This document shows, in pieces, positions 1 to 64,000 of a stretch of DNA of 64,000 nt; within the stretch, counting starts at the first letter, position 1; every line of letters begins with the position of its first letter. A program made the translations under genes and the position numbers. The notes under the pieces were generated by a model. It worked only from the letters and a program-made list of their open reading frames with translations, had not been told where the DNA came from and did no database searches. The stretch spans positions 62,001 to 126,000 of the forward strand of contig CAITNO010000110.1 of the NCBI GenBank assembly GCA_903893795.1, given 5' to 3'. The stretch is from Candidatus Hydrogenedentota bacterium. GTDB lineage: Bacteria; Hydrogenedentota; Hydrogenedentia; Hydrogenedentales; CAITNO01.

Positions 1-1389
1 TTCTCCGAAAACAACATGAAGAACCACCACGGTTTCCTGCTGGGTTCCTGCGACGGCGGAAACAACGACATGGCCACGGCCTACCTGTCGCGGGGTGACG
101 GTCCCTTCCTTGAGGCAGATGACAGCTACAATGACATGGGCGTCACTGTTCCAGTTCCCGGGGCGAAACCCGTCAAGTATGTGATGTCAATGCCCGTCTT
201 CACCCTGGGCGCCGGGGGCGACCGCACCGAAATTCAGAACGCCATCATGACTTTCGGCGCGCTGTCCGTTGCTTTGACCTGGAACGACAACGCGTTCAAC
301 AGCAGCACCAACACCTACTACTTTCACAACAACGCGGGCGCCAGCTATGGGCACGCTGTTGCGGTGGTCGGCTGGGACGATGCCAAGGCAGTTCCCGGCG
401 CACCGGGCGCGGGCGCATGGATCTGCAAGAACAATTGGGCAACCTCATGGGGGGAAATCGGCTTCTTCTACATCTCTTACTACGACACCGCCGCGGTCAA
501 GGAGGCCCGGGCCTTTATCAACCAGGTTCCGGCAGGCACCTACAGCCGCATTTACCAGTATGACCCCCTCGGCATGACGGGAGCGGCGGGTTCCGGCGTT
601 TCCAACGACATGTGGGGCGCCAACGTATATACCACCGCCTCCGCCGGCAGCATCACGGGCGTGGGCACCTGGGCCGCCGGACACAACACTTCGTACCAGG
701 TTGTTGTGTACAGGTCGGGTTTTAACGGCGGCTTCTCCAATCCCGCGGCCAACGTCAGCGGCACTGCCGACCAGCCGGGATATTTTGTGGTTGATCTGCC
801 CGCGCCGGTGGGCGTCGCTTCGGGTGAGAAATTCTCCGTCACTGTGCACTACACCACACCCGGCGAGCCTTATCCGCTTCCGCTGGAAATACCCGTCGCC
901 GGATACGCAAACGCCACCGCCGCCGCCGGCCAAAGCTACATGAGTGATGACGGCGCAACCTGGCAGGACATCCCCACCCAGGGCGGCACCTGGTCCAATG
1001 CCAACGCCTGCATCAAGGCGCTGGTGAAGGAGGCAGCGACTCCGGTCGAACTCACCGTGTACGGTCCCGGACTGGCGCAGGTGGGAAATGCGCTGAACTT
1101 CCTCGCGGTTGCGACGAATCTGGTGGGCGCGGCCACCTACCAGTGGCGGATGGATTCCGTAAACATCGGCGGCGCGACGCAAAGCACCTTCGTGATTCCC
1201 TTCGCCAACACCTACAACACCGGCGACTACACCGTGGTGGTGACCGATGAAAGCAAGGCCGCCTACGAGAGCAGGCCCTACCACGTTGAGGTGCTTCCCG
1301 CAGATTCCATTCCGGTTGCGGGCATGGCGGGGCTGGCCGCGCTGACCGCCGCACTGGCCGTTCTCGGCGCAAAACGCCGCCGCAAATAA
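1..1389 (+). CDS. C1-family (papain-like) cysteine peptidase with Ig-like domain and C-terminal sorting tail, 5' truncated
   Basis: The reading frame is open from base 1, so the N-terminus and the catalytic Cys lie outside the window; the track's start Met is internal. The visible part carries the catalytic His in SYGHAVAVVGWDD and the Asn in CKNNWATSWGE, the standard C1A order. After the protease (roughly residues 1-165) comes a beta-rich region starting GTYSRIYQYDPLG, which resembles the lectin-like domain that often follows bacterial C1 peptidases. Next is one Ig-like domain (about 345-425, with YQWRMD and GDYTVVV), then a sorting tail: IPVAGMAGLAALTAA, a hydrophobic stretch, and terminal KRRRK. 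It is probably exported and processed at the tail. The same kind of tail ends the 1617-aa protein at 3303-8156. Confidence 0.85.
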   Translation, partial: FSENNMKNHHGFLLGSCDGGNNDMATAYLSRGDGPFLEADDSYNDMGVTVPVPGAKPVKYVMSMPVFTLGAGGDRTEIQNAIMTFGALSVALTWNDNAFNSSTNTYYFHNNAGASYGHAVAVVGWDDAKAVPGAPGAGAWICKNNWATSWGEIGFFYISYYDTAAVKEARAFINQVPAGTYSRIYQYDPLGMTGAAGSGVSNDMWGANVYTTASAGSITGVGTWAAGHNTSYQVVVYRSGFNGGFSNPAANVSGTADQPGYFVVDLPAPVGVASGEKFSVTVHYTTPGEPYPLPLEIPVAGYANATAAAGQSYMSDDGATWQDIPTQGGTWSNANACIKALVKEAATPVELTVYGPGLAQVGNALNFLAVATNLVGAATYQWRMDSVNIGGATQSTFVIPFANTYNTGDYTVVVTDESKAAYESRPYHVEVLPADSIPVAGMAGLAALTAALAVLGAKRRRK

Positions 1390-1484
1390 CGTCACCAGAA
1401 CAGATTCCTTCCTGTTCCGGCGAAAGCCCCGGCTCGTATATACTCCCCGCATATTTGCGGGCTGCAACCGGGAAAGGATGTGTC

Positions 1485-3233
1485 ATGAACCGTTTCTGGG
1501 CATTGTGCGTGGCCTGTGCGCTGTGCGCGGCGGGCTGGGCCCACGGGCAGGAAGGCACACCAGGCTGGATTGACGTCACCAAGCCGCCCTACAACGCCCA
1601 GGGCGACGGTGTCACCGACAACACGAGGGCTTTTCAGGACGCGCTGCACCAGGCCGGGGAGGGTGCGGGCGGCACCGTCTTTGTGCCGCGCGGCCGCTAT
1701 CTCATCGCGGGGAACCTGCGCTTCCGGCCCAATGTGACACTGCTCGGCGCGTGGGAGTCCGTGCCCCATTCCTATACCTTCTTCGGCGACGGCAAGGAAC
1801 CGCTGCCCGGCTCGGTATTGCTGGCCACGGCGGGCGAAGGCAGCACCGAGGGCGCGTCGTTTATCTCGCTCCACACCAACTGCTGCATCAAAGGCCTGAT
1901 CATTTTCTATCCAAACCAGACCCGCACCAATCCGCCCAAGCCCTACCCTTGGACTATCGCCTCCACCGAGGGCGGCGCGGACCAGTGCACGGTGCGCGAC
2001 ACGCTGCTGGTGAACCCCTACCAGGCTATCGACTTCGGCACCAACCCCTCGGCCCGCCACTGCATCCAGAACGTCTACATGCACCCGCTCTTCAAGGGCA
2101 TCTTCGTGGACAAATGCTACGACATCGGCCGTATCGAGAATGTGCATGTGTGGCCGTTCTGGGGATACACCGGCGACAGCGATCCCATCGGCCAGTTCGT
2201 CACAGCCAACGCCGAAGCGTTCATCTTCGGCCGCACCGACTGGGAGTTTGTCTCCAACTCCTTCGCCATCTTCTACAAGGTGGGCTTTCACTTCATCAAG
2301 ACCGACACCGGTTCGCCCAATGTGCTGATTACGCAGAGCGGCGCGGACATCTGCCCCAGCGCGGCCCTGGTCGAGGACTGCCAGAGCCACGCGGGCGTTT
2401 CCTTTGAGAATTGCCAGATGTTCGGGCGCATCGTCGTGCCCGAGACCAACACCGGCCCCGTCCGCTTCACCGCCTGCGGCTTTTTCGGCTCCTCCCGCGA
2501 GAAACCCTTTGCTGAGCCGACCCACGCCGATTTGCGCGGCAGGGGGCACGTGTCTTTCGACAACTGCCACTTCATCACGCTCGACCCGCTCAACACCGGC
2601 ACGGTCAACCTGCGCGCGTCGGGCGGCACCTTCTCGGTCAACAACTGCCTCTTCATGGATACGGGCCGCACGCAGGTGCTGGCCGAGGACTCCTGCGCGG
2701 GCGGCATCGTCCTGGGCAACACGTTTCAGGGGAAGGCCAAGATTGAAAACCGCATCGGCGACCGGCTGCAGCAGGGATTCAACCTCGACCAGACACCCAA
2801 AGAGGAAACGGGCGCCATCGTGATCGACGACGCGACCGGCGGCGACACCTTCAAGACCACCGGCGACTGGTATCTCGGCAAGGGCGGCGGAGATTATGCA
2901 GGCGTGATGCACTGGGCAAAGAAGGGTGGAGGGGAGGCAGGCGCCTCCTGGCAACCCAATCTCCCCGAGGCGGGCAACTGGCAGGCCTACCTCTGGTGCG
3001 GCGGCGATCCCTACGACGATCACGCCAGCGACGCACCCTTCACCGTCGAGTACAAGAAAGGCGGGGAGACAGTGGCCCAGAAGCTCCCCGTCAACCTCAA
3101 GCAACATTCCGGCGAATGGCAATTGCTCGGAGAATTCCCCTTCGAAGCGGGCAACTCCGCCACGGTGACCGTCACCAACGCTGCCAACGCAAACGTTGTC
3201 GCCGACGCGGTGAAATTTGTGAAGGTGAAATAA
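1485..3233 (+). CDS. Secreted pectate-lyase-superfamily (right-handed beta-helix) protein with golvesin-like C-terminal domain
   Basis: I start at the ATG at 1485, which begins a clear signal peptide (MNRFWALCVACALCAAGWAHG) and has GGAAAGGA six bases upstream; the track's TTG start adds ten residues before it. The mature N-terminus has the Pectate_lyase_3 signature (YNAQGDGVTDNTRAFQDAL, then GGTVFVPRGRYL), followed by a long region consistent with beta-helix coils. The last 130 residues (WYLGKGGGDYAGVMHW to VVADAVKFVKVK) resemble the golvesin C-terminal-like carbohydrate-binding domain. The likely role is polysaccharide lyase or glycosidase outside the cytoplasm; no catalytic residues can be assigned, so the substrate is unknown. 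TATACT at about 1439 could be a -10 element, without a good -35. Confidence 0.85.
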   Translation: MNRFWALCVACALCAAGWAHGQEGTPGWIDVTKPPYNAQGDGVTDNTRAFQDALHQAGEGAGGTVFVPRGRYLIAGNLRFRPNVTLLGAWESVPHSYTFFGDGKEPLPGSVLLATAGEGSTEGASFISLHTNCCIKGLIIFYPNQTRTNPPKPYPWTIASTEGGADQCTVRDTLLVNPYQAIDFGTNPSARHCIQNVYMHPLFKGIFVDKCYDIGRIENVHVWPFWGYTGDSDPIGQFVTANAEAFIFGRTDWEFVSNSFAIFYKVGFHFIKTDTGSPNVLITQSGADICPSAALVEDCQSHAGVSFENCQMFGRIVVPETNTGPVRFTACGFFGSSREKPFAEPTHADLRGRGHVSFDNCHFITLDPLNTGTVNLRASGGTFSVNNCLFMDTGRTQVLAEDSCAGGIVLGNTFQGKAKIENRIGDRLQQGFNLDQTPKEETGAIVIDDATGGDTFKTTGDWYLGKGGGDYAGVMHWAKKGGGEAGASWQPNLPEAGNWQAYLWCGGDPYDDHASDAPFTVEYKKGGETVAQKLPVNLKQHSGEWQLLGEFPFEAGNSATVTVTNAANANVVADAVKFVKVK

Positions 3234-3281
3234 AAGCCGCCTCCAGCAGGGGCTGTCGGCGGCATGGTCGGGACTGCTGAA

Positions 3282-3305
3282 TAGAGGCGGAACGCCTCCG
3301 GTCTA
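3282..3305. terminator. Hairpin between convergent genes
   Basis: GAGGCG-GAA-CGCCTC with flanking TAGA/TCTA forms a compact stem in the 69-bp gap between two convergent genes and runs into the stop codon of the minus-strand gene. There is no long T tract, so termination is inferred from position and stem only. Confidence 0.35.
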
Positions 3306-6300
3306 TTTCTTCCTGCGCAGGGTTCTCGCGCCGCCCAGTGCGGCGGTCAGGGCCAGCGCGGCCAGGCCCAGCGCACCGGTCACGGGCACACCATCCACCA
3401 CCGTCAGCGTGGCCGTGTCGGACGCAATGCTGTCCGTGTGGCTGTCGTAAACTTCCGCGCTGTAGTTGCCCGCGTCCTCATAGGCGGCGCTGTTTATGAC
3501 GAGTTCGGGCGCATCCGGGCCGCCGGGGAGGCTGATTCCGTCTTTCAGCCAGTGATAGTGCAGCGGGACAAAACCGCCTGCGGCCTCCACGGTGAAGGTG
3601 GCGGCGCTGTTTTTCACCACGGTCTGGGGCTGGGGCTGTGTCACCATCGAGATGCGGTCCGCAACGGCGAGCACGGCGTCCGCGGAGGTCTCCTTGTCCG
3701 TCAGCGCGTCGCTCACGCGGCACGAGTAGGCTGCGGCATCTTTCGTCGCGGCGTGGGTGAGGGAAAGGGTGTCCCCGGTCTCGCCGGTGATGTCCGTGCC
3801 ATCCTTGCGCCACTGGTATTTCAGCGGGGCCAGGCCGTTCGACGCGACTATGGTGAACGCGAAGGGATCGCCGGTATAGGCGAAACCGCCCGCGGGCGGG
3901 GTGGTGACGGTGAGATGATCCATCACCACCAGCTCAGCGTCGGGGGAGATCTTGTCGTCCGTCACCGCATCGCGCACGCGCCACGTATATGCGGCCGAGT
4001 CGCCCGCCACGAGGCTGGCCAGATGGAGCGTGTCCCCGGTCTCGCCGGTGAGTTCCGCACCGTCCTTGTACCACTGATACCTCAGCGCTCCGATGCCGCC
4101 CGATGCCGCCGCCGCAAAGGTGAATTCGCCGCCGATGTAGGCCGGGCCGCCCGTGGGCAGGGTCGTGATGGTGACATGCTCTGACACGGAGAGCACCGCC
4201 GCGGCGGACAGTTCATGGTCCGTTGCTGCGTCATGGACAAGACAGGTATAGGCCGCCGAGTCGCCTGTTGCAAGGTTTGCAAAAGACAGGGTGTCCAGCG
4301 TTTCGCCCGTGATGTCGTTGCCGTCTTTTTGCCACTGGTAACGCAGTGTGCCAATGCCGCCCGAGGTCTCGACCTTGAGCGCATAGGGGTCCCCCACATA
4401 GGCCAGACCGTCCCCGGTCTGGCCCGTGATGAGAAGGTGGTCGGCCACGACCAGCACGGCGTCCGGGGAGAACTTTTCATCCGTTACGGCATCGCGCACA
4501 CGGCAGGTGTAGGCCGCCGCGTCGCCCGACCCAAGATTGGTCAGGTGCAGCGTGTCCAGCGTCTCGCCGGTAATCTCTGCGCCGCCCCTGTACCACTGGT
4601 AGGTCAGGGTTCCGATGCCGCCCGAAGCAACGATGGTGAAGGTGACATCGCCGCCGACATAGGCCGACATGCCCGCAGGGGGCGTTGTGATGGAAAGATG
4701 CTCGTCCACGGCCAGCACCGCCTCCGCAGAGGTCTTGTCGTCCGTGCGTGCATCGCGCACGCGGCAGGTGTAGGTGCCGGCATCCCCCGGTGTCAGGCTC
4801 GCGAAGGAGAGGGTGTCCAAGGTCTTGCCGGGGATATCCGTCCCGTTCTTCTGCCACTGGTAGCTCAGTGTTCCGATGCCGCCGGACGCAACGACCGTCA
4901 GGGAGTACAGTTCCCCGACATAGGCCGTCCCGCCTGTGGGCGGCGCGGTGATGGAAAGATGCTCCGCCACGCTTAACACGGCGGAACCGGACAGCACATT
5001 CTCGGTTCCCGCGTCGCGCACCCGGCAGGTGTAGGTTCCCGCATCGGCCAGGGCCGCGGGATTGATCGACAGGGTGGGCAATGTCCCGGTCAGAATGTCG
5101 CTGCCGCCCTTCTGCCACTGGTAGGTCAGGGGTGCGCGTCCTCCCGATGTGGTGACACTGAGGGGGAAGGAGTCTCCCACATAGACCGTTCCACCGACGG
5201 GGTTGTCCACCATGGTGAGTGCCGCCAGTGTGGCGCCCGCGCCCGACGGACCGAACGCGGAGGTCACGCCCGCGGCATTTTTCGCCCCGACGGAGAACGA
5301 ATAGCTTCGGGCGGCCGCAAGGCCGGTGATGGTCTTCGTGCCCCAAGCCGCCAGGGTCTGATACGCCGGGCTGGCGCCCACGCTTCCGTCGGCCTGCACC
5401 CATGTCTTCCCGCCAACGTCCGGCATGATCTGGATGGCATACAGGGTTTCGGATGAATTGGCGTCGGCGGTGAGCGTCAAGTCCAGCGTGTGGACGTACG
5501 CATTGCCCACTGTGGGCGCGGACGGCACCGCGGGCAGCGTGGTGCCCGCGCCCTTGAGGCTGAATCCCGTGGTAGTGCCCGCGCCGTTCTTTGCGCGGCT
5601 GAAGAACTGGTAGGTGGTGGAGGGTTGCAGGCCCTGGACCGTCTTCGTGCCCCAAAGCGCCGCAGTCTGATTTACCGAACTCGGAGCCAGGGTTCCGTCG
5701 TTTTGAACCCAGGTGTTGCTACCCGTGAAGGGCACGATCCAAAGGGCGTAGAGGGTGTTCTCCGGGTTTACATCCGCGCTGATGGCCACGTCCAGTGTGC
5801 TTAGGGTGGCGTTGTTTACAATCGGCGCATTCGGCGTCGATGCCAGGGTCCACGCCGAGTAACTCGCCGTAAGGGCGCTGTTGCCGTAAAGGTTGGTGGC
5901 GCAGGCTCGGAAAGCATACAGTGTGTTCGAGATCAGGCCATTGTGTGTCCACGAGCTGACGTTGGGGGCGGTGATGGTCTGCAGCGAGGTGGGCGGGTTC
6001 AGCGGAGCGGGATCATCGTAGACCTGGAACCCTGTTTCGTCGCTCGAATTGTCCGCCCACGACCAGGTAATCGCGTTTCTGGTGATGGTCGGTGCCGTGG
6101 GGTTGTTCGGTGGGGCGGGCGGCGCCCAATAGGTGAAATACTCGCTCCATCGCTCGTCCGTGAGCGTTGCCGCCGTGCCGCTCCCCGCGTCCAGCGCCGC
6201 CGGACTGTAGGTGCCGTAGGGCGTCGGTGTGCACAGCCCGTCGCCCGCCGTGCCTGCCGTCCAACTCGGCACCGGGGTCGTCACATCCACCTGCCACCCC

Positions 6301-8156
6301 AGCCAGTAGACGCCGGGCTGCAGCAGCAGCGAAGTGGGCGTGCCGCCGGCGATGGGCACCGTCAGCCAGGAGTTTGCGGCGGTATTGGCCGTCGAGGCCG
6401 ACTGCCAGACCAGCGCCGGGCTCGCGCTGTTGTCGTAAATGGCGAGCCGTGCACTGCCTGCGGACGCGTGTGAATAGAAAGACACGCTGCCCACCCCGCC
6501 GTTTTCCATCAGTGTGAACTTCGTGGCCTTCAGGAATCCCTTCTGGGAAAGGCCAACCCGCACAAGGGATCCCGGAGTCGTGTTGGTGCTGAGATAGGCG
6601 AAGCCGGCCGACAAGTCGACCAGCATGCCGGAAAGGCTGTTTTCGCCCGAATTGAGCGTCACGGCGCCCAGCCGCGTGGGCGCGGCGCCCGCGGCGCCCA
6701 GCGCCACCCTCACCAGGGTGCCCGGAGAGGTGTTGGTGCCGAAGTAGGCGTAGCCGGACGCCAAATCAAGACGGGCGGTGGAGAGCGAGTTCTCCCCCGA
6801 ATTGAGCGTCACCGAGCCCAGCCGCGTGGGCGCGGCGGCGGCGGCGCCCAGCGCCACCTTCACCACGATTCCGGGCGACGTGTTGGTGCCGAAGTAGGCG
6901 TAGTTTGACGCGGCATCGGTCACGGCGCTGGTGAGCAGATTGTCACCCGAGTTGAGCGCCAGTGCGGCGGTCCGCGTGGGCGCGGCGGCGCCGGCGCCAA
7001 TCAGCACTTTCACCACGGTTCCGGGCAGGGTGTAGGTGCCGAAGTAGGCGTAGCCGTCCCCCAAATCGCTGACGGCGCAGCGCAGATTGTTCTCGCCCGT
7101 GTTGAGCGGTAGGGCGGACGCGCGCGATGGCAGGGCGGCACCCGCGCCCGTCGCCACCTTCACCACGCGCCCCGGCGAGGTGTCGGTTCCGAAAAGGATG
7201 TAGCCCGTCGCGGGATTCCCGGTCGCGCTCGCGAGAGCATCCTCACCTGTGGAAAGCGTCACGGAGCCCACCCAGGTGGGCGCGGTGGCGCCCGCGCCCA
7301 AGGCCACTTTCACCACGCGCCCGGGCGCCGTGTAGGTGCCGAAGTAGGCGTAGCCGTTGGCGGTGTCAATGAGCGCGATGCTGGGCTTGTCCTCGCCTGT
7401 GTGGAGGGTCAGCGACGCCACCTGGGTCGGCGGCGCGGAACCCGTGCCCAGCGCCACCTTCACGATGGTCCCCGGACTGGTGTCGGTTCCGAGGTAGGCG
7501 TAGCCGGTGGTGGTGTCTCCGGTCGCGCAACGGAAAAGATTCGCTCCGGAGCTTAACTTGTCCACCCGCCGCATGCCGTTGTTGGGATAAACCGAACTAC
7601 CCGCGGCGTTGTACCCAAGCAGGGGGTCGCTGAAGCGGAGGGACCGGTCCGTCCAGGTGCGGCCGGTCTTGTCGGTCACGGTGACGGCGATCCGGTAATA
7701 GCCCTCTTCAAGTCCCGAGGCGGACCACTCGGACTGCCAGATACCCGTTGTTCCGCCTGCGTCCGCCCCGCCAGAATTCAGGGGGGCTCCGGCCAGTTTC
7801 AGCGTGTCCATCGCCATCCCGGCGAGACTGTCGATTCCCCACGCCGCCATCCCGTTGTCTTCCCGCTCGATGCGCGCCTCCACCCCGGCCACTCCGTCCA
7901 AGGCCTTGACAACGGCCTGTACCGTGACACGGTCGCCATTTTTCACGGATTTCGCAGAAAGAGCAGGGATGATATGAATATGCCCATTGCCGGTGCCGAT
8001 GTCCTGGCCGTTTTCGTTCCGGGCCAGGTCAATGCCACCGAGCACCCCCGCGATATGCGGTTGTGTGATGGTGGCTTCCGCACCTGCCGTTCCCCCTGCG
8101 ATGAAAAGTCCTGCGGCCAGCGAACAAACCAATACAAACACCAGTGACTTGTTCAC
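3303..8156 (-). CDS. Giant modular surface protein: seven propeller repeats, three FN3, seven Ig-like domains, C-terminal sorting tail
   Basis: 1617 aa, GTG start, with AAGGAG nine bases upstream and a signal peptide ending near GTAGA. Approximate layout: a beta domain (65-190); seven repeats of about 48 residues with the core GYAYFGTxTSPGxVVKV (200-545), matching a seven-bladed propeller; a jelly-roll-like segment (545-685, MENGGVGSVSFYSHAS); three FN3-like domains (685-985); and seven Ig-like domains of about 87 residues with YQWxKDGxDI and AAYTCRVRDA (985-1590). It ends in a tripartite tail: VPVTGALGLAALALTAA, a hydrophobic helix, then RRKK. It is probably displayed at the cell surface as an adhesin or sugar-binding scaffold; no catalytic motif was seen. 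One Ig copy reads YTWRVRDA, so its disulfide Cys is lost. Confidence 0.85.
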   Translation of the reverse strand: MNKSLVFVLVCSLAAGLFIAGGTAGAEATITQPHIAGVLGGIDLARNENGQDIGTGNGHIHIIPALSAKSVKNGDRVTVQAVVKALDGVAGVEARIEREDNGMAAWGIDSLAGMAMDTLKLAGAPLNSGGADAGGTTGIWQSEWSASGLEEGYYRIAVTVTDKTGRTWTDRSLRFSDPLLGYNAAGSSVYPNNGMRRVDKLSSGANLFRCATGDTTTGYAYLGTDTSPGTIVKVALGTGSAPPTQVASLTLHTGEDKPSIALIDTANGYAYFGTYTAPGRVVKVALGAGATAPTWVGSVTLSTGEDALASATGNPATGYILFGTDTSPGRVVKVATGAGAALPSRASALPLNTGENNLRCAVSDLGDGYAYFGTYTLPGTVVKVLIGAGAAAPTRTAALALNSGDNLLTSAVTDAASNYAYFGTNTSPGIVVKVALGAAAAAPTRLGSVTLNSGENSLSTARLDLASGYAYFGTNTSPGTLVRVALGAAGAAPTRLGAVTLNSGENSLSGMLVDLSAGFAYLSTNTTPGSLVRVGLSQKGFLKATKFTLMENGGVGSVSFYSHASAGSARLAIYDNSASPALVWQSASTANTAANSWLTVPIAGGTPTSLLLQPGVYWLGWQVDVTTPVPSWTAGTAGDGLCTPTPYGTYSPAALDAGSGTAATLTDERWSEYFTYWAPPAPPNNPTAPTITRNAITWSWADNSSDETGFQVYDDPAPLNPPTSLQTITAPNVSSWTHNGLISNTLYAFRACATNLYGNSALTASYSAWTLASTPNAPIVNNATLSTLDVAISADVNPENTLYALWIVPFTGSNTWVQNDGTLAPSSVNQTAALWGTKTVQGLQPSTTYQFFSRAKNGAGTTTGFSLKGAGTTLPAVPSAPTVGNAYVHTLDLTLTADANSSETLYAIQIMPDVGGKTWVQADGSVGASPAYQTLAAWGTKTITGLAAARSYSFSVGAKNAAGVTSAFGPSGAGATLAALTMVDNPVGGTVYVGDSFPLSVTTSGGRAPLTYQWQKGGSDILTGTLPTLSINPAALADAGTYTCRVRDAGTENVLSGSAVLSVAEHLSITAPPTGGTAYVGELYSLTVVASGGIGTLSYQWQKNGTDIPGKTLDTLSFASLTPGDAGTYTCRVRDARTDDKTSAEAVLAVDEHLSITTPPAGMSAYVGGDVTFTIVASGGIGTLTYQWYRGGAEITGETLDTLHLTNLGSGDAAAYTCRVRDAVTDEKFSPDAVLVVADHLLITGQTGDGLAYVGDPYALKVETSGGIGTLRYQWQKDGNDITGETLDTLSFANLATGDSAAYTCLVHDAATDHELSAAAVLSVSEHVTITTLPTGGPAYIGGEFTFAAAASGGIGALRYQWYKDGAELTGETGDTLHLASLVAGDSAAYTWRVRDAVTDDKISPDAELVVMDHLTVTTPPAGGFAYTGDPFAFTIVASNGLAPLKYQWRKDGTDITGETGDTLSLTHAATKDAAAYSCRVSDALTDKETSADAVLAVADRISMVTQPQPQTVVKNSAATFTVEAAGGFVPLHYHWLKDGISLPGGPDAPELVINSAAYEDAGNYSAEVYDSHTDSIASDTATLTVVDGVPVTGALGLAALALTAALGGARTLRRKK
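6553..7545 (-). repeat. Seven tandem ~144-bp repeats coding propeller blades
   Basis: The stretch GCCGAAGTAGGCG and close variants recur about every 144-150 bp in the + strand reading. This is the DNA counterpart of the GYAYFGT repeats in the large surface protein. Copies differ by scattered changes, so they are old duplications rather than a recent expansion. Confidence 0.7.
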
Positions 8157-8260
8157 TTCACATCACTCCTTAAATGATTGCATTTCTTGCACCGGGGAGG
8201 AGTCCAGACAGACTTCTGGCCCATATGTAAGAAAATACCCATAACCATCACGCCGCGATC

Positions 8261-8289
8261 ATCATATAGCCAAACGCCTTTTCTGTCAA
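8261..8289 (-). promoter_or_regulatory. Sigma70-type promoter of the giant surface protein
   Basis: On the minus strand TTGACA is followed after 17 bases by TATGAT, close to consensus. It lies about 105 bases before the GTG start, leaving an untranslated leader of about 98 bases. The rest of the 392-bp gap (8290-8548) shows no gene I can support, only a small CACCTG/CAGGTG stem-loop near 8522-8541 behind the lipoprotein gene. Confidence 0.75.
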
Positions 8290-8548
8290 TGTATTTCTGG
8301 CGCAAATACGGTGTTTTCTTGAATTTTCACCTTTTGCCACTGCGGGCGTTTCCAGCGGAAATCGCGCATCGGAAGCCCCCTTTTGCGCGTGGGAATCGGG
8401 AGAGGCGTGGCCCCCGTGATAGGGCTTTTCAGGGCACGCAGGCGGCCAGATGCATGCACTGGTAAAATTTGTGGACGTGTATCCGACAGTGGCAATACGG
8501 TCGGGACTGCCGCCGCCGGGACACCTGCGAGTTTTCAGGTGGCACAAC

Positions 8549-9400
8549 TTAGAAAGCAGGCTCAGGCGGAAACAGTGCATCCCGATTCGCCATGAGTTCT
8601 TCACAGGTGTCGATATCGGCAGGAATGGGAACAAGTATGATTGGGTTCAGCCCCGGATCTTTGTGTTGGCCCGGGTTGTTGGGCGTGTTCAGAATGGAAA
8701 GCGATGCGCCGACCACAAGCTGTTCCGAATTGTCCACCACGGATCCCCGCAGCGTGCCGTCAGAGTAGAGCGTCACGTCGTTCTGAAATATCTCCCGGCG
8801 GGCGAGATAGATTTCACCTTTGATCAATCCAAACAATTCCACAAATACCGTGACACCGGGTTTTCCGTCATGGTCAGCGTCATTAATCAGGGGGTCTTTT
8901 GGGTTTGTTGACAGCGCCACATCGGGATTGCCATCAATGCCGATCAGCGTTGGCGTGGCGGGCCGCCTTAACTTCCATGCGCCATTCTCTTCATACACAT
9001 CGACTAGTGCCTTCCGGGGCAGAATTGCCTGCGTGGCACTGTCAGGGAAGGACGTGACCAAGTTCTGGTTGGCTTTATCTTCCGCATGGCAAAAACGGTC
9101 GTACTCAACGAGCTTTCCATCTTCGATGACCAAGTCCGTAAAGCCATAAGAAATTATAAATGTCGACAAAGGCCCATTGGGCGTCTGCGCCTCGTAGGCA
9201 ACGACATCGTAGTGGGCATAATGCCCCGCCATGGCGGCCATGGCCTCCGCTTTGCCTGCGGGTGCCTGCCAATTCGGGTCATTGATGGGTGTCACATAAA
9301 GCGGGCTTTGCGGCCATGGCTTCGGATTCGAACAGCCAGCAAGCGACAAACAAACAACGACTGTTGCGGCCGACATAAATGCGTGAAAAAGAGACCTCAA
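8549..9400 (-). CDS. Hypothetical lipoprotein
   Basis: 283 aa. The N-terminus (MRSLFHAFMSAATVVVCLSLAGCSN) has a short basic n-region, a hydrophobic stretch and a lipobox LAGC, so it should be lipidated. The track start is TTG with AAGGAG 11 bases upstream; the ATG nine codons in is the alternative. The mature part contains MAAMAGHYAHYDVVAYE and DKANQNLVTSFPDSATQAILPRKALVDVYEENGAWKLRRPATP, rich in short beta-like stretches and without a family I recognise. It sits downstream of the GH27 gene on the same strand but is separated by 194 bp with a strong hairpin, so it is probably transcribed separately. Confidence 0.75.
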   Translation of the reverse strand: MRSLFHAFMSAATVVVCLSLAGCSNPKPWPQSPLYVTPINDPNWQAPAGKAEAMAAMAGHYAHYDVVAYEAQTPNGPLSTFIISYGFTDLVIEDGKLVEYDRFCHAEDKANQNLVTSFPDSATQAILPRKALVDVYEENGAWKLRRPATPTLIGIDGNPDVALSTNPKDPLINDADHDGKPGVTVFVELFGLIKGEIYLARREIFQNDVTLYSDGTLRGSVVDNSEQLVVGASLSILNTPNNPGQHKDPGLNPIILVPIPADIDTCEELMANRDALFPPEPAF

Positions 9401-9560
9401 AACCTGGCACTCCTTGTTTGTTTACGATTCTGGGGCTGACGTCCTTCTTTGGCTTCTAGAAACAGGTGAGGCACTGGTATTGTTCCTGTTGTTCCGCGCT
9501 CATTTCAGGTGCTTGTCAAGAAAGTTGGCGGCCCTCCTGTTTCAAGAATCGCTGCAGGAA

Positions 9561-9582
9561 GGGCTCCGCAGGACCGGAGCCC
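9561..9582 (-). terminator. GC-rich hairpin after the GH27 gene
   Basis: GGGCTCCG and CGGAGCCC form a perfect 8-bp stem with a 6-base loop, 13 bases after the GH27 stop codon. The T content after it on the minus strand is modest, so it may act as a weak terminator or an mRNA 3'-end stabiliser. Confidence 0.5.
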
Positions 9583-9594
9583 GTTTGACAGGCA

Positions 9595-11604
9595 TCAGGA
9601 TTTCTTGAACATCCGCAGCATCACCACGCCGTGATGGGGGATGGAGGTGCTGACAGTCCCGTCAAATTCGCCCAAATTCTTCTGCCTCCAAAGGTCCCGG
9701 AGGGTCCATTTTCCCTTCAGCCCGATTCTTGCAAAGTTGAAATTGAAGCTCTTTGCGGCCTCATCGCCCCAGCGGAAATAGGACTCAGGCGTTTTTCCGA
9801 AACCGTCAATATAGAACAGGCCAACCACCGAAGACCCGTCCTCCATGGGTTTCAGCCAAATCTGCACGCCGTCTTTTTCCGCAACGAGCCGTCCGGGTTT
9901 TCCCAAAGGGTCCTGGTTCACTTCGATCACTTCCGCGTTGGTCAGCAGACCCAGTGTGAACGCGTCCAACTGTTCCAGCGGGCAACCCATCAGCAGGGGG
10001 GCGACCAGCAGGCAGAACAGGCTCATGTGGCTGTACTGCTCGTCGGGGGTCAGCCGGGTGGGGTGCATCTTCTGACCCGTCGCCACATTGCCGAGGATCA
10101 TCATGTCGGGGTCGCTCCAGTGCCCGGGCCCCGTATGGGGGAGCCATTCGTCCAGGGTAAAGGTGGTGAGGTAGAGACTTGTCCAACTGTCCCGGATGTC
10201 GGGTCCGGTGCGGTACATGTTGGCGGTGCGCGCCCAGTCACGCACCTTCTTGATGGGCGCATTGTTGGAAAGGCTGAACACGATGTCCCGGCCGGATTTC
10301 CGCAGGGCGTTCGACATGCGTTCGGCCGAATCCACATCGATCCGCCAGTCGTATTTCAGGAAGTCGACGCTCCACTCGGCCATTTGCCGCGCGTCAATCT
10401 CCTCAAAGCGGTATTTGCCAATGCGGTGAAAAGACTGCCCCTGTATGTTCTCAAAGAGTTCCCCGCCTTCGGGAGAATCGGACGAAGCGCCCAAATACCC
10501 GGCATAGCTGGAAATATAGGGCGTGGAATAGAGTCCGGCCTTGAGCCCCATCGCGTGGATGCGGTCGACCATCTCCTTCATCTCGGGAAATTTCTCATTG
10601 GGCTGCAGCGCCGTGAGGGGACCGCCTCTCCGTCCCTGCCAGGTGTCGTCAATATTGATGTAGGTCCATCCGTAGTTGTTGAGCCCGGCGGCGACCAGGG
10701 CTTCCGCCGAGGCAAGCACCTTCCCGCGGTCCAGGGCCTTCGCCCAGGCATTCCAGCCGTTCCACCCCATGGGGGGCGTCAGCGCGATGGCATCCCCGAT
10801 TTTGATCGTCAGCACCTGTGTGGCGGTCCCCAGGTCGTTGGTGGCCCCAATCTTCGCCGCATAAGCGCCGCGTTCGGCCACGCTGCCGGAGATAATGCCG
10901 GAGTGTTCATCCACAGACAGCCCCGCGGGCAGGTTCTCGGCGGAAAAGCGCATGGGTCGTTGACCCGTTGCCGCGATGGTATAGAGAAAGGGACGGCCCG
11001 GAGTCGCCCCAAAGACCTTCGCCGAGTTAATCCGGGGTGTCGGCGGGGCGGGCGGAGTGAGGATGTACTTTTCGCCCGTGTTCGGTTGCGGAACCGGCAT
11101 AGTACCTTCAAGCATGGCAAACTGGGCATTGGCCCAGTTGGAATAGGTCCGGTTGTTCCGAATGCCGCCCACCTTGTCCGTCACGAGCAGCCCCAGTAGC
11201 CTGACGCCGGTGAGGTCCATATCGACGGCCTTGGGCGCATCGCCCACGCGCATTTTCCCGCTGTCGAACAGCACCTTCCTGTCGGCAATCACATAGAAAG
11301 TCACCGGGTCCGACCGGTTGGCCGAGTCATCCACACCCACCAGGGCCGTGAATCGGGTGGCGTTGCCGTCCAGGCAAAAGGAGAGCACGCTGACGCTTTG
11401 CACCCCGACACCCCGCGCATACTCGGTGCCCTTCATGCGCATGGTGTCGTGAGTGTAGTTGGTCTTGGCCTGGACCGGACGAATCCCCTCGCTGTAGGCC
11501 TGAATCTCCAGATCATCCAGCCAGACCACACCGGTCTTCGGCGCGGCAAAGCCGGTTGTCGCGCCCAGCAGCAGGACCATGATTAGGGTCGGTAGTCGCT
11601 TCAT
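9595..11604 (-). CDS. GH27 alpha-galactosidase with N-terminal NPCBM domain
   Basis: 669 aa with a signal peptide (MKRLPTLIMVLLLGATTGFA). Residues about 25-165 match an NPCBM-type sugar-binding domain (RGVGVQSVSVLSF, FTALVGVDDSAN). A putative-Ig (He_PIG-like) linker follows (about 190-265, PAGLSVDEHSGIISG). The GH27 catalytic barrel starts at LTPPMGWNGWNAW, with YINIDDTWQGRRGG, the nucleophile Asp in FLKYDWRID, and the expected acid/base Asp in GPDIRDSW. A short beta domain closes the protein. It should release terminal alpha-galactose, or a related alpha-linked sugar, from glycans outside the cytoplasm. All key residues look intact. Confidence 0.92.
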   Translation of the reverse strand: MKRLPTLIMVLLLGATTGFAAPKTGVVWLDDLEIQAYSEGIRPVQAKTNYTHDTMRMKGTEYARGVGVQSVSVLSFCLDGNATRFTALVGVDDSANRSDPVTFYVIADRKVLFDSGKMRVGDAPKAVDMDLTGVRLLGLLVTDKVGGIRNNRTYSNWANAQFAMLEGTMPVPQPNTGEKYILTPPAPPTPRINSAKVFGATPGRPFLYTIAATGQRPMRFSAENLPAGLSVDEHSGIISGSVAERGAYAAKIGATNDLGTATQVLTIKIGDAIALTPPMGWNGWNAWAKALDRGKVLASAEALVAAGLNNYGWTYINIDDTWQGRRGGPLTALQPNEKFPEMKEMVDRIHAMGLKAGLYSTPYISSYAGYLGASSDSPEGGELFENIQGQSFHRIGKYRFEEIDARQMAEWSVDFLKYDWRIDVDSAERMSNALRKSGRDIVFSLSNNAPIKKVRDWARTANMYRTGPDIRDSWTSLYLTTFTLDEWLPHTGPGHWSDPDMMILGNVATGQKMHPTRLTPDEQYSHMSLFCLLVAPLLMGCPLEQLDAFTLGLLTNAEVIEVNQDPLGKPGRLVAEKDGVQIWLKPMEDGSSVVGLFYIDGFGKTPESYFRWGDEAAKSFNFNFARIGLKGKWTLRDLWRQKNLGEFDGTVSTSIPHHGVVMLRMFKKS

Positions 11605-11826
11605 TGATTTGGTCTTTCCCGATTACAGCCTCAATTCCGGGCGGTCCGCCAAGTTCATGGGTCCGCGAAGGAATACCCGTGCCTGCGGCAATCTTCAGGA
11701 CACCATACTAGATTTGGGCGCTTTGATTCTCTTGAACGGTGCCGTCCGGCCGTTTGGCACTTGAATGGCCCCGGAAAGACCGCTCCCTCCTCCACCCCCT
11801 GCCTCAGTTTACAGTTCCCGTGCGCT

Positions 11827-11856
11827 TTGCCTTGCCCGCCCGCCGGACGGTATACT
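11827..11856 (+). promoter_or_regulatory. Candidate promoter of the aroF-type DAHP synthase
   Basis: TTGCCT, 18 bases, TATACT, ending 56 bases before the ATG. A small stem CCCGC/GCGGG lies just after it at the start of the leader. The rest of the 308-bp divergent gap (11605-11826) shows nothing I can name. Confidence 0.4.
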
Positions 11857-11912
11857 TCCCGTTCCCCGCGACAAATGCGGGAATCATCTCCACGCAATAG
11901 GAATTTCCGTTC

Positions 11913-12926
11913 ATGATTATCGTAATGGCATCGTCCAGGCCGGAGGACGTCGAGCACGTCGTCCAAAAAGTCGAGGAACTCGGCTATAAAGCGCATGTAA
12001 TCGTTGGTGTTGAGCGCACGGTTGTCGCGGCCGTGGGCGACGAGCGCGGCAAGGAGCGCCTGACGGCGCTTGAGTCGCTGGCCCACGTGGAGCGGGTGTT
12101 TCCCATCCTCAAGCCGTTCAAACTGGCCGGGCGCGAGGTCAGGCACGAGGATAGCATCGTTGAGTGCGGGTCCGCAAAGATAGGCGGCGGCCACTTCTGC
12201 GTCATGGCCGGGCCCTGCTCGGTGGAGTCGGAGGAGCAGGTAAACAGCTCGGCCCAAATCGTGAAAGCGGCCGGGGCCACCATGCTGCGCGGCGGCGCTT
12301 TCAAGCCCCGCACCTCGCCCTACAGCTTCCAGGGCATGGAACTGGAAGGACTGAAACTGCTGCAGGCCGCCGGGCGGGCCACGGGGCTGCCCGTGGTCAC
12401 CGAGGCCACCACGCCCGAGCAGGTGGGTGTCGTGGCGGAATATGCCGACATGATCCAGATTGGCGCGCGCAACATGCAAAACTACGGGCTGCTGCGGGCC
12501 GCTGGCAAGTCGGACAAGCCGGTGCTCCTCAAGCGCGGCATGATGTCGACCATCAATGAGTGGCTCATGTCCGCCGAGTACATCATGGCCGAGGGCAACC
12601 CGAACGTGGTGCTTTGCGAGCGCGGCATACGCACGTTTGAAACCGAGACGCGCAACACGCTGGACATTCAGGCGGTGCCGGTCATCCGGAAACTGAGCCA
12701 TCTGCCCATCATCATCGACCCGAGCCATGCGGCGGGCCGCTGGGAACTGGTGCTGCCCATGGCCTGCGCGGCCGTTGCGGCAGGCGCCGACGGGATCATG
12801 GTCGAGATGCACCCGAACCCCGAAGTCGCCATGTCCGACGGCCAGCAGTCGCTCAAGCCCAAGCGTTTCAGCATGCTGATGGAGGCAATCCGGCCGCTGT
12901 TGCAGGTAATGAACAAGACCCTGTGA
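11913..12926 (+). CDS. aroF: 3-deoxy-7-phosphoheptulonate (DAHP) synthase, AroF / type I-beta like
   Basis: 337 aa. It condenses phosphoenolpyruvate with erythrose 4-phosphate, the first step of aromatic amino acid synthesis. Residues 1-70 form the ferredoxin-like regulatory extension typical of the I-beta (B. subtilis/Thermotoga) group ([17 protein letters not shown]). The barrel has the metal/PEP signature [11 protein letters not shown], then [23 protein letters not shown] and [12 protein letters not shown] start with AGGA upstream. It leads a plus-strand run with scpB and rluB, but 25 bp separate it from scpB. A second DAHP synthase of the other subtype lies at 23187-24275. Confidence 0.93.
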
Positions 12927-12951
12927 CCCGAACGGGGCGCAGGAAAAGCAG

Positions 12952-13575
12952 GTGGACCCGATCATGTCTGAAGAAGAACTGATTCCGCTCGACGAAATAG
13001 AAAGCCCCCCGGACGACGGCGAGTCGCTGGAGCCGGTGGAGACGCTCGGCCGCGAGGAATCGCGCCAGGCGCTCTACGCGCTCATGTTTGTGAGCGACAA
13101 ACCGCTCAGCCCGAACCGTCTGGCCCAGGCGCTTGGCGACATGGACCCCGACATTGTGGCCATGCTGCTGGAGGAACTGCGCGAGGAACTGGACGCGCAG
13201 GAGTCGCTGCCCTACACCCTGCGCGAGATCGCCGGCGGCTATCAGTTCATGACCAAGCCCCAGTTTGCCCCCTATGTGCGGCGCCTGTTCCAGGTCAAGA
13301 AAAGCAACCGCATGTCCAAGTCGCTGCTGGAAACGCTGGCCATCATCGCCTACAAGCAGCCGGTCACCCGTGCCGAGGTGGAAGCCATCCGCGGCGTCAG
13401 CGTGTCCTACGCCTTCGACCAGCTCCAGGACAAGCGGCTCATCCGCATCGCAGGCGTTGCAGACCTGCCGGGCCGCCCCAAGATTTACCGCACCACCGAC
13501 GAATTCCTCACCACCTTCGGTCTCAAGAGCCTTAAAGAACTGCCGTCCATCGACGAGCTGCGCATTCTGGACTAG
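12952..13575 (+). CDS. scpB: Segregation and condensation protein B (ScpB)
   Basis: 207 aa. ScpB is the winged-helix partner of SMC-ScpA in chromosome condensation. The sequence has the two winged-helix repeats: EESRQALYALMFVSDKPLS near the start and LLETLAIIAYKQPVTRAEVE with IRGVSVSYAFDQL in the middle, plus the usual C-terminal GRPKIYRTTDEFLTTFGL. GTG start at 12952 (AGGA seven bases upstream); the ATG at 12964 (MSEEELIPLDE) is an equally good alternative. No scpA is visible just upstream, where the gene would often sit. Only 3 bp separate it from the pseudouridine synthase gene. Confidence 0.93.
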   Translation: MDPIMSEEELIPLDEIESPPDDGESLEPVETLGREESRQALYALMFVSDKPLSPNRLAQALGDMDPDIVAMLLEELREELDAQESLPYTLREIAGGYQFMTKPQFAPYVRRLFQVKKSNRMSKSLLETLAIIAYKQPVTRAEVEAIRGVSVSYAFDQLQDKRLIRIAGVADLPGRPKIYRTTDEFLTTFGLKSLKELPSIDELRILD

Positions 13576-13578
13576 CCC

Positions 13579-14295
13579 GTGGTGCGGCTGCAGAAATACC
13601 TTGCCGAATGCGGCGTGGCCTCCCGGCGCGCCTCCGAGACGCTCATTTCCGAGGGACGTGTCCGTGTGAACGGTGCCGTTGCCACCCTTGGTCAGTCCGT
13701 GGACCCCGCGACAGACCGTGTCGCCGTGGACGGGCGCGAACTCGGCACGGATGACAAGGTTTACATCGTTCTCAACAAGCCGCGCAACGTTGTCACCACC
13801 GCCAAGGACACCCACGGCCGGCGCACCGTGCTGGATTGCGTGCAAAGCTCCGATGCCCGCCTCTTTCCCGTGGGCCGCCTCGACTTTGACGTTGAGGGGG
13901 TGTTGCTGCTTACCAATGACGGCGAACTGGCCTACCGCCTCATCCATCCAAAGTTCCGCATCGAAAAGGAATACCTGGCCTGGGTGCGCGGGAGAATGGA
14001 AGCTGCCGCAGCCGCGCAACTGGAGCAGGGGGTGGAGTTGGAAGACGGTCTTACCGCCCCGGCCAAGGTCGGCGTGCTCGAAACCCGGTCCGGCAACTCA
14101 CTCGTGCGGCTCATTATCCACGAGGGGCGCAAGCGCGAGGTCAAGCGCATGTGCGATGCCGTGGGCCACCCCGTGCAGACGCTCCGCCGCATCACTTTTG
14201 CGGGCATTGAGTGCAACGGCCTGCGCCCCGGCGAATGGCGCAACCTCACGGAGCGCGAAATCACCGGACTCATGGTCCTGGTTGGCCTGAAGTAG
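13579..14295 (+). CDS. rluB: RsuA/RluB-family pseudouridine synthase
   Basis: 238 aa. An N-terminal S4 RNA-binding domain (VRLQKYLAECGVASRRASE, GRVRVNG) precedes the catalytic domain with the Asp in PVGRLDFDVEGVLLLTNDGE and the later motifs EYLAWVRG and EGRKREVKRM. It isomerises uridine in rRNA; RluB (23S) is the likeliest of the family given the length and the scpB neighbour, but RsuA or RluE cannot be excluded. GTG start directly after the scpB stop, so the two are translationally coupled. The scpB-rluB pairing is a common bacterial arrangement. Confidence 0.9.
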   Translation: MVRLQKYLAECGVASRRASETLISEGRVRVNGAVATLGQSVDPATDRVAVDGRELGTDDKVYIVLNKPRNVVTTAKDTHGRRTVLDCVQSSDARLFPVGRLDFDVEGVLLLTNDGELAYRLIHPKFRIEKEYLAWVRGRMEAAAAAQLEQGVELEDGLTAPAKVGVLETRSGNSLVRLIIHEGRKREVKRMCDAVGHPVQTLRRITFAGIECNGLRPGEWRNLTEREITGLMVLVGLK

Positions 14296-14306
14296 CGCCC
14301 GCTCTC

Positions 14307-14361
14307 GTGGCACGGGCATCTTGCCCGTGATCCCGAAACATGGGCGGGACGCCCATGCCAC
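14307..14361. repeat. Palindromic intergenic repeat between convergent genes
   Basis: Outer arms GTGGCA/TGCCAC enclose two inner hairpins, CACGGGC-ATCTT-GCCCGTG and ATGGGC-GGGAC-GCCCAT, giving a cruciform-like unit. It fills the gap between rluB and the M28 gene exactly, ending one base before the M28 stop codon. Spurious translations contain HGQDARAT, a phrase I know from repeats scattered in PVC-type genomes. It may also serve as a two-way terminator. Confidence 0.75.
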
Positions 14362-16764
14362 TCATGTCCCGGCAGCCATGCCCAAATCGAAGGTCTTCGT
14401 CACAAAGGTATGCGCGCTGCGCAGGGGACGGCCCCAGTCCAGTGTGGTGTTCGGCTCGGTGATTAGGTGCGACGGGCGCGGCGGAATGTTCAGGGACTCC
14501 GGCAGGCCGTAAATCTTCTCCAGCATCTTGAGCCGCAGCGGGTCGTTTGCGTTGAGGACAAAGGTCACATCGACACCCTCGCGCGGGAACAACTGCACGT
14601 CCCGCTCCCACCCCTCTTTTCTTCCACCCGTGTCCACGCCCAGCACGGTGGACCCCAGCACTTCCGTGGGCGAGGCCACGATGAGGCGCATCTGCGTCAC
14701 GGCCTCGGAGGACCCGATGTGCAGGGTCAGGTTCCTTTTGCCATCGACCACCTCATTGCGCAGCACCGTCACCTGCGGCCCGCCCAGGGGGGCCACCGGC
14801 GCCGGGGCCTTCATGTATTCGTCGCTGTAGGCAGGCACAATCCAGCTTCCGAAGATTTCGGAGCGGCTGTGTTTGCCCGGCTTCATGTGGGTGTCATAGT
14901 GCCCGCCCGGCAGAAATTCATTGATGGTGGCGCGCGGTGTGCCAGCCGGTATGAACTGCGACAGCCATTCATCCGGTGCCTGGTCGTTGCTGATCCAGTA
15001 GGCCCTGCCTGTGTCCTGGTCCAGCCCGTAGCTCAGGCAGTCGAAATGCGGCTTCAACGCGCTGGGTCCGTTGTTGGCGAGGCCCAGTCCCACCAGTCCC
15101 AGTCCAAGGAAGAGCGAACCCAGGGGCAGCCAGTACCTGTTCGGCCATTCGAGCAGGGCCAGGGCCGGCACCAGGAAACCGGCCAACAGCAGCACGGCCA
15201 GTCCCAGCACCACCGAGAGCATGATGGTCGCCATGGTGACAAGGCCGATGAGCGAGGGAACAAGGATGAATATGCCGGGCAGCCCAAACAGCGCCGCCAC
15301 CAGGACCAATCCGCGCGGCAGGTCTTCGTCCGCGGGCGCCGCGAAGAGCACGGCAATGCCGGCCGTACCGAAAACAAGCGGCCACAGCGCCAGATAGGCG
15401 CCTCCGGGCACGTACCGCTCGAGCGCCCAGAGCAGCGCGACCGAGGCGAAGCAGGAGGAGGCAGCAAGGTTCTGCACCGTGGCGGCGCGGCGGAACAGCG
15501 TGTACAGCCCCGCAATCACGCCCACCGCGGCCAGGGCCATGCCCACACCGTAAAGGTCATTGTTGTACAGCAGATAGCGGCCGTGGGTCCTGAAGACAAG
15601 CACCGTCAGCCCGCCCATGAGAGCGGCAACACAAAGCGCGCACAGCACAAAGAAGACTGCACCAACCAGCAGCCCCCCGATGCTCAGGTGTTTGCGTGCA
15701 AGTCCAAGCAACAGCACACAGGCCAGGAAAGCCGTCGCCAAGGCCGCAAAGGGCCGACCCCAGGACTGGGGATAATGCACCAGGTGCCCGCCAATCGAGT
15801 TGAAATAGGTGGCGTCGGGTGCGGTTGCCGTGACATTGGCGAGGTCCATGCCGCCGAAGTACCGGGCGAAACCGAGCGCATACTCGCCATGGTGCTGCAC
15901 GCTGCCGCGGTTGAGCAGGTCGGGGTTGTCGTCACGGGTGTGATAGCGGCAGAAATCCCCCACGAAGGCGACGTTGTACCCCTTCATGCCGTGCCGCTTG
16001 AAGGCCCCGAAATCGCTGCCAAAGGGCGATTTCTTAAAAACGTCATACATGATGGAAGTGGCGCGCGCATTGACCCCGGATTTTGCCATCTCCGTAATCA
16101 ACCAGCCGTTTTCGGGGCTGGTTTCGAACATGTAGGACGGCCCCGAAGTGCCGCGCGCCTCGAAGTTGAGGATGATCCCCACGTCGCCGTTTTTCACCCA
16201 GGGATGTTCGGTGAAGGAATTCGCCCCGCCGCCGGAGTATTCCTCCGCGTCGGTGAAGCACAGAATGATGTCATTCTTGAGCGGCGGTCCCGCCTTGAGC
16301 GCCCGGGCCACCTCCAGCATGGCCCCCACACCGCCGCAGTCATCGGTTGCGCCGGGGCCGTAGGGCACGCTGTCGTAGTGCGCCGCCATGGCGAAGGCCT
16401 TGGTGTTTGCGGTTCCCGGAATGCGCGCCAGAACGTTGTGGTAGACGCCAATTCCCCCGTTTGTGTTCACCGCCGTCTGAATTTCCGCGGGCACGTCCAT
16501 GGCTTTGAGCTGGGCGAAGATGTACTCGTACACCCGGTCATTGGCAAAGGAGCCGGCCGGATGCGTCACCGTGGCCACTTCGCGGATGTGCTTCAGCGCC
16601 CGCTCTGCGGAAAACTCATTCGCGGGTGCGTCTGCCGGTTTGGGACTGGGCGGCAGTTGGGTCCAGTAGGCGCACAGCACGGCCCCCAATATCATGAGGA
16701 AGGCCGCGCCGGCATAAAGGGCTGCGCTGCGTTTTTCGGCGGAACTGCAGTTGCTGGATGTCAT
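14362..16764 (-). CDS. Membrane-anchored M28-family peptidase
   Basis: 800 aa. One N-terminal transmembrane helix (AALYAGAAFLMILGAVLCAYW) is followed by an M28 zinc peptidase domain (about 50-330). The ligand set looks complete: His in AAHYDSV, the bridging Asp in GATDDCGG, Glu-Glu in TDAEEYSG, Glu in NFEARG, and His in CRYHTRDDN. A long hydrophobic block with about eight or nine helices follows (about 350-590), then a beta-rich soluble domain to the C-terminus. This layout resembles the vacuolar membrane protease type. It probably trims peptides at the membrane's outer face. It is last in the minus-strand run nitrilase, kinase, peptidase; functional linkage between them is uncertain. Confidence 0.85.
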   Translation of the reverse strand: MTSSNCSSAEKRSAALYAGAAFLMILGAVLCAYWTQLPPSPKPADAPANEFSAERALKHIREVATVTHPAGSFANDRVYEYIFAQLKAMDVPAEIQTAVNTNGGIGVYHNVLARIPGTANTKAFAMAAHYDSVPYGPGATDDCGGVGAMLEVARALKAGPPLKNDIILCFTDAEEYSGGGANSFTEHPWVKNGDVGIILNFEARGTSGPSYMFETSPENGWLITEMAKSGVNARATSIMYDVFKKSPFGSDFGAFKRHGMKGYNVAFVGDFCRYHTRDDNPDLLNRGSVQHHGEYALGFARYFGGMDLANVTATAPDATYFNSIGGHLVHYPQSWGRPFAALATAFLACVLLLGLARKHLSIGGLLVGAVFFVLCALCVAALMGGLTVLVFRTHGRYLLYNNDLYGVGMALAAVGVIAGLYTLFRRAATVQNLAASSCFASVALLWALERYVPGGAYLALWPLVFGTAGIAVLFAAPADEDLPRGLVLVAALFGLPGIFILVPSLIGLVTMATIMLSVVLGLAVLLLAGFLVPALALLEWPNRYWLPLGSLFLGLGLVGLGLANNGPSALKPHFDCLSYGLDQDTGRAYWISNDQAPDEWLSQFIPAGTPRATINEFLPGGHYDTHMKPGKHSRSEIFGSWIVPAYSDEYMKAPAPVAPLGGPQVTVLRNEVVDGKRNLTLHIGSSEAVTQMRLIVASPTEVLGSTVLGVDTGGRKEGWERDVQLFPREGVDVTFVLNANDPLRLKMLEKIYGLPESLNIPPRPSHLITEPNTTLDWGRPLRSAHTFVTKTFDLGMAAGT

Positions 16765-16869
16765 GGCAGATGGTTGACTCCTTCGCGCAAACGGTCTGTG
16801 GCCCAGAATTCATGCCAACATCAGACCTGCCAAGGAGTTCCAAAGTTTCGCCCCTTCGTTCTACGCCCT

Positions 16870-17982
16870 TCAGGAACTCTCCAGAATGCTGCGAATCTGT
16901 TTCTCCCGCGCCTCGATGCTCTCGGTCAGCTTGAACTGCACCCGTGCACGGTTCAGGTTCTGCCCGTCGTAGCGTGTCTTGAAGTACACATCCCCGGCGA
17001 TGTAATCGGCGAAAAAACGCAGGCCCAGTTCGAAGGCAATCAGGCGGATGGCGTCGTACAGGTAACTGCGGTCCGCTTCGGTGAGGAAGGCCCGCGCATG
17101 GACCATGTACCCCCTGACGATGGCCTCGCACAGGTCCGAGTCAAAGATGACGCGGCCCATGTCCTGGGTTTCTTCGCCCGCGGGATTGCAGGAGGAGCGC
17201 AGGCAGTCTCCGAAATCATAGTGGATGAGTCCGGGCTTTACCGTGTCCAGATCGACGATGCAGGTGCCCTTGCCCGTCGCGTCGTCAATCATGATATTCG
17301 AGATTTTTGGGTCGCCATGCACGGCGCGCAGCACCAATTGCCCACGGTCTTTGGCGTCTTCGAGTACCGAGCACCACGTCCGGCGCTCCTCCACAAAGCG
17401 GTGGCAGCGCTGCGCCTCCATGGACGAGGCAAGCCGCGCCGCGCCTTCGGGCGTTTGCAGTGCGGTGTCGAGTTTCTTGAAATATCCGGGCGTTATGTGG
17501 AATCCAGGGAGAGTGTCATACAGGGAATTGGCGTCCATGTCGCTGATGAGCCGCTGGAACTGCCCCAGCACAAAGCCCACTTCGTGGGCGTGCTCAACGC
17601 TTTGCACCTGGCCGTAGGAATGAGCCGAGGCGATCAGCGTGATGGCCCGCCAGTATTCGCCCTCGCCGTCAATCACAAAATCTTTTCCGTCCTTGGCGTT
17701 GATCACGCGCGGCAACTGCCAGATGCGGTCGGAAAGGTGGGCCTCCTCCTCCAGGCGGCGGTGAACATGTCCGGTCACCAGGAGCATGTTCTTCATGATG
17801 TATTCGGGATTGGGGAAAACGCGCTGGTTGATGCGCTGCAAAACGATCCGTTCTTCGGAAAAGGTGGTCCGGAAGATGGCCAGGTAGGTGTCGTTCACAT
17901 TGCCGTCACCCAGCAGTTCAACGGTCACCAGTCGTCCGGCCACGTCAAATTTCGGCGCAATCAAGGCTGCTTTCACGTCCAC
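16870..17982 (-). CDS. APH-fold sugar kinase, NahK-like
   Basis: 370 aa. The kinase core has HGDPKISNIMID (catalytic Asp and Asn) and the metal-binding Asp-x-Asp in CIVDLDTVKPG. The N-terminal part (VELLGDGNVNDTYL, IVLQRINQRVFPNPEYIMKNM, VTGHV) matches the N-acetylhexosamine 1-kinase (NahK)-like branch of the aminoglycoside phosphotransferase superfamily. It likely phosphorylates an amino sugar or related hexose during glycan salvage rather than conferring drug resistance. GTG start at 17982 with AGGAG very close; a second GTG two codons in has better spacing. It lies 50 bp downstream of the nitrilase gene. Confidence 0.82.
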   Translation of the reverse strand: MDVKAALIAPKFDVAGRLVTVELLGDGNVNDTYLAIFRTTFSEERIVLQRINQRVFPNPEYIMKNMLLVTGHVHRRLEEEAHLSDRIWQLPRVINAKDGKDFVIDGEGEYWRAITLIASAHSYGQVQSVEHAHEVGFVLGQFQRLISDMDANSLYDTLPGFHITPGYFKKLDTALQTPEGAARLASSMEAQRCHRFVEERRTWCSVLEDAKDRGQLVLRAVHGDPKISNIMIDDATGKGTCIVDLDTVKPGLIHYDFGDCLRSSCNPAGEETQDMGRVIFDSDLCEAIVRGYMVHARAFLTEADRSYLYDAIRLIAFELGLRFFADYIAGDVYFKTRYDGQNLNRARVQFKLTESIEAREKQIRSILESS

Positions 17983-18032
17983 GTACTCCTGTTAAACCCC
18001 AGGCTGTCTGGGGCGTTCGTTTCAATTCCAAA

Positions 18033-18914
18033 TCAAGTTGGCATTTCGTCCGCGCGTTTCCGCACCTCGTCAATCATGGATTTCCAGTGCTTCTTGAGAA
18101 AAGCCGGTTTCTCCAGGCTGTCCAGGGCATAGGCGCGGTCTGCCCGCGACAAGTCCAGCACGGCCGTAATCATTTCCTCCTGGTAATACCCGGTCTCCGC
18201 CAGGGGAAGGCCGCTGGGTTCGCGGATGAACGACGCACCGCTGGAAGTCTGTTTGCCGTCCGGCGTCTGGCCGATGGTGTTGGCCACGCAATGAAAGATC
18301 CGTGTGCTTGGTCCGGCCGGTTGCTGGGCCCGTCCGGACACCCGCTTCCAGGCGACCGCCTCGACCTCATCGGAACTGCACGACGGGTGAAACAGGACCT
18401 GCGCGCCCGCCATCGCCGGAATCCGGTAGAGTTCGGGATGGCGCCCGTCGCGGCAGATGACCAGCGTGCACTGGATGCCGTCTATCTTGAACAGGGAAAG
18501 CTTGTCCCCGCCCCGGCAGTGTTTCTTTTCATCCACCCCTGCCATGTGGACCTTGGCGTACTCATGCGTGATCACGCCATCGGGGTTAATCACATGCGCC
18601 AAGTTCAGATAGCGCCGGGGAGTCTTGCGCAGTGTGCCCGCAATGACCCAAATCCCATGGCGCGCCGCCGCCTCACGCGTCCTGTCCAGCGCCGCCTGCA
18701 CCTCCTTTGGGCGTAGCGCAAGCACATGGGGAAAGTAATAGCCGGTCAGACCGGCTTCCGGAAAGAGGACCACCCGGCTTCCCGCCTCCGCCGCCTGTTG
18801 AACATAGTGCAGGGTGCGCTCAAGATTGAATGCAAGGGACCTCGCCCAGTGCATTTGCACACAGGACACCTGCAACGAGGTGCCGCCCCCCTCCTTTACT
18901 GCCATACCCTGCAT
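18033..18914 (-). CDS. Carbon-nitrogen hydrolase (nitrilase superfamily)
   Basis: The triad is visible: Glu in LFPEAGLTGYY, Lys in HEYAKVHMAG and Cys in LVICRDGRHPE. The family hydrolyses amides or nitriles (for example omega-amidase, N-carbamoyl amidase, beta-ureidopropionase); I cannot assign the substrate. The track ORF begins 25 residues further upstream, but that stretch is not conserved-looking; I use the ATG at 18914, and ATG 18905 (MAVKEGGGTSLQVSCVQM) is equally possible. It is the first gene of the run leading to the NahK-like kinase and the M28 peptidase. No signal peptide, so cytoplasmic. Confidence 0.85.
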   Translation of the reverse strand: MQGMAVKEGGGTSLQVSCVQMHWARSLAFNLERTLHYVQQAAEAGSRVVLFPEAGLTGYYFPHVLALRPKEVQAALDRTREAAARHGIWVIAGTLRKTPRRYLNLAHVINPDGVITHEYAKVHMAGVDEKKHCRGGDKLSLFKIDGIQCTLVICRDGRHPELYRIPAMAGAQVLFHPSCSSDEVEAVAWKRVSGRAQQPAGPSTRIFHCVANTIGQTPDGKQTSSGASFIREPSGLPLAETGYYQEEMITAVLDLSRADRAYALDSLEKPAFLKKHWKSMIDEVRKRADEMPT

Positions 18915-19039
18915 ATTCGCTGATCCATGAATTGCTCCGCAGGCATTCCCTATTGACTGCTCAAGGCGCTTTGACCATGACCATCGCATTATAGCGGCGG
19001 CTTTGCCCCTTTGCCAACCCCGGCGCGCCCGCGATCTTT

Positions 19040-19069
19040 TTGTCCATCCACGGCGTTCTTCTTTATAGT
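19040..19069 (+). promoter_or_regulatory. Candidate promoter of the thioredoxin-like gene
   Basis: TTGTCC, 18 bases, TATAGT, ending 49 bases before the ATG of the TlpA-like gene. Confidence 0.5.
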
Positions 19070-19117
19070 ATCTTGCAAGGGTGGAGGCGGGAAGTGCGCG
19101 GACGTGAGGCGGAATAG

Positions 19118-19684
19118 ATGGAAGAAATGATAAAGGGCTATGAAAAAGCGCCTGTCAAGCGGTTCTTCTTGGACCACTGGCGCCAGATTGCCGTGGTTTT
19201 GGCGGGAGCAGGGTTGATTTCGCTTTACTTTGGCGGCTATTTGCACATTCCGGACCCCATGGAAGGCAAAATGGCGAAGGTGTTTTCTCTCACCACCCTT
19301 GACGGGAGGAAGGTAAACCTTTCGGACCATCTCGGGAAGGATGCGGTGCTGCTCGACTTCTGGGCGGTCTGGTGCCCCCCCTGCCGAAAATCCATTCCGG
19401 CGCTCGCCAGTATCGCGCAAGAGTATGGCCCGCGCGGTTTGGCCGTCTACGCGGTCAACCAGCAGGATTCGCCGGACGCCGTGCGCAACTTCCTGAAAAG
19501 TGAGCACGCAAACCTCCCCGTGCTCATGGACCCTGAAAGTGTCGTCGGCAACCTGTACGGGGTGTCCGGCATACCCAAGATGGTTCTTATCGACCACAGC
19601 GGGACCGTTACGCTTGTGCAGACGGGTTACGGTCCCGGCTCGGACCGGACCATTCGCAAGGCGGTCGAAGCCGCGCTCAAGTAG
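19118..19684 (+). CDS. TlpA/ResA-like membrane-anchored thioredoxin
   Basis: 188 aa. One N-terminal membrane helix (WRQIAVVLAGAGLISLYFGGYL) should leave the domain outside the cytoplasm. The thioredoxin fold has FWAVWCPPCRKSIPAL with the redox WCPPC motif, and GIPKMVLID supplies the cis-Pro loop. The AhpC/TSA-type opening (FSLTTLDGRKVNLSDHLGKDAVLLDFW) is typical of the TlpA/ResA group, which reduces disulfides on periplasmic substrates such as apocytochrome c. No cytochrome maturation genes are nearby, so the partner is unknown. Monocistronic as far as can be seen. Confidence 0.88.
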   Translation: MEEMIKGYEKAPVKRFFLDHWRQIAVVLAGAGLISLYFGGYLHIPDPMEGKMAKVFSLTTLDGRKVNLSDHLGKDAVLLDFWAVWCPPCRKSIPALASIAQEYGPRGLAVYAVNQQDSPDAVRNFLKSEHANLPVLMDPESVVGNLYGVSGIPKMVLIDHSGTVTLVQTGYGPGSDRTIRKAVEAALK

Positions 19685-19729
19685 GGGCTGGGGCGCTTCA
19701 ATCCGAGGGTGCTCCGCATCGCGGAAAAG

Positions 19730-19996
19730 TCATTTCATAGCTCGCAGGAGTTTGGCATCATCCTCATTCGCGGGGTTTTGCCCTTCCATTGCAGGCAGCC
19801 TCTGGGCCGACCGGGACCGGGTGATACACACAGGCAAGGTCCGGATATTCTTCGCCAGGGCCATGGGAACAGCCCATTTCTCCACTGATCCAAGAGCATA
19901 CTGACAACTGGTTGGCGAATCGTTCACCACATCCGGGCAGACGCAACGAAGCGGCGTATCCGGCTTTATGAACAACTCCGCCCTGCAACGCAGCAT
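19730..19996 (-). other. Isolated 88-codon ORF, possible gene remnant
   Basis: The 615-bp gap 19685-20299 holds no gene I can support firmly. This frame ends EGQNPANEDDAKLLRAMK and contains SPTSCQYALGSVEKW, which reads more like real protein than most shadow frames. However, it lacks a Shine-Dalgarno site and has an in-frame stop four codons upstream of the ATG. It may be the 3' remnant of a decayed gene. Confidence 0.25.
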
Positions 19997-20018
19997 GGTT
20001 GCAGAAATTCAAGTTGGA

Positions 20019-20048
20019 TTGCGGCGGTTACCGCCAATACTCTATAAT
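20019..20048 (+). promoter_or_regulatory. Promoter with palindromic spacer before the PKD lipoprotein gene
   Basis: TTGCGG, 18 bases, then a perfect -10 TATAAT. The spacer holds GGCGGT-T-ACCGCC, a perfect inverted repeat placed where a repressor would block polymerase. The leader to the ATG would be about 245 bases. Confidence 0.5.
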
Positions 20049-20299
20049 ATCGGTCGAAATTTGCATAAGCGTTGTCGGTGGTAAAAGCAGAATTCTGAGA
20101 AAGGCAGTTCAGGAATTGCCAAGAGCGCGGCCGCAGTTGGGTCCTCTGGTCTCTGCAGACCGCATCGGGCGGACCTATGAATTAAGATACGCCACGAAAC
20201 GTTGAATTAGTGAGTGAGCAGACGTGGCCGATCACACCTGTCTGAGTATGGCTCGCCCCAGCAGATCGTATGAACTCTCAACAAAGGAGATATCTCTTC

Positions 20300-22756
20300 A
20301 TGACGAAACAAAACGCTTTTCGACCGTGCAGGACCGTTCTGCTTTTTGGGATGTTGGTATTGATCCTTGCGGGCTGCAAGGCAGCTCCGATCGTGGTTTC
20401 CACAACCCCTGCGGACGGAGCCACACAGGTGCCCGCAGGCACGGTCATTCGTGCCACATTCAGCCGGGACATCAATCCCGACTCCGTCAACGCCTCCACT
20501 TTCACCCTGAGCCAGGGAACCACGGCGGTCTCCGGGCAGGTGTCCTATGATTCGGCCACGAAGACGGCCGCCTTTACTCCATCCGCACCGCTCGCACTCG
20601 GCAAACTCTGCACAGCCACGCTCGCCAAGGGCGTTGGCGCAGAAATCGAGGAGGCCAAGTGTCTGGACTGCAACTTCCCTTATCTGGCCGTCTCCATCCC
20701 CGTCGTGGCGGGTATCCTGGCGATTGTTGCGGCCCCTGCCCCCGGTCTGGCGGAAGATTTTGCCTGGACCTTCTCCACGGGTGCCGGCGGGGCGCCCCCC
20801 TCGGCGAAGGCCGGTTCGGACCAAAATGTCAATCTGGCACCGGGTGCCGTCAGTGTTGATGTGACACTTGACGGCAGTGCCTCGTCTTCCTCCGAAAAGT
20901 CCATCACCGCATACGCCTGGACCGGAGTTCCCGACCCCGAAGATGTGGCCAAGCCGACGGTAAGTGTTGGGCCGGGCACCCATGTCTTCACGCTCACGGT
21001 CACCGACAGCAGCGGTTTGGTGAGTGACCCGGACAGCGTGACCGTGTTTGTGAACCAACCCCCGGTTGCCGATGTCACTGCAAGCACCGACCTGGATGTC
21101 GTTCTGGCGCCCGGGCAGACGACGCTCCCGGTTGTTCTCGACAGCAGCCTGTCCGAAGATCCGGACGGCACCATCGTCGCATGGAATTGGAGCGGTGACC
21201 CCGACCCGGAAAATATCGCCAATCCGACGGTGGTGCTTGGGGCGGGAGTGCATGAGTTTACCCTTGTCGTGACCGATGACCGGGGCGCGGTAAGCCCTCC
21301 CGACACCATCACCATCACGGTGCATCTGGGAGCTGCAAACACGCCTCCGGTCGCACAGATTGTGGGTTCACCCAATCCCACCCATGCGGACACTTCGCTG
21401 GCCCCGGAAATCATCCCCGACGAAAGTGTGCTTTACGGTCTGCAGCAGTATGCCGGCGGAGGAATCAGCCTTGACCATATCAACCCCGCCGACGGCTCGG
21501 TGACCAAATCCGTTCCGGTGGTGCTTGCCAACTCGACCACAGGCGTAACCAATGGTTACGGGCTGGCCGCCGACCCGACAACCGGCACACTCTGGGCCGT
21601 GCTGCTTCTTCAGTCAGACAAATCCGACAAATTGATCACCAGCAGTCACGCTCTCCTTACCACACTTGACCCGGAAACGGGCGTGGCCCATCTGGTCGCG
21701 GAGATCACCGGAGAGGCGTGGCCCGAAGACCTCGCCTGCGCAGAGGACGGCACGCTCTACGCGGTGGGCAACAGCGAGGGCACGTCACTGTATACGGTCG
21801 ACAGGACAAATGGAGGCATGAGCCCCTTGTGGTCGCTGGACAGTTCCAGCGGCGGCTACGACGCCATTGTCTATGACCCGGCCCGGCACCGGCTTGCCCG
21901 CGCCTTTGAGACCCCCGGAGAGACGGTGCAGGTGCAGTACATCAACCTTGCCACCGGCGAGACCACTCCCGTGGATGTCGCCGCTCCGGCGGAAAACTAC
22001 ACTTTTTACCAGCCCACGGCGCTCACGGTTTTCGGCGGCGCCGCCACGCTGTATCTTGCCGAGAATGTAAGCCGTTCCAACAGACTCTCCACCCTCACCG
22101 TGTCGGGCAACATTGCGGCGGAGGTGGAGTTGCCTGCAGAAAACAGCACTTATGGCGGTCTGGCCTTTGGCTACAAGAAGAGATTTCCGGTCACGGCGGT
22201 GAATCTGTCCGGTGCCACCTCCTATGACCCCGACCCTGCGGACAGCATCGTCAGCTACGCCTGGACGGTGATTTCCGTGCCCGAGCACAGCGCGGTCACG
22301 GAGGTGGATAACCCGGCCGCAGTCAGCACAACTCTTACCCCGGATGTGCCCGGCGACTACACGGTGCAGCTTGTGGTCAGCGATGGAAAGGACAACAGCA
22401 CCCCCGTCACCTATGTCGTGATCTACGAGAACGCCCCGCCTGTGGCCAATGCCGGTCCCGACCAGATGGTGTCCAATTCCGACCCGTCGCTCGAAGTGTG
22501 CGTGGACGGCACCACCTCTTTCGACCCCGACGGCGACCCGCTTACGTACAGTTGGTCAGTCACCGATCCCTATGGTTCCCCGGCCTACCCGTACTTCTAT
22601 CCCGACGGCACCACCGCCCAGGTCTGCTTCAATTTTGGCAGCACACCCACGCCCGGCAATTACACGGTCACCCTGACGGTAACCGAAGCCAGGACGGGCG
22701 GCGCGTCCGCTACGGACAGCCTTACTCTGACCGTTACGGACGGGTCTGCCAAGTAG
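20300..22756 (+). CDS. Large lipoprotein with SbsA-like Ig, PKD-like domains and an inserted propeller-like region
   Basis: I start at ATG 20300, which has AAAGGAG ten bases upstream and begins a lipoprotein signal (FGMLVLILAGCKA); the track's Met is ten codons earlier. 818 aa. Order: Big_5/SbsA-like Ig (about 25-170, VVSTTPADGATQVPAGTVIRATFS); two PKD-like units (VDVTLDGSASSSS and a second ending DTITITV); then the first strand of a third PKD (TPPVAQIVGSPNPT), interrupted by about 270 residues of propeller-like repeats (YGLAADPTTGTLWAV, LACAEDGTLYAVGN). The PKD then resumes at VNLSGATSYDPDPADS, and a last PKD follows (PPVANAGPDQMV). It is anchored by lipid and faces outward; function unknown, probably adhesion or substrate sensing. 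Confidence 0.8.
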   Translation: MTKQNAFRPCRTVLLFGMLVLILAGCKAAPIVVSTTPADGATQVPAGTVIRATFSRDINPDSVNASTFTLSQGTTAVSGQVSYDSATKTAAFTPSAPLALGKLCTATLAKGVGAEIEEAKCLDCNFPYLAVSIPVVAGILAIVAAPAPGLAEDFAWTFSTGAGGAPPSAKAGSDQNVNLAPGAVSVDVTLDGSASSSSEKSITAYAWTGVPDPEDVAKPTVSVGPGTHVFTLTVTDSSGLVSDPDSVTVFVNQPPVADVTASTDLDVVLAPGQTTLPVVLDSSLSEDPDGTIVAWNWSGDPDPENIANPTVVLGAGVHEFTLVVTDDRGAVSPPDTITITVHLGAANTPPVAQIVGSPNPTHADTSLAPEIIPDESVLYGLQQYAGGGISLDHINPADGSVTKSVPVVLANSTTGVTNGYGLAADPTTGTLWAVLLLQSDKSDKLITSSHALLTTLDPETGVAHLVAEITGEAWPEDLACAEDGTLYAVGNSEGTSLYTVDRTNGGMSPLWSLDSSSGGYDAIVYDPARHRLARAFETPGETVQVQYINLATGETTPVDVAAPAENYTFYQPTALTVFGGAATLYLAENVSRSNRLSTLTVSGNIAAEVELPAENSTYGGLAFGYKKRFPVTAVNLSGATSYDPDPADSIVSYAWTVISVPEHSAVTEVDNPAAVSTTLTPDVPGDYTVQLVVSDGKDNSTPVTYVVIYENAPPVANAGPDQMVSNSDPSLEVCVDGTTSFDPDGDPLTYSWSVTDPYGSPAYPYFYPDGTTAQVCFNFGSTPTPGNYTVTLTVTEARTGGASATDSLTLTVTDGSAK

Positions 22757-22794
22757 CTTCACCTGCCTGCCCAAGACCGGCAACAACGGTGCTG

Positions 22795-22831
22795 CCGCGT
22801 CGCCTTTGCGGCGCGGCCGCAATTTCTTTTT
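22795..22831 (+). terminator. Intrinsic terminator of the PKD lipoprotein gene
   Basis: CCGCGTCGC and GCGGCGCGG pair over nine positions (one G-U) around a CTTT loop, followed by a T-rich tail AATTTCTTTTT. It starts 38 bases after the stop codon. Confidence 0.75.
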
Positions 22832-23085
22832 CGGCACAGTCAGGCCCGCCGGCGCACCTGCGCTTTTTTTGGCTCGGAACCGGGTCTTTGTCTTGCCCCG
22901 AAAGAGACACACAAGAGGCAATGCCGGGTTCACTTGGTCAGCTCCGGCCGCTCCCATTAGTCACCCCAGAACCTGAAAGTGCTGTTGAGTATAAAGGCCT
23001 CCTCCGCACCCAAGAATATCGCAGGGAAATTGATAGCAGTTGCCAGTCGTTCGCAATTTGGCGCGGTGCGGTGGGTGGGTGTATC

Positions 23086-23148
23086 CTACGGGGGTGCGCC
23101 GTAGCGTGTGGCAAGAGTGGGTACACCGTGCGGCGCGGTGTTGTTTTT
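23086..23148 (+). promoter_or_regulatory. Leader hairpin plus intrinsic terminator upstream of the AroG-type gene (possible attenuator)
   Basis: Hairpin 1, CTACGG-7 nt-CCGTAG (23086-23104), is followed by a terminator-like stem ACACCG-7 nt-CGGTGT with the tail TGTTTTT (23123-23148), 38 bases before the DAHP synthase ATG. GCGCCG (23096-23101) can instead pair with CGGCGC (23131-23136), which would break both stems. That is the geometry of an attenuator, but no aromatic-rich leader peptide was found. A TTGGCG-18-TATCCT candidate promoter at 23058-23087 would start transcription inside hairpin 1, so the true start matters. The rest of 22832-23057 shows nothing I can name. Confidence 0.45.
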
Positions 23149-23186
23149 GAACCGGTCCGAAGCGGCCGATGTGGCGGGTGGACAGC

Positions 23187-24275
23187 ATGCACAGAATAGA
23201 AAATGTCAATATCAGCGAGTTCACACCGCTGATTACGCCCAAGGCGCTCAAGACAGAATTGCCACTGTCCGAGAAGGCCGATGCGACGGTGGCGGACGCG
23301 CGCGAGGCGGTGTCGGCCATTTTGACGAAGCGGGACCCGCGGCTGATGGTGGTGGTGGGTCCCTGCTCCATCCATGACCGCGGGGCGGCCCTGGAATATG
23401 CGGAGCGGCTCAGCGCACTGAGCCGGGAACTGGCCGACCGCCTCTTTGTCGTGATGCGGGTGTATTACGAAAAGCCGCGGACAACGGTGGGCTGGAAGGG
23501 CCTGATCAACGACCCTAACCTGGACGGCAGCTACGATGTGGACAAGGGCCTGCGCAAGGCCCGTGAAATCCTGCTGCGGGTCAATGAAATGGGACTGCCC
23601 GCGGGAAGTGAACTGCTTGAGCCGGTCGTTCCGCAATATATCGCGGACCTGCTTGCCTGCGCCTCCATCGGCGCGCGCACGAGCGAGTCGCAGACGCACC
23701 GGGAGATGGCGAGCGGTCTGTCGATGCCGGTGGGCTTCAAGAACAGCACGGACGGCTACCTTCAGGTCGCCATCGATGGCGTGGTTTCGGCGGGACGGGC
23801 GCACCATTTCCTGGGCATTGACGCCGACGGCCGCACCTGCGTGGTGACCTCGCAGGGCAATCCAAACTGGCACATCATCCTGCGCGGCGGACGCACCGGC
23901 CCCAATTACGATCCGGTCAGCGTCATCAGCGCCGAGGAGCAGATGCGCGAGGCGGGGGTGGATCCGCGCATCATGGTCGACTGCAGCCACGCGAACTGCG
24001 GCAAACGTCCGCACCTTCAGGCGCACGTGCTGCGCGACGTGGTGCAGCAGCGGGTGGAGGGCAACACCTCGCTCATCGGGGTCATGCTGGAGAGCAATCT
24101 CAAGGGCGGCTGCCAAAAGGTGCCCGCCGACCTTTCGAAGCTTGAGTACGGCGTGAGCATCACTGACCCGTGCCTGGACTGGGAAACCACCGAACGGATA
24201 CTGCGCGAGGCCCACGACAAGCTGGGCACCTGCCCCGGCTGTGCCCGCCAGGACCGCGACAGCCACGGCCAATAG
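23187..24275 (+). CDS. aroG: 3-deoxy-7-phosphoheptulonate synthase, AroG / type I-alpha like
   Basis: About 362 aa. Family signatures: LMVVVGPCSIHDRGAALEYA, MRVYYEKPRTTVGWKGLIND, PVGFKNSTDGYLQVAIDG, SQGNPNWHIILRGG and VDCSHANCGKRPHLQ. This is the E. coli AroF/G/H subtype, normally feedback-inhibited by an aromatic amino acid; which one cannot be read from the sequence. Start chosen at ATG 23187 (MHRIENVNISEF); the track's ATG at 23169 adds six residues. It follows the leader terminator described above and is 41 bp upstream of mazG. With the I-beta enzyme at 11913 the cell has two different DAHP synthases. Confidence 0.92.
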   Translation: MHRIENVNISEFTPLITPKALKTELPLSEKADATVADAREAVSAILTKRDPRLMVVVGPCSIHDRGAALEYAERLSALSRELADRLFVVMRVYYEKPRTTVGWKGLINDPNLDGSYDVDKGLRKAREILLRVNEMGLPAGSELLEPVVPQYIADLLACASIGARTSESQTHREMASGLSMPVGFKNSTDGYLQVAIDGVVSAGRAHHFLGIDADGRTCVVTSQGNPNWHIILRGGRTGPNYDPVSVISAEEQMREAGVDPRIMVDCSHANCGKRPHLQAHVLRDVVQQRVEGNTSLIGVMLESNLKGGCQKVPADLSKLEYGVSITDPCLDWETTERILREAHDKLGTCPGCARQDRDSHGQ

Positions 24276-24316
24276 ATTTAGGCACCGCCCCAACCCTCGT
24301 GACGGGAACGAAAACC

Positions 24317-24745
24317 ATGGAACGCCAATACCCCCACATTCAATCCATGCCGGAGTCGGAGACGGAATGGTTCGGCGCGCTCATATCCCTGGCGCGTTTT
24401 CTGCGGTCGCCCGAGGGCTGCCCCTGGGACCAGAAGCAGCGCGCCATCGACTTTGCCAAATATGCCGGAGAGGAAATAGATGAATATGTGGAGGGGCTGG
24501 CCAAAGACGATCACGACAACGCCGAGGAGGAATTCGGCGACAGTCTCTTTGTGCTGCTTGCATCGATGGCGGCGGCCGAGGCCGAGGGGCGCTTTGACCT
24601 GCGCGGCGCAATGGCCCGCGCCCACGAGAAAATGATCCGGCGCCACGGGCACGTGTTTGACAATGAAAAGGCCTCCACGCCGGAGGAGGCAGTGGAGGCC
24701 TGGAACCGCATCAAGGCGGAGGAAAAGGCGCGCAAGCGCCCATAG
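24317..24745 (+). CDS. mazG: Single-domain MazG-family nucleotide pyrophosphohydrolase
   Basis: 142 aa from ATG 24317 (MERQYPHIQSMPES); the track ORF begins 49 codons earlier inside the aroG gene and has no conserved sequence there. MazG core motifs: SPEGCPWDQKQ, the EEIDEYVE metal-binding helix, EEEFGDSLFVLL, and the C-terminal HEKMIRRHGHVF. The family hydrolyses NTPs or dNTPs to monophosphates for pool sanitation. E. coli MazG has two such domains in about 263 residues; here there is only one, as in many other bacteria. It ends 3 bp from the convergent DapA-family gene. Confidence 0.85.
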   Translation: MERQYPHIQSMPESETEWFGALISLARFLRSPEGCPWDQKQRAIDFAKYAGEEIDEYVEGLAKDDHDNAEEEFGDSLFVLLASMAAAEAEGRFDLRGAMARAHEKMIRRHGHVFDNEKASTPEEAVEAWNRIKAEEKARKRP

Positions 24746-24748
24746 GCG

Positions 24749-25642
24749 TCAGATCACGCCCAGTTCCTCCATGTCTTTCGCCAGCTTCTTCAGTTCAGCC
24801 GCGGTGAGGTCGCGCATCGGCGGGCGCACAAAGCCGGCATCGAAACCGCGCAGGCGCGAACCCTCTTTGAACATGGCCGCCTTGCGGCCGTACTCGAAGA
24901 TGGTCGCGGCGCGGGCGAGGCGAAGCTGCTCTTTCCACGCTTTCTTGAGGTCGCCCTTGGCAAGGTGGTTGAACACGGCAACGTAAATCTCGCACACCAC
25001 GTTGGACAGGCCGGACACGGCGGCGGGGCAGCCGGCCAGAATGGCCTGAAAACCGTACTCGTCCACACCGTTGATCACATTGAAACCTGCGGGCATGAGC
25101 GCAAGCATCTGCGTGAGCGCGACCATGCTGCCCATGCTGTCCTTGATGCCCACGATATTGGGGTTCTTCTCGACCAGCTTGACCAGCAACTCGGGTGTGA
25201 TGGTGTTGCGCGCGCAGGACGGGATATTGTAGACGAGAATCGGGAGTTCGGGCACCGCCTTGGCGACGGTCGTGTAGTACTGCATGAGCGACGCGTCATC
25301 GTAGGCGTAGTAGAACGGCGTGACGATGGCGACGCCGGCCGCGCCGATTTCCTGCGCGTGACGGGTCAGTTCGAGGGTGCTTGCCGTGTCGAGACAACCG
25401 GTCTGCGGAAGGACCTTGGCCTTTTTCCCGACGGCGGCGACCACTTCCTCGGCAATCACCTTGCGCTCTTCAACGGACAGCAGCATGCCCTCGCCGGTGG
25501 TTCCGCAGGGGAAGAGTCCCTTGGCGCCCTGCTTGACCAAACGCTCCGCCAGCGGGCCGACCTTGTCAAAATCGACAAACTCACCGCCCTTGGTGAACGG
25601 GGTCATCATTGCGGAAATCACGCCTTCCAGCTTCATTTTCAT
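24749..25642 (-). CDS. DapA/NAL-superfamily aldolase or dehydratase, probably not a true DapA
   Basis: 297 aa from ATG 25642, with AAGGAG ten bases upstream; the track adds 68 unsupported N-terminal residues. The barrel signatures are present: FPCGTTGEG, the Tyr in LVYNIPS and the Schiff-base Lys in IVGIKDSMGS. Dihydrodipicolinate synthase normally has Arg in PSRTG to hold the carboxylate; here the sequence is PSCARNTI. That suggests another member of the superfamily (N-acetylneuraminate lyase, keto-deoxy sugar acid aldolase or similar). With sugar-active enzymes on both sides, a sugar-acid substrate is plausible but unproven. Confidence 0.82.
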   Translation of the reverse strand: MKMKLEGVISAMMTPFTKGGEFVDFDKVGPLAERLVKQGAKGLFPCGTTGEGMLLSVEERKVIAEEVVAAVGKKAKVLPQTGCLDTASTLELTRHAQEIGAAGVAIVTPFYYAYDDASLMQYYTTVAKAVPELPILVYNIPSCARNTITPELLVKLVEKNPNIVGIKDSMGSMVALTQMLALMPAGFNVINGVDEYGFQAILAGCPAAVSGLSNVVCEIYVAVFNHLAKGDLKKAWKEQLRLARAATIFEYGRKAAMFKEGSRLRGFDAGFVRPPMRDLTAAELKKLAKDMEELGVI

Positions 25643-25817
25643 CTTCTTGACACTCCTTCGTCCCGTGTGGACGCTTGTTCGATGCATGCCGGGTGCGCCC
25701 GGTAATTGCAGGACCACGGCGGACCGCCGTACCATAGTTGCCGGATGCTGGAACGGACACTCCCGCCGAGGTGGGGAGGGGACCGGACATCGCGGACGCG
25801 GAGAACGCGCGCGACAG

Positions 25818-25846
25818 AGTATACGCCCGCTTCGCGGCGGGCGCAA
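25818..25846 (-). promoter_or_regulatory. Candidate promoter of the DapA-family gene with inverted-repeat spacer
   Basis: On the minus strand TTGCGC, 17 bases, TATACT. The spacer carries CGCCCGC-6 nt-GCGGGCG, a perfect 7-bp inverted repeat that could be an operator. The leader to the ATG is about 170 bases with no named element. Confidence 0.4.
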
Positions 25847-25857
25847 TGTGGCGTGTT

Positions 25858-25885
25858 AATTGGAAATTAGCAATTAAGAATTAGG
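25858..25885. repeat. AT-rich heptad microrepeat (AATT every 7 bp)
   Basis: AATT occurs four times at exact 7-base steps (AATTGGA, AATTAGC, AATTAAG, AATTAGG). It is a short AT-rich island in GC-rich DNA, between the DapA-family promoter and the GH42-like gene. Confidence 0.65.
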
Positions 25886-25944
25886 TAAGGCAAATGGTGC
25901 TATTTGTCTGTGGAAAGTTGCCGGACCGTTGGATGGAGTACGGG

Positions 25945-28900
25945 ATGTTCCAAATGAGCGGAAAGAGAACTTGTCGCCGGGGCCGCCTGTGGGGGGGCGT
26001 GCTCGCGGTGGCTGTGCTGATGTGGGCGACGACTGCCCCGGCGGGCCTAACCCTCGGCTGGTTTAGGGCTGCGAAGAAAGACATAAAGCACACGCCTGCC
26101 GCCACGGTGACCAAGTGGGCCACCTCCCTCGATGGCGGCCCGCTGCGCGCGCTTGCGGTGGCACCGCGTTTTGCCCTGCTGGATGTGGAGGAACTGCGAC
26201 AGAGACTGGAAATGCACTGTGACACGGTGGAGTTCTGGGATGCGGCCCATCCGGGCTGCGACCCGGCCGCCGCCGGGAAGTATCCCGGCGGGCCGACAAC
26301 ACAGCAGACCCTGGCCCGGCTGCGCGAACTACTCCGGGGTGAACTGGACGTGGTGCTACTGGGCAACATCGACACGGCCACGCTGCCGGACGATATCGTC
26401 TCCGACCTGATGGACCGGGTTTCCAAAGGGCTCGGCCTGGTCATTGCGAATCTGCGCGACCAGCCGGGGTCGCCGTTGCGCACCCTGCTGGAGGTCCTTG
26501 AACCGCTGAAGATGGATACGCCGCTCACCCGCGGAATTGGCGAGACGGGCCTTCCCGGCTGGGGCGAAGCAACCCCGCTGCTCCGCGTGCTTGCCCACGG
26601 TGAGGGCCGTGTTGTCCTTTTTGACTATCCCGGCGACCTCCCGGCCAACCATTTTCTGCTGCAAGCGCCGCTGGACCCGCTGGACATCGACCCTGTATTC
26701 ACGGACAACGCCTGGGCGCTGGTTGTCCGCGCGGTCTGCGCGGCGGCCAGACGCGAGGCCTCCAGCCATATCGCCGCGCTGGAGGATTCAGGGCCGAAAG
26801 GCCCCGCCGAGGAGGAAATCCCACCGGGTTTCCCGGATGAGTATGTGAAAGCCATGAAGGATCCGATGGCCTCCGCGCCGGTGCGGCCCTTTGCGCTGCA
26901 ACTGGCCTCGCCCGCCGCCGACCGTTACCGGGTCGTGGTTGAAACGCGCCACCCCGGCAGTGACACGCGCATGATCTACAACGATGAAAGCCCCCTGTCC
27001 AAAGGGGATAACGGCCATCCCTTCGACATGATCATCGGCCCAGGCGTGCATTTTATGGACGCCTGGGTCCTGTGCGGCGACAGGGTGGTGGACTGGTTCA
27101 CCCAGCAATTGACCATTCCAGGGTGGCCCGAATTCTCCGATGTGGCGTATGAAAAGACCTGGGTGCAGCCCAACGACACGCTGCACGTGACACTGAAAGT
27201 TCGCCCGGTGCTCAACCGGGAACGCCGCTGCGCGGTATATGCGCGTGCGACGGACGCGCATGGACGCCTGGTGAGCGAGGCCGTGCAGACACTGACCAGT
27301 GAAGGCGGCGACGTGTCGCTGCCACTGCACCTTGCCGACCTCATCACCCCGCTCATTAAGATCGAGGTGTATGCCGTTGAAGGGGAGGGCAAGCATTTTT
27401 CCAATTGGGATCTGGAACGTTCGCCCCGTGCCTACCGCTACATCAGCGTGCGTCTGCCCAAGCCGGAGCCCAACATGAGTCTGGTGACCATCGCGCCGCC
27501 GCCGCGCGAGGCCAACCAGGAAGCCTTTCTGCGGACGCTGGCGCAGACGGGCGTGGACACCCTGCAGGCAGCAGGCGGCGAGGCGGGTCTGGTGCGGACG
27601 GACCTTCAGGGGCTGCGCTTTCTGCCCGAACTGGTGCGCATCGCGGCGGACCAGGCCGTGGAGGGAAAGGTCAGGCGGCCCTGCCTGGATGACCCGGAAT
27701 ACCGTCAACGCACCAAGCGGACCCTGGAGGAAAACGTCACCCAGCATTGGGCTGGCGGTGCGGGACGCTATTCGGTCGGCAACGGCAATCTCCTCTGCGC
27801 CACCGAGGAGAATGTGTGCCAGTGCGCGGTCAGCCTGGAGGCCTTCCGCGCTTGGCTCCGCAAAGAATATGACAGCATCGAGGCGCTGAACCGGTCCTGG
27901 GGCAGCACCTACTCCGACTGGTCGCAGGCGGTGCCGGAAAGCGTGGACACCGCGCGCTCGTCGGGGCGCGCGGCCGCCTGGGTGGATTTCCGGCTCTTTG
28001 AGGACGATTCCTTTGCGGAATTCCACGGCATGATGCGGCAGGCGGTCCACGGCGTGGACCGGGCCGGGGAAACGGGATTCCGTGCCCTGGACGACGCCAA
28101 TCCGGTGCACGGCTACTGGTGGCCCGCACTGGCCGCGCACAGCGATTTCGTCGCGGCTGACTGGAATCCCGTGACGGCAGAAAAGCTCCGCTGTTATCAG
28201 GCGCGGGGTGCGTGGTCTGGGCTGGTGGTGAACGACCTGCGCGACCTGGGCGATGCACGGCGCGCGGAGTGGTTTGCCTGGAATGCCGCGTTGATGCGGA
28301 TTCCGGCGGTATGGATTGCGGAGCCTTTCGGCGATGCGGAGCACGCGGCGCCGGGCGCGGCGCTGGGGCCAAACGGACAGCCCACGCCAAACTTCGCCGC
28401 GCTTGCGGTGACGATGAACGAACTGAAAGCGGGCCTGGGCCCGCTACTGCTGGGCGCGGTGCCTGAATCGGCGGCCGTGCTGGTGTATGACAGCCATCCG
28501 AGCCGTTATCTGGCCGATGCGGACCGGGCCTTCGCGGCGTCGACACAGGCGGCGCAACAGGGATGGACGGAAGCGCTGGACGCGCTGAACCGTCCCTGGG
28601 ATTTCATTGACGACACGCGCCTGGACAGGATGGGCGACCCGGCCTGCAAGGCACTGGTGCTTCCGCTGTGCCGGGCGCTCAGCGACGGCGAGGTTGCGGC
28701 CGTGCAAACCTTCGCCGCTCGAGGAGGCCTAGTGCTGGCGGACATCCTGCCCGGAACGCACGATGAACACGGTGGTGTGCGCGGGGAGAATCCCCTTACT
28801 GCGCTGTTTGGCGTGCATCGTACTGCCGATGGCGGAGCAAAGGAAGGACTGCCCGCCGCGTCCGCCCCGTCAAAGCCGGGATTCGCAGGGATGGTCACCT

Positions 28901-29655
28901 GCGACGGGGCGCTGGTTCTGGACGACGGAAAGGCGCTGGGCGGCGTGGACGGCGCGCCGCTGTGGGTGCGCAACAGCGGCGACGGCAAAAATGCTCTGCT
29001 GCTGAACCACGTTCCCCGGCTTCGCGCGGCGTCGGGCGAACGAAAGGTGTTTCCGCTGGAATATGCCGTGGTGGAAGAGGTGCTGAACGGCGCCGCTTGT
29101 CCGTCCGCCAACCCGGGAGAGGGCCGTTTTGACGGGCGCATTCGCACCTACCACTATGACCGCGCGCGCCTGGTGGCGTTTCTGGCCGAACCGGACGCGA
29201 AAGAGGCCCAAAAGCTGCGCCTGCCTTTCGGCGGGAGTGACCGGGTTTTCGACCTGCGCACAGGCGAGTCCGTTGGCAAACCGCAGAAGGCGATGGTCAA
29301 AGTGGAACCGGGCTCGGCGGTGCTGTATTCGGCGCTGGACCACAGGGTGGACTCCGTGCAGGTCGTCGCGACGCCCATGGTCAACGCAGGCAGGCGCGTG
29401 GCCATTAAACTAATCGTGCGCACCGACGGTCCGGCACCGGGGAGGCGGCTCCTCTCCGTGGAAATGTCCCCCGAGGACGGGCAGGCCCCGGCATGGGCGA
29501 AGCGCTGTGTAATCTGCGAAAATGGAACAGGTGAAACCTATTTTCCCGTGGCCCTGAACGAGGCCACCGGCAAGTACCGGATAGGCGCGACAGATTTGTT
29601 GAGCGGCGCGGAAGGACGGGCCATGGTTCTGGTGTTACCCCAAGCGGAACTTTGA
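25945..29655 (+). CDS. Secreted GH42-like (beta-galactosidase fold) protein with amidotransferase-like N-terminal domain
   Basis: 1236 aa from ATG 25945, chosen because GGAG lies six bases upstream and a signal peptide follows (LWGGVLAVAVLMWATTAPAG); the track start is 17 codons earlier. Residues about 60-300 look like a class-I amidotransferase/flavodoxin-like fold (DVVLLGNIDTATLPDD, GRVVLFDYPGD). A beta domain follows, then a GH42-type barrel (about 500-850): NGNLLCATEENVCQCA, then FRAWLRKEYDSIEALNRSWGS, the usual GH42 follow-on. The classic Asn-Glu acid/base pair is replaced by a Glu-Glu-Asn context, so activity needs proof. A second flavodoxin-like trimer domain (ALVLPLCRALSDGEV) and a C-terminal beta domain follow. 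It probably acts on an extracellular glycan. Confidence 0.78.
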   Translation: MFQMSGKRTCRRGRLWGGVLAVAVLMWATTAPAGLTLGWFRAAKKDIKHTPAATVTKWATSLDGGPLRALAVAPRFALLDVEELRQRLEMHCDTVEFWDAAHPGCDPAAAGKYPGGPTTQQTLARLRELLRGELDVVLLGNIDTATLPDDIVSDLMDRVSKGLGLVIANLRDQPGSPLRTLLEVLEPLKMDTPLTRGIGETGLPGWGEATPLLRVLAHGEGRVVLFDYPGDLPANHFLLQAPLDPLDIDPVFTDNAWALVVRAVCAAARREASSHIAALEDSGPKGPAEEEIPPGFPDEYVKAMKDPMASAPVRPFALQLASPAADRYRVVVETRHPGSDTRMIYNDESPLSKGDNGHPFDMIIGPGVHFMDAWVLCGDRVVDWFTQQLTIPGWPEFSDVAYEKTWVQPNDTLHVTLKVRPVLNRERRCAVYARATDAHGRLVSEAVQTLTSEGGDVSLPLHLADLITPLIKIEVYAVEGEGKHFSNWDLERSPRAYRYISVRLPKPEPNMSLVTIAPPPREANQEAFLRTLAQTGVDTLQAAGGEAGLVRTDLQGLRFLPELVRIAADQAVEGKVRRPCLDDPEYRQRTKRTLEENVTQHWAGGAGRYSVGNGNLLCATEENVCQCAVSLEAFRAWLRKEYDSIEALNRSWGSTYSDWSQAVPESVDTARSSGRAAAWVDFRLFEDDSFAEFHGMMRQAVHGVDRAGETGFRALDDANPVHGYWWPALAAHSDFVAADWNPVTAEKLRCYQARGAWSGLVVNDLRDLGDARRAEWFAWNAALMRIPAVWIAEPFGDAEHAAPGAALGPNGQPTPNFAALAVTMNELKAGLGPLLLGAVPESAAVLVYDSHPSRYLADADRAFAASTQAAQQGWTEALDALNRPWDFIDDTRLDRMGDPACKALVLPLCRALSDGEVAAVQTFAARGGLVLADILPGTHDEHGGVRGENPLTALFGVHRTADGGAKEGLPAASAPSKPGFAGMVTCDGALVLDDGKALGGVDGAPLWVRNSGDGKNALLLNHVPRLRAASGERKVFPLEYAVVEEVLNGAACPSANPGEGRFDGRIRTYHYDRARLVAFLAEPDAKEAQKLRLPFGGSDRVFDLRTGESVGKPQKAMVKVEPGSAVLYSALDHRVDSVQVVATPMVNAGRRVAIKLIVRTDGPAPGRRLLSVEMSPEDGQAPAWAKRCVICENGTGETYFPVALNEATGKYRIGATDLLSGAEGRAMVLVLPQAEL

Positions 29656-29672
29656 GACGAAAGGACAGTATT

Positions 29673-30575
29673 TTGACTAATCCACACGCCGGATCCACTC
29701 ATCCGCACTGGAAAGTGTCCCTTCACGGAGGCCACAGCAGCGGCTATTGCGACCATGCCACCAGCACGCTGGCGGAAATGCTTGATGCCGCCTGCGACGC
29801 GGGGATGCGCGTTTACGGCGTGACAGAGCATGCGCCGAGGGTTGAGCCGGAGCGGCTCTATGAGGAGGAACTGGCGCTGGGATGGGACATCGAAACGCTG
29901 GAGCGCCTTTTCGCCGAATATGCCGCCGAACTCGACCGGCTGAAGCTGGAATACGCCGGGTGCCTGACCGTGCTCAAGGGTTTTGAGGCCGAGGTGGTGC
30001 CCGAGGGAAACTATGCCGACGTCATGCTGGGATTTCGCGAAAAGTACAGCTTTGACTATATTGTCGGGTCGGTGCACTACGTGGCCGGGCATATCATCGA
30101 CTACCTGCCCGGAAGCTACGAAAAGGCCGTGGCCATCTGCGGAAGTCCCGAAGCGCTGGCGGTGCGCTATTTCCAGGATGTGGCGCGCATGGTGACAACC
30201 CTGCACCCCGAAGTGGTGGGCCATCTCGACCTGTACCGCCGCCGTTTCGCCAGCGACGAGGCCGCCTCAACGCCGCCCATCCGCCGCGCCGCCATGGAGG
30301 CGCTCGAGGTCATCCGCGAGAACCAATCCATCATTGACGTGAACACTGCCGGCCTGCGCCTTGGATTCGGCTATCCCTACCCGGCACCCTGGCTCGTCAC
30401 GGCCGCCCGCGAAATGGGCATCGCCTTCTGCTTTGGCGATGACAGCCACAACACCGGCCAGGTCGGCGCGGGCATCAATGACGCGCGCGAATACCTTATG
30501 TCCCTCGGTGTCACCCACATCGAGGCGCTCGAACCCGGCACCGCCGGGCTGAACCGAAAGACTATTGCACTGTAG
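29673..30575 (+). CDS. PHP-family phosphatase, HisJ (histidinol-phosphatase) like
   Basis: 300 aa. Start is TTG 29673: AAAGGA lies seven bases before it, whereas the track's TTG at 29652 has none. Metal ligands follow the PHP pattern: LHGGHSSGYCDHA, TEHAP, GFEAEVV, GSVHYV, VVGHLDLYR and GDDSHN. HisJ removes phosphate from histidinol phosphate in histidine synthesis, and the length fits. No other his genes are in the window, so a different phosphoester substrate is possible. It begins 17 bases after the GH42-like stop codon, so the two may be cotranscribed even though their roles look unrelated. Confidence 0.8.
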   Translation: MTNPHAGSTHPHWKVSLHGGHSSGYCDHATSTLAEMLDAACDAGMRVYGVTEHAPRVEPERLYEEELALGWDIETLERLFAEYAAELDRLKLEYAGCLTVLKGFEAEVVPEGNYADVMLGFREKYSFDYIVGSVHYVAGHIIDYLPGSYEKAVAICGSPEALAVRYFQDVARMVTTLHPEVVGHLDLYRRRFASDEAASTPPIRRAAMEALEVIRENQSIIDVNTAGLRLGFGYPYPAPWLVTAAREMGIAFCFGDDSHNTGQVGAGINDAREYLMSLGVTHIEALEPGTAGLNRKTIAL

Positions 30576-30611
30576 ACTGGGGCGCGGGACGCTGGTGACA
30601 ACGTGCCGTTA

Positions 30612-30678
30612 CTGGGAGCGCCGACATCCCTGCCGGCTCTTGAACCCGGACGGCCGGCAGGGATGCCGGCGCTCCCAG
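30612..30678. repeat. Palindromic repeat, copy 1 (convergent gap)
   Basis: Two 26-bp arms starting CTGGGAGCGCC and ending GCGCTCCCAG pair with one mismatch around a 15-nt loop. The right arm is identical to that of the copy at 53026-53096. It sits between the convergent PHP and nuoN genes. Confidence 0.85.
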
Positions 30679-30729
30679 CAAGATAGGTGCGCTCCGCTTC
30701 GCTTCGAGCACCCTATGATTTTCACCTTA

Positions 30730-32178
30730 TCAGTGCGCGGAGAGGTGTATCCCCTCGATTATACGAAGCAGTGGAGCGGGGTAAATGCCCATCCACAACA
30801 CGGCGAGGGTTAGCGCGGCCAGCAGGCCTTTCGCGGCAGAACTCACTGCAGGCAGGAGCACTTCACAGGCGTGGTCCCCGTCCTTTGGCGTGGCGGTCAT
30901 TACGGCGATAATTCGCAGGTAGTAGACCAGGCCAACCGCACTGGCGAAGACGAGCACGCCGGTCTGCCACCAGAGTCCGGCGCGGATGCCGGCCATGAAC
31001 ACGTACACTTTCCCCAAGAAGCCCGCCGTCAGCGGCACGCCCGCCAGGGACAGCAGCATCAGGGCCAGCACCGCGGCCAGCACGGGACGGGTATGGAAGA
31101 GACCGCGATAGTCTTCCATCGCGTCGTGTTCGCGCAGGTCGCCGTTGGCCGACAGCAGGGTGATGACACCGAAGGCGCCGAGCGTGGCGGCGAAGTAGGC
31201 GGCGAAATAGTAGGCCACGGCATGGGCGGCAATGTCGCCCAGCGCGAGGAAGGCGACGGCGACGTAGCCCGCATGGGCGATGGAGCTGCACGCGAGGATG
31301 CGTTTCACGTTGGTCTGGCGCAGCGCGAGCAGGTTGCCCGCGATCATGGAGGCCGCAGCCGCAAGGCTGAATGCGGTGCGCAGCGACATAAAAGTGTCGG
31401 GCGAGACCGTGCTGAAATAGCGGAGCAGGGCCGCCAGCACGGCGCCCTTGGACACGGTGGCCATGAAGGCGGTCACGGGCGCGGGCGCGCCTTCATAGAC
31501 GTCGGGCGTCCAGAGGTGGAACGGTGCGAGCGAAAGCTTGAAACCCACGCCCACCAGCACCATGGCGAGCCCCGCCAGCACGACGAGGCTGCCGGAGTAG
31601 TTGACGGTCGCGCAGGCCATGCCCACGAAGTCTAGCGTGCCCGCCTCGCTGAAGATGAGCGCCGCGCCAAAGAGCAGGAAGGCCGAGGCAGCACCGGCGA
31701 GAATCAGGTATTTCAGGCCCGCCTCAACGCCCCGTTTGCCCGAGCAGATGTAGCTGATCATGCCGTAGAGGGGGATGGTCATCACCTCCAGGCCCAGATA
31801 GAAGGACGCAAAATGGCGGCTGCACACCATGGCCCCGGCGCCGATGCAGGAAATCAGCAGCAGCAGGTAGAACTCCTCCGGCTGGCCGCCGCGCACCCGC
31901 AGATAGTCGCGGGCGAGAATGGCTGTGGCCATGCCCGCGCCGAAAATGATGGCGAGCCAAAACAGCGCGTAGGCGTCGATGACGACCAGGGGCGTCACCT
32001 GCCGCGGCGCAACGCCCGCCGCAACGGGGATGCAGGCCAGCATGAGGGCGAAGGCGGCGACGGTCGCCGCCGCGCTGGCCCGGTGACTGCGCCGCACGGC
32101 GATGCCGAGCATGATGGCCACCACGGCCACCGCGCCTGCGATGAAGGGGGACATGGCCATGACATTGTACGCGCTCAT
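30730..32178 (-). CDS. nuoN: NADH-quinone oxidoreductase subunit N
   Basis: 482 aa, last gene of the nuo operon. It is a multi-helix proton-pumping antiporter-like subunit of the complex I membrane arm. Signatures: LEVMTIPLYGMISY, FKLSLAPFHLWTPDVYEGAPAPVTAFMATVSKGAV with the Lys and His of the ion path, and LRQTNVKRILACSSIAHAGY. The start ATG overlaps the nuoM stop (ATGA). The palindromic repeat at 30612-30678 lies downstream and may end the operon transcript. Confidence 0.95.
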   Translation of the reverse strand: MSAYNVMAMSPFIAGAVAVVAIMLGIAVRRSHRASAAATVAAFALMLACIPVAAGVAPRQVTPLVVIDAYALFWLAIIFGAGMATAILARDYLRVRGGQPEEFYLLLLISCIGAGAMVCSRHFASFYLGLEVMTIPLYGMISYICSGKRGVEAGLKYLILAGAASAFLLFGAALIFSEAGTLDFVGMACATVNYSGSLVVLAGLAMVLVGVGFKLSLAPFHLWTPDVYEGAPAPVTAFMATVSKGAVLAALLRYFSTVSPDTFMSLRTAFSLAAAASMIAGNLLALRQTNVKRILACSSIAHAGYVAVAFLALGDIAAHAVAYYFAAYFAATLGAFGVITLLSANGDLREHDAMEDYRGLFHTRPVLAAVLALMLLSLAGVPLTAGFLGKVYVFMAGIRAGLWWQTGVLVFASAVGLVYYLRIIAVMTATPKDGDHACEVLLPAVSSAAKGLLAALTLAVLWMGIYPAPLLRIIEGIHLSAH

Positions 32179-33638
32179 GGCAGCACTCCATTAACCGCCT
32201 GCAGCATTGTTCCCGGGAACAGGCCCAGCAGCAGCAGCGACGCCACCAGCAGCAGCGCGGCAACGGCCTGCCGGCCCGAAAGGTCGGCGGCGGGCTCCGC
32301 CCCGCGACGGGGACCAAAGAATATTCGCTGCATGAAGCGCAGCGCGTAGGCGGCGGAAAGCCCGGTGGAAAGCGCCGCCAATACGGCGATTCTGGGACTG
32401 GCCTGGAAGGTGCCGAGCAGCACGAGGAACTCGCCGACAAAGTTGGCGAGTCCGGGCAGGCCGAGCGTGGCCATAATCAGCAGCAGCGCAAACGCGCCGA
32501 GCCTAGGCGCCGCGGCCCACAGGCCGCCCAGCCGCGCCATGTCACGGCTGCCGCCGTCGCGCTCCATCACCCCGGCAAGCACAAAGAGCCCGGCCACGCT
32601 GCATCCGTGGGCCACCATGAGCGCAAACGCGCCGCGCTGGCCCAGGCCGTTCATGGAGAAAATGCCCAGCACAACAAACCCGAGATGGTTGATACTGGAG
32701 TAGGCAATGAAACGCCGCAGGTCGGTCTGCGCGAAGGCGGCGAAGGCACCGTACAGAATGCCTGCCAGCGCCAGGACCATGGCCCAGGGCGCCAGTTGCG
32801 AAGAGGCTGCGGGAAAGAGCGGCAGCACAAAGCGGAGCAGTCCGTAGGCCCCCACTTTTGCCATCACCCCGGAGAGGATGATGCCGCCGGAGGCGGGAAT
32901 GGCGGCATAGGTGACGGGTTGCCAACTGTGCAGCGGCACCATGGGCAGTTTCACCGCGAAGGCCAGGAAGAAACCCAGGGGCAGGAGCAGGGCCACTGCA
33001 CCGGCCAGCGGCACACCGCGCAGTTCCAGCGCGTCCAGCGTAAGCTGTCCGGTTGCGCGCGCGTTGAGGAAGGACAGCACCAGCATGGCCACCAGCATCA
33101 CCAGGCCGCTGGCCTGGGTGAACAGGAAGAACTTCAACGCGGCGGCAAAGCGGTCCTCACGGAGGTCACCCCAGAGAATAATCAGGAAATAGACGGGAAC
33201 GAGCATGGCCTCGAAAAACACGAAGAACAGCAGCAGGTCCGCCGCAAGGAACACGCCGGACACGGCGGCCAGTGCGGACAGCAGGCACAGGTGCAGTCCG
33301 CCGCCGTTCCTTCCCGATGCACCTTCGGAAACCAGCACGGCCACCAGACCCAGGAAGGCCGTCAGCAGAAGCATGGCCATGCTGAGCCCGTCGGCGGCGA
33401 GATGGAAACTTGCGCCAATCTGCGGAATCCAGGGCATGCGCAGTTCGGCGAGCCAGGGCGACGCGGTGCCTGCCAGCGGAGCCAGGCGCAGCCGCAAGGC
33501 CAGCGCGGCAACCAGCAGGCACTGGAGCGCGGCGGCAATGAGGGCGATACGCCGCGCCGAAGCGGCGCTCTTCCATCCGGCGGCCCATGCGAGCACACCG
33601 CCCAGCAGCGGAAACAGTATGATGGCGGTCAATGTCAT
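32175..33638 (-). CDS. nuoM: NADH-quinone oxidoreductase subunit M
   Basis: 487 aa antiporter-like subunit of the membrane arm. The conserved FFEAMLVPVYFLIILWG carries the key Glu of TM5; VKLPMVPLHSWQPVTYAAIPASGGIILSGVMAKVGAYG holds the Lys/His core and FAQTDLRRFIAYSSINHLGFV the broken-helix region. ATGA overlap with both nuoL and nuoN, so translation is coupled. Confidence 0.96.
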   Translation of the reverse strand: MTLTAIILFPLLGGVLAWAAGWKSAASARRIALIAAALQCLLVAALALRLRLAPLAGTASPWLAELRMPWIPQIGASFHLAADGLSMAMLLLTAFLGLVAVLVSEGASGRNGGGLHLCLLSALAAVSGVFLAADLLLFFVFFEAMLVPVYFLIILWGDLREDRFAAALKFFLFTQASGLVMLVAMLVLSFLNARATGQLTLDALELRGVPLAGAVALLLPLGFFLAFAVKLPMVPLHSWQPVTYAAIPASGGIILSGVMAKVGAYGLLRFVLPLFPAASSQLAPWAMVLALAGILYGAFAAFAQTDLRRFIAYSSINHLGFVVLGIFSMNGLGQRGAFALMVAHGCSVAGLFVLAGVMERDGGSRDMARLGGLWAAAPRLGAFALLLIMATLGLPGLANFVGEFLVLLGTFQASPRIAVLAALSTGLSAAYALRFMQRIFFGPRRGAEPAADLSGRQAVAALLLVASLLLLGLFPGTMLQAVNGVLP

Positions 33639-35512
33639 AGCAGCACCACCAGTGCCAGGACAACCACGGCGCCCAGGGCGATGCCTGCCATGTAGAAGCG
33701 GAGCCGACCTGTCTGGGCCCGACCCAGTCCCGCCGCAGCGCCTTCGGCGCAGATGCCGACGGCGCGCCAGACCACGGCCATGAAGTCATCGCGGCACAGC
33801 GACGAAAGTGCTACCACGGGCCGGATGATGAGCATGCCATACAGGGCGTCGAAGCCCCATCCGGAGGCGCAAAGCCGTTGCAACGCCGCGCCGGACGGCG
33901 TGGCGACCCAAGCTTTAACAATGCCGGGACGAAGCAGGTACAGCACCACGGCGGCAGCCAGACCTCCCAGCGCGAGCAGTGCGGCCAGGACCTGCTGCGT
34001 GCCCTCACCCAGCACCGCCGAAGCTTCCGCCGCATGGACGCCCATGAACGAGGAGAACAGCGCCACACGGCCGAGGGTTTCGGGAATCTCCACGAAACCC
34101 GCCCCCAGCGCCAGCACGGCCAGCAACACCAGCGGAATCATCATTGCCGGGCCGGGTTTGGCCGACGCATGGCCCTTTTCCTCGCCAAAGAATACGAGGA
34201 AGACGATTCGGAACGAGTACAGTCCCGTGAGGAACGCCCCGACCACGCCGGCCGCCCAGAGCAGGAAGCCGCCCTTCGGCGAGGAGAGTACGGACCAGAG
34301 AATCATGTCCTTGCTGTAGAAGCCCGCCGTCACCAGCGGCAGCGCCGCCAGCGACATCGCCCCGGCAAGAAAAGTCCAGAAGACCAGCGGCAGGCGCCTG
34401 CGCAGGCCGCCCATGTTGAACATGTCCTGTTCGTGGTGCATCGCCAGGATGACCGCGCCCGCCGCCATGAAGAGCAGCGCCTTGAAGAAGGCGTGGGTCA
34501 TGAAGTGGAAGAGCGCGGCGGACCATGCGCCCACGCCAAGGGCCAGGAACATGTAGCCGAGCTGGCTGATGGTGGAATAGGCCAGCGCGCGCTTGATGTC
34601 GCGTTGCGCCAGTGCGCTGGTGCCCGCCAGCAGCAGTGTTGCCGCGCCGATCACGGCGACCACGCACTGCACCGCCGGGGCAAGGTCAAAGAGCACGTGC
34701 GTGCGGGCCAGCAGGTAAACGCCCGCGGCCACCATGGTGGCCGCGTGGATGAGCGCGCTGACCGGCGTGGGGCCGGCCATCGCGTCGGGCAGCCACACCT
34801 GCAGGGGCAACTGGCCCGACTTGCCCAACGCGCCGCAGAGCAGCAGCGCGGTGGCCGCCACGGCCACGGCCGAATTGGGCGTCCACTGTAGCTGCGCCCG
34901 CTCCATCAGCGGCTGAATATCCAGCGTGCCCAGGCTGAACCAGAGCACGAAGAGGCCTATCAGCATGCCGATGTCGCCGATGCGCGTCACCAGAAAGGCC
35001 TTCACCGCCGCGCGGGCGTTGTCGGCGTTGTCATACCAGAATCCAATGAGGAGGTAGCTGCACAGCCCGACCCCCTCCCAGCCGAGGTACAGCATGGGCA
35101 GGCTGCCCGCAAGCACCAGCACCACCATCGCGCCCACGAAGAGGTTCATGTAGGCGAAGAAGCGCGCGTAGTCGGCGTCGTCGCGCATGTACTCCGTGGA
35201 GTAGACGTGTATCAGGAAGCCCACGCCCGTGGCGACCAGAATCATGACCAGCGAGATGGGGTCGAGCCAGAGGATCATGTCCACCTTCAGGCTGCCCACC
35301 TCCATCCAGGTCCAAAGACACTGCGAGTAGGCGGCGGGAACCGTCTGCGTGATATAGCCCCAGGCCACCAGGCCCGAGGCCACCGCCGACAGCCCCACCG
35401 AACCGGCACCGATGACGGACACGCCCGCGCGCGGCAGCCTTCTTCCGAAGAGCGCCAGCAGCGCGAAGCCCAGCAGGGGCAGCGCGGGCACGGTCCAAAG
35501 CAGTTGCAGCAT
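33635..35512 (-). CDS. nuoL: NADH-quinone oxidoreductase subunit L
   Basis: 625 aa, the distal antiporter-like subunit. Motifs: YLGWEGVGLCSYLLIGFWY, GKSGQLPLQVWLPDAMAGPTPVSALIHAATMVAAGVYL and LAQRDIKRALAYSTISQLGYMF. The C-terminus keeps the hydrophobic tail of the long lateral helix. It starts 3 bp after nuoK's stop and overlaps nuoM by ATGA. Confidence 0.96.
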   Translation of the reverse strand: MLQLLWTVPALPLLGFALLALFGRRLPRAGVSVIGAGSVGLSAVASGLVAWGYITQTVPAAYSQCLWTWMEVGSLKVDMILWLDPISLVMILVATGVGFLIHVYSTEYMRDDADYARFFAYMNLFVGAMVVLVLAGSLPMLYLGWEGVGLCSYLLIGFWYDNADNARAAVKAFLVTRIGDIGMLIGLFVLWFSLGTLDIQPLMERAQLQWTPNSAVAVAATALLLCGALGKSGQLPLQVWLPDAMAGPTPVSALIHAATMVAAGVYLLARTHVLFDLAPAVQCVVAVIGAATLLLAGTSALAQRDIKRALAYSTISQLGYMFLALGVGAWSAALFHFMTHAFFKALLFMAAGAVILAMHHEQDMFNMGGLRRRLPLVFWTFLAGAMSLAALPLVTAGFYSKDMILWSVLSSPKGGFLLWAAGVVGAFLTGLYSFRIVFLVFFGEEKGHASAKPGPAMMIPLVLLAVLALGAGFVEIPETLGRVALFSSFMGVHAAEASAVLGEGTQQVLAALLALGGLAAAVVLYLLRPGIVKAWVATPSGAALQRLCASGWGFDALYGMLIIRPVVALSSLCRDDFMAVVWRAVGICAEGAAAGLGRAQTGRLRFYMAGIALGAVVVLALVVLL

Positions 35513-35514
35513 CG

Positions 35515-35826
35515 TCAGCCTTTCAGGGTGTCGGCGGCGTCGGTGTCAAGGGTTTTGAACAGATGATAGAAACGCATGATGAGCGCCAGGCCCACGGCCA
35601 CCTCGGCACCCGCCATCGTGACAATGATCATGAACATGATTTGCCCGTCGGGCTCATGCCAACGGGAACCGGCCACCACGAAGGCCAGCCCGGCCGCATT
35701 GAGCATGATCTCCGTGCTCATGAGCATGAAGAGCACATTGCGGCGCACGAGCAGCCCGACCAGTCCGGTGCAAAACAGCACCGCCGCCAGCACCATGCCG
35801 TATTCGGTTGGAACCGTGGCCATCAT
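35515..35826 (-). CDS. nuoK: NADH-quinone oxidoreductase subunit K
   Basis: 103 aa from ATG 35826 ([19 protein letters not shown]), which overlaps the nuoJ stop; the track ORF carries about 85 spurious upstream codons. Three membrane helices, with the conserved Glu residues in LMSTEIMLNAAGLAF and MAGAEVAVGLALI that form part of the proton path. Confidence 0.95.
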   Translation of the reverse strand: MMATVPTEYGMVLAAVLFCTGLVGLLVRRNVLFMLMSTEIMLNAAGLAFVVAGSRWHEPDGQIMFMIIVTMAGAEVAVGLALIMRFYHLFKTLDTDAADTLKG

Positions 35827-36338
35827 GGCTGCTGTTCCTTTCCGTCCCCATGCACCCGGCGGCCCAGGTGGTACGCGGCCACCAACCCGCCGAGCAGCAG
35901 CATGGAGGACAGCTCCACTATCATGACATAGGGTCCGTACAGGGCCACACTGACCTCCTTGGGTTCCACGATGTGCCGCCCCTCCACCTGGTGGTCGCCG
36001 CCCCAGAGGACATACAGCATCTCGGCCATGAGTATGGCCACAAGAATGGAAGGTCCGGCCCATGCGCGGCCGCTGAGCCACTTCCGCTCCTGCTCCGCGG
36101 TCTGCGGACCCAGATTGAGCATCATGATGGTGAACACGAAGAGCACCATGATCGCGCCCGCATAGATGATGACCTCCAGCGCGGCAATGAACGGCGCGCC
36201 GAGGACAAAGAAGATCAGGGCCACGGACAGCAGCGACACGATGAGGTACAGCAGCGAATAGACGGCGTTGGACCGGGAAACCACCATGATGGTGGAGACG
36301 GCGGCCACCGCCGCGGCAATGTAGAAGACCGCGTTCAT
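35823..36338 (-). CDS. nuoJ: NADH-quinone oxidoreductase subunit J
   Basis: 171 aa, five predicted membrane helices. Family features: [45 protein letters not shown] (the pi-bulge helix region) and the later [15 protein letters not shown]. It overlaps nuoI's stop and nuoK's start. Confidence 0.94.
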
Positions 36339-36871
36339 AGGGACAGCCCCTTCACATCCTCGGGCGGCGACTCGTTTTCCGCCTCGCCCTTGCCTTTCCC
36401 GCCGATGGCCAGCCCGGCCACCCGGTAGAAATTGTAGTCGTGGTACTTGCCGACGCCGTTAATCAGCAGATGCTCCTTTTCGTACACCAGGTCCTGCCTG
36501 TTGTATTCGCTCATTTCGAAATCCGGCGTGAGCTGAATGGAATTGGTGGGGCAGGCCTCCTCGCACATGCCGCAGAAAATGCAGCGCGAGAAGTTGATGC
36601 GGAAGAATTCAGGGTAGCGCCGTCCGGTCTCATCCTCGGTGGCCTGCAGGGCAATGCAGCCCACGGGGCAGGCGGAAGAGCAGAGATAGCAGGCCACACA
36701 CCGCTCCTGGCCGTCGGGGTCGCGGGTGAGCACAATCCGGCCGCGCCAGCGGGCGGGCAGTTTCGGTTTTTCTTCGGGATAGAGCACGGTTTCCCGCTTG
36801 TGGAAGGAGTGCATGAACACCATCCACATGCTTCGCAGCAGGCTCTTCGTACCCTCCATGCCCCTGATCAT
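36335..36871 (-). CDS. nuoI: NADH-quinone oxidoreductase subunit I (2 x [4Fe-4S])
   Basis: 178 aa from ATG 36871, which overlaps the nuoH stop; the track ORF includes about 140 codons that belong to nuoH in another frame. Two ferredoxin motifs, [15 protein letters not shown] and [15 protein letters not shown], bind clusters N6a and N6b, which pass electrons from NuoG towards NuoB. The C-terminal tail ([19 protein letters not shown]) is charged and likely disordered. Confidence 0.95.
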
Positions 36872-37827
36872 GATGCGTGCCTCGCCACCACGACCGCGCC
36901 GGTGATCAGCAGATTCAGCAGCGCGGTGGGGAGCATGATTTTCCAGCCAAAGGACATCAACTGGTCGTAGCGCAACCGCGGCATGGACGCGCGCAGCAGG
37001 ACAAAGCCGCAGATGAGCACGGCGGTCTTCAGTGCGAACCACAGCAGCGGGGGCAGGAATGGGCCGTACCATCCGCCGAAAAAGAGCGTGACAATGAGCG
37101 CGGAAATCAGCGTGATGCCCAAATACTCGCCCACGAAGAACATGCCGAACTTCATGCCGGAATATTCCGAATGAAATCCGGCGACCAGCTCGCTTTCGGC
37201 CTCGGGCAAATCGAAGGGCACGCGGTGCGTTTCGGCGATGCCGGCCACGGTGAACACAACAAGGCCGAGAAACTGCGGCACGCAGAACCACAGGTGCTGC
37301 TGGGCATTGACGATGGTGCGGAGATTGAAGGAACCGGCAAGCATCACCACGCCCATGAGCGACAGCGCCATGAACACTTCATAGCTCAGCATCTGCGCCG
37401 TGGCGCGCAGCCCGCCCAGCAGGGCGTATTTGTTGTTGGACGCCCAACCCGCCAGCGCCACGCTGTACACGCCCAGCGAGGACATGCCCAGGAAGAACAA
37501 CAGGCCAATGTCGAGGTCGGCCACGCCCACGGTCGGTCCGAAGGGAATGACGGCAAAGGACATCAGCACGGTGGCCATGATGATGCAGGGCGCGATGATG
37601 AACACCGGCTTGTCCGCGAAGGGCGGTGTCCAGTCCTCCTTGGTGAATATCTTGATCATGTCGGCCGCCACTTGCAACAGTCCGAAGGGGCCGACGCGGT
37701 TCGGCCCGTAGCGGTCCTGCCAAAGCGCGAGCAGGCGCCGCTCCACCATAATCAGCCCGCCTGCAAGCGTCAAGAGCACACCCAAGATCCCGGCCACGTT
37801 TGCCAGATGCCAGAGAATGCCGCTCAT
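36868..37827 (-). CDS. nuoH: NADH-quinone oxidoreductase subunit H
   Basis: 319 aa from ATG 37827, overlapping the nuoG stop; the track start is ten codons earlier. NuoH forms the quinone chamber and joins the two arms. Signatures: [43 protein letters not shown] and [26 protein letters not shown] with the charged quinone-site loop. Confidence 0.96.
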
Positions 37828-40544
37828 GAACCGACCCTCCGCGCAACGGCACCCCATGCGGGAATCTCAACGGGTTCCATGCCGGGAAGGCCCGCGGGCA
37901 GCCCGGCAACACCTTTCGGCAGGGCCGCATGCACGGCCACCTGCAACACAAGAATCTCTCCGTCGATGTTCAGTTCCGCCATCTCGCCCTCGCCCAGCCC
38001 CAGCAACTGCGCGTCCTCCGGGGACAGGGCAATATGGGGGGCGGGTGCGCGTTCCGCGACGGCGGCTGACAGCATGCTCATCTCGTCCGAGCCATGGATG
38101 TGATACATCGGGACCACCATCCATTTTCCGGGGCGGGGGGCAAAGGCTTCGGGAATCGCGCCGGGATATTCTGCACGGCCCGGTTCCAATTCGGGGGCAA
38201 TGAGCCGCACGCCGGGGTCGCCCCCCATGAGCGCACCGCCAATTTCTTCCTGAAACTTGTTGATGGACTGCACCGAGTTCCAGCCAGGTGCCCAGAAGAA
38301 GGAGGCGAGCGAGGCCGGCGCGGGTCCGGCAAAGCCCTCCATGGAGAAGGTCAGCGGCGAGTCCGGGTCCGTTGGGATGCCCGGTTCGCTCACATCCATT
38401 TTGGCACGCATGGCAGTGCGCCCGCTGTAGCGGTGTGACTGCCGGGGAATCTTGAAACCGGCAATGCGGAAGCTGGCCAGGGGGGCCGCATCACGGACCC
38501 CTTTCAGCATGGGGAAAGCCGCGGCGATGTCGGCAACAATAACGTCTATGTTTTCCCACTCGGTCTGGGGCCACTTGCCTGCGGCGGCGCCCAGGTCACG
38601 CAGCCACCGCCAGCTTTCCTGCACATCGCCGGTGGGCATGAAGACCTGAATGCAGCGCTGTCCCCGGCCCTCGCTGTTCACCAGTGTGCCGTCGCCCTCC
38701 GCAAAGGTCGCGGCGGGCAGGAAATAGTCCGCATGGCTGGCGGTGCGGTTCAGCGTGTGGTCAATCAGAATCACCTGTTTGGCGGCACCGAGCAGTTTGT
38801 CCACAAACACATGGTCCGCACGCCGGTACAAATCGTTTTCGAGAATGATAACCAATTCCGCTCCACCTTCGGATAAAGCCCGCTCGGCCTCCTCCAGGGT
38901 GCCCCCGCCCAACAGTCCAGCGCCAAGGGTATTGCATTCGGGCGCGGTAAGCGAAAGTCCCGCGCGGCGCGTTTCGGTGGACAGGGCGTTTGCCACGGCC
39001 GCAGCCGCGGAAAGCACTGAGGCGCTGCCCAGGGAAGGACCGGATACCACCAGCGGCCGTTCAGCGGCCGCCAGCGTCTTGGCGATCCTGTCGGCCAGTT
39101 GCCGGGTGTTTTCGTCCAAGCCGGGCACCTCGGGGGCTTTGGGGTCCAGCAGATGGGCGACCGAAAAACCCAGCCGCGCAATGTCATCAGGCGCGGCACG
39201 GAAGGTTTCTGTTGCAATGTCGTCGAGACGGGTCGCGTCGGGCGCGGCGATGAAGAACGGACCTTTCTGGTCCTGCAGCACGACGCGCAGCGCGCCATCG
39301 TTCCAGTCGGGGATGCCCATGGACGCAGCGGCTTTCATCGGCGCGTTCAGCACGGACTGCCGCAGCGCCAGCGCAATGCGCGGGGCCGTGTTGGTGAGGT
39401 CCTCCCCCAGCACCAGCACCGCGTCAGCCTGCGCCATTTCGCGCATGGACGGCGTTTGTGCCGGACCGCGCTCAAGCAGGTGGACGGTCAGTTCGGTCAG
39501 GGACTGGTGCGCGGCGGTGACGCCGGCAAAGAAATTCTCGGCACCCACCAGTTTTCGGAGGGCATAGTTTGATTCCAGCGAGGCGCGGGGCGAACCAATG
39601 CCGATGCAGCGCGCGCCTCCGGCGAGAAGCGAGCCGATGCGCGGCAGCGCAAGGGGTTTGGCTGTCGGCACCAGGGAACCGGGCTCGGCCCGGCGCATGG
39701 CCACCCGCGCGCGGTGGCCGCCGTTGACAAATTCATATCCATAACGGCCCCGGTCGCAGAGAAAGTAGCCATTGACCTCGCCGTTGTAGCGGTTGCGGAT
39801 GCGGCGCAGCGTGCCATAGCGCTCGCCGGGGGTGATGTTGCAGCCCGCGCCGCAATGCACGCAGATGGACGGGGCCGTTTGCAGGTCCCAGCGGCGGGTG
39901 TAGTGGCTTTTCTGGGTCTTGTCGGTAAACACACCGGTGGGGCACACCTCCACCAGGTTACCGCTGAACTCGCTCTCAAGCGCGCCGTCCTGGTGGCGGC
40001 CGAAATAGACGCGGCTGTTGGAACCCTGCGCGTCGAAGTCGCGCCCACCGGCATAGTCGCGGTAATAGCGGACGCAGCGGTAGCACTGAATGCAGCGGTT
40101 CATTTCATGGTTGATGAAGGGCCCCAGGTTCTGGTTGCGGTGGGTGCGCTTGGGAAAGCGGTAGTCGCGGTAGTTGTGCCCGCACATGACGGTCATGTCC
40201 TGAAGATGGCATTCGCCGCCCTCGTCGCACACGGGACAGTCATGGGGGTGGCTGGTCATGAGCCATTCGATAACCCCGGCGCGGAAGGATTTCACTTCCG
40301 GGTCGTCCAGCGAAATGCGCGTGCCCTCCGATGCGGCCGTCATGCAGGCCATGACGATGCGCCCGCGCTTGTCCTGCTCGTTCTGAAAGGACTTGACGGC
40401 GCACTGGCGGCATGCGCCCACCGACCCCAGCGCGGGGTGCCAGCAGAAGTAGGGCACGTTGAAGCCCAGCGAGAGGCAGGCCTCCAGCAGGTTCAGCCCG
40501 TCTCCCACCGTGTGGGGTTTGTCGTCTATGTAGAGCGTCGGCAT
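37824..40544 (-). CDS. nuoG: NADH-quinone oxidoreductase subunit G
   Basis: 906 aa from ATG 40544 ([16 protein letters not shown]) with TGGAG upstream, 4 bp after nuoF; the track adds 31 codons. Order: an N-terminal [2Fe-2S] domain ([21 protein letters not shown]); the His-ligated N5 cluster ([18 protein letters not shown]); a [4Fe-4S] domain ([13 protein letters not shown] with [12 protein letters not shown]); the extra N7-type cluster motif [13 protein letters not shown]; then a molybdopterin-oxidoreductase-like domain without obvious cofactor function. The N7 motif is found in only part of the bacterial complex I enzymes, including E. coli and Thermus. Confidence 0.95.
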
Positions 40545-40548
40545 TCCG

Positions 40549-41853
40549 TCAACTCCATGGGCACCGCTTGTCGCGGATGTGTCGCTCAAAATCATCGCGG
40601 AAAAGCTTGAGACCGCTGCCCAGCGGCTCCATCGCACCGGGCGCGAGCGCGCAGTACGTGAGGCCCATGCCCAGCGCCGTCACGTGCCGGGCAAGCTGTT
40701 CCAGGTCTCCGGGTTGGCCCTCGCCGCGCTCCATGGCGGCCAGAATCTTCTCGACCCAGGGCAACCCCTCGCGGCAGGGGGTACACCAGCCGCAGGACTC
40801 ATGCGCAAAGAACCGCATCAGGTTGTGAACCATTCCCACGGGGCAGGTTTGGTCGTCGAGCACGATCATTGTCCCGGTGCCCATGCGGCTTCCCGCCTGC
40901 GCCACCGTGTCAAAATCCATGGGCACATCGAGCTGCGATTCGAGCAGAAAATCGGTGGAGGCGCCGCCGGGAATAATGGCCCGCAACTTCATTCCGTCGC
41001 GCATGCCTCCGGCATATTCCTCCAAGATTTCGCGGGCCGGGGTGCCCATGGGCAACTCCCAAAGGCCTGGACGTCTGACCTTGCCACTCGCGCCGTAAAT
41101 CTTCGTGCCGCCGTTGGGCGTCAGGCTCAGTCCCTTAAACCAATCCGCGCCGTTGTTCAGAATGTGCGGCAGATTGCAGAGCGTCTCCACATTGTTCACG
41201 ATGGTCGGCTTGCCGCGCAGGCCGCACACTTGGGGGAACGGCGGCTTGGAACGCGGGTTGGCGCGGCGGCCCTCGAGCGCGTTGATGAGCGCGGTCTCCT
41301 CGCCGCAGATGTACCGGCCCGCACTGGTGTGCAGATGCACTTCAAGGCTGCAACCCGAGCCCAGAATATTCTTTCCGACCAGTCCGGCCGCGCGCAGCTC
41401 GGCGAGAGCGGTCTTCAACCGCTCCTCCGCCAGCACGTATTCGCCGCGCAGGAAGATGTAGGCAATGTCGGCCTGGATCGCGTAGGCGGCGATGATCACG
41501 CCCTCGACCAACTGGTGCGGGTCGCTTTCCAGCAGGAGACGGTCCTTGAAGGTGCCCGGCTCCATTTCGTCTGCGTTTACAACGAGGTACTTGGGCCGGG
41601 GCGCATTGTCGCCCATGGGCACAAAGCTCCATTTGGAACCGGTGGGGAAGCCGGCACCGCCGCGCCCGCGCAACCCCGAGTCTTTCACCCGCTGGGTCAC
41701 ATCGCCGGGCGACATGCCGCCCAGCATTGCGCGGACCGCACGGTATCCCCCGGCCTTCTCGCAGTCCTTCAGCGAAAGAGGCCTGCCGTCCGGCTGAACT
41801 TTGGCTGTCAGCGGACGCTTGTCCGGGTCAGACTGTTGGTTGAATTCGGCCAT
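40549..41853 (-). CDS. nuoF: NADH-quinone oxidoreductase subunit F
   Basis: 434 aa. It binds NADH, FMN and cluster N3. LRGRGGAGFPTGSKWSF is the nucleotide-binding glycine loop, YICGEETALINALEGRRANPRSKPPFP the FMN/NADH site, and ESCGWCTPCREG supplies three of the four N3 cysteines (the fourth lies further on). ATG start 18 bp after nuoE. Confidence 0.96.
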   Translation of the reverse strand: MAEFNQQSDPDKRPLTAKVQPDGRPLSLKDCEKAGGYRAVRAMLGGMSPGDVTQRVKDSGLRGRGGAGFPTGSKWSFVPMGDNAPRPKYLVVNADEMEPGTFKDRLLLESDPHQLVEGVIIAAYAIQADIAYIFLRGEYVLAEERLKTALAELRAAGLVGKNILGSGCSLEVHLHTSAGRYICGEETALINALEGRRANPRSKPPFPQVCGLRGKPTIVNNVETLCNLPHILNNGADWFKGLSLTPNGGTKIYGASGKVRRPGLWELPMGTPAREILEEYAGGMRDGMKLRAIIPGGASTDFLLESQLDVPMDFDTVAQAGSRMGTGTMIVLDDQTCPVGMVHNLMRFFAHESCGWCTPCREGLPWVEKILAAMERGEGQPGDLEQLARHVTALGMGLTYCALAPGAMEPLGSGLKLFRDDFERHIRDKRCPWS

Positions 41854-41871
41854 AACTTGCGGTGCGGGCTC

Positions 41872-42336
41872 CTATGCGTATCTTGCCAAAATGTCGCCGA
41901 GCTTTTCGGCATCGACATCGCGGTAGAGGTCGTTGTCTATCATCAGCACGGGGGCATGGTCGCAGGCCCCGAGACACTGGTTCTCCAGCACGGTGAAACG
42001 GCCGTCTGGGGTGGTCTGGCCCGGTTCCACGCCCAGGGTCTGGGCAAGACCGGCGCGCAGCGCCGCGTATCCCATCACCCAGCAGCTCACGCTGGCGCAG
42101 AGGAGGATAACATGGCGGCCCACAGGCCGACGGCGGATGAGGTTGTAGAAAGTGGCCACACCGTCCACCTCATCAGGCGTGAGGCCGAGCAGTTGCGCGA
42201 CCTCGCACAGTTCCTCGTCGCTCACCCATCCGCTCTGGCGCTGGGCAATTTTCAGCGACTCAATGCAGGCCATGCGGTTTGTCTCGCTGTGGGCGAGTTC
42301 CGCGAGGATTTCGTTTTTGGTTTCGGTTGTCAGCAC
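41872..42336 (-). CDS. nuoE: NADH-quinone oxidoreductase subunit E
   Basis: 154 aa, thioredoxin-like [2Fe-2S] subunit. The cluster cysteines are in LLCASVSCWVMG and ENQCLGACDHAP; the helical N-terminal domain has SGWVSDEELCEVAQLLG and GVATFYNLI. GTG start. It is separated from the nuoBCD stop by 60 bp, the widest gap in the operon, which contains a strong hairpin. Confidence 0.95.
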   Translation of the reverse strand: MLTTETKNEILAELAHSETNRMACIESLKIAQRQSGWVSDEELCEVAQLLGLTPDEVDGVATFYNLIRRRPVGRHVILLCASVSCWVMGYAALRAGLAQTLGVEPGQTTPDGRFTVLENQCLGACDHAPVLMIDNDLYRDVDAEKLGDILARYA

Positions 42337-42357
42337 TGTCTCAATCTCTCTTCCGGA

Positions 42358-42376
42358 AAGAGGCTGGAAGCCTCTT
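42358..42376 (-). promoter_or_regulatory. Intercistronic hairpin between nuoBCD and nuoE
   Basis: AAGAGGCT-TCC-AGCCTCTT is a perfect 8-bp stem with a 3-base loop in the only sizeable gap of an otherwise overlapping operon. It could set an RNA processing point or partly attenuate the downstream genes. Confidence 0.5.
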
Positions 42377-42396
42377 CACTTTCAGGCGGCACCCTG

Positions 42397-44841
42397 TCAA
42401 CGGTCCACGTCGGCGAGCACATAGTCCATGCTGCCCAGAATGGCCAGCAGGTCCGACACGCGCACGTTCTGTCCCAACAGCGGCAGCATTTGCAGGTTGG
42501 CGAAACTCGGCGTGCGCACGCGCGTCCGGTAGGACATCGCCGTGCCGTCGCTGGTCAGGTGGTAACTGTTAATCCCTTTGGCCGCCTCGATGGGCACACA
42601 GGCCTCACCGGGCGGCATGACGGGTCCCCAGCTCACGCTGAGGAAATGGGTTATCAGTGTTTCAATGTCCTTGAGCGTCCTGTTCTTGAGAGGTGGCGTG
42701 GTCAGCGGATGGTCGGCCTTGTAGGGGCCTTCGGGCATGTTGTTGACACACTGCTCGATGATGCGAAGGCTCTGCCGCATTTCTTCGACGCGCACCAGGG
42801 CGCGGTCCAGGCAGTCGCCGTTGTGCGCCACGGGCACGTCGAACTCGAACTGGTCGTATCCGGCGTAGGGCCGCTTCTTGCGCAGGTCCCAGTCGCTGCC
42901 GCAGGCGCGCAGGCCCGGACCGGTAATGCCCCACTCAATGGCCTGATCAAGCGTGTATTTGCCGATGCCCTTGACGCGGCCCATGAAAATCTTGTTCTGC
43001 ATGAGCGCCCGGTCATGCTCAATCAGGCGCGGGGGCAGATACTTGATGAACTCCCGTATTTTGTTTTGCCATCCGTTCGGCAAATCCTGCGCCACGCCGC
43101 CGATGCGGAACCAGCTTGGGTGCATGCGGCCGCCCGTAATCTCGGCCACGATGTCGAGCAGGTGCTCCCGGTCGTTGAACATGAAGAACACGGGCGACAT
43201 GGCCCCGAGGTCCTGGGCAAAGGTTCCGTACCACACCAGATGGCTGGAGATGCGGAACAGTTCGGACATCATGATGCGGATGACTTTTGCCCGGTCGGGC
43301 ACCTCGATGCCGGCCAGTTTTTCCACGGCCAGCACATATGCGAGGTTGTTCATCACGCCGCCCAGATAGTCGATGCGGTCGGTGTAGGGAATATAGGAAT
43401 GCCAAGTCTGCCTCTCCCCCATCTTCTCGGCGCCGCGGTGGTGGTAGCCGATATCGGGGATGGCGTTGATGATGTTTTCACCGTCCAACTGGAGGATGAT
43501 GCGGAGCAGCCCGTGGGTGCCCGGGTGGTGCGGCCCCAGGTTGAGGAACATGTAGTCCGAATCTTCGGCATGCTGCGCCAGCCCCCACTGCTCGGGATGG
43601 AACTGGAGCGCCTCCTGCTCACGCGCCATTTTCTCATCGGGAAGCTGGTAGGGCGGCAGTTCGGTGGCCCGGGCCGGATGCTCCTTGCGGAGGGGGTGCC
43701 CCTTCCAGGTGGGCGGCATAAGAATACGGGACAAATGGGGGTGACCGCTGAATTTGATGCCGAAGAGATCCCACGCCTCGCGCTCGTACCAGTTGGCCGA
43801 CGGCCAGATATCGGTGACGCTGGCGTGGGCGGGCGACTCTCCCTGAAGGGGGGTCTTGATGCGTATTTCCCCGGCACGGTCGAGGGACAGCAGGTGGTAG
43901 ACCACGGTAAAATCACCCGCCGAGGCGTGCTTCGTCACGCGGGTCCGCTCATCGATGGCAAACAGGTCATAGAGCACCTTGTAGGGCCGGTCCACGCCGA
44001 CTCTCAGGTGTCTAAGCACTTCCTTGACCTGTTCCTGCGGCACCCAGAAGGTCGGTGTGCCGTCCCGCACGGTGCGGTCTTCCACAAGCAGGTCGGGAAA
44101 ACGCTCCGCCAGGGCACGCACGGCATCGCCGGAGGCGGCGTTGTCTTCAGCCGCGGCAACTTCGAGCCGTACCGGCGACTGGTGTATGGGTTGCACGGGA
44201 TCTTGAACCCCGTCCACGGCAGGCAGGATGGTTGTCTGTCTGCGCAGAGGGGTCTTCAGGTCGCGCTGGGAACCACGGCTTGGCTGCACGACACCCTGCG
44301 GACCCACCACCCAACTCAGCGGACGTCGCTCTTTGGCGACCACATCCTGAAGCAGGGTGAGCGCTTCGAGGAAAGCATCGGGACGGGGTGGGCAGCCGGG
44401 CACATACACGTCCACGGGCAGGAACTTGTCCACACCCTGGACCACGCTGTAAATATCGTACATGCCTCCCGAATTGGCGCAGGCGCCCATGGCCACGACC
44501 CAGCGGGGCTCCATCATCTGCTCGTACAACTGGCGGATCACGGGCGCCATCTTTATGAAGACCGTGCCGGCGACAATCATCATGTCGGCCTCGCGCGGCG
44601 TGGCACGGATTACCTCGGCCCCAAAGCGGGCGAGGTCATAGCGGCTCGTCAAGCTTGTGGCCATTTCCACATAGCAGCAGGACAGGCCGAAATTGAAGGG
44701 CCACAGAGAATTCTTCCTGCCCCAGGCCACCAGGTCCTGCAGGCGGGTGAACAGAAAATTCTTTTCCAGAAAGTCCCCGAACAGGCCGGGGGCTTCGCCT
44801 GGAAAGGAAAGATCCGAGTTCTTGTCCAGATTGGGTTCCAC
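42397..44841 (-). CDS. nuoBCD: Fused NADH-quinone oxidoreductase subunits B, C and D
   Basis: 814 aa, GTG start one base after the nuoA stop. Residues 1 to about 205 are NuoB with the N2 cluster ligands: tandem Cys in [10 protein letters not shown], then [11 protein letters not shown] and [10 protein letters not shown]. About 215-410 is NuoC ([26 protein letters not shown]). About 420-814 is NuoD ([34 protein letters not shown]), with the quinone-site His and a conserved C-terminus ending [11 protein letters not shown]. NuoC-NuoD fusions are well known; here NuoB is joined too, through a linker near [15 protein letters not shown]. No stop codons or frameshifts are seen across the joints. Confidence 0.95.
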
Positions 44842-44842
44842 G

Positions 44843-45214
44843 CTAGGATTCCAGCGCGCCTTCGCGCCACAGGTATATCAACGAGACAAAGAGCGAGCCA
44901 ACGAAAACGCAGATAGAGCCATATCCGGCCCACCCCAACTCACCGGCGGAGATCGCCCAAGTGATTACAAACACGGCCTCCAAGTCAAAAATGACGAAAA
45001 AGATGGCCATGAGAAAGAAGCCGGCGTAAAAGCGGCCGTGGGCCGAACCGGTGGAGGCAATGCCCGATTCATAGGGCACACTCTTGGACAGGTTGCGACT
45101 GCGCTGCCCCAGCACATAGGAAAGGGAAAGCATCCCCACGATAACCGTGAGCACCGCCGCCAAGTATATCCAGAGGGGCCAATAAACAACCCCTGTGACC
45201 GCCGGATCCGCCAT
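44843..45214 (-). CDS. nuoA: NADH-quinone oxidoreductase subunit A
   Basis: 123 aa from ATG 45214, with TTGGAG six bases upstream; the track's TTG start is four codons earlier. Three membrane helices; the loop [40 protein letters not shown] is the classic NuoA signature with the conserved Glu and Asp. First gene of the nuo operon. Confidence 0.95.
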
Positions 45215-45364
45215 AGACTGCTCCAAGTCCCTGTTGTCTGCCGTTTGCCCATCCGCTTGAAAATGCGTCTTTTCAACGCTTTGACACCCGCCAAAATTCC
45301 ATCACCCCTCCACGGCACCAGAATGGGCACGGTCCCTGGGGATAGATTATGAGGCTCGGCGGTC

Positions 45365-45393
45365 ATTCTAGCCAAACAGACACCCAATCGCAA
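45365..45393 (-). promoter_or_regulatory. Promoter of the nuo operon
   Basis: On the minus strand TTGCGA, 17 bases, TAGAAT. The leader to nuoA is about 145 bases; I see no named element in it. Confidence 0.6.
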
Positions 45394-45500
45394 TCTGACA
45401 AAACCGTCCTCTTGTTTGAAGAGGCCGGGCATCTCACGCGGCCGGCCTGACACTTCAGGGGGCTAAGGTTAATCGAAGTGATTTATCAGGGAATGCCCGA

Positions 45501-45529
45501 TTGCCAAATCGGCCCGGTTGGCGCATAAT
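45501..45529 (+). promoter_or_regulatory. Promoter of the WecA-like gene
   Basis: TTGCCA, 17 bases, CATAAT: both hexamers are one base from consensus. It predicts a start near 45536 and a 187-base leader. Confidence 0.6.
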
Positions 45530-45535
45530 TCGTAA

Positions 45536-45722
45536 AGTTGATGACAATGATGTCAGGGGACCTGTGAATGATCTCCGGTAGGTTTTCGCTGAACACAGAG
45601 TAGACTCGGTCTGGGTAGTAAATGCTGCCCCGTCGGCAACGGCGGGGCAGGGCGTTTGTGGAATCTGAGCCACCGGGCAATGGGGTATTGCCCCGGTTCA
45701 GAGGAAGCAAAGGGAGTAGTAC
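45536..45722 (+). ncRNA. Structured 5' leader of the WecA-like gene, unclassified
   Basis: Two strong hairpins lie in the leader. The first (45625-45650) is an 11-bp stem CTGCCCCGTCG/CGGCGGGGCAG with one G-U pair and a GCAA tetraloop of the GNRA type. The second (45665-45701) pairs CTGAGCC with GGTTCAG and then CGGGCAAT with ATTGCCC. It ends just before the GGGAG ribosome site. A weaker CTGTG/CACAG pairing lies further 5'. No class I could test by eye (c-di-GMP-I, cobalamin, guanidine) fits. The other part of the 508-bp divergent gap has only the two promoters. Confidence 0.5.
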
Positions 45723-47290
45723 ATGCCGTATTTGCAGGGCTATCTGGTCAGTCCGACATCCTTGGGCCTTTTTCTGGGATGTTTTGCGGTGACCGCCTGC
45801 CTGACAGTGCTTATTGTCGGGTGGGCGCGCTGGACGGACCTGGCGGGAGGAAGCCCCTACGGCAGGAATAGGCGCAATCCCCCCCCCCTTTTCGGGGGGC
45901 TCGGAATTGCTTTGCCGTTCTTGGCGGTTCTCCTTGCCTGCGCCACTGAAATGGCGGGGATGCCTCGAGCCCTTGGCGACCAACGTCGGGATTTCCTCCT
46001 CCTATTCCTGGGTGGGTGCATCATTCTCACCCTGGGCCTCCTGGATGACGCGCGGAGTCTGCGCACCAGACAAAAACTCATGGTCGAAGTTCTGGCCGGT
46101 TTGCTGGTCGCCCTGTCCGGGAATGGCGTTTCCGCCCTGAATATCCCGCTGGCTGGCCTTGTCAACTTGGAGGGCATGCCGGGCCTCGGCACACTGCTCG
46201 CCGTGTTATGGGTGGTTGGCCTCATAAAGGCCGTGCGCATCTTAGATGACATAAACGGCCTGACCCCCGGACTCGGACTCATGGCAACGGCGGCGCTCGG
46301 CATTCTGGCGGCGCTGAACGGTTCCCCTTTCGCCCTGTTGCTGAGCTTCGCCCTGGCTGGCAGCCTGCTGGCCTTCCTGCACCGTGCCCCCCGTTCAGCG
46401 GGAATCACGCTGGGTGGCACGGGAAGTCTGTTTCTCGGCTATGCCCTGGCGGTAGTCTCGCTGACCGGTTCCTGCAAGACCACCGGCGCGGTGCTGGCGG
46501 CCAGTTCGATGATGGCCCTGGGGGTTCCCCTGTTTGAGGCGTTTGTGTCAATCGTTCGCCGCTGTCTGGGCGGTTGCCTATGTTCGCCGCGGATTCGAGT
46601 CACACCCACCACCGGCTGTCCCACAGGGGGTTCACTTCTGGCCAGACCGCCGGATTTCTTTATCTAACCTCTCTGGCTTGCCTGATTGCCGCCACTTTGG
46701 GCAATGTTATTCCCATGGGGTCTGCCAAATCCTTGGTTCCCGTGGCAATCATGCTTCTTACGGCGGGTGGAACGCTTGCCGTGGCCGGTCACGCGAAGTC
46801 CATCATGAGCCGGTATGAATCCCGCAAGGACACCATACGCTGCATGGCGCTGTCACACTATACCGCCATGCGCCTGAAACCAAAGGCGTCCCATCAGGAA
46901 ATGCACCGGGTCGTCGACATGATGGTCTGCGAACTGGATCTGCTCTCTTTAGAAATCAAATTCGACGCAGGACGTTCCACGGTGCGCTCCTCCAGAGACT
47001 CTTGGGTGCCAACCCCGGTGTCGGAACCGGGTGAAGTGACACAACTCAACCTGAAAGCCGCAGATGGAAGTCCAGTGGAGGTGAGCTTTCAATGCGCAAC
47101 GCAGGTGGGCGCGATATACAGGGACGCCATCAGCGCCTGTCTTGCCGACACTTTTGACAGGCTGAACCTGGTGGACAATCAGGGAGAGCCGTTGCCCCCC
47201 GCCCCCAAATCCACGGCAACCGTGCCTTTCCCCTCCCCGGACGCCGACGAATTTCGACCCATACTCGCAAAACAGGCTCTTGGCCGATAA
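45723..47290 (+). pseudogene. WecA/MraY-family sugar-phosphate transferase, frameshifted
   Basis: The first frame (45723 to about 46575) codes the N-terminal membrane helices with LFGGLGIALPF, LGLLDDARSLRTRQK and RILDDINGLTPG. It then leaves the family pattern after IVRRCLGG. The +1 neighbour frame takes over precisely there with LPMFAADSSHTHHRLSHRGF, the His-rich family motif, two more helices and a 150-residue soluble tail to 47290. One missing base near 46573 explains the break. In addition the conserved MGDTGS loop reads LGGTGSLFLGY, Asp to Gly (GAC to GGC). An active enzyme would load a GlcNAc- or other sugar-phosphate on undecaprenyl phosphate to start a surface polysaccharide. Either the gene is decaying or the frameshift is a sequencing error. 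Confidence 0.75.
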
Positions 47291-47428
47291 CTCCGGCCAA
47301 CTTCCGAGTCATGCCTGAGCCGGGAGAAAAGGCGCACCCACAAACAGAACATCCCATGAACATGCCCGAAGGGTGGCCATGGGATTTCTTCTACGCCGAC
47401 ATGGGACATTTGGGCCGAAAATGCAGTT

Positions 47429-47444
47429 CCACGCGGGCGCGTGG
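47429..47444. terminator. Perfect hairpin in convergent gap
   Basis: CCACGCG-GG-CGCGTGG, a 7-bp perfect stem between the end of the WecA-like gene and the STAS-like gene. Another stem, TTGGCCG/CGGCCAA, spans the WecA-like stop near 47279-47299. No long T tract on either side. Confidence 0.35.
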
Positions 47445-47474
47445 CTGTTTGCAGGCAGGAATGAACTGTTTCCG

Positions 47475-47846
47475 TTAGAATTTGTCAATCCAGCTTTCTG
47501 TCGCCGTGCAACGGGCGTGGGGCGGTGCCGATGCTTTGTCGGCTGTGCATGGCACACAGGGCTTGCGGAGCCCCGTACACCGGACCGTGTGGCCCAACTT
47601 CCGCGCCTCTTCACAAAGCCCCGACAGCATGCCCGCAAGCACCAGGGTTACGCCGTCGCGATGTTCGGAAAGGTCAATAATCCAGGTGGTTTCCGGACGA
47701 TTGCACACCTGTGACAACAGTTGCTCTTCCAGCAGGAAATAGTCCGATTCCCCATCCACCCGCGGTATGCGCACCCGGGCGGTGTTTCGGCCGACGTGGA
47801 TCTTTACGCCCCCCGTTACTGTCTGGTTTGCGTAAGTTTCCATCAT
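47475..47846 (-). CDS. Small STAS-like protein
   Basis: About 123 aa from ATG 47846 (MMETYANQTVTGGVKIHVG), with GGGGTGA just upstream; the track start lies inside the previous gene. The middle WIIDLSEHRDGVTLVLAGMLSGLCEEARKLGHTVRCTG follows the strand-helix pattern of STAS (anti-sigma-factor antagonist) domains, but the usual phosphorylated Ser after Asp is not obvious. The C-terminal tail is Cys- and Pro-rich. It starts one base after the stop of the sigma-like gene, so the two are cotranslated, which suggests a shared regulatory job. Confidence 0.55.
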   Translation of the reverse strand: MMETYANQTVTGGVKIHVGRNTARVRIPRVDGESDYFLLEEQLLSQVCNRPETTWIIDLSEHRDGVTLVLAGMLSGLCEEARKLGHTVRCTGLRKPCVPCTADKASAPPHARCTATESWIDKF

Positions 47847-47847
47847 G

Positions 47848-48231
47848 TCACCCCGCCTTGCAGGTTTCGGCGAGTCCGGCAGCGCCTGCCATGCAAAGCG
47901 CGCCTTCAGCGTCTCCGGGAAACACGAAGGGTTCCTTTTGCCGCACATCGGCACTGCAAGCGGGGTAGTAGTCCTTCAGAAAGCGGCTGCGCAGTTCCCG
48001 GAGCAGGGCCATTTTTACATCGCCCCCGCCCAGGTCTCCCGCAGTCGCCTGGCGCTGCCACGCCCAGAGCAGGGTGGCCCGCGCAAGGCGCTGTCCGAGG
48101 ATGGGGTCCCGCGTTAGTGCGAGCGCGACGGAATAGCACATCTCAACATGTGACAAAAGCACCTGTTCTGCCTGCGGCAGGGAAGCCGGCCGCATGGCGG
48201 AGGCTGCATTCTTTTTCATGATCTTCTGCAT
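47848..48231 (-). CDS. Short protein resembling sigma-factor region 2
   Basis: 127 aa. HVEMCYSVALALTRDPILGQRLARATLLWAWQRQ followed by DVKMALLRELRSRFLKDYYP matches the helix pattern of ECF sigma region 2 (the -10 binding part). There is no region 4, so it cannot be a normal ECF factor. The C-terminus (FVFPGDAEGALCMAGAAGLAE) is unrelated to sigma. ATG start with GGGAGAG upstream. It is paired with the STAS-like gene and sits next to a polysaccharide-initiation gene. It may act as a decoy or anti-activator, or be a relic; low certainty on function. Confidence 0.5.
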   Translation of the reverse strand: MQKIMKKNAASAMRPASLPQAEQVLLSHVEMCYSVALALTRDPILGQRLARATLLWAWQRQATAGDLGGGDVKMALLRELRSRFLKDYYPACSADVRQKEPFVFPGDAEGALCMAGAAGLAETCKAG

Positions 48232-48828
48232 TTCCGGTTCTCTCCCTGTTTGTTTATGGCCACATCAGCACGATTAAACTTCTTTGCACTCCACACACGC
48301 ACGACTAATTCCCTCAACCGTGCCTTGTTTAGAGCAAGCTCCGTGCCATCCATGCAAAGAGAGAATATTTCAGCAAATACTGCCCTTTGGCGGGTGTGCC
48401 GAACGGGCTTTTTCAGGTGGCGGACATAAGAAGAACCCTTGGAAAGAGCGGCGAATCCCGCCATTTTGCGGGATTATTGGCTGTTTGGCCCATAAGGATC
48501 CAGGGAGCTGTCCTTGGATGGCCTGCCTTGAAATCCATGGCCTGGGGCCGCTGGAAGGCCGTCTCGTCCCCCCTTTGCAACAGTGTCTTTTCAAAGGGGT
48601 GTGAGATTTGTGGCAGGGGTTTGTAAACAATCTTCTGTAAGAGGCGTTTGAACAGACAGAATCGCGACGATTTGGCGGGAAGGCAAATGTGCAAAAATGC
48701 ACACCCGTTTGGGGAGGGGGAGAATGCGAACGCGGGCGGTGAAACCCCACCCCTTCCCGAAAGGGCTAAACCGTGGGATTTCCCATTGGACAGGGCGCTG
48801 CCTGCACGGTCAATCCGGGGATTCCAGT
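48232..48828. other. 597-bp intergenic region with one hairpin
   Basis: No gene I can support. A perfect stem AATCCCGC-CATTTT-GCGGGATT is at 48454-48475. Small ORFs on both strands lack ribosome sites and family resemblance. It should hold the promoter of the sigma-like/STAS pair, but no clear -35/-10 was found. Confidence 0.5.
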
Positions 48829-51744
48829 TTATATGCTCCGGTAGGACGGCGTGGTCATCAGCATCAGGCTTGGACCGCCCAGGAATAGATCGCCAAGAAT
48901 CTTCCGCAGTTTGACGAAGAGCAGGGAATTCTTGCTGCCAGGCCAGTTGCAACCGGCGTTTTCAGGTCCGGAGGAAACAGTCAGGCCAACCTGCGTCCCC
49001 AGCGCCACCTGAATCCCCGCTGCGGGAGTCTGTCTGATGACCTGTCCGACCGGGACGGTGTCGCTGCTTTCCTCCGCCACCGAAACCATCAACCCTGCTC
49101 CGATAAGTACCGTCCACGCCTGGCTGACCGGCATGCCCGTAAGGTCGGGCACGGTGACCAATAGTTGCGTCCGCACGAAGGTGGCCGTCACCGTTGTGTC
49201 TGCCGTCATATTGGACAGTTGGTAGGGCGCGGTGCCTGTCATGGCGCCGTTGCCTGCCGCCACGGCGGCGAGGTGATAGCCTGGATTTGCGCTCACGGTC
49301 ACGGCCGCGGTGCCGCCCGCAACCACCGTGTCCGGCCCCGTCACCGTGCCGCCTTCGGGCGGACTGGCCACGTAGGAGATGGCAAAGGACTGCGGTGGCG
49401 TGTCAGCCACCTTGACAAAGCGCCGCAGTTGCGCCGCATGGTTGCCGTTTTCGTCGCTCACATCGTAGGTGACGGTGTAGGTGCCGGGGGTGTCCACATT
49501 TACCGGGTTTCCGGTAACGATGTTTGCGGTGCGGTCACCGGCGCAGGCGTCCATCGCCGTGGCCCCCGCATCGGTGTAGGACCCATGGCTTTCCACGGTC
49601 ACGGTGGTGCTGCCCAGCAGGGTGATGACCGGAGGCGTCGTGTCCACCACGCTGACGGTCCGCACCGCCCGGAGGGCATGGTTTCCAGCGTCGTCCACGG
49701 CGTCATAGGTGACGGTGTAGGTGCCGGGGATGTTCATGTTGACCGGGTTGCCGGCGACGACATGGGCGGTCCAATCGCCGCCGCAGTTGTCCGTTGCCGT
49801 GGCACCTGCGTCGACGTGGACCGAGTGGCACTCCACTGCCACGGGATTGGCGCCGTGCAGCGTGATGACCGGGGGCGTCGTATCCACCACGTTGACCGTG
49901 CGCGCCAGTTGGACGGCAGGGTTGCCGTTGTTGTCGACCACGTCATAGGTGACGGTGTAGGCACCGGGAAGGTCTATGTTCACCGGGTTGTCTGTGATGA
50001 CGTTTTCGGTCTGGTCACCGTCGCAACTGTCCATCGCGGTCGCGCCCGCGTCGGTGTAGGCCCCATGACATTCCACATTCACCGGGTTGGTTCCCAGCAG
50101 TGTGAGAACCGGAGGGGTCCTGTCCACCACATTGACCGTGCGCACCGCCTGGATGGCGCTGTTGCCGTTGCCGTCGTCCAGGTTATAGCGCACCGTATAG
50201 GAATCAGGAACATTCACATTCACTGGGTTGGTGACGACAATGCCCGCAGTCAGATTGCCCGCGCAATTGTCCTCGGCGGTGGCACCGGCATCGCTGTACG
50301 CGCCGTGGCATTCCACGACAACCGGATTGGCGCCCGACAGGGTAATGACCGGCGGGGTGCTGTCCAGCACCGCCGTATCCGCGCGCCAGAGGTCGTTGAA
50401 GTAGGACCAGTTATAGCCGCCAAAGACCCACAGACCACCCGAGGCGTCGGTCCACGAGACTGCCTGACAGCGTCCGCCGGGCGTATTGGCCGCCGCAGAA
50501 TTTCCCCGTGTGCCATAGGTGCCTGACGCGTCGGGCGCGGAAGCGCCCTTTATCCAAGTCCAGTTGCCGGCGGCCGGATCGTATCTCCACAGGTCATTGA
50601 GAAAACCCGTGTTTCCCGCGGCGCCATAACCGGCGCCGCTAAAGAGCCACAGCTTGCCCGAGGTGTCGGTCCAGGTGACCGCGGCGGTGCGTCCGCCGGG
50701 CGTGTTGGCCGAACCGGGCGTTCCCAGCGTGCCGTAGGTCCCCAGCGGGTTGATTGTCTGGGCACCCTTTATCCAGGTCCAGAAACCCGTGGCCGGGTCG
50801 TATTTCCACAGGTCGTTGAGGAAGCCCGCGTCCGCTCCGGTGGTATAACCATAACCGCCAAAGACCCACACCTTTCCGGAAGCATCGGTCCACGAGGTCG
50901 AATCAAAGCGCGCGCCGGGGATGTTGGCCGCCTCAGGTGTTCCCGGAGTTCCATAGCTTCCGGACTCGTTGACCGTCGACGGTCCCTCCATCCAGGTCCA
51001 ATCGCCTGTGGCCGGATCGTATTTCCACAGGTCATTCAAATACGCCCCATTGAGGCCGCCGAAGACCCACAGCTTGCCCAAAGCGTCGATCCAAGAAACC
51101 ACCGACTGGCGGGCACCGGGGGTGTTGTCCGCCGCAGCGGTTCCCAGCATTCCGTACACCCCTGACTGGTCGGCCGTCGAGGCGCCCTTCATCCAGGTCC
51201 AGTTGCCGGTGGTGGGCTCGTATTTCCACAGGTCGTTGAGGCGGCCCTCAGTGCCCGCAACGTCAAAGCCAAAGCCGCCGAAGAGCCACAGGTTGCCCGA
51301 GAGGTCGGTCCAGGCGGCCGAGTCGGTGCGCGCGCCGGGGTTGTTGGCGCGGTTGGGCGTTCCAGGCGTGCCATAGGTGCCGGAATGGCCGGTCGTGGAG
51401 GGTCCCTTCATCCAGGTCCAGTAACCGGTGACCGGGTCACATTTCCACAGGTCGCTGAAACGCCCCCCGTTGTAGCCGCCAAAGAGCCACCGCCCGCCCG
51501 ATGGGTCGGTCCAGGAAACCCCGAAAGCGCGCGCGCCGGGGATGTTGGCCGCCGAAGGCGAACCAAGCGTGCCGTAGGTGCCGCTCTGCCCGGTCGTCGA
51601 GGACCCTTTCATCCAGATCCAATTCACCGTTTCAGCGCAACCCTGGGCCGCGGCGCTCCAGATGGGGCCGCCGCTCATCAGCCCAAGACCCACCAGCAGC
51701 ACCAACGCCCACGCCCATGACCCGGCAACCCTCCGATCGCGCAT
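48829..51744 (-). CDS. Secreted kelch / HYR-like / PASTA protein
   Basis: 971 aa from ATG 51744 (MRDRRVAGSWAWALVLLVG), with GGAGGG seven bases upstream; the track adds 31 codons that overlap a likely promoter. After the signal peptide come six kelch-like blades (LWVFGGYNG, DLWKYDPATGDWTWM; about 40-460). Next are four HYR/DUF5011-like Ig repeats (PPVITLxGANPVxVECHGxY, DAGATAxDxC, GTYTVTYD; about 460-800), a bacterial-repeat segment (GGTVTGPDTVVAGGTAAVTV) and one PASTA domain (VPDLTGMPVSQAWTVLIGAGL). The C-terminus (GCNWPGSKNSLLFVKLRKIL) may be a Cys-type anchor tail. Probably a surface-exposed binding protein. Confidence 0.82.
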   Translation of the reverse strand: MRDRRVAGSWAWALVLLVGLGLMSGGPIWSAAAQGCAETVNWIWMKGSSTTGQSGTYGTLGSPSAANIPGARAFGVSWTDPSGGRWLFGGYNGGRFSDLWKCDPVTGYWTWMKGPSTTGHSGTYGTPGTPNRANNPGARTDSAAWTDLSGNLWLFGGFGFDVAGTEGRLNDLWKYEPTTGNWTWMKGASTADQSGVYGMLGTAAADNTPGARQSVVSWIDALGKLWVFGGLNGAYLNDLWKYDPATGDWTWMEGPSTVNESGSYGTPGTPEAANIPGARFDSTSWTDASGKVWVFGGYGYTTGADAGFLNDLWKYDPATGFWTWIKGAQTINPLGTYGTLGTPGSANTPGGRTAAVTWTDTSGKLWLFSGAGYGAAGNTGFLNDLWRYDPAAGNWTWIKGASAPDASGTYGTRGNSAAANTPGGRCQAVSWTDASGGLWVFGGYNWSYFNDLWRADTAVLDSTPPVITLSGANPVVVECHGAYSDAGATAEDNCAGNLTAGIVVTNPVNVNVPDSYTVRYNLDDGNGNSAIQAVRTVNVVDRTPPVLTLLGTNPVNVECHGAYTDAGATAMDSCDGDQTENVITDNPVNIDLPGAYTVTYDVVDNNGNPAVQLARTVNVVDTTPPVITLHGANPVAVECHSVHVDAGATATDNCGGDWTAHVVAGNPVNMNIPGTYTVTYDAVDDAGNHALRAVRTVSVVDTTPPVITLLGSTTVTVESHGSYTDAGATAMDACAGDRTANIVTGNPVNVDTPGTYTVTYDVSDENGNHAAQLRRFVKVADTPPQSFAISYVASPPEGGTVTGPDTVVAGGTAAVTVSANPGYHLAAVAAGNGAMTGTAPYQLSNMTADTTVTATFVRTQLLVTVPDLTGMPVSQAWTVLIGAGLMVSVAEESSDTVPVGQVIRQTPAAGIQVALGTQVGLTVSSGPENAGCNWPGSKNSLLFVKLRKILGDLFLGGPSLMLMTTPSYRSI

Positions 51745-51807
51745 GATGCAACCCTCCATGGCTGAGAAGCCCCGCACGTCCGCACCGTGGTCACGCTTTG
51801 TGACACG

Positions 51808-51837
51808 CATATCCTGTGCAACGTGCTCGCCTGTCAA
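51808..51837 (-). promoter_or_regulatory. Candidate promoter of the kelch gene
   Basis: A perfect TTGACA on the minus strand, 18 bases, then a weak GATATG. It lies inside the track's longer ORF, supporting the later start. Confidence 0.35.
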
Positions 51838-51868
51838 CCAAAGTCAGTTTACACCCGCAAGTCCCGGA

Positions 51869-51887
51869 CGTCAATCGTTGATTGACG
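51869..51887. repeat. Perfect palindrome CGTCAATC-GTT-GATTGACG
   Basis: An 8-bp perfect inverted repeat just upstream of the kelch gene's -35, in a 470-bp divergent gap. A regulator could bind there. Further on, GCGGCA-GGA-TGCCGC near 51925 is another short stem; the rest of the gap up to the DUF1638 gene shows nothing I can name. Confidence 0.5.
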
Positions 51888-52214
51888 CGCTGCGACGCGT
51901 GGGGAGGCGCCGGGGGGAAGCACTGCGGCAGGATGCCGCGCCTACAGCACCGCCACCACCGCGTTGCTGCTCTCTCCTTCCCTCGCCCTGCCGGGACGCC
52001 TCCTGGCTGCGGGTCTGGCCGGGCGGGGACAAGGCAGGTGGGGCGCCTGCGGTACGGGGCGGGACAATAGAGACGACATCGCCCCGGCATGATATCATTG
52101 GGGTTTCGGGGGCACGTCCGTGGCAGACGGTGCCCGAAGCACTCTTGCAACAGCGCTGCACGATGGGATGCAGAATTGTTTCACTCCGGTGAATTGGACC
52201 GGAAAGGACAAGGC

Positions 52215-52994
52215 ATGGACTGGTACGGCACGAATCTTTACAACAAGGAAAAGCGGCACATCATCGCCTGCCATGTGTTTTGGCGGGAACTGTGCTATTA
52301 CGCGGCGCTGGCGCCGCAGATATTCCAGTTTCATTTCCTGAAGCAGGGCCTGCACTGTGTGCCCGACACACTGCGGGTGGAACTGCAACGCACCATTGAC
52401 AGTGTGGACAAGGAATACGTGGAAGGCGGGGCGGACGGCGCGCGTGAATCGGTGGACGCCATTCTGCTGGGATACGGGCTGTGCAGCAACGGGCTGGTGG
52501 GCATACAGGCGCGCACGCTGCCGCTGGTTGTACCGCGGGGACACGACTGCATCACACTGCTGCTCGGTTCGAAGGAGCGCTACCGCGAATATTTTGATTC
52601 CCACCCGGGCACCTACTGGTACAGTCCCGGCTGGATTGACACCAGCACCCAGCCCAGCAAAGAGCGCTATGAGAGCGTGCTCGCCCACTACGTGGAGACT
52701 TACGGCGAGGAAAACGCCCAGTACCTGATGGAGGCGTCGGAAAACTGGATGACCGCCTACAACACGGCGGCCTATGTGGACCTCGGCATCGGCGATTCGG
52801 AACGGTACAAGGCCTACACGCGCGAATGCGCCGACTGGCTCAAGTGGAAGTGCGACTTTCTGGAGGGCGACCCCGGACTCCTGCGCCGTTTCCTCGAAAG
52901 CCCTTGGGACGAGAAGGATTTCCTGGTGGTGCAGCCGGGAGAAACGATTGTGGCGTCCTTTGACGAGCGGATCATTGCCGCTGAGCGGCGGTAA
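52215..52994 (+). CDS. DUF1638-family protein
   Basis: 259 aa from ATG 52215 with AAAGGAC upstream; the track adds 42 codons. The family pattern is clear: HIIACHVFWRELCYY, FHFLKQGLHCVPDTLRVELQ, AILLGYGLCSNGLVG, VVPRGHDCITLLLGSKERYREYF and GTYWYSPGW. DUF1638 proteins are often found next to corrinoid-dependent methyltransferases and B12-related genes in anaerobes; no such partner lies beside this one. Conserved Cys and His could bind a metal. Function unknown. Confidence 0.85.
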   Translation: MDWYGTNLYNKEKRHIIACHVFWRELCYYAALAPQIFQFHFLKQGLHCVPDTLRVELQRTIDSVDKEYVEGGADGARESVDAILLGYGLCSNGLVGIQARTLPLVVPRGHDCITLLLGSKERYREYFDSHPGTYWYSPGWIDTSTQPSKERYESVLAHYVETYGEENAQYLMEASENWMTAYNTAAYVDLGIGDSERYKAYTRECADWLKWKCDFLEGDPGLLRRFLESPWDEKDFLVVQPGETIVASFDERIIAAERR

Positions 52995-53025
52995 GAGGAA
53001 GCACGCGCCAGGAAAGATGCCTTTA

Positions 53026-53096
53026 CTGGGAGCGCTGGCATCCCTGCCGGCTGTTCGGAAAAGAAAGAGGGCCGGCAGGGATGCCGGCGCTCCCAG
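53026..53096. repeat. Palindromic repeat, copy 2 (convergent gap)
   Basis: Same element as 30612-30678: identical 26-bp right arm ending GCGCTCCCAG, left arm with one G-T difference, a different 19-nt loop, and the same TTACTGGGAG junction. It again lies between convergent genes (DUF1638 and GH38-like). Confidence 0.85.
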
Positions 53097-53105
53097 TCCT
53101 GCCGT

Positions 53106-55640
53106 TTAACTCACCCGGAACGTGGCAAGCTCCCAGGGCCGGAAACTGCACTGCCACTCGGTGCGTGAGGCCCCCGCATGGGCCCAGCCGTCGGCAAGTC
53201 TGTTGCCTTCCGTGTCGGCGGCCGCCACGGCGGCAAATCCGCCCGGCCAGGTGACCGTAGCCGTCTGGGCTTTGTCCGAGGCATTGAGCATACGCACCGC
53301 CACCGCGCCGTCTGCTGCGGGAAAGAGGTGCGTGATGAGCAGGTCCGGATTGTCCACGGCAACCCCGGCAACGCGGCCCGCACTGGCCCCGGCGGGCACG
53401 CGGAAGGGCCTGCGGTGGCAGCTCTCAGCCAAGCGCATGGAGTCGGCGGGCGAAAAGGACGAGGCCGCGTAAAAGCGCAGGTCCCAGTTGGCGGTGCCGG
53501 TGTAGCTGAAATCGAAGACGGTGCATTCGAAGACCGTTTCGCCATTCTCCTGGACGCGCCGGAAGAGCGTGTTCTGCGAGGGGCACCAGAGCAGGTGACG
53601 GTCGGGCCATTGAAGGCGCACATAGCGCGCGCAGTAGAAACTCTCCGCGTCGCGACGCTCTTCGGAGAAGGGCGCATCGGCATAGACCACCGGCGCGCCC
53701 TTGCCCGCGTGGAGCCGGAAGCGCCAGGTGCCCGCGGGGCGGGCGCCGGTCTCGAATCGGATGATGCTGGCCAGGCGCTGCTTGAAGTGAACGAAGGGCG
53801 TCGGCTCCGTTCCCGTGAACACCAACCCCTCCACGGTCAGGCCCGGCTCTTCCACCTCTCGGATGCGCAGGAGGTCGGTCCGCCACCGCGCCAGTTCCAT
53901 ATCGTCGGACAGGGACTGTGCGGTTAGGTGGAAGGGCGCCTTCTCAATATTTTCGTGCGCGGCCTCCACGTTTTCGTTGGGGTGGGGATTGGTGAAATAG
54001 GACGGCACCTGGTGCCATTGGCCGACGAGCGGCTCGAAAGACAGCCCGGAAAACAACTCCTGCGCCACTTCCCAGCGGTGGCCATCCTGTTTGGGTGTGA
54101 GGCGCTTCAACGGCGCATCAAGGGTGGATGCGTCTTTTTCCGACGGTTTCAATTGGAGCGTGCGGGTTTCACAGGCGGACATCTTCACGAGGACCGGACC
54201 GACGAGCACATTGCCGTCGTCTGCGCGAAATGCCGGCGGCAGTAATGTGTCGGTCTTGTCGTCCGTCAGCGTGAAGGCCTGTTTCGGCCAGCGGGCCTCG
54301 TCGAGTTCAAAGAGCACCGGCACCGTCACCGGCCAGGGGCAGGGATTGAACAGTTGGAGGCTTTTCTCCGCCTCGCCAAGAGGCGCGTCCAGACCGCCTT
54401 CCCCGCGCATGATTTGGTGCACCTGGGCCAACTGCTGTATGGCGATCTCGCTTTGGAAGGACCGCAACCCGTCCACATAGGCGGGCACGGAGCCCGCCAG
54501 GTAGGGGTCGTGGTTTTGCGAGCGCAGCAGCCGCGCCCAGAGGTCGCGCAGGCGGCCGCCCAGACGCTCCGCGACAACCTGCGCGGCGCCGCCCGCGCAC
54601 AGCGTTTCCGCCGCCAGCAGCAGGCTCTCGCACTGGTTGGAGCCGCGGGCGGTACGCTCGTTCTCGTAGCCCCAGCCACCCTGGAAGAAGTTGTTGTTGT
54701 AGTTGGAGTGGTCCAGCGGCATGCGCATCCTGGGCGCTTCGCAGCGGCCCAGAGCCCACTCGATGTACTCGGTGAGCAGCATCTGGCGGTAGCCCTTGGC
54801 CTCCGCGCCGTGAATGGCCCCGGCATAAGGCGCAATGGACGCGCCCCAGTCCAATCCGGGGGGCCACAATTCCATCCACTGGTAGATCAGCGGGGCCTTG
54901 TGGCCCTTCAAATTGGCCATGACCCCGTCGTAGGACTTCCATTGAACCGCGCAGGACAGCATGCCCGGATGGTTTGGAATGGTCGGAATGGTGGTGCCGT
55001 CCATCGCCTCCCACAGGATGAGGTCCTGCGGGATGGGGTCGGGTGTGCCCGAATTCTGGAACTGCACGCTGGCGTATTTGAACCCGGCCAGTTTGAGCAG
55101 TTGCGGCAGTTGGGGAAAGAAATTCTGCTCCTCGACGATGAAGGTGTCCACGCCCCGGCCCAGGTGTTTGTGGTAGGCCGCCTGGCCGAAGGTCAACTGG
55201 CGCAGGGCGGACTCATAGCCGAAGACCTGCGATTCGGCCTGGCCAAAGGTGCCGCCGGGCAGTTCCATCAGCCTGCGGTCGAGCAGGTCGCGCAGGACGC
55301 CGATATACTCCGGGTCCTCCCCGGCCAATGCCTCCAGGAAGTACGCGTCGAACTCATGGCAAACCCGGTTGTTGGGGTCCTGCTCCAGCCAGCGGCGGCC
55401 CTGCTCCAGGCCAAAGACGCTGGAGAAATTCTTCCGGTACCACCGGCCCCGAAGCTCTCCCTGGGGGAAAGTCTCACCGATGCCGAACTGGGTCCAGTGG
55501 TTGCAGATGACAATGGCACCCACGGTGCCGTCCTGATTGGGCATCGAAGTATTTCCTTCCGCGCCTGCGGTCCTGTCGAGCGCCACTGCGCCTGCGGCAA
55601 GCGCCGCGCCCTGTATAAAATCACGCCGGGACATGTCCAT
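53106..55640 (-). CDS. Tat-exported GH38-like glycosidase
   Basis: 844 aa from ATG 55640, with GAGGAG upstream; the track start is 59 codons earlier. A Tat signal (MSRRDFIQGAALAAGAVALD) predicts export of a folded protein. The fold resembles GH38 alpha-mannosidases: an N-terminal barrel (CHEFDAYFLEAL, LPGGTFGQAESQVFGYESALRQ), three-helix region and large C-terminal beta domains. The usual Asp nucleophile motif (DxFGH) is not visible; the matching stretch reads VEEQNFFPQLPQLL. It may belong to a divergent branch with another catalytic residue. It is divergent from the PASTA lipoprotein gene. Confidence 0.75.
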   Translation of the reverse strand: MDMSRRDFIQGAALAAGAVALDRTAGAEGNTSMPNQDGTVGAIVICNHWTQFGIGETFPQGELRGRWYRKNFSSVFGLEQGRRWLEQDPNNRVCHEFDAYFLEALAGEDPEYIGVLRDLLDRRLMELPGGTFGQAESQVFGYESALRQLTFGQAAYHKHLGRGVDTFIVEEQNFFPQLPQLLKLAGFKYASVQFQNSGTPDPIPQDLILWEAMDGTTIPTIPNHPGMLSCAVQWKSYDGVMANLKGHKAPLIYQWMELWPPGLDWGASIAPYAGAIHGAEAKGYRQMLLTEYIEWALGRCEAPRMRMPLDHSNYNNNFFQGGWGYENERTARGSNQCESLLLAAETLCAGGAAQVVAERLGGRLRDLWARLLRSQNHDPYLAGSVPAYVDGLRSFQSEIAIQQLAQVHQIMRGEGGLDAPLGEAEKSLQLFNPCPWPVTVPVLFELDEARWPKQAFTLTDDKTDTLLPPAFRADDGNVLVGPVLVKMSACETRTLQLKPSEKDASTLDAPLKRLTPKQDGHRWEVAQELFSGLSFEPLVGQWHQVPSYFTNPHPNENVEAAHENIEKAPFHLTAQSLSDDMELARWRTDLLRIREVEEPGLTVEGLVFTGTEPTPFVHFKQRLASIIRFETGARPAGTWRFRLHAGKGAPVVYADAPFSEERRDAESFYCARYVRLQWPDRHLLWCPSQNTLFRRVQENGETVFECTVFDFSYTGTANWDLRFYAASSFSPADSMRLAESCHRRPFRVPAGASAGRVAGVAVDNPDLLITHLFPAADGAVAVRMLNASDKAQTATVTWPGGFAAVAAADTEGNRLADGWAHAGASRTEWQCSFRPWELATFRVS

Positions 55641-55883
55641 GGGGTGCTCCTCTGGGGATAGTGCCATCTTAGTACAGAAGGGGAAGGCATGCCAATAACG
55701 CAACAGCGTGGGGCTGTCTGGCGGCAGGGCACGAGCGCAGTGCCCGTCATCCCCGCCGGTTGCCTGTTCCGTTTCAGCCTTTACCGAATACACGGGTATG
55801 ATAAAATAGAGTTTCAAGGAGCGCCGAAGGAGTGGGGGCGGGTTCTACGCTCGGCGTCGAATGGCAGCACAGGAGAATATTCA

Positions 55884-56924
55884 ATGAGACGGCTCTCATG
55901 GCCGACCAATGTGGCAATGCTGGCAGCCTGCCTTTTCATGGCCGGGTGCAACACCGTTTCCATCCCCGATGTGGTGGGCCAGACGCAGGACGCGGCGACC
56001 ACCGCCATCGGGGGGGCGGGCCTGAAAGTGAGCAAGGTCTCCCAGCAGTGCAGCAACACCGTGACGGCCGGACTGGTCGTCAGCCAGGACCCGGCGGCGG
56101 GAAAGCAGCAGTCGACCGTTTTCGGCGGGGTGACCCTGGTCGTCTCCACCGGGGAATGTCCCCTGACGGTGCCCAACGTGGTGGGGCAGACCCAGGCGGC
56201 GGCACGGGCGCTGATCACCGGGGTCAATTTAATCGTTGGCGCGGTAAACGAAGAGTACAGCGACTCCGTGGCGACGGGACAGGTCATCAGCCAGACGCCC
56301 GCCGCGAACGCAGTGACCACCCCGGGGAGCGCGGTCAATCTGGTGATTTCGCTGGGGGTGCATCCGATATACGGATCCCTGGCCATCAACAACCACGACC
56401 CTGTGACGAACAATCCCCAAGTCACCCTTGCCCTGACCTGGTCGGGCGGCGGGGGAACGGGCGTGAAAGACATGCGGTTCAGCGATGACGGGGCGCACTG
56501 GACGCTTTGGGAGGCGGTGAACACCGCCAAAACACACACGCTGACGGGCGGGGAGGGCCCGAACACCGTGCGGGCCCAATTCCGCGACAGCCTCTACAAC
56601 AAGTCCATCGTCTACAGTGACTACATTCTGCTGGACACCACGCCGCCCACGGGCAGCATGCTCATCAACAACGGGGCACCCCTCACGGCCAGCCCGACGG
56701 TCACGCTGACCCTCAGTTGGGACGATGGCGCGGGCAGCGGCGTAACGCTGATGCGGTTCAGTGAAGACGGGGCAAACTGGACGCTTTGGGAGACCGCGGC
56801 GGCCACGCGCAGCTACGCGCTGACAGCGGCCAACGGCAAGCACACGATACGGGTGGAGTATCAGGACGAGGCGGGCAACTACTCCCAGCCGTTCAGCGAC
56901 TACATCGACCTGGAGATACCGTAA
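55884..56924 (+). CDS. PASTA-domain lipoprotein
   Basis: 346 aa from ATG 55884 with AGGAG eight bases upstream; the track adds 65 codons. Lipobox in LFMAGCNT. Two PASTA domains (IPDVVGQTQDAATTAIGGAGL and VPNVVGQTQAAARALITG) are followed by two similar Ig-like repeats (SLAINNHDPVTNNPQVTLAL and MLINNGAPLTASPTVTLTL, each with MRFSDDGAHWTLWE-like cores). PASTA domains here are on a lipoprotein rather than a Ser/Thr kinase. A TTTACC-16-TAAAAT candidate promoter lies about 80 bases upstream. Confidence 0.82.
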   Translation: MRRLSWPTNVAMLAACLFMAGCNTVSIPDVVGQTQDAATTAIGGAGLKVSKVSQQCSNTVTAGLVVSQDPAAGKQQSTVFGGVTLVVSTGECPLTVPNVVGQTQAAARALITGVNLIVGAVNEEYSDSVATGQVISQTPAANAVTTPGSAVNLVISLGVHPIYGSLAINNHDPVTNNPQVTLALTWSGGGGTGVKDMRFSDDGAHWTLWEAVNTAKTHTLTGGEGPNTVRAQFRDSLYNKSIVYSDYILLDTTPPTGSMLINNGAPLTASPTVTLTLSWDDGAGSGVTLMRFSEDGANWTLWETAAATRSYALTAANGKHTIRVEYQDEAGNYSQPFSDYIDLEIP

Positions 56925-56970
56925 AGAGGGCAAGACGGGCGGGAGTGCCTGTTCCCCATTCGCACTGCGG

Positions 56971-57696
56971 CTACCGGCGGTGGGTCCATTCGACCGTGGC
57001 GTATTTCTCGGTGACCAAACGGCGCATGGCGTCCACTTCATCCTGCGTGGGGGCTGAGGACACCTGTTCCGCTGAAAATACCTGGCTTACGGCGGCCCGC
57101 AACGCCTCGGGCGTCGGTGACAATTCGCCGACGAAGTCACGGTGGCTGCGTTTCCCGCGGTAATCGGGGCGGTCCTGCGGCTCGCGCAGACAGCGGGCCA
57201 TCCCCTCGTGGTCGGCGCGATAGAGGAGCGTGCCATGGTGCAGGAAAGCGTGCCTTTTTCTGCGCTGGGCGTTTCCCGAAACTTTTAGCCCCGACACGGC
57301 AAGGTCGCACACGCCCTCATGCCGCGCGGCCACGCCAAGGGAGGCCAATGCCTCGGACATGCGGTGCAGTATGAAGCAGTAGGACTGGTGCAGGTCGGCC
57401 GTTTCCGGAAATTCAGCGTAGGGAAGCATGAGCGCATAATTGAGACTGCCCGGCCCCTGCAGAACGCATCCGCCGGCCGTGCAGCGCCGCAGTATGGGCA
57501 CGCCGTCGGCGGCGCAGTGTTCCTCATTAACCTCTTTGCGCAGGGTCTGGGCCGAGCCCAGCACCACGAAACGCACGGGGCATTCCCAGAAACGCAGGGT
57601 GGCGGGGGCATTGCCCAACGCAACCGCGTCGAGGATTGCCTCGTCCATGGCGAGGTTTTCCTCGGGCGTGCTGAAACCAAGGTCGAGCAGGCGCAT
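56971..57696 (-). CDS. lplA: Lipoate-protein ligase A family protein
   Basis: 241 aa. It attaches lipoate (or octanoate) to lipoyl-domain proteins such as GcvH. The family motifs are RRCTAGGCVLQGPGSLNYAL and KVSGNAQRRKRHAFLHHGTLLY with the ligand-binding Lys. It is last in the glycine-cleavage operon, 9 bp after gcvPB, so GcvH is the obvious substrate. The small C-terminal accessory domain is short. Confidence 0.88.
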   Translation of the reverse strand: MRLLDLGFSTPEENLAMDEAILDAVALGNAPATLRFWECPVRFVVLGSAQTLRKEVNEEHCAADGVPILRRCTAGGCVLQGPGSLNYALMLPYAEFPETADLHQSYCFILHRMSEALASLGVAARHEGVCDLAVSGLKVSGNAQRRKRHAFLHHGTLLYRADHEGMARCLREPQDRPDYRGKRSHRDFVGELSPTPEALRAAVSQVFSAEQVSSAPTQDEVDAMRRLVTEKYATVEWTHRR

Positions 57697-57705
57697 GGGG
57701 ACCCG

Positions 57706-59148
57706 CTAGGTCAGGCAGGCGCAGTTGAGGTTCTTGGCCGCGCGCACCTCGTCCAACCGCGACACGGGCATGGTGACCGGCGCCGCGTGGAGCGCGTTGG
57801 GGTCCTCGTCGACCAGCCGGGCGATTTCGAGCATGGCGTCGCAGAAGAAATCCATGGTCTCCTTCGACTCCGTCTCAGTGGGCTCAATCATCAGGCATTC
57901 CCTAACGGTCATCGGGAAGTATATCGTGGGCGCGTGGAAGCCCCGGTCGAGCAGCGCCTTGGCGATGTCGAGCGCGTGAACACCCTTGTCCGCCTGGCGC
58001 GAGGCGCTCAGCACGCACTCGTGCATGCAGTTGCCCTCGAAGGCGGCCTGGTAGGCGCCGCGCAGCCGCGCAAACATGTAGTTCGCATTGAGCACGGCAT
58101 TCTCGCCCACGGAAGCCAGTCCGTCGCCGCCGTAGTGGCGCAGGAAGGCGTAGGCGCGCACGGCGATCAGGAAGTTGCCGAAGAAGGCGGCCATGCGGCC
58201 CATCGATTTGGGGATGGCTTCCAGGGTGTAGCCGTCCGGACCCTTCACCACTTTCGGGCCGGGCAGGTAGGGCAGCAGCCGTTCGCCGACGGCAATCGCG
58301 CCGGAACCGGGCCCGCCCATGCCGTGCGGGGTGGCGAAGGTCTTGTGCAGGTTGAAGTGCATCACGTCAAAACCCAGGTCGCCGGGGCGGCACTTGCCGA
58401 CAATGGCGTTGAGGTTTGCGCCGTCGTAGTACAGCAGCGCATCAACCGCGTGGGCGCGCTCGGCCACCTCGTGCACTTTGGGCTCAAAGAGGCCGTGCGT
58501 GTTGGGGCAGGTCATCATCACGCCCGCCACGGTGTCGTCCAGCGCTTCCACCAGCTTGTCGAAATCCATCGTGCCGGCGGCGGTGGACGGAATCTCGCGC
58601 ACCTCGAAACCGGCCATGGCGGCCGTGGCGGGGTTGGTGCCATGGGCCGAATCGGGAATGAGGATGGTGCGCTTGTGGGTGTTGCCCTTGTCGCGGTGAT
58701 AGGCGGCTATCAGCAGCACACCGGCCAGTTCGCCGTGCGCGCCGGCCATGGGCTGGAGACAGCCTGCCTTCATTCCGCCAATTTCGGCCAGCATGCGCTC
58801 GGTTTCAAAGACCAGTTCCAGCGCGCCCTGGCAGACCGGTTCGTAAACCTTGGCCGTGGACAGGTGGGGATGCAGCGCGGCAAAGCCCGGGAGGGCGGCG
58901 ACGAGTTCGGAAACCTTGGGGTTGTACTTCATGGTGCAGGAGCCAAGCGGATAGAAATGGCTGTCCACGCCAAAATTAAGCCGGGAAAGCAGGGTAAAAT
59001 GGCGCACCACATCCAATTCGCCCACCTCGGGCAGTGGCAGGGCGGCGGTCCGGCAAAACTCGGTACTGAGGGGTGCCTCGGGCACGTCGAGCGGTTCGAG
59101 CGACACGGCGCGCCGACCGGCGCGGCTTTTTTCAAAGATTAGTTCCAC
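57706..59148 (-). CDS. gcvPB: Glycine dehydrogenase (decarboxylating) subunit 2
   Basis: 480 aa. The PLP-binding half of the two-subunit P-protein. LGSCTMKYNPKVSE, DSAHGTNPATAAMAGFEV and NLHKTFATPHGMGGPGSG (with the PLP Lys) are diagnostic. It decarboxylates glycine and passes the aminomethyl group to GcvH. It overlaps gcvPA by 17 bp. Confidence 0.95.
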   Translation of the reverse strand: MELIFEKSRAGRRAVSLEPLDVPEAPLSTEFCRTAALPLPEVGELDVVRHFTLLSRLNFGVDSHFYPLGSCTMKYNPKVSELVAALPGFAALHPHLSTAKVYEPVCQGALELVFETERMLAEIGGMKAGCLQPMAGAHGELAGVLLIAAYHRDKGNTHKRTILIPDSAHGTNPATAAMAGFEVREIPSTAAGTMDFDKLVEALDDTVAGVMMTCPNTHGLFEPKVHEVAERAHAVDALLYYDGANLNAIVGKCRPGDLGFDVMHFNLHKTFATPHGMGGPGSGAIAVGERLLPYLPGPKVVKGPDGYTLEAIPKSMGRMAAFFGNFLIAVRAYAFLRHYGGDGLASVGENAVLNANYMFARLRGAYQAAFEGNCMHECVLSASRQADKGVHALDIAKALLDRGFHAPTIYFPMTVRECLMIEPTETESKETMDFFCDAMLEIARLVDEDPNALHAAPVTMPVSRLDEVRAAKNLNCACLT

Positions 59149-60430
59149 TGCACAGCTCCTTCAGCGCGTCGGCATACGCGTCCAGTTCGGCGCGCGTGCG
59201 CTTTTCCGTAACCGCCACGAGCAGGTCGCCCTCCCCGCCTGCACCCACCGCCGCAAGCGGCAGGCCGGCCAGGAATCCGCGGCCCAGCATCGCGGCGCAC
59301 ACATTCTCGGCAGGCCGGGGCAGGCGCACGGCAAATTCGTGGAAGGTGGGGCCGTCATTCAGCACGGGGGCAAAAGCGGCGATGCGGGACTTGAGATATT
59401 CGGCCTTGGCGTGGCAGGCCTGGGCCGTCTGCCGCAGCCCTTCGGGTCCCATGAGGCACAGGTACATGAGCGCGCGCAGCGCGCACAGCGCCTGGTTTGA
59501 ACAAATGTTCGAGTTGGCCTTTTCGCGGCGGATATGCTGCTCGCGGGCCTGCAGGGTCAGCACAAAGCCGCGCCGTCCTTCGGCATCGACGGTCTCGCCA
59601 ACGATGCGGCCGGGCATCTTGCGGATGTGCTCCTTGCGGGCCGCCAGGATGCCGAGATAGGGACCGCCAAAACCCAGCGGCAACCCCAGACCCTGGCCCT
59701 CGGCCACGGCAATGTCGGCGCCCATGTCTCCGGGCGTCTTGAGCACGCCAAGCGAGACGGGATTGAAAATCACCACAAACAGCGCACCGGCTTCCCGGCA
59801 GCGCTGGCCCAATTCTGTAAAATCGCCCACCGTGCCCAGGAACGAGGGGTTCTGGACGATGACGCAGGCGGCCCCGGTGGGGTCCGCGCCGTCCACGATA
59901 TCAAGTCCGAGTTTGGCGCAGTGCGTGAGCAGCATACCCCGCCACACGGGGTTTACCGAAGCGTCCAAGACCACGCGTGTCCGGCGCGTGGCGCGACAGG
60001 CCATGGTGGCCGCCTCGAACATGGCAGTGCCGCCGTCGTAAAGCGAGGCGTTGGCGCATTCCATGCCTGAAAGGCGGCAGACGGCAGACTGGTATTCGTA
60101 GATGGATTGCAGGGTGCCCTGGGAACATTCGGGCTGATAGGGCGTGTAGGCGGTGTAGAACTCGCTGCGGCCGGAAAGGGCGTCGATGGCCGCGGGAATG
60201 AAATGGTCGTAGTAGCCACCGCCCAGGAAGCAGGCCAAATCGGTGTTGTTGCGCGCCGCCAGCCGCTCCATGTGCGTCCGCAACGCCATTTCGGAAAGGC
60301 CCGGGGGCATGTCCCATCCCCGCATGCGCAGTGCCTCGGGCACCGCCGCAAACAGGTCCTCCACCGAATCCACCCCGATCGTGTCCAGCATTTCCCGCCG
60401 TTCCGAATCGGTCACCGGTATCCAAGTCAT
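59132..60430 (-). CDS. gcvPA: Glycine dehydrogenase (decarboxylating) subunit 1
   Basis: 432 aa from ATG 60430 (MTWIPVTDSERREMLDTIG), with AGGAG eight bases upstream; the track adds 28 codons. Typical motifs: YTPYQPECSQGTLQSIYEYQ, DGGTAMFEAATMACRATRR and LGFGGPYLGILAARKEHIRKMPGRIVG. It pairs with GcvPB to make the functional P-protein. Confidence 0.95.
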   Translation of the reverse strand: MTWIPVTDSERREMLDTIGVDSVEDLFAAVPEALRMRGWDMPPGLSEMALRTHMERLAARNNTDLACFLGGGYYDHFIPAAIDALSGRSEFYTAYTPYQPECSQGTLQSIYEYQSAVCRLSGMECANASLYDGGTAMFEAATMACRATRRTRVVLDASVNPVWRGMLLTHCAKLGLDIVDGADPTGAACVIVQNPSFLGTVGDFTELGQRCREAGALFVVIFNPVSLGVLKTPGDMGADIAVAEGQGLGLPLGFGGPYLGILAARKEHIRKMPGRIVGETVDAEGRRGFVLTLQAREQHIRREKANSNICSNQALCALRALMYLCLMGPEGLRQTAQACHAKAEYLKSRIAAFAPVLNDGPTFHEFAVRLPRPAENVCAAMLGRGFLAGLPLAAVGAGGEGDLLVAVTEKRTRAELDAYADALKELCSGTNL

Positions 60431-60563
60431 GCGGATACTCCTCTCGTTGAACCAGAGCCACGGCGGCTGCGTGGGACAGCCACCCTCGGCTGTCATCTCA
60501 TCATAAATACCCAAGGGCCGACAGGCGAGGGCGCCCGTCCTGAATGCTCACGCTAAAGGCGTT

Positions 60564-60944
60564 CTACCGTCCCTGGCAGAAGGCGCGATAGGCGGTGTAG
60601 GTCATGAGTTCGGCGTATTCGACGGCATCATACTTCTTGAGCTTGAAGAACCAGCCGCGCCCGTAGGGGTCACGGTTCACCAGGTCGGTTTCATTCTCCA
60701 CCTGCTCATTAATCTCGGCGACCTCGCCCGAAAGCGGCGCATACACGTCGCTGGCGGCCTTGACGGACTCCACCACGGCGGCCTCTTCGCCGCGCTTGAG
60801 GCGCTGGCCGATCTTGGGCAGTTCCACGTAGGTCACGTCACCCAACTGTTCCTGGGCATAGTCGGTGATGCCGACCACGCACAGGCCGTTCTGCTCGCCC
60901 ACCCATTCATGGTCCATGGTGTATCGCAGGCTTTCGGGATTCAT
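60564..60944 (-). CDS. gcvH: Glycine cleavage system H protein
   Basis: 126 aa. The lipoyl Lys sits in VVESVKAASDVYAPLSGEV; DHEWVGEQNGLCVVGITDYAQEQLGDVTYVELP is the H-protein start. AGGAG seven bases before the ATG. It shuttles the aminomethyl arm between P, T and L proteins. No L protein (lpd) gene is in the window. Confidence 0.95.
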   Translation of the reverse strand: MNPESLRYTMDHEWVGEQNGLCVVGITDYAQEQLGDVTYVELPKIGQRLKRGEEAAVVESVKAASDVYAPLSGEVAEINEQVENETDLVNRDPYGRGWFFKLKKYDAVEYAELMTYTAYRAFCQGR

Positions 60945-60988
60945 CGCAGCGCTCCTACTGTTTCGAGACTAAAAACTCTCGTTATCCG

Positions 60989-62065
60989 CTAGTCCAGCCG
61001 CACACGGCAGGTTCCGCCTTTATAGACAGGCACCTCGGCGACAGTTATTTTCATGTCCTTGGGTCCGGCGCTCAGGCACGTGCCCGGCACCGCCGCACCC
61101 GCCTCCAAATAGGCCAGTGCAACGCCCCGGCCCACACTGGGGCCAAAGGTGCCGCTGGTCACGGCGCCCACGGGCCGCCCGTCAAGACGCAGTTCAAAGC
61201 CGTGACGGGGCGCGCGCCGGTCCGACGAGACCACGGGCGTCAGCAGCGGGTAACCGCCGCGTTCGCGCATTTCAAGCAACCGGGCTTTGCCCGGAAAATC
61301 AGTTTCCCACGCAATGAACCGTTCCATGCCGGCCTCGAGCGGCGTGCGCGACTCATCCACATCCTCGCCGTTCAACGGATAGCACATCTCCGTCCGTAGC
61401 GTGTCCCGGGCGCCCAGCCCGCAGGGCACCGCCATGCTGTGGGCCAGTATGGCGTCCCACACGTCGGCGGCCATTTCGGCGGGCAGGTACAGTTCGTAGC
61501 CCAGTTCGCCGGTGTAGCCCGCGCGCGACACGATAATCTCGGCGCCGCGCCACTCACAGCGCGTGCCCGACCAGTATTTCAGCGGCGCAATCCCGGCGAG
61601 GCCTAATTCCAGCAGAATCTGCCTGGATTGCGGTCCCTGCAGGTCAAGTTTCGCCGTTCGGTTGTATACAGACTCGATACCGGGGATTGTGGTGTCGAAC
61701 ATCGCCGTGACCGCGTCCAAGGGACCCGCATTGGTCACCAAATAGAGCTCTTCCGGACCCAGCCGAAGGGCGACACAATCGTCGATAATGCCGCCCGAAT
61801 CATTCAAAAGGGCGGTGTAACGGCACCGACCCGCTGCAAGGTGAACCATGTCGCCGATGACCATCCGGTCCAGCGCGGCGATGCCCGCCTCGCCCCGGAT
61901 GATGAATTCACCCATGTGTGAGCAGTCAAAAAGGCCCGCACGCGTCCTTGTGGCCGTGTGTTCTTCGATTATTCCGGAGAACTGGACAGGCAACGCCCAT
62001 CCGTGGAAATCCACAACACGGGCACCGCATCGCGCATAGCTCTCAAACAGCGGCGTCTTACGCAT
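60989..62065 (-). CDS. gcvT: Glycine cleavage system T protein (aminomethyltransferase)
   Basis: 358 aa from ATG 62065 (MRKTPLFESYARCGARVVDFHGWALPVQF); the track start is 14 codons earlier. The folate-binding region is intact: GLFDCSHMGEFIIRGEA, GIIDDCVALRLG and GYTGELGYELYLP. It moves the one-carbon unit to tetrahydrofolate. First gene of the operon, directly after the ZTP riboswitch. Confidence 0.95.
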   Translation of the reverse strand: MRKTPLFESYARCGARVVDFHGWALPVQFSGIIEEHTATRTRAGLFDCSHMGEFIIRGEAGIAALDRMVIGDMVHLAAGRCRYTALLNDSGGIIDDCVALRLGPEELYLVTNAGPLDAVTAMFDTTIPGIESVYNRTAKLDLQGPQSRQILLELGLAGIAPLKYWSGTRCEWRGAEIIVSRAGYTGELGYELYLPAEMAADVWDAILAHSMAVPCGLGARDTLRTEMCYPLNGEDVDESRTPLEAGMERFIAWETDFPGKARLLEMRERGGYPLLTPVVSSDRRAPRHGFELRLDGRPVGAVTSGTFGPSVGRGVALAYLEAGAAVPGTCLSAGPKDMKITVAEVPVYKGGTCRVRLD

Positions 62066-62114
62066 GGCCGAACCTTTTCCGGACAAACCGGCGGTTTCAG
62101 CCCCCAAGTTAGCG

Positions 62115-62206
62115 TCAGCGCCCAGGCGAGCGGCTCCATTTCACGTGATCCGCTGCTCCACCGTGGTCAATGCCACGTTTACACTCGCCAGTCACAGCGG
62201 ACCCCA
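62115..62206 (-). promoter_or_regulatory. ZTP (pfl) riboswitch controlling the gcv operon
   Basis: On the minus strand the leader contains the two conserved ZTP blocks in order: GTGACTGGCG, then CCACGGTGGAGC, a linker, and CGCTCGCCTGGGC. P1 forms by TCCGCT with AGCGGA, flanking the first block, and P2 by GTGG/CCAC with a 6-base loop. ZTP/ZMP riboswitches sense a purine intermediate that accumulates when 10-formyl-THF is short, and they control purine and one-carbon genes, so gcvT is an expected target. A later stem (GCCGG/CCGG near the AAAGG ribosome site) suggests control of translation rather than a terminator. Confidence 0.9.
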
Positions 62207-62223
62207 GCCCCGGGGACGTGCCC

Positions 62224-62252
62224 ATCATGCCATATTTTGGCCACCGGGTCAA
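62224..62252 (-). promoter_or_regulatory. Promoter of the gcv operon
   Basis: On the minus strand TTGACC, 17 bases, CATGAT. Transcription would start about 10 bases upstream of the riboswitch, which supports both calls. The rest of the 396-bp gap (62253-62461) shows no gene. Confidence 0.6.
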
Positions 62253-62461
62253 GTTTTACCGTCTTTTCTTATATAGAATGCCCCGTCAAACACACGCGTT
62301 CCCAAAACAGGACACGTCCGCGCGGGTCACGATTTTGCCCATACGGGGCAAGAGGCGGGACAGTGCAGGTCCCCTGCGGCGCAGCCGGAATCGCGTGCCT
62401 TCCATATCTTGCCGACTCCATGAACACACTGAGTGAGCGCCTAAATGGAAACGCTTCGGTC

Positions 62462-64000
62462 CTACCCCAGAAGCTCCCGGCGCGCCGCCTCAAACGCGAC
62501 CACCGCGCGGTCCGAATGGTCCGGCGGAAAGAGCAACCAGCCACAATGAACCCGCTCCATGCCTTTTGCCCGCAGTACCAGCGTTGGGGCCGCTTCGGCT
62601 ATGCCGAAGCGTGGACAATACCATCCCTGGTCGGGATCGTGTTTGCCCTGCAGCGCTTCGACGCGGTCCGCGCATTCGGGCATTATACCCAGCCGGGCCT
62701 CACCCCGCTGCGCCATCCAGACGCCTTCCGACTCGGTCAGTTCCGTGCCTGGATGAAAGTGGAGAAAACTCTCCACCTCAAGTAAACCCGTTCCCTCGAC
62801 ACGGTCCAGCACCGCCCAAAATCCAGCATCGGGGTCATGACGGACACAGCGGGTGTGCGTCCAGCCCTGCGACCAGCAGCAGCGGCCGCTGAATGTGGAT
62901 GCGCGGCCGCTCCTCTCCCATTCTGCCGACACTATCCGGTGGCGGCGCGCCACCCGGAACACGCCCCAGGCCTCCATGGGTTCCTGGCCGTTGATGCGGA
63001 CCGTGTTGTGCGCGCCTGCACTGCGGCAGTACTGCCGCAGCGGACTGTCGGCGTAGCCGTGGCAACCGCCGTCCACGATTAAACGTTGGCCTGCCATGGA
63101 AAGTTCGAAGGAGAATGGGTCGGCATGGGCGTGGCCGGGCTGATAGGGCGGACTGGGTGCGGCGGCTTTCAGAATCATGCGGTTCGCAGCGCCGCCAAGC
63201 ACATAGAACCCGGAGTCCTGCAACGCGGGGCGTTCTTCCAGGGACGGTTCCATCCGCAGGACTTCACGGGAAAGTCTTACCAGCGCCCCGCCAGGCATCG
63301 TTTCGCCAAACACGGCATCGCTGAAGAGCGGGATCTCGCCGTCGGGATGCAGGATATCCTCCAGAAAGTGGGTCATACGCCGCAGGGCATTGTCGAAAAA
63401 GGCGGGCGGGCCTGCCGCCGCGGCGCGCAGCACCAGCCCGTCGAAAAGGGCCTGCGCGTGATACATCGGACTGCGTTCATAATGTCCGCCATCGGGAAGA
63501 ATCTGCTCGACAATCTGCTCCTCCACCAGTTCCCATGCGCGCTGCCGCAACGGGACATTGCCGGTGGCTTCCGCCACCAGCGCCAGCGCCATCACCTCTT
63601 TGAGCAGATGGTTTGCGCACAGGTCATATTCCAGCCGCCGCTCCAGCCAGCCGGCCTGCTGGGCGCAGTCTGCCGCCGTAACACCGCATTCGGCGCCCAG
63701 CGCCGAGGCGGCCAGCAAGCCGTTGAACAAGCGGTCCGCCGTGGGGTGGGCATCCCAGGCCACGTCCGTCCCCGGCGGGTTGTGCCGCAGCCAGTCCTCC
63801 ACCCAGCGGGCGACCTGCGCCGCGTCATCGCCTGCAGTCACTTCGGAAGCTGCAGCGGCAAGCATTCGGGCCATGCGAAACCCATGGAGCTGATAGCGCC
63901 AAAGGCGGGAGAGGGACGCGTCCTGCCAGGGAATTTTGGCATTGCAGTCCACGCTTTGGTTCAAGAATGTGAATGTGTCGGCCCGAAGTGCCGACAGGTC
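62462..64000 (-). CDS. Heparinase II/III family lyase, N-terminus outside the window
   Basis: The track starts at a TTG at 63964, but the frame stays open to the window edge (the codons before it read ...RADTFTF), so the gene is truncated at its 5' end. The visible part has the family's alpha-toroid start (SLSRLWRYQLHGFRMA) and EVMALALVAEATGN, DGGHYERSPMYHAQ with the catalytic His/Tyr region, then the beta-sheet domain (PGHAHADPFSFELSMAGQRLIVDGG, the His-rich site). Such enzymes cleave acidic polysaccharides (heparin, alginate, oligoalginate). The substrate cannot be told from the sequence. Confidence 0.9.
   Translation of the reverse strand, partial: DLSALRADTFTFLNQSVDCNAKIPWQDASLSRLWRYQLHGFRMARMLAAAASEVTAGDDAAQVARWVEDWLRHNPPGTDVAWDAHPTADRLFNGLLAASALGAECGVTAADCAQQAGWLERRLEYDLCANHLLKEVMALALVAEATGNVPLRQRAWELVEEQIVEQILPDGGHYERSPMYHAQALFDGLVLRAAAAGPPAFFDNALRRMTHFLEDILHPDGEIPLFSDAVFGETMPGGALVRLSREVLRMEPSLEERPALQDSGFYVLGGAANRMILKAAAPSPPYQPGHAHADPFSFELSMAGQRLIVDGGCHGYADSPLRQYCRSAGAHNTVRINGQEPMEAWGVFRVARRHRIVSAEWERSGRASTFSGRCCWSQGWTHTRCVRHDPDAGFWAVLDRVEGTGLLEVESFLHFHPGTELTESEGVWMAQRGEARLGIMPECADRVEALQGKHDPDQGWYCPRFGIAEAAPTLVLRAKGMERVHCGWLLFPPDHSDRAVVAFEAARRELLG

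Follow-up and report, generated by a model that had tools for sequence, protein, structure and literature searches.

A predicted ZMP/ZTP riboswitch ahead of the glycine-cleavage operon, conserved across nearly the whole phylum Hydrogenedentota

The ZTP riboswitch class was reportedly defined by Kim et al. in 2015. In its transcriptional ON members from Fusobacterium ulcerans, Clostridium beijerinckii and Thermosinus carboxydivorans, the 3' strand of the aptamer is common to the ligand-bound aptamer and the expression platform (PMC7484762, PMC10907184). The genes of glycine cleavage are controlled by the glycine riboswitch, or gcvT motif (PMC7266159), and tandem ZTP/glycine riboswitches were reported in a 2022 survey (PMC9481103). 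Our literature search turned up no paper tying a ZTP riboswitch to gcv genes and no paper on riboswitches in Hydrogenedentes; the gene list of the class-defining 2015 study lay outside that search, and a prior report is possible. The leader described here is a new example of this known riboswitch class, with a gcv target that we have not found reported.

The window, by which we mean the whole 64-kb stretch of DNA that was analyzed, belongs to a Candidatus Hydrogenedentota MAG of 7.0 Mb that is 88% complete, and the closest GcvT sequences (87-88% identical) come from Candidatus Hydrogenedentes MAGs. The leader and the operon that follows it have these features:

62224-62252, minus strand: promoter, with -35 TTGACC, 17-nt spacer and extended -10 TGGCATGAT (9/12 consensus positions)
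62113-62205, minus strand: ZMP/ZTP riboswitch aptamer (RF01750; 55.9 bits, gathering 39; pairs checked)
62066-62102, minus strand: hairpin around the Shine-Dalgarno, with the gcvT ATG immediately after it; a candidate for the expression platform (folding, congeners)
62073-62080, minus strand: Shine-Dalgarno GGAAAAGG of gcvT (sequence; kept in congeners)
60989-62065, minus strand: gcvT, aminomethyltransferase or T-protein (TIGR00528, 286 bits, cut-off 235.85)
60564-60944, minus strand: gcvH, lipoyl carrier or H-protein (TIGR00527, 144.9 bits, cut-off 115.85)
59132-60430, minus strand: gcvPA, glycine dehydrogenase subunit 1 (NF001696, 569.6 bits, cut-off 364)
57706-59148, minus strand: gcvPB, glycine dehydrogenase subunit 2 (NF003346, 677.3 bits, cut-off 441)
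56971-57696, minus strand: lplA-like lipoate-protein ligase or octanoyltransferase (PF21948, 141 bits, cut-off 27)

When the window was searched with the Rfam covariance models (4227 families), RF01750 (ZMP-ZTP) was the sole family over threshold, matching 62205-62113 on the minus strand over its full length (model positions 1-86 of 86) with an E-value of 2.2e-6. An earlier sequence-only reading had called a ZTP riboswitch within 62115-62252 and had proposed just such a search as a check; the score clears the family threshold and the element stands, with the limits of the aptamer corrected to 62113-62205. The two conserved blocks on which that call was based (ACUGGCG and GCCG..CGCCUGGGC) are both present, as are P1 (10 of 10 pairs standard) and P2 (GUGG/CCAC), and to these can be added a P3 core of three GCC/GGC pairs, its outer two positions partly unpaired, and all four pairs of the GGCG/CGCC pseudoknot. 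On inspection the leader reads GACUGGCG, CGUGG..CCACG, GGAGC and GCCGCUCGCCUGGGC. The aptamer lies in the 5' leader of a one-carbon gene, 47 nt from the gcvT ATG, and is near-invariant among three congeners despite fully diverged, unrelated DNA further upstream, arguing for selection on the aptamer. The leader at 62205-62113 is thus confirmed by its covariance match as a genuine ZTP riboswitch ahead of a complete gcv operon, with binding of ZMP/ZTP as the prediction. No second ZTP aptamer over threshold was found when the Rfam model was run on the whole MAG. A glycine riboswitch in this leader was rejected, as the window has no match to one at the Rfam threshold.

The promoter that had been placed about 10 bases upstream, TTGACC-17-CATGAT with a TG ahead of the -10, was found at 62252-62224 on the minus strand (0.3 expected in shuffles), and it is kept in two congeners whose flanks diverge. 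Its -10 element ends 18 nt before the aptamer, which puts the likely transcription start about 10-12 nt before the aptamer.

The gene order gcvT-gcvH-gcvPA-gcvPB-lplA also holds. The T and H proteins and both P subunits exceed the curated NCBIfam cut-offs, identifying a glycine-cleavage operon, and the lplA product is an LplA/LipB-fold enzyme by its Pfam cut-off, under the NCBIfam cut-offs; gcvPA-gcvPB is the only P-protein pair in the window's genome. By homology gcvT starts at ATG 62065, with GGAAAAGG ahead of it, and the upstream TTG 62107 of a mechanical ORF list was rejected on the same ground. When the operon region was scanned, the operon strand showed neither a strong internal promoter nor a strong internal terminator. 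A single weak terminator-like match falls within gcvPA, and the region as a whole has no excess of such matches over shuffled sequence. The whole operon would be switched as a unit, despite a gap of 133 nt between gcvH and gcvPA. Beyond lplA lies a convergent gene (55689-56924) whose product has PASTA domains and repeats, and the same-strand gene upstream of the leader (62462-63964) encodes a heparinase II/III-like protein.

The link between the aptamer and gcvT is conserved across nearly the whole phylum. An aptamer over threshold was found in 59 of 68 phylum genomes, and 73 of the 76 ZTP loci could be assigned to a downstream gene by tblastn; two of the other three run off their contigs, and the third precedes what looks by eye like a purH reading frame. 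The assigned loci comprise 54 before gcvT and 19 before purH (PF01808), with none before any other gene. Counted by genome, the aptamer precedes gcvT only in 40 (the window's genome among them), both genes in 14 and purH only in 5. The window's genome does have purH, without an aptamer ahead of it (L150, C105:8592-9707), and no genome of the window's family has an assigned ZTP-purH locus, leaving gcv as the sole ZTP target seen in that family. Seven genomes of the order that have no aptamer could be judged by gcvT, and in most of these gcvT is not present in full or its leader is missing; the exception that stands out most is G028, a 99% complete genome with a gcvT that has no aptamer (L157) and lies downstream of an unrelated reading frame. 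Among 74 distinct aptamers, P1 pairing is held through compensatory changes involving many pair types. The pseudoknot is paired in 99-100% of them and is nearly invariant, so covariation provides no test of it.

Outside the phylum, neither a ZTP nor a glycine riboswitch reached threshold at the gcvT loci from 11 Omnitrophota and from 11 further bacteria, and no ZTP aptamer was found in 198 genomes of the phylum of Saprospiraceae. The phylum-level group of Sedimentibacter (Bacillota) has the aptamer in 34 of 200 genomes; none of 30 loci read there precedes gcvT and, judged by tblastn and by their first residues, the neighboring genes resemble pfl, purH and others. The 193 Omnitrophota genomes have four over-threshold aptamers, all before a pfl-like gene, together with two sub-threshold ZTP-like aptamers (33.9 and 32.4 bits) before gcvT. 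The 32.4-bit example (L211:1501-1620) is followed, ahead of gcvT, by CCUGG..CCAGG and eight U, and such a P3-competing hairpin with a U-tract is, by its sequence, a predicted transcriptional ON design. With these two weak cases outside the phylum, the link to gcv is strongly characteristic of Hydrogenedentota without being confined to them.

How might the aptamer act on gcvT? The reading that we consider likely is that of a ZTP riboswitch leader in which ZMP/ZTP exposes the ribosome site and so increases translation of the operon from gcvT onward, supplying one-carbon units; within it, the ligand, the ON direction and control at translation are what we infer. A comparison of expression platforms within the phylum bears on this question. 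With a terminator defined as a complement of at least 7 bases to the strand CGCCUGGGC followed by a U-rich stretch, P3-competing terminators occur in 11 of 19 purH leaders vs 0 of 54 gcvT leaders. Several purH loci (L047, L055, L061, L165, L171, L175 and others) combine the P3-strand terminator with an alternative hairpin that absorbs the U-tract, an antiterminator design. The idea that ligand turns the purH leaders OFF was rejected, since the hairpin that accompanies a closed P3 incorporates the U-tract, the behavior expected of an antiterminator.

The gcvT leaders are distinguished instead by their Shine-Dalgarno sequences, which in many cases read AGGC(G) and are complementary to the CGCCU pseudoknot strand of the aptamer. 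In the 22 bases ahead of the start, AGGC is present in 28/53 gcvT leaders vs 3/50 for gcvH and 0/19 for purH (by genus, gcvT 19/34 vs gcvH 3/33; Fisher 6e-5), and AGGCG, a motif picked after the leaders had been viewed, in 16/53 vs 1/50 and 0/19 (by genus, 12/34 vs 1/33; p 0.001). Furthermore, the AGGCG leaders have a variable loop base two positions 5' of CGCC, and it pairs with the base two positions 3' of AGGCG in 9 of 12 genera (permutation p 0.008), or 11 of 16 individual loci (p 0.012), with A-U, U-A, G-C and U-G all represented; these loci have common ancestry, which the collapse to genera lessens and does not remove. Since CGCC also pairs with the aptamer's own GGCG, it would be contested between the Shine-Dalgarno and the aptamer core, and this competition predicts more translation upon ligand binding. 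When leaders were folded with and without the aptamer constraint, the group-wide rise in Shine-Dalgarno accessibility was equalled by that of chimeric leaders (0.046 vs 0.046, p 0.27), and it was therefore discarded as evidence of switching. Many gcvT leaders (L019, L037, L040, L042, L054 and L058 among them) have a hairpin of variable sequence directly before the Shine-Dalgarno, which may act as a spacer, drawing the ribosome site near the aptamer strand.

The window's own leader departs from this pattern. Its Shine-Dalgarno, GGAAAAGG, is without the AGGCG mimic of the relatives and is embedded in a hairpin (62102-62066, GGCUGAA..UUCGGCC) that is kept in three congeners and has a computed stability of -18 kcal/mol, with a z-score of -2.97 for the chosen 40-base segment and 0.35 for 73 bases. 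Constrained folding left the accessibility of the Shine-Dalgarno in this leader unchanged when the aptamer was enforced (0.69 to 0.71), and direct pairing between P3 and the Shine-Dalgarno was rejected as weak and interrupted. The sequence-only reading had proposed control at translation with no terminator. The second part is borne out, as 61500-62900 contains no terminator-like site; the first is favored by the gcvT leaders of the phylum, with their missing terminators and complementary Shine-Dalgarno sequences, but the window itself lacks the mimic and its folding gives no shift. We offer, as a tentative scheme that could well be wrong, a single design for the phylum, in which one ZTP aptamer would govern purH through termination of transcription and gcv at the level of translation, the AGGCG Shine-Dalgarno mimicking GGCG and competing for CGCC, with the window's genus having swapped to a separate hairpin.

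Most ZTP riboswitches studied so far are transcriptional ON (PMC7484762, PMC2864571), and both the purH leaders of the same phylum and one Omnitrophota gcvT leader share such a design, so the window's riboswitch might have transcription as its point of control, by way of Rho or a non-canonical terminator, and not the ribosome site. We judge this unlikely, given the absence of terminator-like sites around the leader and of a P3 complement with U-tract from all 54 gcvT leaders, and an aptamer-ATG leader of only 47 nt. The logic in the window's genus might also be reversed, with ligand letting the hairpin at 62102-62066 form (OFF) and the free RNA pairing the CGCCGG arm of that hairpin with ACUGGCG, thereby freeing the ribosome site. 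Indeed, a 7-base pairing of CGCCGGU with ACUGGCG is available to the window and to one congener, the hairpin folds stably by itself and is kept across the genus, and for moeA, ZTP riboswitches of the OFF type have already been suggested (PMC9481103); however, the pairing was spotted by eye and carries no chance estimate, the relatives point to ON, and shutting off a one-carbon source during a shortage of 10-formyl-THF would make poor metabolic sense, so that we regard this arrangement as quite improbable. That the aptamer is a degenerate one kept by descent, its switching lost in the window's genus, is very hard to credit: its 55.9 bits fall below many relatives (up to 68.8), it is without their mimic and purH in the window's genome has lost its aptamer, but all conserved blocks and pairs are intact and three congeners keep it near-invariant despite diverged upstream DNA.

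Under the preferred reading, in which ligand turns on translation, a shortage of 10-formyl-THF would lead to accumulation of ZMP and ZTP, as PurH would be unable to formylate ZMP. Binding of ZMP/ZTP would lock P3 and the GGCG/CGCC pseudoknot. The alternative state of gcvT leaders in the phylum would have the Shine-Dalgarno region paired with the CGCCU strand or its 3' neighbor, and ligand binding would thus expose the ribosome site and increase translation from gcvT onward; in the window's leader this last step would be carried out by the different hairpin at 62102-62066. Glycine cleavage would then yield 5,10-methylene-THF and, via folate interconversion, 10-formyl-THF. A response to folate stress is suggested by analogy, from the riboswitch class. 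The recurrence of a ZTP sensor before gcv genes throughout the phylum argues that Hydrogenedentota probably raise the supply of one-carbon units from glycine when 10-formyl-folate is short.

These results extend the ZTP regulon to the glycine-cleavage system, which is its main conserved target in an uncultured phylum, and glycine as a one-carbon source when 10-formyl-THF is short makes metabolic sense. The Shine-Dalgarno of the relatives, in mimicking a pseudoknot strand, provides a concrete and testable model for translational ZTP switches, the less studied form of the class. The glycine riboswitch likewise stands before gcv genes, but it senses glycine and its aptamer is unrelated to that of the window. 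With the known ZMP/ZTP riboswitches (pfl motif, RF01750) the window's aptamer has in common the full-length match, the conserved blocks, P1-P3 and the pseudoknot; it differs from them in its target, the gcv operon, and in a platform without a terminator. The riboswitches of F. ulcerans, C. beijerinckii and T. carboxydivorans form their terminator from the P3 strand, whereas the gcvT leaders here have none; the sharing of the aptamer's 3' strand with the expression platform, known from those three riboswitches, is also predicted for many of the gcvT relatives described here.
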